DNA from: Gemmatimonadota bacterium
GTDB taxonomy: Bacteria; Gemmatimonadota; Gemmatimonadetes; Longimicrobiales; RSA9
Direction: 5' to 3'
Length of the DNA stretch: 40,948 nt
Assembly: GCA_017881445.1 (NCBI GenBank)
Contig: JADGQX010000010.1
Coordinates: 1-40,948 of the forward strand
The translations under genes were made by a program, and so were the position numbers. Shown here piece by piece: positions 1 to 40,948 of this stretch; position 1 is the stretch's first letter; each line of letters opens with the position of its first letter. The notes under the pieces are model-generated. The model saw only the letters and a program-made list of their open reading frames with translations. It was not told the DNA's origin and made no database searches.

Positions 1-56
1 CATCGTGGCGCTACGGCGTCCACACCGGGCACCGGTCCCAGGGCAACGCGAATGAA

Positions 57-87
57 AGGGGCGAGGCCGCTGCGCGGCCCCGCCCCT
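57..87 (-). terminator. Hairpin terminator downstream of the nonaheme cytochrome gene
   Basis: The arms at 57-70 and 74-87 pair over 14 positions with one mismatch around a 3-base loop. On the minus strand the stem is followed by TTTCATT, a weak T-rich tail. It lies just beyond a second hairpin (92-117), so the cytochrome transcript appears to end in a tandem structure. Confidence 0.55.
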
Positions 88-91
88 CCCG

Positions 92-117
92 ACCGCGGGA
101 CCCTGGGGTCCCGCGGT
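92..117 (-). terminator. Perfect 12-bp inverted repeat after the nonaheme cytochrome gene
   Basis: ACCGCGGGACCC (92-103) and GGGTCCCGCGGT (106-117) are perfect reverse complements, leaving about 11 usable base pairs with a 4-base loop. It begins 18 bases after the cytochrome stop codon on the minus strand. There is no T tract, as is common in GC-rich genomes. Confidence 0.55.
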
Positions 118-134
118 GGCTCTACGAACTCGAA

Positions 135-1562
135 CTACTTGCCGTGGCCCTGCAGAACGTTGGTGAGCACCACTCCGGGCGTCGACGTCAGCTTGTACTG
201 CGTCTTGAGCGCCTGGATGCTCGTGGTGAGCAACGCCTCGGTCAGGAACGGGTTGTGTGCGGCGGCGCCGGGCTTGGTGGCGATGCCCACGTTGAAGGTC
301 GCGCCTTCGCCCGCGGTGATAAGGTTGTCGTTCGTCTTGAACTCGGTCTTGGGGACCAGGGCGATCAGCCGGTTCGCCTCGGCAACGAGCGTGTTGAGGC
401 GCAGCTCGGCGGTGGCGTAGGCACTGCGGGCCGCGGCCTCGCTGCCGTGGCAGCCGCTGACCGTGCACGACTTGAAGGAGCGCAGGTCGTCGGTGCAGGC
501 GCCGCCCACGAACTGGCCCTTCGAGTCGACACACGGCGTAGCCTGGAAGGTGTGGCCGACGTTCAGGTAGCCCTTGGTGTCCTGGGCGAAGTTGGTCTTG
601 GACATGTGGCAGGTGACGCACATGTCCCCCGTGGCGTGCGTCCCCTTGAGGTCACCGTACTTGAAGGTGGCGTTCGGCGGAATCCAGCCGGCCTGACCCA
701 GAAGGGTCGGGCCCTCGGGCGCATGCGGCCCACTGGAGCTGGTCATGTCCGGAACCGAGCGCCGCATGTGGCACTTCATGCACAGGTTCGTGAGCGTGTC
801 CGACGTCGTCACCGCGTAGCGCGTCTGCGCCGCGAACTTGTCCGAGTGCGCATCGTGGCAGACGGCGCACGTGATGGCCACGTGCTGCGCGGGGGCGTCG
901 GTCTTCCCCTTGTAGTTCGCCGTCACGCCCCAGGCCGCCAGGGCGCCCTGACCGGTGTGGCAGTTGATGCAGGTGGCCGTGCTGCCGATGGCATGCGACT
1001 GCACGGTCCCGTGCAGCGAGGCGCGCCATTCCTCGGCGAAGCCATCGTGCGTGCCGCTGTGGCAGCCGCTGCAGCCGGCAGTCCCCAGCTTGCCCGTATC
1101 CGCGGCGATCGACGCCAGCGGAGCGGTGGAGCCGTCGGGCTTCTGCGCATGGTCCAGCCCCGCGCCATGACAGGCCTCGCACTGCACATCCATGTAGCGC
1201 AGGTCCTGCGTGCCGCCATAGCCCACGTTGGCGGTGGTGGCCGCGTTGCCCAGCTGGCCGGTCGTGTGACAGGCCTCGCAGGTGGCTGCCGCATGGGCGT
1301 TCGCCTTCAGGTCGGCCCACGCGTGCGAGTGCGCGGTCTGCTTCCAGCCGGCCTGGTGCGCGACGTGGCAGTTGCCGCACGCCGTCTGCTTGTTCGCCGT
1401 GGTCGTGTCCGTGTAGCCGATGAAGCCGGCCGCGGCCGCCGCAGGCTGCTCGAAGAACGGCCGCTCCACAAACACCTTCTTCTCGTCCACACACCCGGCC
1501 ACTGCGAACAGCAGCACGGCGGCGGCGGACGCACCGAATACGCTTCTGGTGATCGGTCTCAT
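135..1562 (-). CDS. Nonaheme c-type cytochrome lipoprotein
   Basis: This 475-residue protein is an exported multiheme electron carrier. An N-terminal hydrophobic stretch ends in a lipobox-like VAGC with the lipidated Cys at 24, so it is probably membrane-anchored. Eight CXXCH heme sites lie at about residues 62, 95, 128, 164, 198, 232, 261 and 315. A ninth site at 366-372 reads CTVSGCH, which is CX4CH rather than CXXCH. Many further His residues could be distal ligands. The last 100 residues lack heme motifs. The 36-residue membrane peptide 12 bases upstream is probably co-transcribed, and the ccm genes nearby would supply heme attachment. I cannot assign a substrate; it could belong to the c554/cytochrome-c3-like multiheme group. 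The family level is sure, the role is not. Confidence 0.93.
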   Translation of the reverse strand: MRPITRSVFGASAAAVLLFAVAGCVDEKKVFVERPFFEQPAAAAAGFIGYTDTTTANKQTACGNCHVAHQAGWKQTAHSHAWADLKANAHAAATCEACHTTGQLGNAATTANVGYGGTQDLRYMDVQCEACHGAGLDHAQKPDGSTAPLASIAADTGKLGTAGCSGCHSGTHDGFAEEWRASLHGTVQSHAIGSTATCINCHTGQGALAAWGVTANYKGKTDAPAQHVAITCAVCHDAHSDKFAAQTRYAVTTSDTLTNLCMKCHMRRSVPDMTSSSGPHAPEGPTLLGQAGWIPPNATFKYGDLKGTHATGDMCVTCHMSKTNFAQDTKGYLNVGHTFQATPCVDSKGQFVGGACTDDLRSFKSCTVSGCHGSEAAARSAYATAELRLNTLVAEANRLIALVPKTEFKTNDNLITAGEGATFNVGIATKPGAAAHNPFLTEALLTTSIQALKTQYKLTSTPGVVLTNVLQGHGK

Positions 1563-1574
1563 TTTGATCGTCCG

Positions 1575-1685
1575 TTAGAAGCCAAGGGTGTAGCCGGGAA
1601 TCAACATTGCCGCCATCAGCAATGCGAAGATCAGGATGGCCGCGTAGGCCACGCCCGGCTGTCGTTCGCCATCTGAATGCACCAT
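1575..1685 (-). CDS. 36-residue single-span membrane peptide preceding the multiheme cytochrome
   Basis: An ATG at 1685 has GGAGAG about 8 bases upstream and opens a 36-codon frame. The first 12 residues are polar, followed by a hydrophobic span (about residues 13-30, AYAAILIFALLMAAMLIP) and a short tail ending YTLGF. The stop is 12 bases before the cytochrome start, so the two are almost certainly co-transcribed. The size and layout recall small accessory subunits of respiratory complexes (CcoQ- or CydX-like), but I see no recognisable family motif. The role as anchor or assembly subunit of the cytochrome is inference. An in-frame longer version starting near 1838 is rich in Arg and lacks a ribosome site, so I rejected it. 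Confidence 0.65.
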   Translation of the reverse strand: MVHSDGERQPGVAYAAILIFALLMAAMLIPGYTLGF

Positions 1686-1769
1686 CGCCGCTACTCTCCT
1701 CCGTGCTCGTAGTGGCATTCTGCGCCGCCGGCCCCATCGCCGGGAGGGCGTATTGTCCCTCGTCCTGGG

Positions 1770-1823
1770 GTCAGGCCCGGACCATCTGTCTCGGGATTGC
1801 CGGGTCCGCGGGACCGGCCTGAC
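1770..1823 (-). promoter_or_regulatory. Possible structured 5' leader of the cytochrome transcript
   Basis: On the minus strand GTCAGGCC (1823-1816) pairs perfectly with GGCCTGAC (1777-1770). Inside it, one GGACC (1805-1801 region) can pair with either of two flanking GGTCC copies, so two exclusive hairpins are possible. It lies 85-138 bases upstream of the membrane-peptide start. I recognise no known riboswitch. A chance structure in GC-rich DNA is possible. Confidence 0.3.
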
Positions 1824-2348
1824 GACCGTTTGCAACAAAGCCGGTGTGCCGGCACGCCTTCCTGACTCGCTTGGGGCGCTTCTGCCCCTTTCGTGCGGCG
1901 TATACGGGGCAATGGGTGCGCCACATTTATCATTGACATGCGCTTATTTGAACAATCGTTCTTTCTCTTTGTGGCGAAGGGAGTTACGCGAGGGTCGCCC
2001 GAAATCGCGGAAAAGGGGGCCAACGATGGCCGGGGCAAGATGGGACGCGGCGAGCAGCCGCCCGGCGTTTTTGCGACAGCGCCTGGGCTGGTTGGGCCGG
2101 TTTGCACCGGCGGCCGAAAGTTCTGGGCGAGTTGGCGCGTGCGGGAGAGAATGAGGGGTAACGTATTGGCGCGCATAGCTGATCTGCCTGCCTGGCCGCG
2201 GGAAGGCGGGAGAAGGGCAAAGTGGGTGCGGGCGGGTGTTGGGGGCATGGGACGATGTGGCGACAAAATGGCACGCGCGAGAGAGGAGTGGCAGATCAGG
2301 CGAGGGCGAGGGCAGAGGGCAACGGCTTGGGCGAGGACGGATACGAAG

Positions 2349-2377
2349 CGGGCCCCCGCCGAGTGGACGGGGGCCCG
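2349..2377 (-). terminator. Terminator hairpin at the end of the ccm operon
   Basis: CGGGCCCCCG (2349-2358) and CGGGGGCCCG (2368-2377) form a perfect 10-bp stem with a 9-base loop, 25 bases past the ccmE stop. No T run follows on the minus strand. It marks the end of ccmABCDE. Confidence 0.6.
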
Positions 2378-2402
2378 AGAAGGGACGGGAGACGCCCGAA
2401 GG

Positions 2403-2849
2403 CTACTTCTGGTCCCTGACGAGGGAGCGGTACATCTCTTCGGGGCGGTGACCCTTGGTGGGGGGTCGGTACTCGTTGGAGTGCTTGACCATGAGGCTGC
2501 TGGCGTCGAAGACGCCGTTCTTCTGCATCTTGCCCTCGACGACGACGCCCATTCCCTCGCGGAACATCTGAGGAGGGGCCTTCTGGGCGTGGACTTCGAC
2601 GACGTTCTTGCCATCGGTCATGCGAAAGCGGAGGTCGAGGGCGGCGGCATTCCAGGTAACGCTGCCGGGGACGACCTGTCCGCCGAGGCGAACCGGGGCG
2701 CCGATGGCACTGGCACCCTTGGCCTCCAGCTCCGTGGGCGTGAGGAAGTAGACGAGGTTGTTACCGATCCCGCCGTAGACGAGGTAGCCGAAGCCACCGA
2801 GCAGGATGATCAGGCCGGCCAGGAGGCCGAGCTTCTTGCTGCCCTTCAC
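2403..2849 (-). CDS. ccmE: Cytochrome c maturation heme chaperone CcmE
   Basis: CcmE covalently holds heme on the periplasmic face of the membrane and passes it to the CcmFH ligation complex. The 148-residue protein has an N-terminal signal anchor (about residues 7-27) followed by the beta-barrel domain. The heme-binding HxxxY motif is intact: His123 and Tyr127 in KHSNEY. The start is GTG at 2849, whose GTGA overlaps the ccmD stop, so translation is probably coupled. Length is normal for the family. It is the last gene of the operon: ccmF, ccmG and ccmH do not follow, and a terminator hairpin does. Confidence 0.95.
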   Translation of the reverse strand: MKGSKKLGLLAGLIILLGGFGYLVYGGIGNNLVYFLTPTELEAKGASAIGAPVRLGGQVVPGSVTWNAAALDLRFRMTDGKNVVEVHAQKAPPQMFREGMGVVVEGKMQKNGVFDASSLMVKHSNEYRPPTKGHRPEEMYRSLVRDQK

Positions 2850-2977
2850 AGCTCCACCTCCTTGCGGACGAGCTCGCGGGCTTCGCGGCGGCGGGCGCCG
2901 AGGAAAAGCCGGTAGCCGATGATCGCGGACCAGACGACGCCGTAGGCGGCGGCAATATAGAGCCAGTTCTCAGGCAT
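2846..2977 (-). CDS. ccmD: Cytochrome c maturation small membrane protein CcmD
   Basis: A 43-residue protein with one transmembrane span (about residues 5-22) and a highly charged, Arg/Glu-rich cytoplasmic tail, as expected for CcmD, which helps release holo-CcmE from CcmABC. I chose the ATG at 2977 because GGAG lies 7 bases upstream; an ATG two codons earlier (2983) is too close to that site. Its start overlaps the 3' end of ccmC and its TGA overlaps the ccmE GTG. CcmD is poorly conserved, so the name rests on size, topology and position between ccmC and ccmE. Confidence 0.85.
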   Translation of the reverse strand: MPENWLYIAAAYGVVWSAIIGYRLFLGARRREARELVRKEVEL

Positions 2978-3695
2978 GGACATTCTCCGCATTGGGCGCG
3001 AGTGCCCGTTCCTCGATGCGGGCCTCGACGTCACGAACGACGCGGGCAACGCGGTAGCGTGAGATCACGAAATAGGCGAAGACGAAGAGGAAGGCGATGA
3101 TGTTCATGCGAAAGCCGCGGACGTACGCCGGATCGATGGTGCCCGGCGTTGACTGCATCTGGTGGATTGTGCGCCACCACTTGACGGACATGTAAACGAT
3201 GCCGGAGTTGATGAACCCCAGGCCGGCGATGGCGGCGCTCCAGCGGGCGCGGCGAATCTCGTCCTCCGTGAAGGCACGGAGCACGAGGTATCCGACGTAC
3301 ATGAGGAAGAGGACGGCCATGCTGGTGAGGCGCGCGTCCCAGGTCCACCAGACGTTCCAGGTGGGCCGCGCCCAGATGCTGCCGGTGACCAGGGTTGCGG
3401 CAGCGAAGACGGCGCCGACCTGGGCAGCGGAAGCGGCCAGGAGGTCGTACCTCAGGTCGCGCTTGACCAGATAGAGGATGCCGAACACGAAGATCACGGC
3501 ATAGCCGATGAGGCTCATGAAGGCCGAGGGCACGTGGACATACATGATCTTCTGCAGATCGCCCATGTCGCGGTCCGGCGGCGAAGTGAGCACACCGAGG
3601 ACCTGGCTGAGGAGGAGAAAGGCCAGCGCGCCCCAGCCAAAGAGGGTGAGCCAGCGCGGAGTGAGCGGGTAATCCCGCTCGATACTCGCGTTCAT
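2970..3695 (-). CDS. ccmC: Heme exporter/handling protein CcmC
   Basis: CcmC is the membrane protein that loads heme onto CcmE. This 241-residue protein has six predicted membrane spans. The tryptophan-rich WWD signature is present at about residues 113-120 (WNVWWTWD). The two external heme-ligand histidines expected of the family are seen at His54 (MYVHVPS) and His178 (RTIHQM). It starts 7 bases after the ccmB stop and overlaps ccmD. Nothing looks truncated. Confidence 0.95.
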   Translation of the reverse strand: MNASIERDYPLTPRWLTLFGWGALAFLLLSQVLGVLTSPPDRDMGDLQKIMYVHVPSAFMSLIGYAVIFVFGILYLVKRDLRYDLLAASAAQVGAVFAAATLVTGSIWARPTWNVWWTWDARLTSMAVLFLMYVGYLVLRAFTEDEIRRARWSAAIAGLGFINSGIVYMSVKWWRTIHQMQSTPGTIDPAYVRGFRMNIIAFLFVFAYFVISRYRVARVVRDVEARIEERALAPNAENVHA

Positions 3696-3702
3696 GGTTC
3701 GG

Positions 3703-4382
3703 TTACTCCTCGATCACGTACTCGAAGGCGAAGAACGTAGCCACAAGGAATATCACGTCGAAGACGACCAGGAGCCGGACCCACGACGAGGCGTCCCCCA
3801 TCAAATTGCCGACGAGGAGCGACTTGGTTGCCTCGACGGCGGAGAGGAGAAGCGGCACGAGCATGGGGAACAGGAGGAGAGGGAGCAGGACCTCCCGTGC
3901 GCGGACGCGGCTGGCCATGGCCGCATAGAACGTCCCCAGGGTGACGAATCCAATGGTGCCGAGGAGCAGCACGCCGAAGAAGCCGCCGCCGGAGAGCAGG
4001 GGGAGGTCATACAGGATGGCAGCCACCGGAACCAGGATCACCTCGATGAGAACGAGGAACGCCAGGTTGGCGATGAGCTTGCCGACGAAGAGGGCGCGGC
4101 GGTCGCCGGGGTAGAGGAGGAGCGCCTCCAGGGCGCCGCCCTCGAGCTCCATCTCGTAGGACCGATTGAACGAGAGCACGCCGCCGAAGAGAACCGTGAG
4201 CCAGAGGACGCCGGCGGCGGCTTCGCGCAGCGCCTGCTGGTCGGGGCCCAGGGCGAAGCCGAACAGGAGAAGGATCAGAGCGGTGAAGAAGAGGACCGCG
4301 TTGAAGTTGGCCTTGGTGCGACGCTCGGCGGTCAGGTCCTTCCACGCGATGGCGCGGGCGCGGGCGAACTCCGAGGAGAGAC

Positions 4383-4386
<4 letters not shown>
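3703..4386 (-). CDS. ccmB: Heme exporter membrane subunit CcmB
   Basis: CcmB is the membrane permease of the CcmAB ABC transporter that powers release of heme-loaded CcmE. The 227-residue protein has about six hydrophobic spans and the typical N-terminal AWKDLTAERRTKANFNAVLFF stretch where cytoplasmic contacts to the ATPase occur. The ATG at 4386 overlaps the ccmA stop by four bases (ATGA), which indicates translational coupling. Length matches the family. Confidence 0.93.
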
Positions 4387-5147
<761 letters not shown>

Positions 5148-5188
5148 CGGAGCTCCACTAGGATGAACCGACACGGTGACACCATCAG

Positions 5189-5216
5189 GCCGGCGGCGGC
5201 GACGGCCGCCGCCGGC
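5189..5216 (-). terminator. Perfect 12-bp hairpin between pntB and ccmA
   Basis: GCCGGCGGCGGC (5189-5200) and GCCGCCGCCGGC (5205-5216) are perfect reverse complements with a GACG loop. It starts 10 bases after the pntB stop and ends about 40 bases before ccmA. It could terminate pnt, attenuate read-through into ccm, or protect the pnt mRNA 3' end. No T tract follows. Confidence 0.6.
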
Positions 5217-5226
5217 TCCTTCCCTG

Positions 5227-6651
5227 CTAGACCGTCTTGACGGCGGCCACCAGCTTGGTGAGCGATGCCTTGGCGTCGCCGAAGAGCATGCGGGTGTTGT
5301 CGCGGTAGAACAGCTCGTTGTCGATACCGGCAAAGCCCGGGTTCATGCTGCGCTTCAGGACGACCACGTTGCGCGAATGATCGACGTCGAGGATCGGCAT
5401 CCCGTAGATCGGGCTGCTCGTATCGCTGCGCGCGGCCGGATTGACCACGTCGTTGGCGCCGATGACGAGGGCAACGTCCGTGTTGTCGAACTCGCCGTTG
5501 ATCTGCTCCATCTCGGCCAGCTGGTCATAGGGCACATTGGCCTCGGCCAGTAGCACGTTCATGTGGCCGGGCATGCGGCCGGCGACAGGATGAATCGCGT
5601 ACTTGACGCTGACGCCGTGCTTCTCCAGCTCGTCGGCCAACTCGCGAACGGTGTGCTGGGCCTGTGCGACGGCCAGACCGTACCCCGGAACGATGACGAC
5701 GTTGCGGGCGAACGCCAGCGCGACGCCGACGTCCTCGGCCGAAGCCTCCTTCACGATCCTGACGACACCCGCGCCCTTGCCGTTGCCACCGGTCTGCAGG
5801 GCTCCGAAACCGCTGAAGAGCACGTTGCTGATGGGCCGGTTCATGGCCTTGCTCATGAGCAGCGTCAGCAGCGTCCCGCTGGCGCCGACCAGGGCACCCG
5901 CGACCACCAGGATCTGGTTGTGGACGACGAAGCCCGTGAGTGCTGCGGCGACACCGGTGCAGGAGTTGAGGATCGAGATGACCACCGGCATGTCGGCGCC
6001 GCCGATGGGCAGGACGCCCGTGACGCCGAGGAGCAGCGCGATCCCGAGAACTGCCCAGAGCGCCGGGACGGAGCCACCGACGAGGACGATACCCCCGACG
6101 GCAAGCGAGCCCAGCAGCAGGGCCGCGTTGAACCAGCTCTGGCCGCCGAAGCGCAGCGGCCGGTCGGTGATGAGCTCCTGCAGCTTGAGGAAGGCGACGA
6201 TGCTGCCGCTGAAGGAGATCGCGCCAATGATCGTGCCCAGCACGATGGAGACGACCTGGCCGGCACCGCCGGCATCGCCGGTCTCGCCGATCGCCCGGGT
6301 GAACTCCGCGATGGAAACCAGTGCCGCGGTGGCGCCGCCCATGCCGTTGAAGAGCGCCACCATCTGCGGCATGGCGGTCATCTTGACGGTACGGGCGAAG
6401 TAGACGCCGATGCCGCCGCCGATGAGCGTGCCGATGACGATGGTGCCGATGGGGATGAGGCGCGCGCCCGTGATGGCGCCGAGGATATCGGGGTTCAGCA
6501 GCGTGACGGCCAGGGCGATCGTCATGGCGATTCCGGCCAGGCGGTTGCCGCTGCGTGCCGTCGCGGGACTGGACAGGCGCTTGAGGCCCAGGATGAACAG
6601 GACGGCTGCGACCAGGTAGGCCGGTCCGATGATGGTCTCGAAGTTCGTCAT
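5227..6651 (-). CDS. pntB: NAD(P) transhydrogenase subunit beta
   Basis: PntB carries the NADP(H)-binding domain III and most of the proton channel (domain II) of the proton-translocating transhydrogenase, which makes NADPH from NADH using the proton gradient. The 474-residue protein has about nine membrane spans in the first 270 residues, then a soluble Rossmann-type domain with the family stretch GYGLAVAQAQ and a late GANDVVNPAA segment. The ATG at 6651 overlaps the pntAB stop (ATGA). Length and motifs are normal. Confidence 0.96.
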   Translation of the reverse strand: MTNFETIIGPAYLVAAVLFILGLKRLSSPATARSGNRLAGIAMTIALAVTLLNPDILGAITGARLIPIGTIVIGTLIGGGIGVYFARTVKMTAMPQMVALFNGMGGATAALVSIAEFTRAIGETGDAGGAGQVVSIVLGTIIGAISFSGSIVAFLKLQELITDRPLRFGGQSWFNAALLLGSLAVGGIVLVGGSVPALWAVLGIALLLGVTGVLPIGGADMPVVISILNSCTGVAAALTGFVVHNQILVVAGALVGASGTLLTLLMSKAMNRPISNVLFSGFGALQTGGNGKGAGVVRIVKEASAEDVGVALAFARNVVIVPGYGLAVAQAQHTVRELADELEKHGVSVKYAIHPVAGRMPGHMNVLLAEANVPYDQLAEMEQINGEFDNTDVALVIGANDVVNPAARSDTSSPIYGMPILDVDHSRNVVVLKRSMNPGFAGIDNELFYRDNTRMLFGDAKASLTKLVAAVKTV

Positions 6652-6956
6652 TCCGGCTTCTCCACCGGCGGGGCCGCCTTTTTCTTGAACATCTCGAGCA
6701 TGCGATCGGTGACGACGAAGCCGCCGAACACGTTGGCGGCGCCGAGGATCACGGCGACGAAGGCGATCGCCTGCATGAAGGGAGTCTTCGCGGCCCCCGC
6801 GATCAACATGGCACCGAGGAGCACGATGCCGTGAATCGCATTGGTCGCCGACATCAGCGGCGTGTGCAGGATGGACGGCACACGCGCGATGACCTCAAAC
6901 CCCACGAAGATCGCGAGGATGAAGACATACGCACCGAGAAGCACTTCCTGGCTCAC
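6648..6956 (-). CDS. pntAB: NAD(P) transhydrogenase alpha subunit, membrane part
   Basis: This 102-residue protein is the membrane domain that in E. coli is fused to the end of PntA. It has three or four hydrophobic spans and the typical segment FEVIARVPSILHTPLMSATN. I chose the GTG at 6956: its GTGA overlaps the pntAA stop, and GAGG lies 7 bases upstream. The separate small subunit shows that this is the three-subunit form known from Rhodospirillum and others. The Lys/Pro-rich tail is not conserved in the family. Confidence 0.93.
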   Translation of the reverse strand: MSQEVLLGAYVFILAIFVGFEVIARVPSILHTPLMSATNAIHGIVLLGAMLIAGAAKTPFMQAIAFVAVILGAANVFGGFVVTDRMLEMFKKKAAPPVEKPE

Positions 6957-8116
6957 ACCGACACCTCGTGGTTGAGGAGGGCCCGGGTAGGCTCGTGAAC
7001 GATCTGGCCGTCGAAGGTGACGCAGCACCCGCGAGTGATCTCGTCGTCGAGATCGACCTTGAGAGTGCGCTCCGGCGACAGGTGCTCGAGGAGCGCCTGG
7101 ACGTTCTTGGAGTACATGGTGCTGGCGTGGAAGGCCATCTGGCTGGCCAGGTTGAGCGGAGCCAGAATGGTCACGCCGTTGGAGACCACGGTCTCCCCCG
7201 GCACCGACAGCTCGCAGTTGCCCCCCATCTCACCGGCGAGGTCGACGATGACCGAGCCGACGCGCATGGCGGCGACCGTAGCCTCCGGGATCAGCACCGG
7301 CGCGCGCTTCCCGGGCACGAGCGCGGTAGTGATGACGATGTCGGACTTCACGCAGCGCTCGTGGAGGAGCTCCTTCTCACGGCGGATGTGGTCTTCCGCC
7401 AGCTCCTTGGCATAGCCGCCGGCGTCCTGCGCATCCTCGTTGGGGATGTCGAGGTCGACGAAGGCGGCACCGAGGCTCTGCACCTGCTCCTTGGTCGCCG
7501 GGCGGGTGTCGAAGGCCTCGACGACGGCACCGAGGCGTCGGGCAGTGGCAATGGCCATGAGCCCGGCAACGCCCGCGCCGATAACGAGCACACGGGCGGG
7601 CGGGATGGTGCCGGCCGCAGTCATGAGCATGGGGAAGAACTTGCCCGTGGCGTTCGCGCCCATGAGGACGGCCTTGTAGCCGGCAACCGTGCTCTGGGAG
7701 GAGAGCGCGTCCATCTTCTGCGCGCGGGTGATGCGCGGGACGAGCTCCATGGCGAAGGAGGCGACGCCGTGCTCCGCCAGCAGCGCGACCGCGTCCAGTG
7801 CGGCGTACGGGTGGAGGTACGAGATCACGCCCGCCCCCGAGCGCATCAGCTCGGTTTCGCTGAGTCCGAGGGACTCGCGGCGGGACGGCCGCTGCACCTT
7901 GGCCACGAGGTCCGCCTTGCCGAACAGCGCCCGGGCATCGTCCTCGATGGACGCGCCGGCGTCGGCATAGGCGGCATCGGTAAACCCGGCGGCCTCGCCG
8001 GCCCCCGCCTCCACCACGACCTCGTATCCGGACTTCACCAGGCGGCCAACGGTCTCCGGCACAAGGGCCACGCGGCACTCGCCGGGCACGATTTCTCTAG
8101 GAACGGCAACTATCAT
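6953..8116 (-). CDS. pntAA: NAD(P) transhydrogenase alpha subunit, NAD-binding part
   Basis: A 387-residue soluble domain I protein that binds NAD(H) and exchanges hydride with domain III of PntB. It starts with the alanine-dehydrogenase/PNT N-terminal signature (PREIVPGECRVALVPETV) and has the nucleotide-binding GAGVAG motif followed by AFDTR. I chose the ATG at 8116 because AAGGGAG lies about 5 bases upstream; the longer frame to 8179 has no ribosome site. It is the first gene of the pnt operon, and a 7-bp hairpin sits in its 5' leader. Confidence 0.96.
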   Translation of the reverse strand: MIVAVPREIVPGECRVALVPETVGRLVKSGYEVVVEAGAGEAAGFTDAAYADAGASIEDDARALFGKADLVAKVQRPSRRESLGLSETELMRSGAGVISYLHPYAALDAVALLAEHGVASFAMELVPRITRAQKMDALSSQSTVAGYKAVLMGANATGKFFPMLMTAAGTIPPARVLVIGAGVAGLMAIATARRLGAVVEAFDTRPATKEQVQSLGAAFVDLDIPNEDAQDAGGYAKELAEDHIRREKELLHERCVKSDIVITTALVPGKRAPVLIPEATVAAMRVGSVIVDLAGEMGGNCELSVPGETVVSNGVTILAPLNLASQMAFHASTMYSKNVQALLEHLSPERTLKVDLDDEITRGCCVTFDGQIVHEPTRALLNHEVSV

Positions 8117-8132
8117 GGTCTCCCTTCCGGTT

Positions 8133-8153
8133 GCGCGGCGGAACCTGCCGCGC
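8133..8153 (-). promoter_or_regulatory. 5' leader hairpin upstream of pntAA
   Basis: GCGCGGC (8133-8139) pairs with GCCGCGC (8147-8153) around a 7-base loop. On the minus strand it ends 16 bases before the pntAA start and just before the ribosome binding site. It may influence initiation or mRNA stability; no known regulator motif is visible. Confidence 0.35.
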
Positions 8154-8232
8154 GTCGTGCCCGAAGGTAACGGGGGCAAAAACCGCCGTCTGTAGGGGAA
8201 ATGGGAACGTAGAAGTCGGGGCGAGGCTGAAA

Positions 8233-8248
8233 GCTGCGCGGGCGCAGC
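8233..8248 (-). terminator. Terminator hairpin after the TolB-like gene
   Basis: GCTGCGC (8233-8239) and GCGCAGC (8242-8248) form a stem (six pairs with a four-base loop) 54 bases after the TolB-like stop codon. On the minus strand it is followed by TTTC, a short T-rich tail. Confidence 0.45.
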
Positions 8249-8302
8249 CCGACCTCACGGCGCCCGCGCCGGAACGCGGTCCGTGGCGGGCCAGGCGGCG
8301 GC

Positions 8303-9412
8303 TCAATGCAGGTTGTTGCCTGCGGAAACGGGGTGCTCGATCCAATCCGCAATGAACACGTTGGTGTCGCCGCGAGAGGCGTCGCCCCGGTTGGAGGCGA
8401 AGACCAGATGACGCCCATCGGGCGAGAACATGGGAAAGCCGTCGAACTCCGGAGAATTCGTAATGCGCTCGAGGCCGGAGCCATCGAGCCCGATCATGTA
8501 GATGTCGAAATCGCGGCCGGTCGGATCCGCCATGTTGGAGGCGAAGAGGACGCGCTTGCCGTCGGGGTGGAAGTAGGGCGCAAAGTTGGCGGCGCCGTTG
8601 TGGGTGACCTGGTGCTTGTTGGAGCCGTCGGCGTCCATCACCCAGAGCTCCATGGTGGTGGGCCGGACGAGACCCTGTCCCAGCAGGCGCTGGTAGTCGG
8701 CGATCTGATCGACGGTCTTCGGGTGGTACGCCCGGTAGATGATCTTCGTGCCATCGGGCGAGAAGAACGGCCCGCCATCATAGCCGAGCTCGTCGGTCAG
8801 CTTCCTCACGTTGGAGCCGTCGGCGTCCATGGTGTAGATGTCGAGGTCGCCATCGCGCATGGACGTGAAGACGATCTTCCGCCCATCGGTGGAGAGGGTA
8901 GCCTCGGCATCGTAGGCCGGCGAGCGGAAGAGGACGCGGGTGTCGCTCCCATCGGGGCGGGCCGTATAGATATCATAGTCGTAGAGTGCCCAGACGTAGC
9001 CCTGCGAGTAGTCGGGCCGCGGCGGACAGGCAGGGGAGGCGGCCTCGGTGGAGGCGTAGAGGACCCGCTGTCCATCGTGGAAGAAGTACCCGCAGGTCGT
9101 ACGGCCCTTCCCATCCGAGACACGGTGCGGGTTCCGTCCGGCCACGTCCATGATGTAGATCTGGTCGCACTCGCTGAGGCCCGGCCACGTGGCCTGGAAG
9201 ATCAGGTGCTTCCCATCGGGCGAGTAATACGCCTCCGCGTTCTCGCCGCCGCGCGTGAGCATGCGCAGATTGGCGAGGTGCGGCTCCGCCGGATTCGCAG
9301 GATAGGCGACGGCGCCCGTGCGGCCCCGGGGATCGACGGGACTGGGCACCCGAGCGGGCCGGGCGCACGCGCCAAGAAGCACGATCGCGACGACTACGAT
9401 AATGGAGCGCAT
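8303..9412 (-). CDS. TolB-like beta-propeller lipoprotein (PD40 repeats)
   Basis: A 369-residue exported protein. It starts with a short signal sequence and a lipobox, LLGAC, so it is probably lipid-anchored. The rest is a beta-propeller made of repeated WD40-like PD40 units; copies of the F-S-P-D-G core (YYSPDG, FFSPDG, YFHPDG, MFSPDG) recur about every 45-60 residues, with D-I-Y-T/M-M-D-x-D-G strands between. Such propellers in TolB bind partners in the envelope. The substrate is unknown. I chose the ATG at 9412 over 9514 because it directly precedes the signal peptide. It is divergent from the M28 peptidase. Confidence 0.88.
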   Translation of the reverse strand: MRSIIVVVAIVLLGACARPARVPSPVDPRGRTGAVAYPANPAEPHLANLRMLTRGGENAEAYYSPDGKHLIFQATWPGLSECDQIYIMDVAGRNPHRVSDGKGRTTCGYFFHDGQRVLYASTEAASPACPPRPDYSQGYVWALYDYDIYTARPDGSDTRVLFRSPAYDAEATLSTDGRKIVFTSMRDGDLDIYTMDADGSNVRKLTDELGYDGGPFFSPDGTKIIYRAYHPKTVDQIADYQRLLGQGLVRPTTMELWVMDADGSNKHQVTHNGAANFAPYFHPDGKRVLFASNMADPTGRDFDIYMIGLDGSGLERITNSPEFDGFPMFSPDGRHLVFASNRGDASRGDTNVFIADWIEHPVSAGNNLH

Positions 9413-9507
9413 TCTGATAGAATAGGCATGCCGGCGAAAAGTGTCGAGGGGGCGGGCGGGCTCAGACTCCCCGGCGCCGCGCAAGAACCCGAAGCCGGGA
9501 ACATGGC

Positions 9508-10782
9508 ATGACACGAGTGAGAGCTTTACTCGGCGCGGCCGTACTGCTGGCAGCGCCGTTGACGCTGGCGGCGCAGCAGAGCTGCCCGTCCCCGAAGTCG
9601 ATCGTGGGCGGCCTGGCGCAGCCGAAGGCGGCGGTGCGGTACCTGGCGGACGAGTCGCTGCAAGGCCGGCTGGCGGGGAGCCCCGGCGAGCGCTGCGCGG
9701 GCGACTACCTGGCGGCGGAGTTCAGGCGGCTGGGGCTGAAGCCGGCGGGCGACTCGGGCAGCTACTTCCAGAAGCTGCCGCTGGCCTCGGTGGTGAACCC
9801 ACATGGTCCCGGGGGCACGGGGCGGAACGTCGTGGGAATCCTGCCGGGCAGCTCGGAAAACGGCGTGGTGGTGGTGGTGGGCGCGCATTACGACCACCTG
9901 GGTCTCGGGCCATTCGGCTCCCTGGTGCCGGACGACGTGGGCGTGGTGCATCACGGCGCCGACGACAACGCATCGGGCGTGGCGGCGCTGCTGGACGTGG
10001 CGGCGCGGCTGTCGAAGGGGCCACGGCCGGGGGCGTCCGTCGTGTTCGTCGCTTTCACGGGCGAGGAGGAGGGGCTGCTGGGCTCGAGGTACTACGCGGC
10101 CCACCCGGCCACCTCGCTGCAGCAGACCCGGGCCATGGTCAACATGGACATGGTGGGCCGACTGGGCGCGGGTGCGCTGCTGGTGTATGGCACGGACACG
10201 GCCGACGAGTGGAAGGCGATCCTGGCCGTGGACAACCCCGACTCGCTCCAGCTGAAGGAGATTGGCGACGGGTACGGCGCCAGCGACCACACGTCGTTCT
10301 ACGAGAAGGACGTGCCAGTGCTCCACTTCTTCACGAACGTCCACGCCGACTACCACAAGCCGAGCGACACCTGGGACAAGATCGATTACGCGGGGCTCGA
10401 CCGGGTGGCGGCCATGGTCGGACGGGTCGTGAGGTCCGCGGCGACGCTGTCGCAGCCGCTGACGCTGCGGCGCGGCGCGGGGAAGCCGGAGAAGGAGGGC
10501 GCGGCGGCGACGCCAGGTTACGGCGCCTATCTCGGCACGATCCCGGACTTCTCACCGGTGGAGAAGGGGGTGAAACTGAGCGGGGTGCGCGCGGGTTCGC
10601 CGGCGGAGAAGGCGGGGCTCAAGCCGGGCGATGTCCTGATCGCGTTCGACGACGTCGAGATCAAGGACCTGCAGGGGATGACGGACGGGCTGAGAGCGCG
10701 CAAGCCGGGAGACTCCGTGCGCATCACGGCGCTGAGGGACGGGCAGCCGGTGACGGTGACGGCGGTGCTGGGGAAGAGGTGA
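9508..10782 (+). CDS. Secreted M28 family metallopeptidase with C-terminal PDZ domain
   Basis: A 424-residue exported aminopeptidase-like protein with a signal peptide (about residues 1-22, ending LAAQ). The two-zinc site of M28 is complete: His127 (GAHYDH), bridging Asp152 (GADDNASG), Glu186/Glu187 (TGEEEG), Asp214 (NMDMVG) and His283 (DYHKPSDT). Residues about 335-420 form a PDZ domain (AGSPAEKAGLKPGDVLIAF), which usually binds peptide C-termini. Similar M28-PDZ proteins are common in Bacteroidota and Gemmatimonadota. It is probably a peptide-scavenging enzyme; substrate specificity is unknown. The stop codon lies inside a (GGTGAA)3 repeat. Confidence 0.92.
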   Translation: MTRVRALLGAAVLLAAPLTLAAQQSCPSPKSIVGGLAQPKAAVRYLADESLQGRLAGSPGERCAGDYLAAEFRRLGLKPAGDSGSYFQKLPLASVVNPHGPGGTGRNVVGILPGSSENGVVVVVGAHYDHLGLGPFGSLVPDDVGVVHHGADDNASGVAALLDVAARLSKGPRPGASVVFVAFTGEEEGLLGSRYYAAHPATSLQQTRAMVNMDMVGRLGAGALLVYGTDTADEWKAILAVDNPDSLQLKEIGDGYGASDHTSFYEKDVPVLHFFTNVHADYHKPSDTWDKIDYAGLDRVAAMVGRVVRSAATLSQPLTLRRGAGKPEKEGAAATPGYGAYLGTIPDFSPVEKGVKLSGVRAGSPAEKAGLKPGDVLIAFDDVEIKDLQGMTDGLRARKPGDSVRITALRDGQPVTVTAVLGKR

Positions 10783-10835
10783 AGGTGAAGGTGAAGGCGG
10801 AGGAGAAGGAGAGGGATAGGAGAAGGGGAAGGGGC
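10778..10835 (+). repeat. Purine-rich tract after the M28 peptidase
   Basis: About 58 bases are almost all purine on the plus strand. They begin with three perfect GGTGAA units (10778-10795) that include the peptidase stop codon, then continue as degenerate GGAGAAGG-type units. Two similar tracts occur at 22571-22628 and 27899-27955. Confidence 0.7.
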
Positions 10836-10856
10836 CCGCGGCGCGGGGCGCCGCGG
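10836..10856. terminator. Bidirectional hairpin between convergent genes
   Basis: CCGCGGCGC (10836-10844) and GCGCCGCGG (10848-10856) form a perfect 9-bp stem with a GGG loop. It lies between the ends of the M28 peptidase (plus) and ROK kinase (minus) genes, 3 bases beyond the latter's stop, so it can serve both. Confidence 0.6.
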
Positions 10857-10859
10857 CTC

Positions 10860-11852
10860 CTAGATCTCGCCGGTGTGGCCCAGCTCGCGGCGCAGCCAGG
10901 TGGCGGCACCAATGGCGCCGGCGAGGCCGCCGAGGACCGGGGGCACCAGGCGGGCGTGGTCGACGGCGGCGCTGAGAGCGCGCACGCGCATCTCGCGCTC
11001 GACGATGGCGAGAAGACCGGGAATGCCGTCCACGACGCCGCCGCCGAGAACGATGACGGCGGGATTGAAGCCATTGACGATGGAGGCGGCGCCGGCGCCC
11101 AGGGCGATACCGGTTTCCTCGACGATTCTGAGCGCGAGGGGATCGCCGTCGGCGGCCGCGCGGGCGACCGTCTCGCCGGCGACGCGGGAGAGGTCGCCGT
11201 CCTCGAGGGCGAGGAGGGCGGCACCGAGGACGGGATCGTGGGCGATGGCGGCGCGGGCGCGTTCGGCAATGGCCCAGCCGCCGGCGTAGGCCTCGACGCA
11301 GCCGTGGTTGCCGCAGCGGCAAAGGGGGCCGTGCAGGTCGACGGTCATGTGGCCGACCTCGCCGGCGCTCCCGGTGGCGCCGCGCACGAGGTGGCCATCG
11401 GCAACGACCCCGCCACCGACCCCGGTACCGACGAAGATGCAGACGAAGTCGTCGACGCCCTTCCCTGCTCCGTGGGTCCATTCGCCGTAGGTAACGGCCT
11501 GGACGTCGTTGAGGACGGCGACGGGGAGGCGGAGGCGCTCCTCGACGCGGGCCCGGAGCGGGAACTCGCGGAACTTGAGGTTGGGGGCGGTGTGGACGGC
11601 GCCCGTCTCGGGATCGATCTGGCCGGCGACGCCAATGCCGACGCCGAGAACCTCGCGCCCGCCGGCGAGGCCGGTGAGCTCCTCGACGGCCGAAACGACG
11701 ACCTCGACGACCTGGTCGGCCCCTTCCTCGGGGCGACTGGGCAGTTTCGTAGTATGAAGCACCGTCCCATCGGCGGCGACGAGGGCACCGGCGAGCTTGG
11801 TGCCGCCGAGGTCGAGGCCGATGCAGAGGGCGCCGTGGCGGTCCGCGGCCAT
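10860..11852 (-). CDS. ROK family sugar kinase (glucokinase-like)
   Basis: A 330-residue cytoplasmic protein that probably phosphorylates glucose or a related sugar with ATP. The phosphate-binding loop LDLGGTKLAG is near residue 13, the catalytic Asp116 is in LNDVQ, and the ROK signature is intact with Glu165 and His168 (GEVGHM). The structural zinc site CRCGNHGCVE gives Cys178, Cys180 and Cys185. No N-terminal HTH is present, so it is a kinase rather than a repressor of the NagC type. The ATG at 11852 fits the family start; the longer frame to 12209 overlaps the upstream region and is unrelated. Substrate is not proven. Confidence 0.92.
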   Translation of the reverse strand: MAADRHGALCIGLDLGGTKLAGALVAADGTVLHTTKLPSRPEEGADQVVEVVVSAVEELTGLAGGREVLGVGIGVAGQIDPETGAVHTAPNLKFREFPLRARVEERLRLPVAVLNDVQAVTYGEWTHGAGKGVDDFVCIFVGTGVGGGVVADGHLVRGATGSAGEVGHMTVDLHGPLCRCGNHGCVEAYAGGWAIAERARAAIAHDPVLGAALLALEDGDLSRVAGETVARAAADGDPLALRIVEETGIALGAGAASIVNGFNPAVIVLGGGVVDGIPGLLAIVEREMRVRALSAAVDHARLVPPVLGGLAGAIGAATWLRRELGHTGEI

Positions 11853-11916
11853 TCCGCTGCGCGTTCGGGTTGATCCGGCCGGAGCGCGGGGATTCCGCGC
11901 GTCACTTGAACGGTGC

Positions 11917-11922
11917 ATTTTA
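11917..11922 (-). promoter_or_regulatory. Candidate -10 element (TAAAAT) for the ROK kinase
   Basis: TAAAAT on the minus strand (11922-11917) matches TATAAT at five of six positions and lies 65 bases upstream of the ROK start in a GC-rich area. The best -35 (CTGGCC, 18 bases upstream) is poor, so this is a weak call. Confidence 0.3.
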
Positions 11923-12092
11923 GGTCCCCGCACGGGAAAAGGCCAGCAGCGGCGCGGCCGGGGCGGGGTCGTTGGCCAATCGTCCGGGAGCGGCCTGACC
12001 GAACTGTTCAGAAATGCCTGACAGACTCGCGGAAGGGCGACGCCCATCCTGGGACCGGGATGAAGCCTCGCACGCGCGCAAAAGGAGCGTCG

Positions 12093-13034
12093 ATGTACCG
12101 GTCGATAGTCGTTCCCCTCGATGGCTCGCCGTCGGCGGAGTTCGCCGTTCCGGTGGCGCGGGGGATCGCGCGTCGGACGGACGGCGGAGTGCACCTGGTG
12201 CACGTGCACGTGCCTCTGTCGGTGGCCGGCGCGCTGCGCTCGGCGACGGTCCCGTTCTACCGGGACTGGGAGGTGGAGGCGAAGAGCCAGGAGGAGGATT
12301 ACCTCAGCGGTCTGCAGCAGCGGCTCTCAGGATTGCCGCAGGTGAGCGTGGACCACCGGCTGGAGGAGGGGTCGGTGGTAGATACGCTGGTGCGCTGCGC
12401 GTCCGAGCTGTCGGGCGACCTTATCGTCATGACGACGCACGGGCGTGGTCCGCTGGCAAGGGCATGGCTGGGAAGCGTAGCGGACGGCGTGGCGCGGCGG
12501 AGCGCGGTGCCGGTGCTGCTGCTTCGGCCGACTGCGGACGCCGAGCCGATAGGGGAGCACCTCTTCCGCAACATCCTGGTGACGCTTGACGGCTCGCCGC
12601 TGGCAGAGCAGATCCTGGAGCACGTGACCGGGCTAGGCGCGCTGTCGGGGGCGCGTTACACGCTGGCGCGGGTGGTCTCGCCCATGGTCGTGACGGGGTA
12701 CGCGCCCACGCCGGAGGGAATGCTGACGGACTCGGCGCACGGTGCAGAGCTGGAGATGCTCGTCGCCGACGCGGAGGCGTACCTGGAAGGCGTGGCGGCC
12801 ATGCTGCGGTCGCGAGGCCTGAGCGTGGAGACGCAGGTGGTGGTGGAGCTGCAGACGGCGGTGGGAATCCTGGACTTCGCGCGCGAGAAAGCGGTGGATC
12901 TGATCGCCATGGCCACGCACGGCCGGACGGGATTCAGCCGGCTGGTGCTCGGCAGCGTAGCGGACAAGGTGCTGCGGGGAACGACGGCGCCGGTGCTGCT
13001 GTACCGGCCGCTGCAGGGGGTGTCCGCGGGCTAG
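12093..13034 (+). CDS. Tandem-domain universal stress protein (UspA family)
   Basis: A 313-residue protein with two UspA domains. Domain 1 (about 1-150) opens [12 protein letters not shown] and contains [17 protein letters not shown]; domain 2 (about 155-310) opens [12 protein letters not shown] and contains [17 protein letters not shown]. Both carry the ATP-binding G-x2-G-x9-G-S type motif. Such proteins bind ATP and accumulate in stress or growth arrest. AAGGAG lies 7 bases before the ATG at 12093, so I chose that over the in-frame GTG/ATG codons upstream. It is followed in the same direction by mprF. Confidence 0.93.
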
Positions 13035-13094
13035 ACTCCGCCGAGCGGAAGCCCGGGCACTTCGCCGGGGCGGTTGCGAGCGAGAGTCCGGGGG

Positions 13095-13113
13095 CGCATC
13101 GTAGGCCGATGCG
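13095..13113 (+). terminator. Hairpin between the Usp gene and mprF
   Basis: CGCATCG (13095-13101) and CGATGCG (13107-13113) form a perfect 7-bp stem with a 5-base loop, 61 bases after the Usp stop and 18 before the mprF ATG. It may end the Usp transcript or be part of the mprF leader. Confidence 0.4.
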
Positions 13114-13131
13114 TCCGTCGAGCCGATTCCC

Positions 13132-15702
13132 ATGAGAAAGCTGCGCAAGTTCATCGGCCCCGCCCTCGGCGTGGCCATCTTCGTCGCTGCGCTGGTGGTC
13201 CTGCACACGGTGCTGCGGCGCTACCATTATCACGACATCCGTAACGAGCTGCACACGCTGCCCCGGGGGCGGGTGCTGCTGGCGCTGCTGCTCACGGCGG
13301 CCGACTACCTGACGCTGACCGGATACGATTGGCTCGGGCTGCGCTACATTCGCCGTCCCTTGAAGTACTTCCGCATCGCGTTCGCCTCGTTCGTGGCGTA
13401 CGCCTTCAGCCACAACCTGGGCTTTCCACTGCTGACGGGCGCACCGATCCGCTTCCGGCTGTATTCGTCGTGGGGGCTGTCGGCCGTGGAAGTGACGAAC
13501 GTGATCGCGTTCAACTCGCTCACGTTCTTCCTGGGGCTGTTCACGGTGGGCGGGGTGGTCTTCCTGGCGGAGCCGCTGCAGATCCCCGCGCTGCTGCACG
13601 TGCCTTTCGGCTCGGTGCGCCCCGTGGGCGCGATCTTCCTGGCGGTGTCGCTGAGCTACCTGGGCTGGAGCACGGTTCGGAAGGAGCCGCTGCGGATCCG
13701 GGGGTTCGAGTTCCGATTCCCCGAAACGCCGCTGTCGCTCATGCAGGTGGGCATCTCCTCGACCGACTGGCTGCTGGCCGGGAGTGTCTTCTGGGCATTG
13801 CTGCCGGGGGCCGCCCACATCAGCTGGCCGACGGCGCTGGGGATCTACGTGCTGGCCCAGGCGGCAGGGCTGGTGACGAACATCCCGGGCGGGCTGGGCG
13901 TGTTCGAGGCGGTGGTGATCGTGCTGCTGGAGCCGCAGGCGGCGCCCGGTGCCGTGCTGGGCTCACTGGTGGCGTACCGCGCGACCTACTACCTGCTACC
14001 GCTGGTGACGGCGGCGCTGCTGTTCGGCGCGCACGAGGTGAAGCAGCGGCACGAGGACGTGCGCCGGGTGGCGCGCGTGTTCGGGCGCTGGGCGCCGCTG
14101 CTGGCGCCGCAGGTGCTGGCGTTCACCACCTTCGTGGGCGGCACCGTCCTGCTGGTCTCGGGGGCGACGCCAGCCGTGCATTCGCGACTGCGGATCGTAA
14201 ACGACTTCCTGCCGCTGCCGGTAATCGAAGCGTCGCATTTCCTGGCGAGCATGGCCGGCATCGGGCTGCTCCTGCTGGCGCGGGGACTCCAGCGACGACT
14301 CGACGCCGCCTACATGATGACGGTGGCACTGCTGGCGGCGGGCATCGTGCTGTCGCTGCTGAAGGGCGGCGACTACGAAGAGGCCATCACGATCTCGCTG
14401 ATGCTGGCCGCGCTCCTGCCGTCGCACGCCTACTTCTATCGCAAAGCATCGCTGACGCGGGAGCCCTTCACGACGGCGTGGATCGTGGCCATCGCTCTGG
14501 TGCTGGCCGGCACGGCGTGGCTGGGGCTGTTCTCGTACAAGCACGTGGAATACTCGGGCGACCTCTGGTGGAGGTTCGCGCTCAGGGCGGACGCGCCCAG
14601 GTTCCTGCGGGCCATGGTCGGCGCCATGGGGGCCGTGGTGGTCGTGGGCATGTCCCGGCTGCTGCGCCCGGCACCGCCAGAGCCCGCGCTGCCCGTGCGG
14701 GGCGAGCTGCAGCACGCGAGCGGCATCGCCGATCAGTCTCCGGATGCGGCGGCGAAGCTCGCATTGCTGGGCGACAAGGACCTGCTTTTCGGCGACTCGG
14801 GCGAGGCGTTCGTCATGTATGCGATCGAGGGACGGAGCTGGGTAGCGATGGGAGACCCGGTCGGCCTAACCTCGGAGTGGCCGGACCTGCTCTGGGACTA
14901 TCGCGAGCTGGTGGACCGACACGGCGGCTGGACGGTCTTCTACCAGGTGCGCGCGGATGCGCTACACCTCTACCTGGACCTCGGCCTGACGCTGCTGAAG
15001 TTGGGGGAAGAGGCGCGGGTGCCGCTGGAGCGGTTCACCCTGGAAGGCGCAGCCCGCAAGGGCATGCGGCGGGTGCGCAATCGGATGGAGCGGGAAGGCT
15101 GCACCTTCGAGGTGGTGCGTCCGTCGGCGGTCCCCGCCCTGCTGCCGGAGCTGCGGGCCGTGTCGGACGCGTGGCTCGAGGAAAAGCGAGCACGGGAGAA
15201 GGGCTTCTCCCTGGGGTTCTTCGACGGTGCCTACCTGTCCCAGTGCCCCGTGGCCCTGCTCTGGTGCAAAGGCCGCATCGTCGCATTCGCGAACATCTGG
15301 GAGACCGGCGGACGGGAAGAGCTCTCCGTGGACCTGATGCGCTATGGCGCGGACGCGCCCGAGGACGCCATGGAGGCGTTGTTCCTGGAGCTCATGCTCT
15401 GGGGGAAGGCGGAAGCCTACGAATGGTTCAACCTCGGGATGGCACCGCTCTCGGGGCTGGAGAACCGGGCGCTGGCGCCACTCTGGAACCGACTGGGGGC
15501 GCTCGTCTTCCGCTATGGCGAGAACTTCTACTCCTTCCAGGGTCTGCGGCAGTACAAGGAGAAGTTCGACCCGGTCTGGACACCCAAGTATCTCGCCTCT
15601 CCGGGCGGGCTGGCCCTGCCCCGGATCCTGACCAACGTGGCCACGCTCATTGGCCGGGGACACCGGCCGGCGATCCTCGCCGAGATTCCAACGATTCCCT
15701 GA
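13132..15702 (+). CDS. mprF: Bifunctional aminoacyl-phosphatidylglycerol synthase/flippase (MprF)
   Basis: MprF transfers an amino acid, usually lysine from Lys-tRNA, to phosphatidylglycerol and flips the product to the outer leaflet, lowering surface charge and giving resistance to cationic peptides. This 856-residue protein has the full architecture: a membrane flippase part with about 13-14 spans (residues 1-515, including the SHNLGFPLLTGAPIRFRLY segment) and a soluble C-terminal GNAT-like synthase domain (about 530-850, with FTLEGAARKGMRRVRNRMER and YQGL/RQYKEKFDP-type ends). Length is normal. Lysine versus alanine specificity cannot be read from the sequence. No strong ribosome site precedes the ATG. 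Confidence 0.92.
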   Translation: MRKLRKFIGPALGVAIFVAALVVLHTVLRRYHYHDIRNELHTLPRGRVLLALLLTAADYLTLTGYDWLGLRYIRRPLKYFRIAFASFVAYAFSHNLGFPLLTGAPIRFRLYSSWGLSAVEVTNVIAFNSLTFFLGLFTVGGVVFLAEPLQIPALLHVPFGSVRPVGAIFLAVSLSYLGWSTVRKEPLRIRGFEFRFPETPLSLMQVGISSTDWLLAGSVFWALLPGAAHISWPTALGIYVLAQAAGLVTNIPGGLGVFEAVVIVLLEPQAAPGAVLGSLVAYRATYYLLPLVTAALLFGAHEVKQRHEDVRRVARVFGRWAPLLAPQVLAFTTFVGGTVLLVSGATPAVHSRLRIVNDFLPLPVIEASHFLASMAGIGLLLLARGLQRRLDAAYMMTVALLAAGIVLSLLKGGDYEEAITISLMLAALLPSHAYFYRKASLTREPFTTAWIVAIALVLAGTAWLGLFSYKHVEYSGDLWWRFALRADAPRFLRAMVGAMGAVVVVGMSRLLRPAPPEPALPVRGELQHASGIADQSPDAAAKLALLGDKDLLFGDSGEAFVMYAIEGRSWVAMGDPVGLTSEWPDLLWDYRELVDRHGGWTVFYQVRADALHLYLDLGLTLLKLGEEARVPLERFTLEGAARKGMRRVRNRMEREGCTFEVVRPSAVPALLPELRAVSDAWLEEKRAREKGFSLGFFDGAYLSQCPVALLWCKGRIVAFANIWETGGREELSVDLMRYGADAPEDAMEALFLELMLWGKAEAYEWFNLGMAPLSGLENRALAPLWNRLGALVFRYGENFYSFQGLRQYKEKFDPVWTPKYLASPGGLALPRILTNVATLIGRGHRPAILAEIPTIP

Positions 15703-15982
15703 CCGACGGGCGTCGCCTCCGCAACCTGCGGCACACCCTGGAACGACGGACTGGACCGGACCGCCTGGGCCTCCAAGGGCCCGTGGTCGCGGTCGCGGCG
15801 CCGGACACGCCCGGCACCCCCCGACGAACTGGCCCCGCGAAGCCGTTTTCGGCAGCGGTATTGCCCACAACATTATTCGTCTCGACGCGGAGCCGAGGCA
15901 GTGAAGTCCGCGGACCGTGGGAAATGCGCGGCAGACCGGGCGCGGCGCATGAGCGGCGGCAGGGGCCGCAGCGAGGTGGAAG
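15703..15982. other. 280-base gap between mprF and the small HTH gene
   Basis: I see no gene here. A weak 5-bp hairpin (GGGCC...GGCCC near 15770) could end mprF. An AT-richer patch near 15855-15880 (ACAACATTATTC) may contain a promoter for the HTH gene, but no well-spaced -35/-10 pair is visible. Confidence 0.5.
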
Positions 15983-16216
15983 TTGGCCGACAACCTTTCG
16001 GACGTGGTGCAGGCGGCGTTGACCGGCGCGCCGTTCACGACGCGCGAGCTGGCGGAAGAGTCGGGGCTGAGCTACGACGTGCTGAGATCGTGGCGGAGCG
16101 GCCGGCGGCGGGCGACGGCGATGAGCGCGCGCCGGCTGGCGGAAGGGCTGGAGGCGCGGGGTCGGCGGCTGCTGGCGCTGGCGCGGGAGATCCAGAAGCA
16201 GACGGGCCGGGTCTAG
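15983..16216 (+). CDS. Small helix-turn-helix protein
   Basis: A 77-residue protein beginning at a TTG codon with GAGG about 6 bases upstream. Residues about 17-40 (FTTRELAEESGLSYDVLRSWRSG) read as a helix-turn-helix with the usual small residue and Gly in the turn, followed by a basic RRR patch and a second helix. It resembles the DNA-binding part of XRE/MerR-like regulators but is too short for a sensing domain. Function is unknown; it may regulate the PAS-GGDEF-EAL gene downstream. There is no ATG in a suitable place, which lowers certainty about the start. Confidence 0.65.
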   Translation: MADNLSDVVQAALTGAPFTTRELAEESGLSYDVLRSWRSGRRRATAMSARRLAEGLEARGRRLLALAREIQKQTGRV

Positions 16217-16581
16217 CCCAGGTCTAGCCCGCCGCAGGCCGCCGAGCGGGTGGGGCGCGGACGGGCCTGCTCGGCGACACGCGACCTTTTTTCGACGTCT
16301 GCGGTCCCTTCCGTGGCGGCGCTGCCAGGTGCGGTTGCGGGCTGGCGGGTCCGCCGAGCGTCGCGGGCGGTGTCGCGCCCCTCCCGTTCCGCCGGGGCGC
16401 GGGAGGCCGTCGGCGGCGTGGCTCCGCCGGCTGTGCTCGCTCTTGAAGGTGGGGCACTCCGGGCGTAGATTCGGCGTATCTTCTCTCCCCGGAAGATCCT
16501 ACCGTCGTGCAGAGCTGCCATTCCCTGCGGGCGGACCGAGCGCCGGTCGCGCGCCGTCCCGCGATCACTATTCGAGAAAGA
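16217..16581. other. 365-base intergenic region before the GGDEF-EAL pair
   Basis: It opens with two copies of GGTCTAGCCC (about 16209-16229), the first containing the HTH stop codon. The middle is GC-rich with several partial inverted repeats. The last third holds the promoter at 16443-16471. No gene is supported here, although a GTG at 16507 is in frame with the following gene. Confidence 0.6.
16443..16471 (+). promoter_or_regulatory. Sigma-70-like promoter for the first PAS-GGDEF-EAL gene
   Basis: TTGAAG (16443-16448) and TAGATT (16466-16471) match the -35 and -10 consensus at four of six positions each and are exactly 17 bases apart. Transcription would begin near 16478, about 100 bases before the ATG at 16582. 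Confidence 0.5.
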
Positions 16582-19137
16582 ATGCACGAATCCGAAGAGC
16601 GGAATCCGGAGCGGGGGCGTGAGCATCCGTCGGAAGGTCACGTGCGGAGCCCGGCGTCGTCTGTGCCGTCTCCGGCCGACGAGTGTCTGCGCCAGCTGGC
16701 GGAGCACCTCGGAGACGTGTTCTGGATGACGACTCCGGACCGAAGCCGGGTCATCTACGTGAGCCCGAGCTACGAGGCGCTCTGGGGCCGTGCGGTGGAG
16801 ACCGTGTACGCCCGCCCACTCTCGGTCCTCGAGGGGGTGCACCCCGAGGACAGGGCACGGGTAGAGGCGGCGCTGACCCGGAACGAGGCCGGCGGGCCCG
16901 CCGAGGAGGCGCGGGTCGTCCGGGCGGACGGCTCGGTGTGCTGGGTCTCGGCCCGCATGGTGCCGATCATGGACGAAGCGGGGGTTGTCCGGCGGATCGT
17001 GGGAGTCGTGGAGGACATCACGGCACGGCGGGCCGTGGAGGAGCGGGCTCAGCAGGCGGTGGCGGCGGCAGCCGCCCGGGAGGAAGCGGAGAGCGCGCGG
17101 GTGGAGGTGGCGGGGATCCTGGAGCGGATCACGGACGGGTTCCTGGCGCTGGACCGGAGCTGGCATTTCACCTACGCGAACCCGCGGGCCGAGGAGCTGC
17201 TGGGGCAACGGATCGGCAGCCTGGTCGGGAAGCAGATGTGGGAGATGTTCCCGGGCTCGCGGGATTCCGTGTTCGGGCGGGAGTACCAGAGAGCGGTGCG
17301 GGAAAACGTCAGCGTTCATTTCGACGCCGGCTCGACAGTGGTCGACCGCTGGTTCTCCGTGCACGCCTACCCGGGCGAGGCGGGCCTGTCGGTCTACTTC
17401 CAGGACATCACGGAACGGAAGAACACGGAGCGGGCGCTGCGGGAGAGCGAGCGCCGCTACCGTTCGCTGTTCGAGGAGTCACGGGACGCGATCTACATCA
17501 CGACGCGGGATGGCCGGTTCGTGGACGCCAACGGGTTCTGGCTGGAGCTGATGGGCTATACGCGGGCGGAGCTGCAGACGTTGAACGCGGCGGACCTGTA
17601 CGTGGCACCGGAGGACCGGGAGCGATTCCAGACGGAAATCGAAGCCAGCGGCGAGGTGCGGAGCTTCGAGGTGCGCCTGCGTCGCAAGGACGGGACCGAG
17701 CTGGAGTGCCTGATCACAGCCAATGTGTGGAAGGGCGTGATGGGGGATGTGATCGGCTACCACGGCACGATCCGGGACATCACGGAGCGAAAGATCGCGG
17801 AGAAGCAGCTGCGGCGTCGGGCGCTGCAGGACCCGCTGACGCAGCTGCCGAACCGGGCGCACTTCATGGACCGGCTGACGCGGTCGGTGGAGCGGGCGGC
17901 GGTGGACCCGGCCTACCACTTCGCGGTGCTGTTCCTGGACCTGGACCGGTTCAAGGTGGTGAACGACTCGCTGGGGCACATGGCCGGGGACGAGCTGCTG
18001 GTGCAGGTGGCGAGGCGGTTGGAGGGGGCGGTGCGGCCGGGCGACACCGTGGCGAGGCTGGGGGGAGACGAATTCGCGGTGCTGCTCTACGAGATATCGG
18101 AGCGGGATGACGCAGCGGCGGTGGCGGAGCGGATCCACCAGCGCCTGCGGGAGCCACACGTGGTGAACCGTCACGAGGTGTTCACCACGGCCAGCGTAGG
18201 CATCGCCCTGAGCACGGCGGGCTACGATCGTCCCGAGGAGATCCTGCGCGACGCGGACACGGCCATGTACCGGGCCAAGGAGCTGGGGGGAGTCCGCCAC
18301 CAGCTCTTCGACCACACCATGCACGCGGAAGCGATGGCGCTGCTGCACCTGGAGACGGACTTGCGGCGCGCAGTGGAGCGGCAGGAGTTCGAGGTGCACT
18401 ACCAGCCGATCGTGTCGCTGGAATCGGGGGAGACGATCGGCTTCGAGGCACTGGCACGCTGGCGTCACCCGCAGCGCGGGCTTCTGCTCCCGGCCGAGTT
18501 CATCCCGCTGGCCGAGGAGACGGGCCTGATCGTGCCGATCGGCTCCTGGGTGTTGCGGGAGGCCTGCCGCTCCATGGCCTGCTGGCAGTCGCGACTGCGG
18601 CCCCCAACGATCCCGATGCTGAGCGTGAACCTCTCGGCCCGTCAGTTGATGCAGCCGGATCTGGTGGACATGGTGGCGGGTGTGGTGCGGGATACGGGGC
18701 TGGCGGGCGGGCTGCGGCTGGAAATCACCGAAAGCGCGATCATGGCGCACCCGGAGGCCGCGGCCGACGTGTTCCACCAGCTGCGCGCCATCGGCATCGA
18801 GCTCTGCATCGACGACTTCGGAACCGGCTACTCGTCGCTGTCGCACCTGCACCGTTTCCCGGTCAGCCTGCTCAAGATCGACCGCTCCTTCGTGCAGCGG
18901 CTGGGGCAAGACGACTACAACCTGGAGATCGTGCGGGCCATCGTCACCCTGGCGGGGAACCTGGGCATCGACGCCATCGCGGAAGGCGTGGAGACGACGC
19001 AGCAGCGTGACCGCCTGCTGTCGCTGGGCTCGCGGATGGCGCAGGGGTTCCTGTTCTCGGTACCGGTGCCGGGAGCTATGGCGGAGGCTCGGCTCGCCGA
19101 CGAGCTACGGGCCCGTGCCCTCGACGCAGAGCGCTGA
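16582..19137 (+). CDS. Triple-PAS diguanylate cyclase/phosphodiesterase (GGDEF-EAL)
   Basis: An 851-residue cytoplasmic protein that should make and break cyclic-di-GMP under control of sensor domains. Three PAS domains lie at about 35-150, 178-278 and 290-405. The GGDEF domain (about 415-575) has an intact active site GGDEF at 494-498, preceded at the right spacing by an RxxD inhibitory site (RPGD, 485-488). The EAL domain (about 590-840) keeps EALARW, NLSARQ, EITES, DDFGTGYSSL and KIDRSF, so both enzymes look active. No membrane span is visible. The start at 16582 is the first ATG; an in-frame GTG at 16507 is possible. The next gene is a close relative. Confidence 0.93.
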   Translation: MHESEERNPERGREHPSEGHVRSPASSVPSPADECLRQLAEHLGDVFWMTTPDRSRVIYVSPSYEALWGRAVETVYARPLSVLEGVHPEDRARVEAALTRNEAGGPAEEARVVRADGSVCWVSARMVPIMDEAGVVRRIVGVVEDITARRAVEERAQQAVAAAAAREEAESARVEVAGILERITDGFLALDRSWHFTYANPRAEELLGQRIGSLVGKQMWEMFPGSRDSVFGREYQRAVRENVSVHFDAGSTVVDRWFSVHAYPGEAGLSVYFQDITERKNTERALRESERRYRSLFEESRDAIYITTRDGRFVDANGFWLELMGYTRAELQTLNAADLYVAPEDRERFQTEIEASGEVRSFEVRLRRKDGTELECLITANVWKGVMGDVIGYHGTIRDITERKIAEKQLRRRALQDPLTQLPNRAHFMDRLTRSVERAAVDPAYHFAVLFLDLDRFKVVNDSLGHMAGDELLVQVARRLEGAVRPGDTVARLGGDEFAVLLYEISERDDAAAVAERIHQRLREPHVVNRHEVFTTASVGIALSTAGYDRPEEILRDADTAMYRAKELGGVRHQLFDHTMHAEAMALLHLETDLRRAVERQEFEVHYQPIVSLESGETIGFEALARWRHPQRGLLLPAEFIPLAEETGLIVPIGSWVLREACRSMACWQSRLRPPTIPMLSVNLSARQLMQPDLVDMVAGVVRDTGLAGGLRLEITESAIMAHPEAAADVFHQLRAIGIELCIDDFGTGYSSLSHLHRFPVSLLKIDRSFVQRLGQDDYNLEIVRAIVTLAGNLGIDAIAEGVETTQQRDRLLSLGSRMAQGFLFSVPVPGAMAEARLADELRARALDAER

Positions 19138-19141
19138 GACG

Positions 19142-21259
19142 ATGCCAGGTCGAATGGAGCGGGGCACGACGGGCCGGGACGCGTTCGGCGGCGCAGTCGT
19201 GGAGGGGGCGCAGGCCGAGCACCTCTTCCGGAGCCTGTTGGCGAGCGTCGGTGAAGGGATCGTGGTCTGGGACGCAGAGCTGCGCTTCCGGATCTGGAAT
19301 CCCTTCATGGAGGACCTGACCGGCTACTTCGCGGCGGATGTGCTGGGGCGGAAGCTGCCGGAGCTGTTCCCCGCGATGCACCGGGCCGCCGGCATCGTGC
19401 GGCGGGCCCTTTCAGGGCAAATCGTCCGGTCGCCGGACCTGCGGTACCAGCACCGGACCGGCGGCACCGGCGGCTGGATCTCGGGCGTCTGCTCTCCGCA
19501 CGTGGGCCCGGACGGCGAGATCGTGGGCGCCATCGCCATGGTGAGCGAGGTGACGGCCCGACGCCGGGCCGAGGCGGCGCTGCGCCGGAGCGAGGCACGG
19601 TACCGGCGATTGTTCGAGGAGTCGCGCGACGCCATCCTCGTGACGACGCCGGACGGGCGGGTGCTGGACGCGAACGCGGCCGCCGTGGAGTTGCTGGGCC
19701 GGAGCCGGCGGGAGCTGCTGGTCACGGGCACCGTGGAGCTCTGGGGGGACGGCGCGGACCTGGTCCGGCTGACGACGGATCTCGACCGGGGCGGGTCGAT
19801 CCGGGAGCGCGAGATCGTCCTGCGGCGCAGCGATGGGCAGGCGGTGACCTGCCTGCTGAGCTCGATCGCGCTGCGGGATGCGGCGGGCGAGATCGCGAGC
19901 TACCAGTCGATACTGCACGACGTCACGCTGCGTAAGGCGGCCGAGGAGCAGCTGCTGCACGCGGGGCTGCACGACGCACTGACGGCGCTCCCCAACCGGG
20001 CGCTCTTCCTCGACCGGGCGGACCACCTGGTGAAACGGGCGACGCGGCGGCCCTCGGAGTCCTTCGCGCTGCTGTTCCTGGATGTAGACCGCTTCCGCTA
20101 CGTGAACGAGTCGCTTGGACACCCGACGGGCGACCAGCTGCTGATGGCGGTGGCACGCCGGGTCGAGTCGTGCCTGCGCCAGGAGGACACGGTGGCTCGG
20201 TTCGGCGGTGACGAGTTCGCGGTGCTGCTGGAGTCGATCGGCGACCCCGCGGACGCGGTGCGCGTGGCCGAGCGGATCCAGGACGAGCTAGCCCGGCCCA
20301 TCGTCATGGGCGAGCAAGAGGTGTTCGCCACGGCAAGCATCGGCATCGTGCCGTGGGCACCCGGCTATGCCCGCGCCGAGGAGATGCTGCGGGACGCGGA
20401 CACGGCGATGAATCGCGCCAAGGTCGGCGGGCGAGCCCGGCACGAGATGTTCGCGGAAGAGATGCACGCCGACGTGGTGGCGCGGCTGCGGCTGGAAACG
20501 CAGCTCCGGCACGCCGTGGAGCGGGGCCAGATGGTGCTGCACTACCAGCCCATCGTTGGCCTGGACAGCGGTCAGCTGTCGGGATTCGAGGCGCTGGTGC
20601 GCTGGGCGCACCCCGTCCGGGGGCTATTGGCGCCCGCGGAGTTCATCGGGTTGGCCGAGGAGACGGGGCTGATCGTGCCGATCGGCTCCTGGGTCCTGCG
20701 GGAGGCCTGCAGCCAGCTCCGGCGCTGGCAGGACGACGCGCCCGAGGCGAATCTCACGATGAACGTGAACCTCTCCGCCCGCCAGTTCCTGCAGGCCGAC
20801 CTGATCGAGGACATGGACGTGGTCCTGGCGGAAACGAACGTCGACCCGCGCTCGCTGGCGGTGGAGATCACCGAGTCCGTGTTCCTGGAGAACGCCGAGG
20901 CGTCCGGGCGCGTACTGAGGCAGCTGCGGGACCGCGGCGTGCGGGTGTGCATCGACGATTTCGGCACGGGATACTCGTCGTTGGGGTACCTGCGCCGTTT
21001 TCCCGTGGATTCCCTCAAGATCGACCGCTCGTTCGTCAGCGGACTGGACGCGGAGGGCGGCAACCTGAAGCTGGTGCGCGCCATCATCGCCCTCGCCCAG
21101 TCGCTGGAGCTCACCGCCATCGCGGAAGGCGTCGAAACGGCCGCCCAGCGACGGATCGTGCGCGAGATGGGGGCGCGCCTCGGACAGGGACACCTCTTCG
21201 CCTCGGCGCTGGATGCGGACCACGCGACAGAGTTGCTCGGCCGGCCCACTGGCTGGTGA
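19142..21259 (+). CDS. Double-PAS diguanylate cyclase/phosphodiesterase (GGDEF-EAL)
   Basis: A 705-residue relative of the preceding protein, starting 4 bases after its stop, so the two are co-transcribed. PAS domains lie at about 25-138 and 151-266, GGDEF at 275-430 and EAL at 445-695. GGDEF is intact at 355-359 with an RxxD site (RQED, 346-349). One change is VNES where the family and the neighbour have ND. The EAL part keeps EALVRW, NLSARQ, EITES, DDFGTGYSSL and KIDRSF. The segment AEETGLIVPIGSWVLREAC is identical in both proteins. The ATG at 19142 is preferred; 19154 is an alternative. Confidence 0.92.
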   Translation: MPGRMERGTTGRDAFGGAVVEGAQAEHLFRSLLASVGEGIVVWDAELRFRIWNPFMEDLTGYFAADVLGRKLPELFPAMHRAAGIVRRALSGQIVRSPDLRYQHRTGGTGGWISGVCSPHVGPDGEIVGAIAMVSEVTARRRAEAALRRSEARYRRLFEESRDAILVTTPDGRVLDANAAAVELLGRSRRELLVTGTVELWGDGADLVRLTTDLDRGGSIREREIVLRRSDGQAVTCLLSSIALRDAAGEIASYQSILHDVTLRKAAEEQLLHAGLHDALTALPNRALFLDRADHLVKRATRRPSESFALLFLDVDRFRYVNESLGHPTGDQLLMAVARRVESCLRQEDTVARFGGDEFAVLLESIGDPADAVRVAERIQDELARPIVMGEQEVFATASIGIVPWAPGYARAEEMLRDADTAMNRAKVGGRARHEMFAEEMHADVVARLRLETQLRHAVERGQMVLHYQPIVGLDSGQLSGFEALVRWAHPVRGLLAPAEFIGLAEETGLIVPIGSWVLREACSQLRRWQDDAPEANLTMNVNLSARQFLQADLIEDMDVVLAETNVDPRSLAVEITESVFLENAEASGRVLRQLRDRGVRVCIDDFGTGYSSLGYLRRFPVDSLKIDRSFVSGLDAEGGNLKLVRAIIALAQSLELTAIAEGVETAAQRRIVREMGARLGQGHLFASALDADHATELLGRPTGW

Positions 21260-21298
21260 CGGACCGCGGCGAACGGGGTCGGCCGGGGCACGCCCAGA

Positions 21299-21315
21299 GG
21301 GCCTTCGTTCGGCCC
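21299..21315 (+). terminator. Weak hairpin after the second GGDEF-EAL gene
   Basis: GGGCC (21299-21303) and GGCCC (21311-21315) can pair around a 7-base loop, 40 bases after the stop codon. The stem is short and lacks a T tract. Confidence 0.3.
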
Positions 21316-21418
21316 GGGTAGCGTCCAACATGCAAGGGCGCGGGACGTCACGGGCGAAACCGCGGCCCGCCCGCCGCCGTAGGGGCTCCCACACGACGCA
21401 GCGAGCAGGAGGTTCTCC

Positions 21419-21706
21419 ATGATCGGGCTCATCGTTTTGCTGGTGGCGGGCGCTGCCACGTTCTTCGGGTTCCGGCAAACGCGCCACTTCGTCCGGCGCC
21501 GCCTGCGCTACGTGGACTCCGTCCACTCCCTGGGCGCGCCCTGGATCGCGGGCACGGCGGCCGTGCTCGTCGCGGCGCCTGTCGTCTTGGTGCTGCCATT
21601 CGTCGGCGCCGGCACCGCTCTCCTCTTCGGGCTGGGCGTCGGCAGCGGCTTCGCCGCCGGAGCGAAGGACATCAACCGCGAGTTCAGGCGGCTCCCGCCC
21701 GGTTGA
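21419..21706 (+). CDS. Small membrane protein of unknown function
   Basis: A 95-residue protein with two or three hydrophobic stretches: residues 1-18, and about 42-80, which could form one or two spans joined by a Gly-rich turn. A basic segment (TRHFVRRRLRY) lies between. AGGAGG sits 7 bases before the ATG at 21419, an ideal ribosome site, and a 9-bp terminator hairpin follows the stop by 2 bases. I recognise no family. The strong signals at both ends make it a real gene despite its size. Confidence 0.75.
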   Translation: MIGLIVLLVAGAATFFGFRQTRHFVRRRLRYVDSVHSLGAPWIAGTAAVLVAAPVVLVLPFVGAGTALLFGLGVGSGFAAGAKDINREFRRLPPG

Positions 21707-21708
21707 AC

Positions 21709-21729
21709 GGGGGCCGCGCGGCGGCCCCC
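21709..21729 (+). terminator. Terminator hairpin after the small membrane protein gene
   Basis: GGGGGCCGC (21709-21717) and GCGGCCCCC (21721-21729) form a perfect 9-bp stem with a GCG loop, beginning 2 bases after the stop codon. Confidence 0.6.
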
Positions 21730-21896
21730 CAGTGTTGGCTCCTCCGGCCCGGCCGCCTTTCCCGCCGTGCCATTCCAGGCAGCGACATCCACCAGAGACA
21801 GCCCACTGCGTGCTGCGGCTGCAGGGACGCGGCGCGCCCGCGCGTGGCAATGCCCTTCCGAACTGCCCTTCTGCAAATCTCCTGGCACTCACCTTG

Positions 21897-21950
21897 CCCG
21901 TAATATCACCGCAAAAGATTGTGACAATTGTATTTGGGCTAATTTGACCC
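21897..21950 (+). promoter_or_regulatory. AT-rich promoter/operator region with palindrome, upstream of a lipoprotein gene
   Basis: This is one of the most AT-rich stretches in the window. ATTGT-G-ACAAT (21918-21928) is an 11-base inverted repeat, and the overlapping ACAATTGT (21924-21931) is a perfect palindrome. GTGACA and TAATTT look like -35 and -10 elements but are only 13 bases apart, so the exact promoter is unclear. The lipoprotein ATG is at 21961. Confidence 0.45.
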
Positions 21951-21960
21951 GGAGGGGAAG

Positions 21961-22566
21961 ATGTGGAGGATCGGGAGGATTCTGGGGCCGACGGCGCTGG
22001 TGGCGGCGCTGGCGGCTGGGTGCGCGCAGGGCGGCGGACTGGGCGGGGTGCTGGGAGGGATCCTGAACCCGGCGCCGAGCAACGAGGTGGCGGGCACGGT
22101 GAGCAGTGTCGACACGCGGTCGCAGCAGATCTACATCAACACGGACAATGGCCAGCAGATCGCGCTGCAGTACGACAGCCGCACGCAGGTGGCCTTCCAG
22201 GGCCAGAACTACCCGGTGGGTAACCTGGAGCGGGGTGACTACGTGACGGCGCGGATCCAGGGGACGACGAACGGCGGCTATTACACGGACGCGATCCAGG
22301 TCACGCAGTCGGCGCAGAGCCAGGGCCCCGCCAGCGGCAACGGCGTCAACTACCAGACGATCGAAGGTACCGTCGGCCAGATCAGCTTCCAGGATGGCAC
22401 CTTCCTGCTGAGCCCGCGCAACGGCGCGTCCACTCTGGTGACGATGCCGTACAATCCGCGGCAGACGGACGTGCAGCGATTCAACCAGCTGCGCAACGGC
22501 TCGTACGTGCGGGTCCAGGGACAGTACGTGGGGAACGGCCGCTTCCAGCTGGCCGGATTCATGTAA
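21961..22566 (+). CDS. Lipoprotein with two OB-like repeats (DUF5666-like)
   Basis: A 201-residue exported protein with a lipobox (LAAGC, Cys21) after a short signal sequence, then a Gly-rich linker. Two similar beta-rich halves follow: EVAGTVSSVDTRSQQIYINT...GDYVTARIQG (about 42-105) and IEGTVGQISFQDGTFLLS...GSYVRVQGQY (about 130-200). Each has the G-T-V...G-x-Y-V pattern of small OB-fold-like barrels seen in DUF5666 proteins. GGAGGGGA precedes the ATG at 21961. Function is unknown. A long G-rich tract begins 5 bases after the stop. Confidence 0.82.
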   Translation: MWRIGRILGPTALVAALAAGCAQGGGLGGVLGGILNPAPSNEVAGTVSSVDTRSQQIYINTDNGQQIALQYDSRTQVAFQGQNYPVGNLERGDYVTARIQGTTNGGYYTDAIQVTQSAQSQGPASGNGVNYQTIEGTVGQISFQDGTFLLSPRNGASTLVTMPYNPRQTDVQRFNQLRNGSYVRVQGQYVGNGRFQLAGFM

Positions 22567-22570
22567 AACG

Positions 22571-22628
22571 GAAAGGGGCAGGGGCAAGGGCAAGGGGAGG
22601 GGCAAGGGGAATGGGGGAATGGGGGAAG
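22571..22628 (+). repeat. G-rich tract with strong G-quadruplex potential
   Basis: Nine or more runs of 3-5 G are separated by only 1-3 bases (CA, CAA, AAT, A). The core GGGGCAGGGGCAAGGG (22575-22590) recurs exactly at 27911-27926. Such spacing is ideal for G-quadruplex formation in the plus strand or its RNA. Confidence 0.75.
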
Positions 22629-22826
22629 GGTGGCACGGGCAATGCCGGTCGGCGAGGAGCCGGCCGGCGCGGGTCCGGCGCGGGGCGGCAGGGGGCCGTC
22701 AGGCAGCGAGTCGGGGTTGCCGATGGGCCGCCCTAACCATACAACAGCCATGCCGAGCCACGGGCCGGAAGCGGCCGATCGGGGCGGTACCCGCCGGCCG
22801 GCCCGGCCGCAGGCGGGGAGGGCGCC

Positions 22827-23294
22827 ATGACGACGTGCAAGGAGCGGCTGGAGAGGTGCCTGGACGATGCAGCCATCCCGCACGAGTTCCAGAGACACCG
22901 GAGCGCGTTCACGGCACAGGAGGTGGCGCAGTCGGAGCACATACCGGGGCGAATGGTGGCCAAGCCGGTCATGGTGGACGCGGACGGCCGACTGACGATG
23001 GTGGTGCTTCCGGCGACGGAGCAGGCGGACCTGGGAAAAGTGACTGCCGCACTGCATGCGGGCGCGGTGAGGCTGGCGTCGGAGGACGAGTTCCGGCGCG
23101 CGTTCGACGACTGCGAGACGGGGGCCATGCCGGTGTTCGGCAACCTGTACGGCGTGCCGGTCGTGGTGGATGAGCGGGTAGCGGAAAACGAGGACATCGT
23201 GACGCAGGCGGGTACGCACGCCGAGACGGTGCAGGTGAGCTACCGGGATTTCGAGCGACTGGTGCATCCGCTCGTGGCCGATGTGCGCCGGTAG
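22827..23294 (+). CDS. YbaK/ProX-type aminoacyl-tRNA deacylase
   Basis: A 155-residue protein with the YbaK/EbsC editing fold. Members remove wrongly attached amino acids such as Ala or Cys from tRNA-Pro. Visible family features are the N-terminal EFQRHRSAFTAQEVAQ stretch, the conserved Lys in MVAKPVM, MVVLPATEQADL, and the late GAMPVFGNLYGVPVVVD segment. It is a free-standing domain, so it acts in trans. GGGAGG lies about 5 bases before the ATG at 22827. The next gene starts 7 bases after its stop. Which amino acid it edits is not clear; the C-terminal part resembles YeaK-like proteins. Confidence 0.88.
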   Translation: MTTCKERLERCLDDAAIPHEFQRHRSAFTAQEVAQSEHIPGRMVAKPVMVDADGRLTMVVLPATEQADLGKVTAALHAGAVRLASEDEFRRAFDDCETGAMPVFGNLYGVPVVVDERVAENEDIVTQAGTHAETVQVSYRDFERLVHPLVADVRR

Positions 23295-23301
23295 AACGGT
23301 G

Positions 23302-23760
23302 ATGACGCTCTGGATCGATGCCGATGCGGCGCCGCGGGACGTCAAGGAGATCTGCTTTCGGGCGGCGAGGCGGCTGAAGCTGACGACGGTGCTGGTGGCC
23401 AACCGCCGGCTGTCCTCACCCGCGGACCTCGCCTGGGTGAGTGCGGTGCAGGTGGCGGGCGGTCCGGACGCGGCCGACCAGTACATCGCGGAGACGGCCG
23501 AGGCGGGGGATGTGGCGGTGACGGCGGACATTCCGCTGGCGGCGATCCTGGTGGCGAAGGCGGTGCGAGTGATCGATCCGCGGGGCGCGGAGTACACGAC
23601 GGAGAACGTGGGGGAGCGACTGGCCGTCCGAAACTTCATGGATGGCCTGCGGGGCGCGGGAATGGAGACGGGCGGGTCAGCGGCGTTCGGCCCGAGGGAT
23701 AAGCAGGCCTTCGCCGGCGCGCTCGACCGCGTGCTGGCGCGGGCGGTGCGCGCGCCCTGA
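23302..23760 (+). CDS. yaiI: YaiI/YqxD family protein (UPF0178, DUF188)
   Basis: A 152-residue protein of the conserved DUF188 family, which has a PIN-like nuclease fold but no proven activity. The N-terminal WIDADAAPRDVKEI motif with paired Asp residues, the VANRRL strand, GPDAADQYIAE and the TADIPLAA segment are all in place. The ATG at 23302 starts at the family N-terminus; a GTG one codon before is also possible. It follows the YbaK gene closely and is convergent with the SDR gene, whose stop is only 4 bases away. Confidence 0.9.
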   Translation: MTLWIDADAAPRDVKEICFRAARRLKLTTVLVANRRLSSPADLAWVSAVQVAGGPDAADQYIAETAEAGDVAVTADIPLAAILVAKAVRVIDPRGAEYTTENVGERLAVRNFMDGLRGAGMETGGSAAFGPRDKQAFAGALDRVLARAVRAP

Positions 23761-23764
23761 GGGA

Positions 23765-24544
23765 CTAGATCAGCGAGCGGCCCTGGGCGCCGTCCAGGGC
23801 GATGCAGGCGCCGGTCACGAGGCTGGCCCGGGGTGAGGCGAGCCAGGCAACGGCGGCGGCGACCTCCGCGGGCGTGCCGAATCGGCCGAGCGGCAGGTTG
23901 TCGGCGATGAAGCGCGCCTTCCCCTGCGGATCGTCACGGAAGCGCCTGTCCCAGCTTCCGCCGGGGAAGAAGATGGAGCCGGGCGCGACGGTGTTGACGC
24001 GCACGCGGCGAGGGGCGAGCTCGATGGCCATGACGTCGGCCGCGCTGATGAGCGCGGCCTTCGTCGCATTGTAGAGGGAGAGCTCAGGACCGCCCACTTC
24101 CCTGCCGAAGAGAGAAGCCACGAAAACGATGGCGGCATCGTCGTGACCGGCGAGGTGGGGGATGGCCTCCCGGGCGAGGCGGAGGCCGGCGAGGAGGTTC
24201 AGCTCGAGCAGCTCGCGCCAGTCCTCGTCCGTGGCGTCCACGAACGCCTTCCTGCGATTACCGCCGGCGTTGCCGACGACGATGTCGAGCCGGCCGAAGC
24301 GCTGGATGGCGGCGTTCACGAGCCGCCCGGCGGCGTCGGGATCGGTGATGTCGAGGGGAAGCGCGAGCACGCGGTCGGGTTCGTCGCCTGCCATCTCCTG
24401 AGCGGCCGCCTCCAGCGCGGGTGCGCCCCGGGCGCAGAGGACGAGACGGCAACCCTCGGCGGCCAGGGCGGCGGCGATGGCGCGGCCGAGGCCCCGACTG
24501 GCGCCGGTAACGATGGCAATGCGGTCCTTCAGCCCGAGGTCCAC
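23765..24544 (-). CDS. Short-chain dehydrogenase/reductase (SDR)
   Basis: A 259-residue classical SDR that oxidises or reduces an alcohol/ketone using NAD(P). The cofactor motif TGASRGLG is at 13-20, NAGG at 92-95, and the catalytic Ser144, Tyr158 and Lys162 (YNATK) are present. The PG motif (VAPGS) and a C-terminal V-T-G-A...DGA end are normal. An Arg after the TGAS and CARG after beta-2 suggest NADPH preference, which is inference. The GTG start is 1 base after the stop of the GT39 gene, so the two are translated together. Substrate unknown. Confidence 0.9.
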   Translation of the reverse strand: MDLGLKDRIAIVTGASRGLGRAIAAALAAEGCRLVLCARGAPALEAAAQEMAGDEPDRVLALPLDITDPDAAGRLVNAAIQRFGRLDIVVGNAGGNRRKAFVDATDEDWRELLELNLLAGLRLAREAIPHLAGHDDAAIVFVASLFGREVGGPELSLYNATKAALISAADVMAIELAPRRVRVNTVAPGSIFFPGGSWDRRFRDDPQGKARFIADNLPLGRFGTPAEVAAAVAWLASPRASLVTGACIALDGAQGRSLI

Positions 24545-24545
24545 G

Positions 24546-26171
24546 TCAGTTGTGCCCCGCCCATGCCGGCCAGGCCTGCTGCAGCGTCTTCAACGGGCCC
24601 TCGGCAATGAGAATGGGCGCGTGCTGCTCCTCGGGCACGCCCCAGGGGTTGCGCATGCGCCCCGAGACGCGCACCGAGCGGAAGTAGCGCGCGGCGTCGG
24701 CGGAATCGGTGCCGATCAGCACCATGACGTTGCCGGGCTTGGTCCCGGGTCCCCAGAACCAGTACGAGCCGGAATTGCAGACGGCGGGCGGCAGCCCGAC
24801 GCGGGGGCCGTAGAAGTCGATGGCGCCCGCCTGGCCGTAGTTGGAGGCGAAGACGACAGCCTGCGCGCGCTGCTCGGGGGTGAGCGACTTGAAGGCGCGG
24901 GCGACGGCGGCGGCCTCCTCGGGCCAGCCGATCATGTCGGCATAGTCCTGTGGCAGCCGCAGCTGCGCCCCCGTGTTGGTGCGCGTGGCCGCGGTCATCT
25001 GCAGGCGGGTCACGTAGGCCGCCATGTTGCCGGGACCGAGCATGGGGGCGCCGAACGGCAGCGCGGCCAGACCGAAAATGAGGATGATGGCGACCACGAG
25101 CCCGCGCAGGACATTGCCGGTTACGCGGCCGACGGCATGGCCGGCGAGAACGCCGGTGCCGAGCTCGAGCCCGGCGGCGCCGGCGCCGATGAGGACTGGA
25201 TAGATCGGCCCGATGTAGTACGCCTTCCCGTGTAGCACGAGCAGCAGCGCGAACGCGGCCAGGCAGGTCCAGGCCACGACGCGGTGCCCCCGGGCGGCCG
25301 GTACCGTGAGCAGACCTATGATGCCCAGCACCGGCAGCAGCAGGATCGGCCCGAGCATCATCAGCTGACCCAAGACGAAGTCGAGATAGCCAACGTGCTG
25401 GAGCTGGACGGCGGTGAGGTCGCGCATCTGCTGGAGAACGGGGAAGCCGAGCTGGATCTGGCCGCCAATGCTGGGGGAGCCGATGAGCAGTGCCAGCAAC
25501 GCGGCCTCCCAGGGCCAGCGCGTGAGCAGCGCCCGCCGGGTGGGCGAGAGGACCAGGCCCACGAGCATGGCGACGCCGAGGAAGCCAATGCTGAACTTGG
25601 TCAGCAGCCCGAGACCGCCGAAGAGCCCGAGGCCGACCCAGGCGACAGGATCGCCGGCGCCGCCGTCCTCCTCCGCGGTACGGCCGATCCGGGCCAGGGC
25701 GAGCAGCGCCAGGGTCCACCAGAGCTGGTCGAGGATCGTGGGCTGGAAGAGGTTCCCCGCGCGGACGTAGAGAGGAGCCAGGGCCACGGAGAGCGCGGCC
25801 AGCCCCTGGGCGAAGCGGCGCCCGCCGAACTCGCGGGCCGCCACGCCGGCCAGGACGACCAGAAGCGCGTGAGCGAGCGCCGGCACCACCCGGATGGCGA
25901 GAATGGAATCGCCGAGCAGGCGGCCGCCCGCGCGTGCGGCCAGCGCGATCAAGGGCGGGAAGTCCATACCCCAGAAATGCAGGTGCCGCCCCATGGCGAG
26001 GTAGAGGAGCTCGTCGCGCTGTAAACCATAGGGCCCGAAGAAGTTGACCAGGGCGTGCCCCGCCAGCACGGCCAGGGCGAAGCCGACCAGGAAACCCGTT
26101 TCCAGCGACGTGCGCGGCGGCGCGGCACGCCGGGGGACTTCCTCGATGGGAAGCGTGGTGGTCGAAGCCAT
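24546..26171 (-). CDS. GT39-type membrane glycosyltransferase (ArnT/PMT-like)
   Basis: A 541-residue integral membrane protein with about ten or more spans. The first external loop carries RDELLYLAMG, matching the D-E motif of polyprenol-phosphate-dependent GT-C enzymes, followed by DFPPLIAL and a long loop ending NLFQPTILDQLWW. These are hallmarks of the PMT_2/ArnT-like family that moves a sugar from undecaprenyl phosphate to a lipid or protein. The C-terminal soluble part (about 380-541) includes FASNYGQAGAIDFYGP. GAGG lies 6 bases before the ATG at 26171. The acceptor is unknown; the paired SDR may act in the same pathway. Confidence 0.87.
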   Translation of the reverse strand: MASTTTLPIEEVPRRAAPPRTSLETGFLVGFALAVLAGHALVNFFGPYGLQRDELLYLAMGRHLHFWGMDFPPLIALAARAGGRLLGDSILAIRVVPALAHALLVVLAGVAAREFGGRRFAQGLAALSVALAPLYVRAGNLFQPTILDQLWWTLALLALARIGRTAEEDGGAGDPVAWVGLGLFGGLGLLTKFSIGFLGVAMLVGLVLSPTRRALLTRWPWEAALLALLIGSPSIGGQIQLGFPVLQQMRDLTAVQLQHVGYLDFVLGQLMMLGPILLLPVLGIIGLLTVPAARGHRVVAWTCLAAFALLLVLHGKAYYIGPIYPVLIGAGAAGLELGTGVLAGHAVGRVTGNVLRGLVVAIILIFGLAALPFGAPMLGPGNMAAYVTRLQMTAATRTNTGAQLRLPQDYADMIGWPEEAAAVARAFKSLTPEQRAQAVVFASNYGQAGAIDFYGPRVGLPPAVCNSGSYWFWGPGTKPGNVMVLIGTDSADAARYFRSVRVSGRMRNPWGVPEEQHAPILIAEGPLKTLQQAWPAWAGHN

Positions 26172-26372
26172 GTGATCCTCAGGTGTGACAATGGAGAGCG
26201 GGGCCGAACGGGCCGCCGTCCCTACGTGGGCCCCGTTCGCCCGGATTCAGCGCCGGCGGCCGCCCCGAATATACCCGCGCACCCGTGCGGTGCGACAACG
26301 CTCGTCCCAGGGGTGTGGCGGCGCCGCGGCCGCCGGCGATACCCTGGCGCAGACTCGCGCGATCGGAGGACA

Positions 26373-26996
26373 ATGAGGCGCGTCGGAGTGACGCTGGCGC
26401 TCCTGACCGTGCTGGCGGGCCGGCAGGCGGCGGCACAGTCCGCCCGGGCGGCGCCGGCCAACGTGCTGGGCGGCCGCCAGGCGGCGGTCGTGGTGGAGGA
26501 ATACGGCGACTTCCAATGCCCCTACTGCGCCGCGCACGAGATGCAGTTCGGCGCGGCGGTGGACCGGTGGGTGCGGGAGCAATCGGGCGACGTCCGCTTC
26601 GAATTCTACGACCTGGCGCTGCCGCAGCATCCCTTCGGCACGGTAGCGGCGCGTGTGGCGCGCTGCGCCGGCGCGCAGGGGAGCTTCGGGGCGGTGCGAC
26701 ACGCGCTCTTCGCGGCGCAGCCGGAATGGGCGGAGTCCGCCGATCCTGCGCGCCGCGTGGCGGAAATCGGCCGGGCCGCGGTACGGGACAGCGCGCGCTT
26801 CAACGGCTGCCTGGTGCACGACAGCGCGGCGGCGAGCGCGACGATTGCCGCCAATCTGGAGCGGGCCCGCCAGCAGGGAGTGACGGCGACGCCGACCTTC
26901 ATCATCCGGGTCGGCGAGCGCAGCGCGCAGCTGGTGCGAGCGGCGTCGCCAGACTCCATGGCGCGCGTGGTCTGGCGGCTGCGCAACGCGCAGTAG
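26373..26996 (+). CDS. Secreted DsbA-like thioredoxin-fold protein
   Basis: A 207-residue exported protein. It has a signal peptide (about 1-21, ending AAAQ), then a thioredoxin fold with active site CPYC (in GDFQCPYCAAHE), an inserted helical region and the cis-Pro loop TATPTFII near the end. This matches DsbA/BdbD-like oxidoreductases (Thioredoxin_4). Two further cysteines (ARCAGA and NGCLVH) are as in BdbD/DsbA relatives. It probably forms or reshuffles disulfides outside the cytoplasm. GGAGG lies about 5 bases before the ATG at 26373. It is divergent from the GT39 gene; no partner DsbB/VKOR is in the window. Confidence 0.9.
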   Translation: MRRVGVTLALLTVLAGRQAAAQSARAAPANVLGGRQAAVVVEEYGDFQCPYCAAHEMQFGAAVDRWVREQSGDVRFEFYDLALPQHPFGTVAARVARCAGAQGSFGAVRHALFAAQPEWAESADPARRVAEIGRAAVRDSARFNGCLVHDSAAASATIAANLERARQQGVTATPTFIIRVGERSAQLVRAASPDSMARVVWRLRNAQ

Positions 26997-27215
26997 CCTC
27001 TCCAGGCTCGAGCGCGGTCCAAGGCGGCGCGCTGCATCGCCGCGGGATCGTTCCAGAAGACTGCCATCATCCTCCCTGCCGGCACTCCCTTTCGGGTCCC
27101 GGTCCACGTCTTCGACTCACAGACCGCGCACAGTCGTGCTCGCGGCACCCGCCGGAGGCTACCGCCGCGCGGCAAAGTCGGACGTCAGGGCGAAAGGCGG
27201 GGTGGAGAAGGGCTC

Positions 27216-27887
27216 TCAGGGGAGCGCCGGTCCCGCGGGTGCGTCCGGGTCCTCGGCGGAGAGCGCCTCGGCCCGGATACGGTCCAGCTCCCGGCGCGCC
27301 CACTGGCCCTCGAGCGCGTCCGGCCGAGAGCGGGCCAGGCGCGCCAGCTCGGGCGCGGCCCGCAGGGGCTGGTGCAGGCGATCCACGCAGAGCTCGGTCA
27401 GCTCGCGCACGACGAGGGCATCGTGTGCGGGAGTGAGACGCGTGGCCGCGGCTGCGCGCCGGAACCAGGCCAGCGCCTCGGCGGGGCGGTCGAGCCGATC
27501 CCGGTACAGGCGGGCGACATCGATGTAGGGCTGGGGATCGCCGGGGTCCTCCGCGACGGTGCTCTCGTAGGCGGCCAGGGCGGCGTCCAGGTGACCCTGC
27601 GCCACCAGCGCCCGGGCCTGCGAGTGCCCGGCCGGAGGCGGCGTCGTCCGGCCGGAGGGGAGGAAGACGGCGGCCACGGTCCTTCCGATCAGCTCCGGCA
27701 TCCGGGCGCCGCCGATGCCGGCGGGAACGGCCACGAGCAGCGCGACGAGGACGGAGTGGAACACAACATAGGCGAGGCCGGCGCCGGCGAGGCCGGCACA
27801 GATGCCGAGCACGACCAGGTTGAACCGCTGCATGCCCAGGTGGGGCTCGCGCAGCATAGGCGGCGGGTGTGGCGGCATGGGCGGCAT
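27216..27887 (-). CDS. Membrane protein with TPR-like domain
   Basis: A 223-residue protein with two adjacent hydrophobic spans (about residues 22-43 and 45-62) and a cytoplasmic or external helical domain. Residues about 88-200 contain TPR-like repeats (ARALVAQGHLDAALAAYESTVAEDPGDPQPYIDVARLYRD). The N-terminus is rich in Pro and Met; the start at 27887, 27857 or 27833 cannot be fixed because none has a good ribosome site. It is divergent from cydA. Function unknown; TPRs normally hold protein partners. Confidence 0.75.
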   Translation of the reverse strand: MPPMPPHPPPMLREPHLGMQRFNLVVLGICAGLAGAGLAYVVFHSVLVALLVAVPAGIGGARMPELIGRTVAAVFLPSGRTTPPPAGHSQARALVAQGHLDAALAAYESTVAEDPGDPQPYIDVARLYRDRLDRPAEALAWFRRAAAATRLTPAHDALVVRELTELCVDRLHQPLRAAPELARLARSRPDALEGQWARRELDRIRAEALSAEDPDAPAGPALP

Positions 27888-27898
27888 GGGGGTAGGCT

Positions 27899-27955
27899 AG
27901 GGCGAGGGCAGGGGCAGGGGCAAGGGAAAGGGTGAAGGAAAGGGAGAGGGGGAAA
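27899..27955 (+). repeat. G-rich purine tract in the cydA leader
   Basis: The tract is runs of GGG or GGGG spaced by CA, CAA, AAA and GAA, directly upstream of cydA and supplying its GGGAGAGGGGG ribosome-binding region. GGGGCAGGGGCAAGGG (27911-27926) is identical to 22575-22590. Confidence 0.75.
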
Positions 27956-27960
27956 GCACT

Positions 27961-29295
27961 TTGGATACGCTGACGGCGGCGCGGGGGCAGATGGAGGTGT
28001 CGCTCGCGTTCCACATCATCTTCGCGGCGGTGGGGATCGGGCTGCCGCTGCTGATGGTGATCGCGGAGGGGCTCTGGCTGCGGACGGGGCGGGAGCATTA
28101 TCGGGCGCTGGCGCAGAAATGGGCGAAGGCGACGGCGCTGACGTTCGTGGTGGGCGCGGTGTCGGGGACGGCGCTGTCGTTCGAGCTGGGGCTGCTGTGG
28201 CCGCGCTTCATGGCGCTGGCGGGCGGCGTGGTGGGGCCGACGTTCGCGCTGGAGGGGTACGCGTTCTTCATCGAGGCGATCTTCATCGGGCTGTACCTGT
28301 ACGGCTGGGACCGGCTCTCGCCGAGGGCGCATTGGCTGACGGGCGTCCCGGTGGCGGTGAGCGGCGCGGCATCCGGGGTGCTGGTGCTGGCGGCGAACGC
28401 CTGGATGCAGACTCCCGGGGGCTTCCAGGTGGCCGGCGGACGGCTGGTGGCGGTGGACCCGTTGGCGCCGTTCAAGGCGACGGCGTGGCTGGACATGGCG
28501 CTGCACTCCACGCTCTCGAGCTACATCGCCACGTCCTTCGCGGTGGCGGGGGTATACGCGGCGGGGATGCTGCGGGGCCGGCGGGATGCCTACCACCGCT
28601 CGGCGCTGGGGATCGCGCTGGCGATCGGGACCGTGACCGCGCTGCTGCAGCCGCTGTCGGGCGACATCAGCGCGCGGCGGGTGGCCCGCACGCAACCGGC
28701 CAAGCTGGCGGCCGCGGAGGCGCTCTTCCGGACGCAGCGGCGGGCGCCGCTGCTGCTGGGCGGGATCCCCGATGCGGCGGCGGGACGCACGCGCTTCGGG
28801 CTGGAGCTGCCGGGCGGGCTGAGCCTGCTCGTGGGCCACGACCTGGACACGGAAGTGAAGGGTCTGGACTCGGTGCCGCCGGAGCAGCGGCCGAACGTGC
28901 TGGTGACGCACCTGGCGTTCGACACCATGATCGGCTCGGCCATGCTCCTGATCGCGGCGGGCGTGGCGTACTGGGTGGTGCGGCGGCGGCGGAAGGGCGA
29001 CGTCGCCCGGCCGTGGCTGCTGCGGGCGCTGCTGGCGTCGTCGCCGCTGGGATTCCTGGCGCTGGAGGCGGGCTGGCTCGTCACCGAGGTGGGGCGCCAG
29101 CCGTGGGTCATCTACAACGTGATGCCGACGGCGGACGCGGTGACGCCGGTGACGGATGTGCCGGTGACGTTCTTCGGCTTCAGCGTGGTGTACCTGGCGC
29201 TGGGCACGGCGCTGGTGCTGCTGCTGAGGCGGCTGGCGACAGGGGCACCGGCGCCCGGGGGCGGGGCGGAGGAGGAGGTGCGCAGTGTCGCTTGA
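27961..29295 (+). CDS. cydA: Cytochrome bd ubiquinol oxidase subunit I
   Basis: CydA holds hemes b558, b595 and d and oxidises quinol while reducing oxygen. The 444-residue length is that of the short Q-loop class. Conserved features are the N-terminal ARGQMEVSLAFHIIFA with heme ligand His18, a second candidate ligand in DMALHSTLSSY, and the GRQPW signature in the C-terminal half (TEVGRQPWVIYNVMPTADAV). I chose the TTG at 27961 because it restores the conserved N-terminus; an ATG at 27991 would remove it. It overlaps cydB by 11 bases. It is a high-affinity oxidase suited to low oxygen. Confidence 0.94.
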   Translation: MDTLTAARGQMEVSLAFHIIFAAVGIGLPLLMVIAEGLWLRTGREHYRALAQKWAKATALTFVVGAVSGTALSFELGLLWPRFMALAGGVVGPTFALEGYAFFIEAIFIGLYLYGWDRLSPRAHWLTGVPVAVSGAASGVLVLAANAWMQTPGGFQVAGGRLVAVDPLAPFKATAWLDMALHSTLSSYIATSFAVAGVYAAGMLRGRRDAYHRSALGIALAIGTVTALLQPLSGDISARRVARTQPAKLAAAEALFRTQRRAPLLLGGIPDAAAGRTRFGLELPGGLSLLVGHDLDTEVKGLDSVPPEQRPNVLVTHLAFDTMIGSAMLLIAAGVAYWVVRRRRKGDVARPWLLRALLASSPLGFLALEAGWLVTEVGRQPWVIYNVMPTADAVTPVTDVPVTFFGFSVVYLALGTALVLLLRRLATGAPAPGGGAEEEVRSVA

Positions 29296-30292
29296 GATCG
29301 TGCTGGGCGGTCTGGGAGTGGTGGGCGTGCTGGCCTACGGGCTGCTGGGAGGCGCGGACTTCGGGGGCGGCGTGTGGGACGCGCTGGCGACGGGGCCGCG
29401 CAAGGCGGCGCAGCGCCGGGCGATCGCGCGGGCCATGGGGCCGGTCTGGGAAGCCAACCACGTCTGGCTGATCTTCGTCATCGTCATCATGTTCGCGGCG
29501 TTCCCGTCCGCCTACGCGGCGCTGAGCGAGGCGCTGTTCGTCCCGTTCCACCTGGTGCTGCTGGGGATCATCCTGCGGGGAGCGGCGTTCGTATTCCGGA
29601 CCTACTCCCCGGGGGACTCCCGGGGGATGGATGGCGCCGGGGCGCTGCGCTGGGGAGCGGTGTTCGGCGTGGCCAGCGTGATCACGCCGGTGCTGCTGGG
29701 AATGTGTCTCGGCGCCGTGTCCACCGGTGGCGTGCACGTGAGCGCAGGCACGGTCAGCATCGACGGCGGGCCGCCCTGGCTGACGCCGGTCTCCATCGGG
29801 ATCGGGCTGCTGGCGCTGGCGCTCTGCGCCCAGCTGGCGGCCATCTATCTGGCCAACGAGACGACCGACGAGCTGCGCGAGGATTTCCGCAGCCGGGCAC
29901 TGCTGGCATCCACCGCGGTGGTGGTGCTGGCGGCGGTGATGCTGCCGCTGCTGCAGGCACGGGCGCCCAACCTCTGGCGGGGGCTGCTCGCCGCGCGCAC
30001 CCTGCCGGTGCTGGTGGCCGGGGCGGGCTGCGCCGCCGCGGCCGGCGTGGCGCTGTTGCGGCGCCGCTACCGGATCGCCCGGGCGGCGACGGTGGGGCAG
30101 GCCGGGTGCATACTCGCCGGCTGGGCGCTGGCCCAGTACCCGTACATCATCTACCCGGACGTGCGGGTCATGGACGCGGCGGCGCCCGCGGCCACCTTGC
30201 GCTTCATCCTCTACACGCTGCCGCTGGGGCTCGGTCTGCTATTGCCGTCGCTCTATCTGCTGTTCCGCGTATTCAAGGGGGAGCACATCTGA
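29285..30292 (+). CDS. cydB: Cytochrome bd ubiquinol oxidase subunit II
   Basis: CydB is the structural partner of CydA. This 335-residue membrane protein has about eight or nine spans. Family hallmarks are the N-terminal GGADFGGGVWDAL and GPVWEANHVWLIFVIV. The GTG start at 29285 lies inside the end of cydA and has GAGGAGG about 6 bases upstream, so translation is coupled. No small CydX gene follows; after the stop comes a 142-base gap before the convergent kinase gene. Confidence 0.94.
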   Translation: MSLEIVLGGLGVVGVLAYGLLGGADFGGGVWDALATGPRKAAQRRAIARAMGPVWEANHVWLIFVIVIMFAAFPSAYAALSEALFVPFHLVLLGIILRGAAFVFRTYSPGDSRGMDGAGALRWGAVFGVASVITPVLLGMCLGAVSTGGVHVSAGTVSIDGGPPWLTPVSIGIGLLALALCAQLAAIYLANETTDELREDFRSRALLASTAVVVLAAVMLPLLQARAPNLWRGLLAARTLPVLVAGAGCAAAAGVALLRRRYRIARAATVGQAGCILAGWALAQYPYIIYPDVRVMDAAAPAATLRFILYTLPLGLGLLLPSLYLLFRVFKGEHI

Positions 30293-30320
30293 AGGGCGGC
30301 AGCGAGCACGAGCACGGCAT

Positions 30321-30336
30321 ACGTGCACCTGCACGT
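30321..30336. terminator. Hairpin between cydB and the histidine kinase gene
   Basis: ACGTGCA (30321-30327) and TGCACGT (30330-30336) form an inverted repeat between two convergent genes, 29 bases beyond the cydB stop. With only two spacer bases the real stem would be six pairs. No T run follows. Confidence 0.35.
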
Positions 30337-30434
30337 GCGCGGAGAAGGGAGTAGGTCCTGCGGACAGTGGAAGGAGCGGGAGCAGGAGCAGGTCCCGCCA
30401 TCCGGCCATCCCGCCATCGGACCGCGCTTCTGCG

Positions 30435-32543
30435 CTAGGCGTCGGCGCTGTTGCGCCGATGCGGGCGGCGGGGCTCGGGCGTGTCGGCGCGGGGGAAGGT
30501 GAAGAAGAAGCGGCTGCCCTTCCCTTCCTCGCTCTCGACACCAATGTGACCACCGTGGGCCTCGACGATGCCCTTGGCGATGGCGAGGCCCAGACCGATG
30601 CCGGCGCGGCCGGTGCGGCGCGCCTGCCAGAAGCGGTCGAAGACGTGGGGCAGCTGCTCCGGGGGGATGCCGGGACCGGTATCCTCGACTTCGATGCGGA
30701 CGTCGTTGCCTGCGGCCGCGGCGCGCACCCAGACGCGGCCGCCGCCGGGGGTGAACTTGACGGCGTTGCCCACCACGTTGGAGACGACCTGCACGACGCG
30801 GCCGGCGTCGGCGAGGATGCGGGGCAGGGTCTCGGTGCCGAGGTCGATCTCGAGGTGGAGCGGCTTGGCGTCGGCGAGGGGGATGAGCCCGTCGCAGGCC
30901 TCGCGCACGAGGGGCTCGACCGCGCAGGGTCGGCGCTCGAGGGAGAGCTGGCGCGCCTGGACGCGGTGGACCTCGAGCAGGTCGTGGATGAGCCGCTCCA
31001 TGCGCTCGGCGGAGCGGCGGATGGCGTCGCCATAGTAGCGAGCGGAGTCGTCGCTGACGCTGGAGACCATCATCTTCTCGGCCATGATGATGGCCTGCAA
31101 CGGATTACCGAGCTCGTGCGAGACTGCGGCGAGGACGTCGTCGCGGGCGAGGATGGCCTGCTTTGCCTCACCGTAGAGGCGGGCGTTCTCGACGGCGATG
31201 GCGGCGCGGCGGGCGAGCTCCTCCACCAGGCCGAGGTCCTCGGCGTCGTAGGGGCGGCCGCCCGTGCGCCGGATGAAGGTGATGACGCCCGTGGTCCGGC
31301 CGTGGGCGATCATGGGGACGATGACGTGGGAGCGGATGTCGAGAGCCTGGAGCAGCTCGAAGTGGCGATCGCCCTGGCTGATGTCGCGCAGGTAGCTCTC
31401 GGGGACGTCGGAGACGAGCTGGGCGTGGCCGGTCTCGAGGGCGCGGAACACCAGGTGAGGCGAGGAACGGTCGAGCGGGTAGCGGCGCAGCTCCTCGACC
31501 AGCGCTTCCTTGGTCGGGTCGGTGTGGGCGACCTCGAGGCGGCGGACGGTGCCGTCGGGCTCGACGACGTCGACGATGCACATCTCGGCGACGCCGCGGA
31601 CCGCGAGCTGCGCGACCGCCTGCAGCGTGAGCTGGTAGTCGAGGGAGGATGAGAGGATGCTGCCGGCTTCCGCCAGGAACTGGCGGGAGACCTCGCCTCG
31701 TTTCCTGCGGGTGATGTCCTGGAAGAAGACGCTGAGCCCCTCGTCGGTCGGATAGAGCCGGGTGCCGATCCAGCGCTGGGCGGGGGCGAAGTCGACGTCG
31801 AACTCGCGGGCGACGCGCTCGCGCATGGCCAGGCGGCACTCCTCCTCGAAGAGTGTCGCGCGCAACGCGGGGACGACATCCCAGAGGGTGCGCCCGAGAG
31901 CGGCATCCCGCTGGATGGCGAGAGAGCGCTCCGCCTCGCGGTTGATGTAGGTCATGCGCCAATCGGCATCGATAGCGAAGAAGCCGTCGGCGATGCTCTC
32001 GAGGATGTGCTCGAGACGGGCGGCGGCCGCCTCGGCCGCGTGCCGGGCTCCCTGCTCCACCAGGAGCGCCCGGGCCTGGCTCTCGCTCGCCCGCGCCTCC
32101 GTCACATCCACGCCGATCCCGATGACGAAGCGGACCTCTCCCCGTGCATCCGTCAGGACGGTGTTGGACCAGGAGACGAGGCGGCGTGCCCCGGAGCGGG
32201 CGACCCAGATGTTCTCGTGGAAGCTGGGGAACTCACCGGCGCAGAGTCGATCGAAGACGGCGCGAACGCCGCCGACATCTTCCTCCAGCAGCAGCACGTC
32301 CCAGAAGGGCAGCCCGAGGACCTCGCCGGCCGCGTAGCCCGTGATCTCCTCGCAGGCGCGGTTGAAGAGGACGATGCGGCCGGCGCGGTCCAGGACCACG
32401 ATGAGCGAGCCCGCCGTCCCCAGAACGGCGGCCAGGAAATCGGGATCCTGCGCGAGCGCCCGCGCGGACGCTCCGCCGGCCGCTGCCGACGTGGCGCTGT
32501 CCTCCCTGGCCACGGGCCTCCGGGACGATGCGGGTGGGGACAT
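30435..32543 (-). CDS. PAS-PAS-GAF sensor histidine kinase
   Basis: A 702-residue soluble sensor kinase. PAS domains lie at about 35-150 and 178-280, a GAF domain at about 295-455, the dimerisation/phosphoacceptor domain at 465-535 with His476 (AVSHELGNPLQAI), and the ATPase domain at about 570-685. The N box (NVVGNAVKFTP), G1 (DTGPGIPP), F box (FDRFWQ) and G2 (GIGLGLAIAKG) are intact. No membrane span or receiver domain is seen, and no response regulator is adjacent, so it is an orphan kinase. PAS-2 resembles the middle PAS of the GGDEF-EAL protein at 16582. Signal unknown. Confidence 0.93.
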   Translation of the reverse strand: MSPPASSRRPVAREDSATSAAAGGASARALAQDPDFLAAVLGTAGSLIVVLDRAGRIVLFNRACEEITGYAAGEVLGLPFWDVLLLEEDVGGVRAVFDRLCAGEFPSFHENIWVARSGARRLVSWSNTVLTDARGEVRFVIGIGVDVTEARASESQARALLVEQGARHAAEAAAARLEHILESIADGFFAIDADWRMTYINREAERSLAIQRDAALGRTLWDVVPALRATLFEEECRLAMRERVAREFDVDFAPAQRWIGTRLYPTDEGLSVFFQDITRRKRGEVSRQFLAEAGSILSSSLDYQLTLQAVAQLAVRGVAEMCIVDVVEPDGTVRRLEVAHTDPTKEALVEELRRYPLDRSSPHLVFRALETGHAQLVSDVPESYLRDISQGDRHFELLQALDIRSHVIVPMIAHGRTTGVITFIRRTGGRPYDAEDLGLVEELARRAAIAVENARLYGEAKQAILARDDVLAAVSHELGNPLQAIIMAEKMMVSSVSDDSARYYGDAIRRSAERMERLIHDLLEVHRVQARQLSLERRPCAVEPLVREACDGLIPLADAKPLHLEIDLGTETLPRILADAGRVVQVVSNVVGNAVKFTPGGGRVWVRAAAAGNDVRIEVEDTGPGIPPEQLPHVFDRFWQARRTGRAGIGLGLAIAKGIVEAHGGHIGVESEEGKGSRFFFTFPRADTPEPRRPHRRNSADA

Positions 32544-32568
32544 TTCCGGCAGTATCGGTAACAGAATA

Positions 32569-32610
32569 GCGGCGCGCGGCGCGGGGAGACAGACCCGCAG
32601 CGCGCGCCGC
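32569..32610 (-). terminator. Long bulged hairpin at the end of the HEAT operon
   Basis: GCGGCGCGC (32569-32577) pairs with GCGCGCCGC (32602-32610), and inside it GCGGG (32581-32585) pairs with CCCGC (32594-32598). On the minus strand it begins 20 bases after the HEAT-protein stop and is followed by a less GC-rich stretch (TATTCTGTTACC). It separates the sigma operon from the kinase gene. Confidence 0.55.
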
Positions 32611-32629
32611 CCCGGGCCGGGTGCGCGCC

Positions 32630-33412
32630 TCAGCTACCGGCCAGGATCTGCCGGAGGAACTCCAGCGCGCGCGGGTCATGGCTCTGGCCGAGCCAGAAGA
32701 TGGCCTGGCGGCGCATCTCCGGATCCCTGTTGCCGCGGGCGATGGCCATGAGGGCGGGCACGCCTTCCTCCGCCGGGCGCTGGGAGAGCGCGAAGATGGC
32801 GGACCGCCGCACCTGGCGGTCCCCGTCGTTCTCCACGATGTCGGTGAGCCCCTTCGTGGCGGCGGTGGCCGCCTGCTGCGCCAGCCAGAAGGTGGCGTCG
32901 CGGCGCACCTCGGTGGGGCGGCTCTCGTCGCGGGCGAGGGCGAGGAGCTTCGGCCACACCTCGACGCCATCGGCGAGGGACGCGGGGAAGACCGCGTGCC
33001 TGGCCACCTTGGCTTCGCCGTGGGCGGCCACGTCCAGGAGCCAGGCGCTGGCCTCGGCGGGGGCGATGGTGCCCAGGTCGGTGGCCGGCCCGGCGCCTTC
33101 GCGCCAGCGGCCGCCGACGTAGAAGCGGAGCGCGGTGACCCGGTGCGAGGCGAGGTCGAGCGACACGCGGGCGGGGCCGCTCTCGCAGGCGGATTCCCAC
33201 TCCGATGTGGGGCGGCGGATGTTGACGCTCTGGCCATCGCCGCAGACCCCGGCCCGGACAGCGAAACTGAAGCGCACGGTGCCATCGGGCGCCGCCGCGA
33301 TCCGCTGGGCCAGCGACTGGGCGGCCAGCGGCGCCAGGGGAGCCGCCAGGGGCGGCGCGCCGGCCGCGAGGAGCGTGGCGGCGGCGAACGAGGTGAAGCG
33401 CAGCGTCGTCAT
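32630..33412 (-). CDS. Exported HEAT-repeat protein, short paralog
   Basis: A 260-residue protein with a signal peptide (about 1-32, ending PLAAQS). Residues about 40-110 form a beta-rich domain with two cysteines (Cys57, Cys76) that could form a disulfide. The C-terminal half has HEAT repeats with cores TFWLAQ (174-179), IFALSQ (206-211) and IFWLGQ (238-243), spaced exactly 32 residues. The last repeat, AIFWLGQSHDPRA, nearly equals the last repeat of the upstream protein (SRDPRA). The ATG overlaps the upstream stop by four bases. HEAT repeats bind proteins; the partner is unknown. It is the last gene of the sigma operon. Confidence 0.85.
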   Translation of the reverse strand: MTTLRFTSFAAATLLAAGAPPLAAPLAPLAAQSLAQRIAAAPDGTVRFSFAVRAGVCGDGQSVNIRRPTSEWESACESGPARVSLDLASHRVTALRFYVGGRWREGAGPATDLGTIAPAEASAWLLDVAAHGEAKVARHAVFPASLADGVEVWPKLLALARDESRPTEVRRDATFWLAQQAATAATKGLTDIVENDGDRQVRRSAIFALSQRPAEEGVPALMAIARGNRDPEMRRQAIFWLGQSHDPRALEFLRQILAGS

Positions 33413-34968
33413 TGGTTGATGATCTCCTGGAGGACCTTGGCCGCGCGCGGATCGCGGGACTGTCCGAGCCAGAAGATGGCCTTCGAGCGGAGCGAAGGGT
33501 CCTTCTCGGTCCTGGCCACTTCCAGCAGCTTGTCCACGGCATCCTTGCGCTGGCTCATGGCGAAGAGGATCTGCTCGCGCATGGACTTGTCCGCGCTGGC
33601 GTCGTAGAGCTTGGAAAGCTCGGCCACGCTGAGGCCACCCTCCTGGCTGGCCCAGAAGAGCGCCTGCTTGCGCACGTTCAGCGGCTGCGAGGCATCGGTG
33701 GCGACGTCCACCAGGAAGCGGCTGTCCCCGGAGCCGTGCATCTGCGAGAGCGAGAAGAGGATGCGCTCCTTGGTCCGAGGGTTGTCCGCCCGCTTGAAGA
33801 GCTGGCGCAGGAACTCGGCATTGTCCGCCGTGGCATCCTGGCCGATCCAGAAGATGGCCTTCTCGCGCAGGTCCGCCGGCGCAGCGGCATTGTCGGCGAA
33901 GCGCCGCAGCGCCGCCGCCGCCTCGGGCGAGCGGTGCTGCGAGAGGGCGAAGAGGGCCTTCTCCTGCAAGGACCGGTCGGTGGCGGAAGCGAGCACCTCC
34001 TGGATCGCCTTGAGCGCCTTGGGCCCCGGCACCTGGGAGAGCCAGAACACCGCCTGCTCCCGCACGCCCGGATCGGGGTCGTTGCGGACCAGGTCCAGCA
34101 GGATGTCCTCGGTCTCGTCCGTGCGCTTCTGCGAGATGAGGAACACGGCCTGGCGGCGCAACGGCGCGGAGCACGCGTCCCGGCGCTTGAGCACATCGCG
34201 CAGCACCGGCAGTGCCTGGTCCGCGTCCATCTGCAGCAGCGCGTTCAGCGCCGCGACGCGCATGGCTGCCTTCTCCTCCTGACCAGCGCATTCCGGCGGC
34301 AGCGCCTGGCGCCTCGAGCCGCCCGGGCCCATGGCACCGACGACCTCCATCGCGGGACGAGCCGCCTCGAGTGCGGCCTTGGCGGCCTCCATACCGGCCT
34401 TGGCAGCCTCCATCTCGGCGCCGGTGCGCTCCGCTTGGACGGCCACCTGGTCCGCGACGGCGCCGGCGCGCTCGGCCTCGAAGGCGGCGGCGCGCGCCTC
34501 GGCGGTGACCGCTTCCGCGGCGTCGGCGTCGCCGGTCCGGGCCAGGGCGCCGTTGATGCGCGCGGCCAGGGCCTCGGCATCGCCGCGGGTGTTGGCGTTG
34601 GGGAAGCGCTTCTTCTGCTCCTGCAGGGCGACCTGGGCGCGGCGCAGCTCCTCGGAGCCGCCCTGGCGATAAAGCGCGAAGGCATGCCAGTAGAGCGCAT
34701 CGGGCGCGTAGCTGGAGTTCGGGTACCGATCGACGAGGCTGCGGAAGAGGGCGGCAGCCTGCCTGTAGTCGCCCTGGTTCAGGTGCTCGCGGGCCAGCTT
34801 GTAGAGCGAGTCCGCGGGGTCGCCCTGGTGCCTGGGCGCGGGCGGCACGGTGGCGAACGGCCGCTGCACCAGGCCCGGCCCGGCGGCGGGCGCTCGGGAG
34901 GGCGCGGGGCCAGGCACGGCGACCAGGCCGAGCGAGGTCACGAGCGCGAACAGTGTGACGCGTAGCAT
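33409..34968 (-). CDS. Exported TPR/coiled-coil/HEAT-repeat protein, long paralog
   Basis: A 519-residue exported protein: signal peptide (1 to about 28), TPR-like segment (about 50-140, with HLNQGDYRQAAALFRSLVDRYP, like the periplasmic YbgF/BamD type), an Ala/Glu-rich coiled coil (about 147-210), and eight to nine HEAT repeats (237-519). Repeat cores end in Gln at 280, 312, 344, 377, 409, 442, 473 and 503, every 30-33 residues. From 280 on, cores alternate strictly between a Trp form (FWLSQ, FWIGQ, FWASQ, FWLGQ) and a Trp-less form. GAGGAGG precedes the ATG at 34968. It starts 10 bases after the anti-sigma gene and overlaps the short paralog. Confidence 0.87.
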   Translation of the reverse strand: MLRVTLFALVTSLGLVAVPGPAPSRAPAAGPGLVQRPFATVPPAPRHQGDPADSLYKLAREHLNQGDYRQAAALFRSLVDRYPNSSYAPDALYWHAFALYRQGGSEELRRAQVALQEQKKRFPNANTRGDAEALAARINGALARTGDADAAEAVTAEARAAAFEAERAGAVADQVAVQAERTGAEMEAAKAGMEAAKAALEAARPAMEVVGAMGPGGSRRQALPPECAGQEEKAAMRVAALNALLQMDADQALPVLRDVLKRRDACSAPLRRQAVFLISQKRTDETEDILLDLVRNDPDPGVREQAVFWLSQVPGPKALKAIQEVLASATDRSLQEKALFALSQHRSPEAAAALRRFADNAAAPADLREKAIFWIGQDATADNAEFLRQLFKRADNPRTKERILFSLSQMHGSGDSRFLVDVATDASQPLNVRKQALFWASQEGGLSVAELSKLYDASADKSMREQILFAMSQRKDAVDKLLEVARTEKDPSLRSKAIFWLGQSRDPRAAKVLQEIINQ

Positions 34969-34978
34969 GGAGCCCTCC

Positions 34979-35851
34979 TCAGGTTTGGGCCGAGGCGCCG
35001 GCCGGCACGGCAGTACGCAGCCTCGGGAGTATGTCGCGCTCCTGGAGCGCACGGTCGACGAGCTCCGCGTCGCCCGGACGTGCATCGGGCGCGGCGCGCA
35101 GCTGAACGATCTGGACGAGAACCAGCTCGAGGTCTTCCAGCAGGGGCCGCAGCTTGGGGTCGCGGCCGGCCGGAGAGTCGATCAGCAGGCGGGTGCTCGA
35201 GAGCACGTCCCCGGCCCACTGCGCGAGCTGTGGATCCACGACACCCCGCTGGCGGGCGTCGGCACGAAAGGAGGTCAGCAGCAGCTCCGCCTGGCCCAGG
35301 GTCTGGGCGGCGGCCAGCCGGTACATCGAGCTGCGAGGCTGGGGCTGAGGCTGGGACGATCCCGGCCGGACGGTGTTCAGGGCGAACGTACGGTTCACGG
35401 GTGCGGCAGCGTCCGGAGTCCGCTGCTCCGACGGCGACGCCGCGGCGAGCGACCCGGGCGTCCGAGACTCGCCGGGCGCCTGCAACTTCGCGGGCCCGCC
35501 GGCGGGGGCCTTCGTCTCCGCCTGCCGGGTCGCCACGGTGGCGGCCGGCCGCTGGTACACCAGGGAGAGGCGACCGAGACCGAAGCTGAGCAGAAGCAGG
35601 GCCGCCACCGGCAGCGCCCGCCAGGCCCAGCGCTGGGCCCGGCGCCGGAAGGGGATCACGTCCGCCGGCAGATCGCCGGGGACTCCCGGATCGCCGGCCT
35701 CCGTGAGGGCGACGTCGCCCGAGGAGAGGCGACCTGCCTTGCGGGCCGCGCGGATGCGCCGCCACATCTCGTCGCGCGACGCCTCGGGTGGAGGATTGTA
35801 CCCGTCCCGCGCGAGGTCGCGAATCAGCTCGTCCATGCGATCTTCCTTCAT
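34979..35851 (-). CDS. Membrane-spanning anti-sigma factor (predicted)
   Basis: A 290-residue protein with a cytoplasmic N-terminal part (1-75), one transmembrane span (about 76-96) and an external domain of about 190 residues with a Pro/Ala-rich linker followed by helices (about 185-285). The name rests on position: its ATG overlaps the sigma-factor stop by four bases, and topology fits an anti-sigma factor. There is no Cys or His, so the common zinc-binding (HxxxCxxC) fold is absent. The external part may sense the envelope or contact the HEAT proteins encoded next. No family recognised from sequence alone. Confidence 0.75.
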   Translation of the reverse strand: MKEDRMDELIRDLARDGYNPPPEASRDEMWRRIRAARKAGRLSSGDVALTEAGDPGVPGDLPADVIPFRRRAQRWAWRALPVAALLLLSFGLGRLSLVYQRPAATVATRQAETKAPAGGPAKLQAPGESRTPGSLAAASPSEQRTPDAAAPVNRTFALNTVRPGSSQPQPQPRSSMYRLAAAQTLGQAELLLTSFRADARQRGVVDPQLAQWAGDVLSSTRLLIDSPAGRDPKLRPLLEDLELVLVQIVQLRAAPDARPGDAELVDRALQERDILPRLRTAVPAGASAQT

Positions 35852-36390
35852 ACGGCCCACTCCTCGGCGAAGTCCGCCAGCTCCTCCCGCAGGGCAGCCC
35901 GCGCCCGGAAGAGGCGAGCCTTGGAAGTCCCACTGGGTATTCCCAGCACCACGCCGATCTCCTCGTGCGTGAAGCCCTCGAGGTCGTGCATCAGGAACAC
36001 GATCCGGCCGTGCTCCGGCAGCCCATCGATCGCCCGCCGCAGCCGCACCTTGAGGTCCGGCTCGGCCTCCCTGCTCTCCACGCCCAGCTCCCTGGCATCG
36101 TCGAGATCCGTCTCGCGCTCGCGGAAGCGCTTGACCTTGCGCATCCCGTTGAGCACGACCGAAACCGCGATGGAGTGAAGCCACGTGGCGAAAGCGGAGT
36201 CGCCCCGGAAATCGGCCAGGCGGCTGAACGCGCGGATGAACGTGTCCTGGGTGAAATCCTGGGCCAGCTCCTCCCTGCCGCTCATGCGGTAGGCGAGGCG
36301 GTAGACGCGGTCGACGTGCGCGTCATAGAGCGCGCGCTCGGCGACTTCATCTCCCAGCTTGGCCCGGGCGATCAACTCGCGGTCGTCCAC
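35848..36390 (-). CDS. ECF RNA polymerase sigma factor (RpoE-like)
   Basis: A 180-residue group IV sigma factor. Region 2 (about 20-90) includes EELAQDFTQDTFIRAFSRLADFRGDSAFATWLHSIA, and region 4 (about 120-172) includes LPEHGRIVFLMHDLEGFTHEEIGVVLGIPSGTSKARLFRAR, the -10 and -35 recognition parts. A GTG at 36390 with GGAG 4 bases upstream is the start. It heads a four-gene operon with its anti-sigma factor and two HEAT proteins. A matching ECF-type promoter lies about 47 bases upstream, suggesting that the sigma factor activates its own operon. Confidence 0.95.
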   Translation of the reverse strand: MDDRELIARAKLGDEVAERALYDAHVDRVYRLAYRMSGREELAQDFTQDTFIRAFSRLADFRGDSAFATWLHSIAVSVVLNGMRKVKRFRERETDLDDARELGVESREAEPDLKVRLRRAIDGLPEHGRIVFLMHDLEGFTHEEIGVVLGIPSGTSKARLFRARAALREELADFAEEWAV

Positions 36391-36436
36391 CAGGCTCCAT
36401 TCCTTTGGGCGAGGGTCCTCGTCCGCTGCGTCTGAG

Positions 36437-36464
36437 TAGACACGGCCAGGGCGGAAACGGTTGC
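36437..36464 (-). promoter_or_regulatory. ECF-type promoter of the sigma/anti-sigma/HEAT operon
   Basis: On the minus strand GCAACC (36464-36459) and GTCTA (36441-36437) are 17 bases apart. They resemble the AAC-containing -35 and GTCTA -10 elements of many ECF sigma factors. Transcription would start near 36430, about 40 bases before the sigma GTG. Confidence 0.5.
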
Positions 36465-36467
36465 GTG

Positions 36468-36494
36468 CGCCTGCCGCTGCGGGAGCGGCGGGCG
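36468..36494 (-). terminator. Hairpin after the epimerase gene
   Basis: The arms at 36468-36478 and 36484-36494 pair over 11 positions, one of them a T-G wobble, around a 5-base loop. It lies about 30 bases past the epimerase stop and just upstream of the ECF promoter, so it insulates the two units. Confidence 0.55.
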
Positions 36495-36522
36495 TGGTGG
36501 CGGTGCGTGCTGCGGTGCGGCT

Positions 36523-37485
36523 TCAGATCGCGGGGGCCTGCAGCTGCTCGTGACCGATGAGCCAGGCCAGGGCCTCGCGCACCGCGCCGAAGCTGGAGTA
36601 GCGGGGCTCGTATCCCAGGAGCCGCCGCGCCTTCTCGATGCTGCCACAGGGCGAATGCGCCAGGTGGTCGAGGGTGAGGCGAGCATCCTCCTCGGACACG
36701 TCGCGGCGCCACTCTTCGAAGGGGAGGAAGCGCAGCTGCGGCTCGTGGCCGAACCAGCCGGCAACCTCGCGGGCATAGCCGTAGAGCGTCACCGCCGCGG
36801 GGGAGACCACGTGGAAGGCCTCGCCCACGGCCTCGTTGCGCGCGACGATGGCGCGCTCGAAGGCCTGGGCGACATCGTCGGCGTGGACGTGGTGCAGCGT
36901 GGAAAGGCCGCGGTCGGGGAGCGCGACAGGAGCCCCCGCGGCCAGGGCCTCGAACACGGACAGATTGAGGTTCCCCTGCGGGTTGATGGGTCGCCAGCCC
37001 GCGCCCACGATGTGACCGGGGTGCAGGATCGTGGCCGGCAGGCCGCCCAGGCGGGCGCGGCCGAGCAGCAGCGCCTCGATGGCCGCCTTGCGGATGCCGT
37101 AGTCGCCGAAGGGGTGGCGCGGCCGCAGCTCGTCCGTGGGCGCGACCTCGGTGGCGCCGTGCACCCACATGGTGCCGCAGTGGAGGAAGTGGGCGATGCG
37201 GCCCTGGAGCGCGTCCACCAGCTGCAGGCAGCTCTCGGGGTGGAAGCAGATGAGGTCCACGACCACGTCCGGCCGCAGACCGGCGACGCGCGAACCGAAG
37301 CTGCCGGCGGCCTCCTCCGCAGTGCGGTCCACGTGCACGCGCTCTACGGCGCTCCACTCCGGGCGGTAGTGGTAGGGCTCGCGCGCACCGCGGCTGAGGG
37401 CGACGACCTGGTGACCCGCCGCCACCAGGCGGGGGACGAGATAGCTGCCGATGTGACCGGTCGCGCCGATGACGACGATGCGCAT
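36523..37485 (-). CDS. NAD-dependent epimerase/dehydratase family protein
   Basis: A 320-residue extended-SDR protein. The cofactor motif GATGHIGSYL is at 7-16, followed by VVALSRG at the end of beta-2. The usual catalytic Tyr-x3-Lys is seen as YGIRK in the middle of the protein, and a conserved HPGHIVGAG stretch follows. Such enzymes act on nucleotide sugars or related substrates; no substrate can be assigned. AGGGAG sits 6 bases before the ATG at 37485, and a good sigma-70 promoter lies upstream. The longer frame to 37566 has no ribosome site. Confidence 0.88.
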   Translation of the reverse strand: MRIVVIGATGHIGSYLVPRLVAAGHQVVALSRGAREPYHYRPEWSAVERVHVDRTAEEAAGSFGSRVAGLRPDVVVDLICFHPESCLQLVDALQGRIAHFLHCGTMWVHGATEVAPTDELRPRHPFGDYGIRKAAIEALLLGRARLGGLPATILHPGHIVGAGWRPINPQGNLNLSVFEALAAGAPVALPDRGLSTLHHVHADDVAQAFERAIVARNEAVGEAFHVVSPAAVTLYGYAREVAGWFGHEPQLRFLPFEEWRRDVSEEDARLTLDHLAHSPCGSIEKARRLLGYEPRYSSFGAVREALAWLIGHEQLQAPAI

Positions 37486-37521
37486 GCTGGCTCCCTGAGA
37501 GGTTCCGGAGGGGTCCGAGCG

Positions 37522-37550
37522 ATAATGTGCCTCCACGGCGGCGCTGTCAA
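37522..37550 (-). promoter_or_regulatory. Sigma-70 promoter for the epimerase gene
   Basis: On the minus strand a perfect TTGACA (37550-37545) is 17 bases from CATTAT (37527-37522, four of six matches). Transcription would start near 37515, about 30 bases before the ATG. Confidence 0.6.
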
Positions 37551-37589
37551 AGGAACATGCTGGCACCTGGCTTGCCCCGGCCCCAGTCC

Positions 37590-37970
37590 ATGCGCTCCTT
37601 ACCCGACCGGGCGAACTGGCGCGCCGCGCTCTGGCTCCGGCGGCAGCGGATCCGGGGACGACGCGGCTTCATCTGGCGCTGGTTCATCCCCCGGCTCGCG
37701 CTGCCCGCGGCGCTGCTCGCCAGCGTCCTGCGCGTCCTGACCGAGCCGTTCCGCTGGGGCCACGCGCTGGCACACCTGCTCCTGAACGTGGCCGGCGCGG
37801 GGGTGGTGGGCGGGTACGTGACCGGGCGGCTGCTGTGGCAGACGATCGTGGCGGGAAGTTGGTGGCGCGGGAGCGCGCGGGGGCGGGTGCGGGACGCGCC
37901 CGGGACGCGACCCGCGCGGGGCGGGACCGTGCCGCCCGGCTCACCGGGCGGCGCCGATCCGCCGGCGTGA
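37590..37970 (+). CDS. Small basic membrane protein, hypothetical
   Basis: A 126-residue frame (from the ATG at 37590; an ATG at 37557 is also possible) with an Arg-rich N-terminus, two hydrophobic stretches (about residues 31-48 and 54-80) and a disordered Gly/Pro/Arg-rich tail. I recognise no family and no ribosome site is clear. A 9-bp hairpin directly after the stop (37977-38005) supports a real transcript end. High GC DNA often yields long random frames, so this call is uncertain. Confidence 0.45.
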   Translation: MRSLPDRANWRAALWLRRQRIRGRRGFIWRWFIPRLALPAALLASVLRVLTEPFRWGHALAHLLLNVAGAGVVGGYVTGRLLWQTIVAGSWWRGSARGRVRDAPGTRPARGGTVPPGSPGGADPPA

Positions 37971-37976
37971 GCCGCT

Positions 37977-38005
37977 CCCGGGCCGTGGTGCGGGCGCGGC
38001 CCGGG
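37977..38005 (+). terminator. Terminator hairpin after the small basic membrane protein
   Basis: CCCGGGCCG (37977-37985) and CGGCCCGGG (37997-38005) form a perfect 9-bp stem with an 11-base loop, beginning 7 bases after the stop at 37970. Confidence 0.5.
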
Positions 38006-38030
38006 GGCGGCGCCGTCATGGGCCTCCCCA

Positions 38031-38066
38031 ACGCTCGCCCCGACGCTCGCCCCGATGCTCGCCCCG
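38031..38066. repeat. Three 12-bp tandem repeats
   Basis: ACGCTCGCCCCG occurs twice (38031-38042, 38043-38054) and once with a single change (ATGCTCGCCCCG, 38055-38066). It lies between two convergent genes. Confidence 0.8.
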
Positions 38067-38083
38067 AGGGGAGCAGGCGCGCG

Positions 38084-38443
38084 TCAGTGCGGGTGCGGCC
38101 TCAACTCGCTCATGCGGCTGGCGAGCGGCGGCGTGGCGACGTGCAGATCGGGCTCGTCGTGGATGAAGGTGATCTGCAGCGTGCCGAGCACCGCCGCCAC
38201 CTCCTCCCTGTCGGCCAGCGCCGGCGCGGGGCTGAAGCGGACGCCGCCCGCCTCCAGCAGCCGCACGAGCCCCGCCAGCCGCCCGGGCGGGATCTCGACT
38301 TCCAGCACGAGCGAGATGTTGGAGTACTGATGGAAGTCGAGGATCCAGCCGCCGGTGACGCGGATCGCTTCCTCGACGATGTCCACGAGCGCGTGGCGCT
38401 CAACGCGCGTGGACCCTTGCAGGTGCAGCGACGTGACAGGCAT
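38084..38443 (-). CDS. Conserved-looking small protein, possibly ACT-like
   Basis: A 119-residue soluble protein that begins MPVTSLHLQG. The pattern of strands and helices (ALVDIVEEAIRVTGGWILDFHQYSNISLVLEVEI, then GRLAGLVRLLEAGGVRF) reads as a beta-alpha-beta-beta-alpha ferredoxin-like fold, as in ACT domains, and SNISLVLEVEI resembles an ACT edge strand. GAGG lies 8 bases before the ATG at 38443. It follows the DinB gene on the same strand but with a terminator between. I cannot assign a function; the fold is inference. Confidence 0.7.
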   Translation of the reverse strand: MPVTSLHLQGSTRVERHALVDIVEEAIRVTGGWILDFHQYSNISLVLEVEIPPGRLAGLVRLLEAGGVRFSPAPALADREEVAAVLGTLQITFIHDEPDLHVATPPLASRMSELRPHPH

Positions 38444-38591
38444 GGTACCGCCTCGCGCACGACGCACGAGCCGACCACTTGGGAACGCGGGCGCGGGCCG
38501 GCGTAGCGCCCTTCCAGCTGTCGAAGGTGAGCCGGGACCATGGGGTTGGGCCCCGGCGGGGGGCACCAGGGACGGTTCCATATCTACAGAT

Positions 38592-38616
38592 GTCCCCGCG
38601 CAGGAGCAACGGGGAC
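38592..38616 (-). terminator. Hairpin after the DinB-like gene
   Basis: GTCCCCG (38592-38598) and CGGGGAC (38610-38616) form a perfect 7-bp stem with an 11-base loop, 5 bases past the DinB stop. The bases after it on the minus strand are relatively AT-rich (ATCTGTAGATATGG). Confidence 0.5.
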
Positions 38617-38621
38617 GGGCC

Positions 38622-39122
38622 TCAGTCGAACTCCACTCTCGGGCCGGGTTGCGACGCCCCCACGCGACCGGCTTCGATCTCCGCCCGGGCGTAGTTCTCC
38701 CCTCGCACCGGCGCACCGGCCAGCCGCCGCAGCATGGCGATCTGGCCGGTGTGGGTGAGAGCGTCGGCGACAGGACCCTGGAAAAGCTGCTCCGCCGATC
38801 GACCCAGGGGCGCGCCGGAGGCGAGGAAGGCCTCGAAGCGGCCGAGGGCGCCGAAGAAACGCTCGACCTCGTCAGGCCAGTCGAGGGGGGTGGAGTCCCG
38901 CCACACGTGGGTGCCGCCGGCCAGGGCGAGCGCCCAGTCGAGCAGGTCGCCCATGTGCGCCAGGATCTCCGCGGGCGTGCGCGACTCCGGCCCCACGCGC
39001 AAGTCCGCGAACCCCGGGGGCGCGTCCCGCAGCGCCTTGCCGGCACGGTAGGCGAGGGTGGCAACGGTGTGGCGCAGCAGGGCGCGCCGGCCATCGTCCG
39101 GCGACCGCTCGGACGGATCCAT
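38622..39122 (-). CDS. DinB-like/maleylpyruvate isomerase-fold protein
   Basis: A 166-residue four-helix-bundle protein of the DinB/YfiT superfamily. Recognisable parts are LAHMGDLLDWALALAGG (His56) and ALTHTGQIAMLRRLAG (His124). The full family has three metal-binding His; I can see only these two in the expected places, so metal binding may be altered. Related proteins act as thiol-dependent transferases or in stress responses. GGGAG is 8 bases before the ATG at 39122, which starts 16 bases after the symporter stop, so it belongs to that operon. Confidence 0.82.
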   Translation of the reverse strand: MDPSERSPDDGRRALLRHTVATLAYRAGKALRDAPPGFADLRVGPESRTPAEILAHMGDLLDWALALAGGTHVWRDSTPLDWPDEVERFFGALGRFEAFLASGAPLGRSAEQLFQGPVADALTHTGQIAMLRRLAGAPVRGENYARAEIEAGRVGASQPGPRVEFD

Positions 39123-39138
39123 GGCGGGACTCCCGCGA

Positions 39139-40539
39139 TCAGTGGACGGTCGGCAGGGCGTCGGGGGCGCGCGGCTGCCGCGCGCCGACGAATCTGGCGA
39201 ACAGGACCGGGAGCAGGAAGAGGCCCGTCGCGAGCACCGTGCCCCAGACGTTGACCCCAAGGAGGGTGGCGTATCGCCCGTGGCCGATGGCCAGTGCCGG
39301 CGGGAGCAGGCCGGCCACCTCCACCACGCCGGCCAGGATCCCGGTCCAGAAGGCCAGGTGGAAGGAAAGCGCCGGGGCGCGCAGGAACAGGCCCAGCAGG
39401 AACACCGGCGCCAGCCCGAGGACCATGGTGCCGCTGATAGTCGTCGCCTTCAGGATGGCCGCGCCGAACAGGAGCGGGATGTTGCCGAGAACAGCCGCCG
39501 CGACCATGGCCACGCGCCCGGCCACGAGGCCGCGCCGCGGCGCGGCGCGCACCCCGGGCACGTCCACGCTCACCGCCTTGGCCACGGCGCTGAAGGCCGA
39601 GTCCACGGTGGAGCCCGCCGAGGTGAGCATGACGATGTTGACCATGACGAGGACGCCGGCACCCAGCGACACCGCGACCGCGCGGGGGGCGTCGTCGCTT
39701 ACGGGCAGGCCGGAAAGGAACGCGGTCACGCCCACACCCCCGAAGAGGGCAATGGCCAGCGCTCCGAAGCCACCCGCCAGCAGGAACGCTCGCCGCGTGG
39801 TGCGGTAGTCGCTCAGGAAGCCCCGGTCGGTCAGCACCGGATCGTGGAACGGGTAGGAGAGCGATTGCAGCAGCGCGACCAGCAGCAGGTCCACGCCCCC
39901 GCGCAACGTCCAGGACCCCGCCCCCGCCAGCGTCGCCAGCGAGCGCCCACCGCCCCGGGGCAGTGCCACCAGCACGATGAGGGAGAGGAAGGCCGCGAAG
40001 ACCGCGGCGTGCATGGCGTCGGTCCAGATCGACGTGCGTAGCCCACCCTTCAGCGTGTAGGCCAGCGTCAGCGCCGTGAAGGCGAAGGCGGCGCCGTAGT
40101 AGGCCACTCCGCCCCTCTCGCCGAAGTACGCCGCGACCACCGACGTGTTGCTCCAGACCTCGTTGTAGAGCCGGATCAGCACCGCCAGCATGAAGGTGGT
40201 GGCGGCCGCGCGGCCGTACCGACCTACCAGCCAACTGGCGAGCGAGGTCGCTCCGAAGCGACGGCGCAGCGCCACGATGGTCAGACCGCCCACCGGGATC
40301 GACAACCAGTACGCAGCATACGCCACCGCCCCCGGTGCCCCCAGCTGGGCCCCGAGGTTGGCGGCGTTGGTCACCGACTTGGCGAAGATCCAGGCGATGA
40401 AGAGCGAGGCGAAGAGCCAGGCCGTCGAGGGAGGCCGCCCCTCACGGTTCTTGCCCTCGAAGAAGCCGGCGCGGTCCCGGGCCGAGGGCGCCAGTCCGAC
40501 CAGGAGCACGCCATAGAGCGCAAGTAGAAGCCAACTCAC
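39139..40539 (-). CDS. Sodium:solute symporter family protein
   Basis: A 466-residue integral membrane protein with about 12-13 spans that should import a solute with Na+. Family hallmarks are YTLKGGLRTSIWTDAMHA (the GGLRxxxWTD loop) and the Na+-site region LTSAGSTVDSAFSAVAKAVSVD in the eighth-span area. I chose the GTG at 40539, whose GTGA overlaps the phosphoesterase stop and which has GAGG 6 bases upstream; the frame extending to 40743 is a shadow of that gene. The substrate could be a sugar, amino acid or carboxylate and cannot be read here. Confidence 0.9.
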   Translation of the reverse strand: MSWLLLALYGVLLVGLAPSARDRAGFFEGKNREGRPPSTAWLFASLFIAWIFAKSVTNAANLGAQLGAPGAVAYAAYWLSIPVGGLTIVALRRRFGATSLASWLVGRYGRAAATTFMLAVLIRLYNEVWSNTSVVAAYFGERGGVAYYGAAFAFTALTLAYTLKGGLRTSIWTDAMHAAVFAAFLSLIVLVALPRGGGRSLATLAGAGSWTLRGGVDLLLVALLQSLSYPFHDPVLTDRGFLSDYRTTRRAFLLAGGFGALAIALFGGVGVTAFLSGLPVSDDAPRAVAVSLGAGVLVMVNIVMLTSAGSTVDSAFSAVAKAVSVDVPGVRAAPRRGLVAGRVAMVAAAVLGNIPLLFGAAILKATTISGTMVLGLAPVFLLGLFLRAPALSFHLAFWTGILAGVVEVAGLLPPALAIGHGRYATLLGVNVWGTVLATGLFLLPVLFARFVGARQPRAPDALPTVH

Positions 40540-40948
40540 CACTTGCCTCGCGCACGCTCCCGGGCCGGCAGCACCTCCAGGCAGGTAGTCCACCAGCCGG
40601 TGCGGATGGTCTCGATGAACTCCTGCGGCAGGCGCTCCTCCCGCATCTCGTCGGCCAGCGCCTCCTGGTCGTAGGCGACGGGGACGAACTCCACCTCGAG
40701 AGCGCCCTCCGGCTCGCGGGCGGCCGAGAGCAGCGCGTACCACACCTCGGTGCGACCGTCGTTGGCGGGCCGGCCCAGGGCACCGACGTTCACGTACCAG
40801 GCGCGGTCGGCGATGCGGCGCTGCCAGTGGATGCCGGTGTGGGTGCCGAGGATGACGTCGCAGGCGTGGTCCCGGGCCAGCCTGGCCAGGAAGTGGGTGG
40901 GCGTGGCCGACTCCCAGAGGAACTCGTTCATCTGGCGGGGCGACCCGT
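40536..40948 (-). CDS. Metallophosphoesterase (YfcE/MJ0936-like), N-terminus beyond window
   Basis: Only the C-terminal 137 codons are in the window. The frame stays open to the edge, reading GSPRQMNEFLWES, which matches the HGSPR...NE motif in the middle of calcineurin-like phosphodiesterases; the ATG at 40931 is therefore internal. The downstream GTHTGIHWQR and VNVGALGRPAND segments correspond to the GHTH and N-P-G-S motifs. The usual GHTH is GTHTG here and NPGS is NVGA, a mild divergence. The metal-binding start (Asp/His) would lie outside. It is the first gene of the operon with the symporter and DinB-like protein. Confidence 0.85.
   Translation of the reverse strand, partial: GSPRQMNEFLWESATPTHFLARLARDHACDVILGTHTGIHWQRRIADRAWYVNVGALGRPANDGRTEVWYALLSAAREPEGALEVEFVPVAYDQEALADEMREERLPQEFIETIRTGWWTTCLEVLPARERARGKW

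Follow-up and report, generated by a model that had tools for sequence, protein, structure and literature searches.

HEAT-repeat proteins with alternating tryptophans and a Phe/Gln ladder in a conserved ECF sigma factor operon of Gemmatimonadota

In a 40,948-nucleotide stretch of Gemmatimonadota DNA (the window, contig JADGQX010000010.1), we found two adjacent genes whose products, here called the long and the short protein, carry HEAT repeats in which Trp and non-Trp forms alternate, with Phe and Gln recurring at two fixed positions. Alternation together with this Phe/Gln ladder is a checkable rule by which a class of repeat proteins can be defined, and the rule is tied to an envelope-type sigma operon across one phylum and kept in a second. 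From the pattern, we suggest that the proteins form a groove of a kind not described before, which would hold an extended ligand, probably a peptide. Our literature search found no paper describing an ECF operon with two HEAT proteins, or this alternation combined with the ladder.

The genes lie on the minus strand, tightly packed in the order ECF sigma, putative anti-sigma, long HEAT, and short HEAT, with the following features.

36439 to 36464, minus strand: predicted ECF-type promoter, GCAACCGTTT-N12-TGTC, 72 nt 5' of the sigma gene (from spacing and genome pattern counts)
35848 to 36390, minus strand: gene for a 180-aa ECF sigma factor, starting with GTG (Pfam Sigma70_r2 and r4_2 and NCBIfam sigma70-ECF, scoring above cut-off)
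34979 to 35851, minus strand: putative membrane anti-sigma factor, beginning (ATG) 4 nt before the sigma gene ends (predicted transmembrane segment at about 35558 to 35614, hydrophobic 19-mer LPVAALLLLSFGLGRLSLV)
33409 to 34968, minus strand: long protein, 519 aa, with signal peptide, TPR domain, and a HEAT array of eight repeats plus a degenerate first one (Pfam, AF2 model, conservation in the phylum)
34714 to 34812, minus strand: TPR_6 (YbgF/BamD-like) of the long protein, residues 53 to 85 (Pfam E 3.6e-11)
33415 to 34296, minus strand: HEAT array of the long protein, residues about 225 to 518 (HEAT_2 E 7e-25; helices in the model)
34042 to 34044, minus strand: Trp309 codon, long protein repeat 2 (invariant column W269 of the long-ortholog alignment)
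33847 to 33849, minus strand: Trp374 codon, long protein repeat 4 (invariant column W334, same alignment)
33652 to 33654, minus strand: Trp439 codon, long protein repeat 6 (invariant column W399, same alignment)
33469 to 33471, minus strand: Trp500 codon, long protein repeat 8, the last (invariant column W460, same alignment)
32630 to 33412, minus strand: short protein, 260 aa, with signal peptide, beta-rich N-terminal domain, and a HEAT array ending W-A-W (Pfam, AF2, ortholog alignment)
32885 to 32887, minus strand: Trp176 codon, short protein (invariant column W176 of the short-ortholog alignment)
32693 to 32695, minus strand: Trp240 codon, short protein, last repeat (invariant column W240, same alignment)

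The long gene begins with an ATG at 34968 preceded by GAGGAGG, and the short gene overlaps the stop of the long gene by 4 nt; an earlier, sequence-only reading had placed the pair at 32630 to 34968, which is correct. That reading also described repeat cores that alternate between a Trp and a Trp-less form, and the cores read exactly so in both proteins: AVFLISQ (starting at residue 274), AVFWLSQ (306), ALFALSQ (338), AIFWIGQ (371), ILFSLSQ (403), ALFWASQ (436), ILFAMSQ (467), and AIFWLGQ (497) in the long protein, and ATFWLAQ (173), AIFALSQ (205), and AIFWLGQ (237) in the short one. The alternating helix position thus runs L-W-A-W-S-W-A-W and W-A-W, respectively. The 32-residue spacing given for the repeats is exact in the short protein and varies from 30 to 33 residues in the long one. 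Strictness, likewise claimed, holds for the eight cores of the long protein; a ninth, degenerate repeat with the core ALNALLQ precedes them, so that alternation is absent from the two N-terminal repeats (A, L). In a single sequence, such a pattern has a chance of about 1% (2/70 arrangements times 1/3) and is weak evidence; it is the homologs that make the pattern decisive.

Among 29 orthologs of the long protein, at 42 to 60% identity (about 50%), the four Trp columns are invariant, as are both Trp columns among 24 orthologs of the short protein. Arrays were then collected with a repeat HMM, only distinct ones being counted, and the expected number of neighboring repeats of the same type was obtained by shuffling within arrays. 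Same-type neighbors made up 7 of 596 in the long-type arrays of Gemmatimonadota (255.5 expected), 0 of 167 in the short-type arrays (55.6 expected), and 7 of 75 in arrays of a second phylum (30.3 expected, with a minimum of 19 in 2000 shuffles), counts that are not readable as probabilities because orthologs are not independent. Stronger than these counts is that the rule survives changes of array length, holding in two phyla across arrays of 3, 7, 8, and 9 repeats, and that its phase is set from the C terminus: in Gemmatimonadota, the last repeat carries Trp in 169/170 arrays and the penultimate one lacks it in 161/162. Core position 10 follows the repeat type, being mostly Gly in Trp repeats and mostly Ser in the others. 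The arrays that break the alternation read WWAW, ...SNW, WASAW, and LWSWSLVW. Altogether, the alternation is conserved in Gemmatimonadota and largely kept in the second phylum, with other array lengths and some exceptions; Trp is not randomly placed in the homologs, where it recurs with a period of two repeats.

The two phyla were represented by 150 genomes from that of the window and 149 from the second, the latter entered via the genome (G150) of contig L086, titled Thermoanaerobaculia, a class of Acidobacteriota. Because the two genome sets have zero overlap and the matches of the second are far weaker, we take the second phylum to be, probably, Acidobacteriota. Besides contig L086 and a few records titled 'bacterium', the genome scan reached almost only Gemmatimonadota, and a search of a plasmid collection found no relatives. 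Contig L086 (JAGOCP010000376.1) is labelled Thermoanaerobaculia, bears a Gemmatimonadota-like copy, and is possibly misbinned.

The sequence-only reading had attributed the alternation to the duplication of dimers, in which case a pair of repeats would be the evolutionary unit, the array would have grown by copying W/non-W dimers, and the alternation would be inherited history. The strict period of two speaks for this origin, as does the type-dependent difference at core position 10. The comparison of repeats by lag, however, gave no excess of similarity at lag 2 outside the core: mean BLOSUM similarity without the alternating column was 1.25 for neighbors and 1.27 for repeats two apart, and 0.71 and 0.58, respectively, when the whole 7-mer core was removed. 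Moreover, repeat 2 of the short protein, a non-Trp repeat, is closest to repeat 2 of the long protein, a Trp repeat (52% identity), and Trp and non-Trp repeats here tend not to separate into two clades. The signal of very old duplications could have been lost; with the lag analysis and the long-short comparison both against it, dimer duplication is left unsupported, and we regard it as improbable.

Both proteins belong to the HEAT_2 family (PF13646), scoring 87.6 bits (long) and 54.0 bits (short) against a gathering cut-off of 27.7. In AF2 models with mean pLDDT of 89.2 (long, modeled with the 29 orthologs) and 88.5 (short), helices are paired at the repeat spacing, as in a HEAT solenoid; the model of the long protein comprises a YbgF/BamD-like TPR domain, a low-confidence linker, and the HEAT array, and the N-terminal beta-rich domain of the short protein has no Pfam match. 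When the models were compared with the PDB by Foldseek, alphaRep proteins ranked first for both, for the short protein over about 110 to 150 columns, which is as long as its HEAT part, with importin-alpha and beta-catenin further down for the long one. The TPR domain is shared with YbgF/CpoB and BamD (TIGR02795, TIGR03302, and YfiO matches), at 58.5 bits for TIGR02795, over the TPR part only and below the cut-off of 90.1, and at 40.3 bits for TIGR03302, below the cut-off of 81.4; the partners differ from those of YbgF/CpoB and BamD, being here a conserved sigma factor, an anti-sigma factor, and a second HEAT gene. Each protein starts with a hydrophobic, signal-like segment. The long protein has two or four Cys in every ortholog; one pair, where the HEAT array begins, moves together by a few residues from ortholog to ortholog and is never lost, a pattern compatible with a disulfide bond outside the cytoplasm. 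From the predicted signal peptides and the Cys pattern of the long protein, both proteins are probably exported.

The repeats hold a further constancy that the sequence-only reading missed. In the long protein, Gln occupies helix position 11 of every repeat, and Phe occupies position 7 of all but the degenerate first. Repeat-position entropy was 0.00 bits for Gln 11, 0.05 for Phe 7, and 0.37 for the Trp/non-Trp position 8, compared to 1.1 to 2.1 for most other surface positions; positions 7, 11, and then 8 are the most conserved of the repeat. AlphaRep is the best match with a solved structure in both sequence and fold, and it shares the repeat register: its profile V-R-x-x-A-A-x-x-L-G-x-I aligns with V-R-E-Q-A-V-F-W-L-S-Q-V, placing Arg at alphaRep position 17, Phe at 22, the alternating residue at 23, and Gln at 26. 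In alphaRep, positions 18, 19, 22, 23, 26, and 30 are variable, and the ligand is bound by the concave face (PMC3754942). Positions 22, 23, and 26, variable there by design, are thus conserved in the proteins of the window. Since the side-chain direction is taken from the alphaRep alignment, we infer that Phe, Trp, and Gln are solvent-exposed on the concave side, a placement that would agree with the sequence-only suggestion of Trp lining one face of the solenoid.

Compared to HEAT_2 and PBS-lyase HEAT-like repeats (PF13646, PF03130), the two proteins share the sequence family and a two-helix repeat of 31 to 32 residues but differ in having Trp, in alternate repeats, at the usual Ala/Ser position, and in fixing Phe and Gln at the presumed concave positions of nearly every repeat. 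As a control, generic HEAT repeats of the same genome, identified by a regular expression, had Ala or Ser at the alternating position in 15/15 cases; a control with a loose HMM yielded no matches among other HEAT proteins. Elsewhere in this genome, a HEAT protein on contig C316 (574 to 2814 of locus L004, minus strand), which matches Pfam Arm and HEAT_2, has Trp at position 7 in most of its listed repeats (AAWALGQ), a W-x-x-x-Q version of the ladder that does not alternate. On contig C189, HEAT_2 matched four times in a stretch of about 11 kb (43424 to 54620), where clustered HEAT genes lack the motif.

Small residues are favored at alphaRep position 23, a preference ascribed to steric hindrance between modules (PMC3754942). 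By the same reasoning, a Trp at this position would occupy the gap to the following inner helix, its neighbor would have to be small, and Trp could be carried by only every second repeat, giving a groove packed in units of two repeats. If true, this steric limit of one Trp per two repeats would offer a rule for designing HEAT arrays. The same steric preference also favors a purely structural account, in which the Trp alternation merely tunes the fold, through superhelix curvature or stability, and has no role in ligand binding; that the non-Trp residues at the alternating position vary (A, S, V, T, L) fits this account as well. It leaves unexplained why conservation is higher at the exposed positions 7 and 11 than in the core, and we consider it unlikely, though one of the two main rivals to the reading favored below, the other being a folded protein partner.

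An aromatic residue at i and an amide at i+4 of the inner helix of each repeat, here Phe and Gln with the inner side assigned by the alphaRep alignment, is a feature in common with importin-alpha and other armadillo proteins, which also appear among the Foldseek matches. Neither protein matched Armadillo (PF00514) at E 0.001, and whereas the armadillo repeat has three helices, about 42 residues, and a W/N pair, the repeats here have two helices, 32 residues, and an F/Q pair in proteins that are bacterial and probably exported; the likeness would therefore be a resemblance in working, not membership. In importin-alpha, the W-x-x-x-N groove packs on side chains of the peptide and hydrogen-bonds its main chain (PMC3885797), and extended peptides are the ligands of designed repeat proteins in which Gln and Phe or Tyr recur (PMC10115654). 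By analogy, Gln of the F-x-x-x-Q ladder may hydrogen-bond the backbone of a ligand, with Phe packing on its side chains. Should an extended polypeptide prove to be what the groove binds, bacteria would have a natural equivalent of the armadillo groove, one that could readily serve as a scaffold for peptide binders.

Sugar-binding grooves, too, typically carry aromatic and amide side chains. A groove of Trp, Phe, and Gln could accordingly hold a polysaccharide or a peptidoglycan strand, in keeping with the predicted export and with a TPR part that resembles YbgF/CpoB. Neither protein, however, had a match to a carbohydrate-binding domain in the Pfam scan, and the solved alpha-solenoids with known ligands among the Foldseek matches mostly bind proteins or peptides, leaving a glycan ligand quite unlikely in our estimate.

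Upstream of the HEAT genes, in an operon that the sequence-only reading likewise missed, the sigma gene scored 91.3 bits against NCBIfam TIGR02937 (cut-off 42.9) and thus encodes an ECF sigma factor. The putative anti-sigma factor has a predicted transmembrane segment, which contains the 19-mer, and no domain was detected in it by the Pfam scan; relatives stand at the same place in Gemmatimonadota loci, and a transmembrane segment is likewise present in the second phylum's counterparts, with zf-HC2 in 2/3 scanned. Where enough sequence was available, the sigma gene lay upstream in 57/58 Gemmatimonadota loci, and another HEAT gene followed downstream in 70/72; the corresponding numbers in the second phylum were 16/18 and at least 13/19, several loci that lacked a short-type call being pairs whose second gene scored as long. 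The four-gene order of sigma, anti-sigma, long, and short is therefore conserved. AACC-N17-GTC occurred at that spacing in 51/59 regions upstream of the sigma gene, compared to 0 to 8 at other spacings, and the extended promoter pattern had exactly one match in the 4.75-Mb genome, at this operon, with none for a control pattern. Allowing up to two mismatches across the whole genome gave 44 matches versus 29 for the control pattern, hence no credible further targets of the sigma factor; both promoter and regulon are predictions from sequence. Gene order, a putative membrane anti-sigma, and a promoter-like element are shared with ECF sigma/zf-HC2 anti-sigma operons, whereas the only other conserved members seen here are the two HEAT proteins. 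A literature search for papers linking HEAT repeats to sigma factors in the two phyla returned nothing relevant.

The near-constant adjacency of the long and short genes, with the 4-nt overlap seen here, raises the possibility that the groove binds a folded protein surface, the two proteins pairing by their concave faces or binding the periplasmic part of the anti-sigma factor; alphaRep A3 and bA3-2 bind each other through their concave faces (PMC3754942). An identical F/Q ladder over eight repeats is better suited to a repetitive, extended ligand, and we find a folded partner a rather unlikely, if serious, candidate. Our preferred reading, tentative and a shade short of an even chance as a whole chain, is that a self-regulated ECF operon produces two exported HEAT solenoids that bind an extended ligand, most likely an envelope polypeptide, in their concave groove. 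On this model, inactivation of the membrane anti-sigma factor would allow the sigma factor to transcribe its own operon, and the HEAT proteins would then bind a polypeptide linked to the stress and may in turn signal to the anti-sigma factor; the kind of ligand, the hydrogen bonds to its backbone, the autoregulation, and the feedback are all inferred. The most specific version, an exported bacterial analogue of the importin-alpha groove that uses its F-x-x-x-Q ladder and two-repeat Trp period to capture extended envelope polypeptides in the service of a dedicated ECF sigma factor with its own operon as sole strong target, is doubtful at present.

Downstream of the four genes, 86 nt past the short gene, lies a histidine kinase gene with PAS-PAS-GAF architecture (30435 to 32543, minus strand); it had a weak match in only two Gemmatimonadota-type loci (L086 and L103) and is therefore probably outside the conserved operon. 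Two further genes, convergent to the operon (27961 to 30292, plus strand), are putative cytochrome bd subunits judging by their sequence, and the same two putative genes also lie downstream in the closest relative, locus L096 (8231 to 10667).
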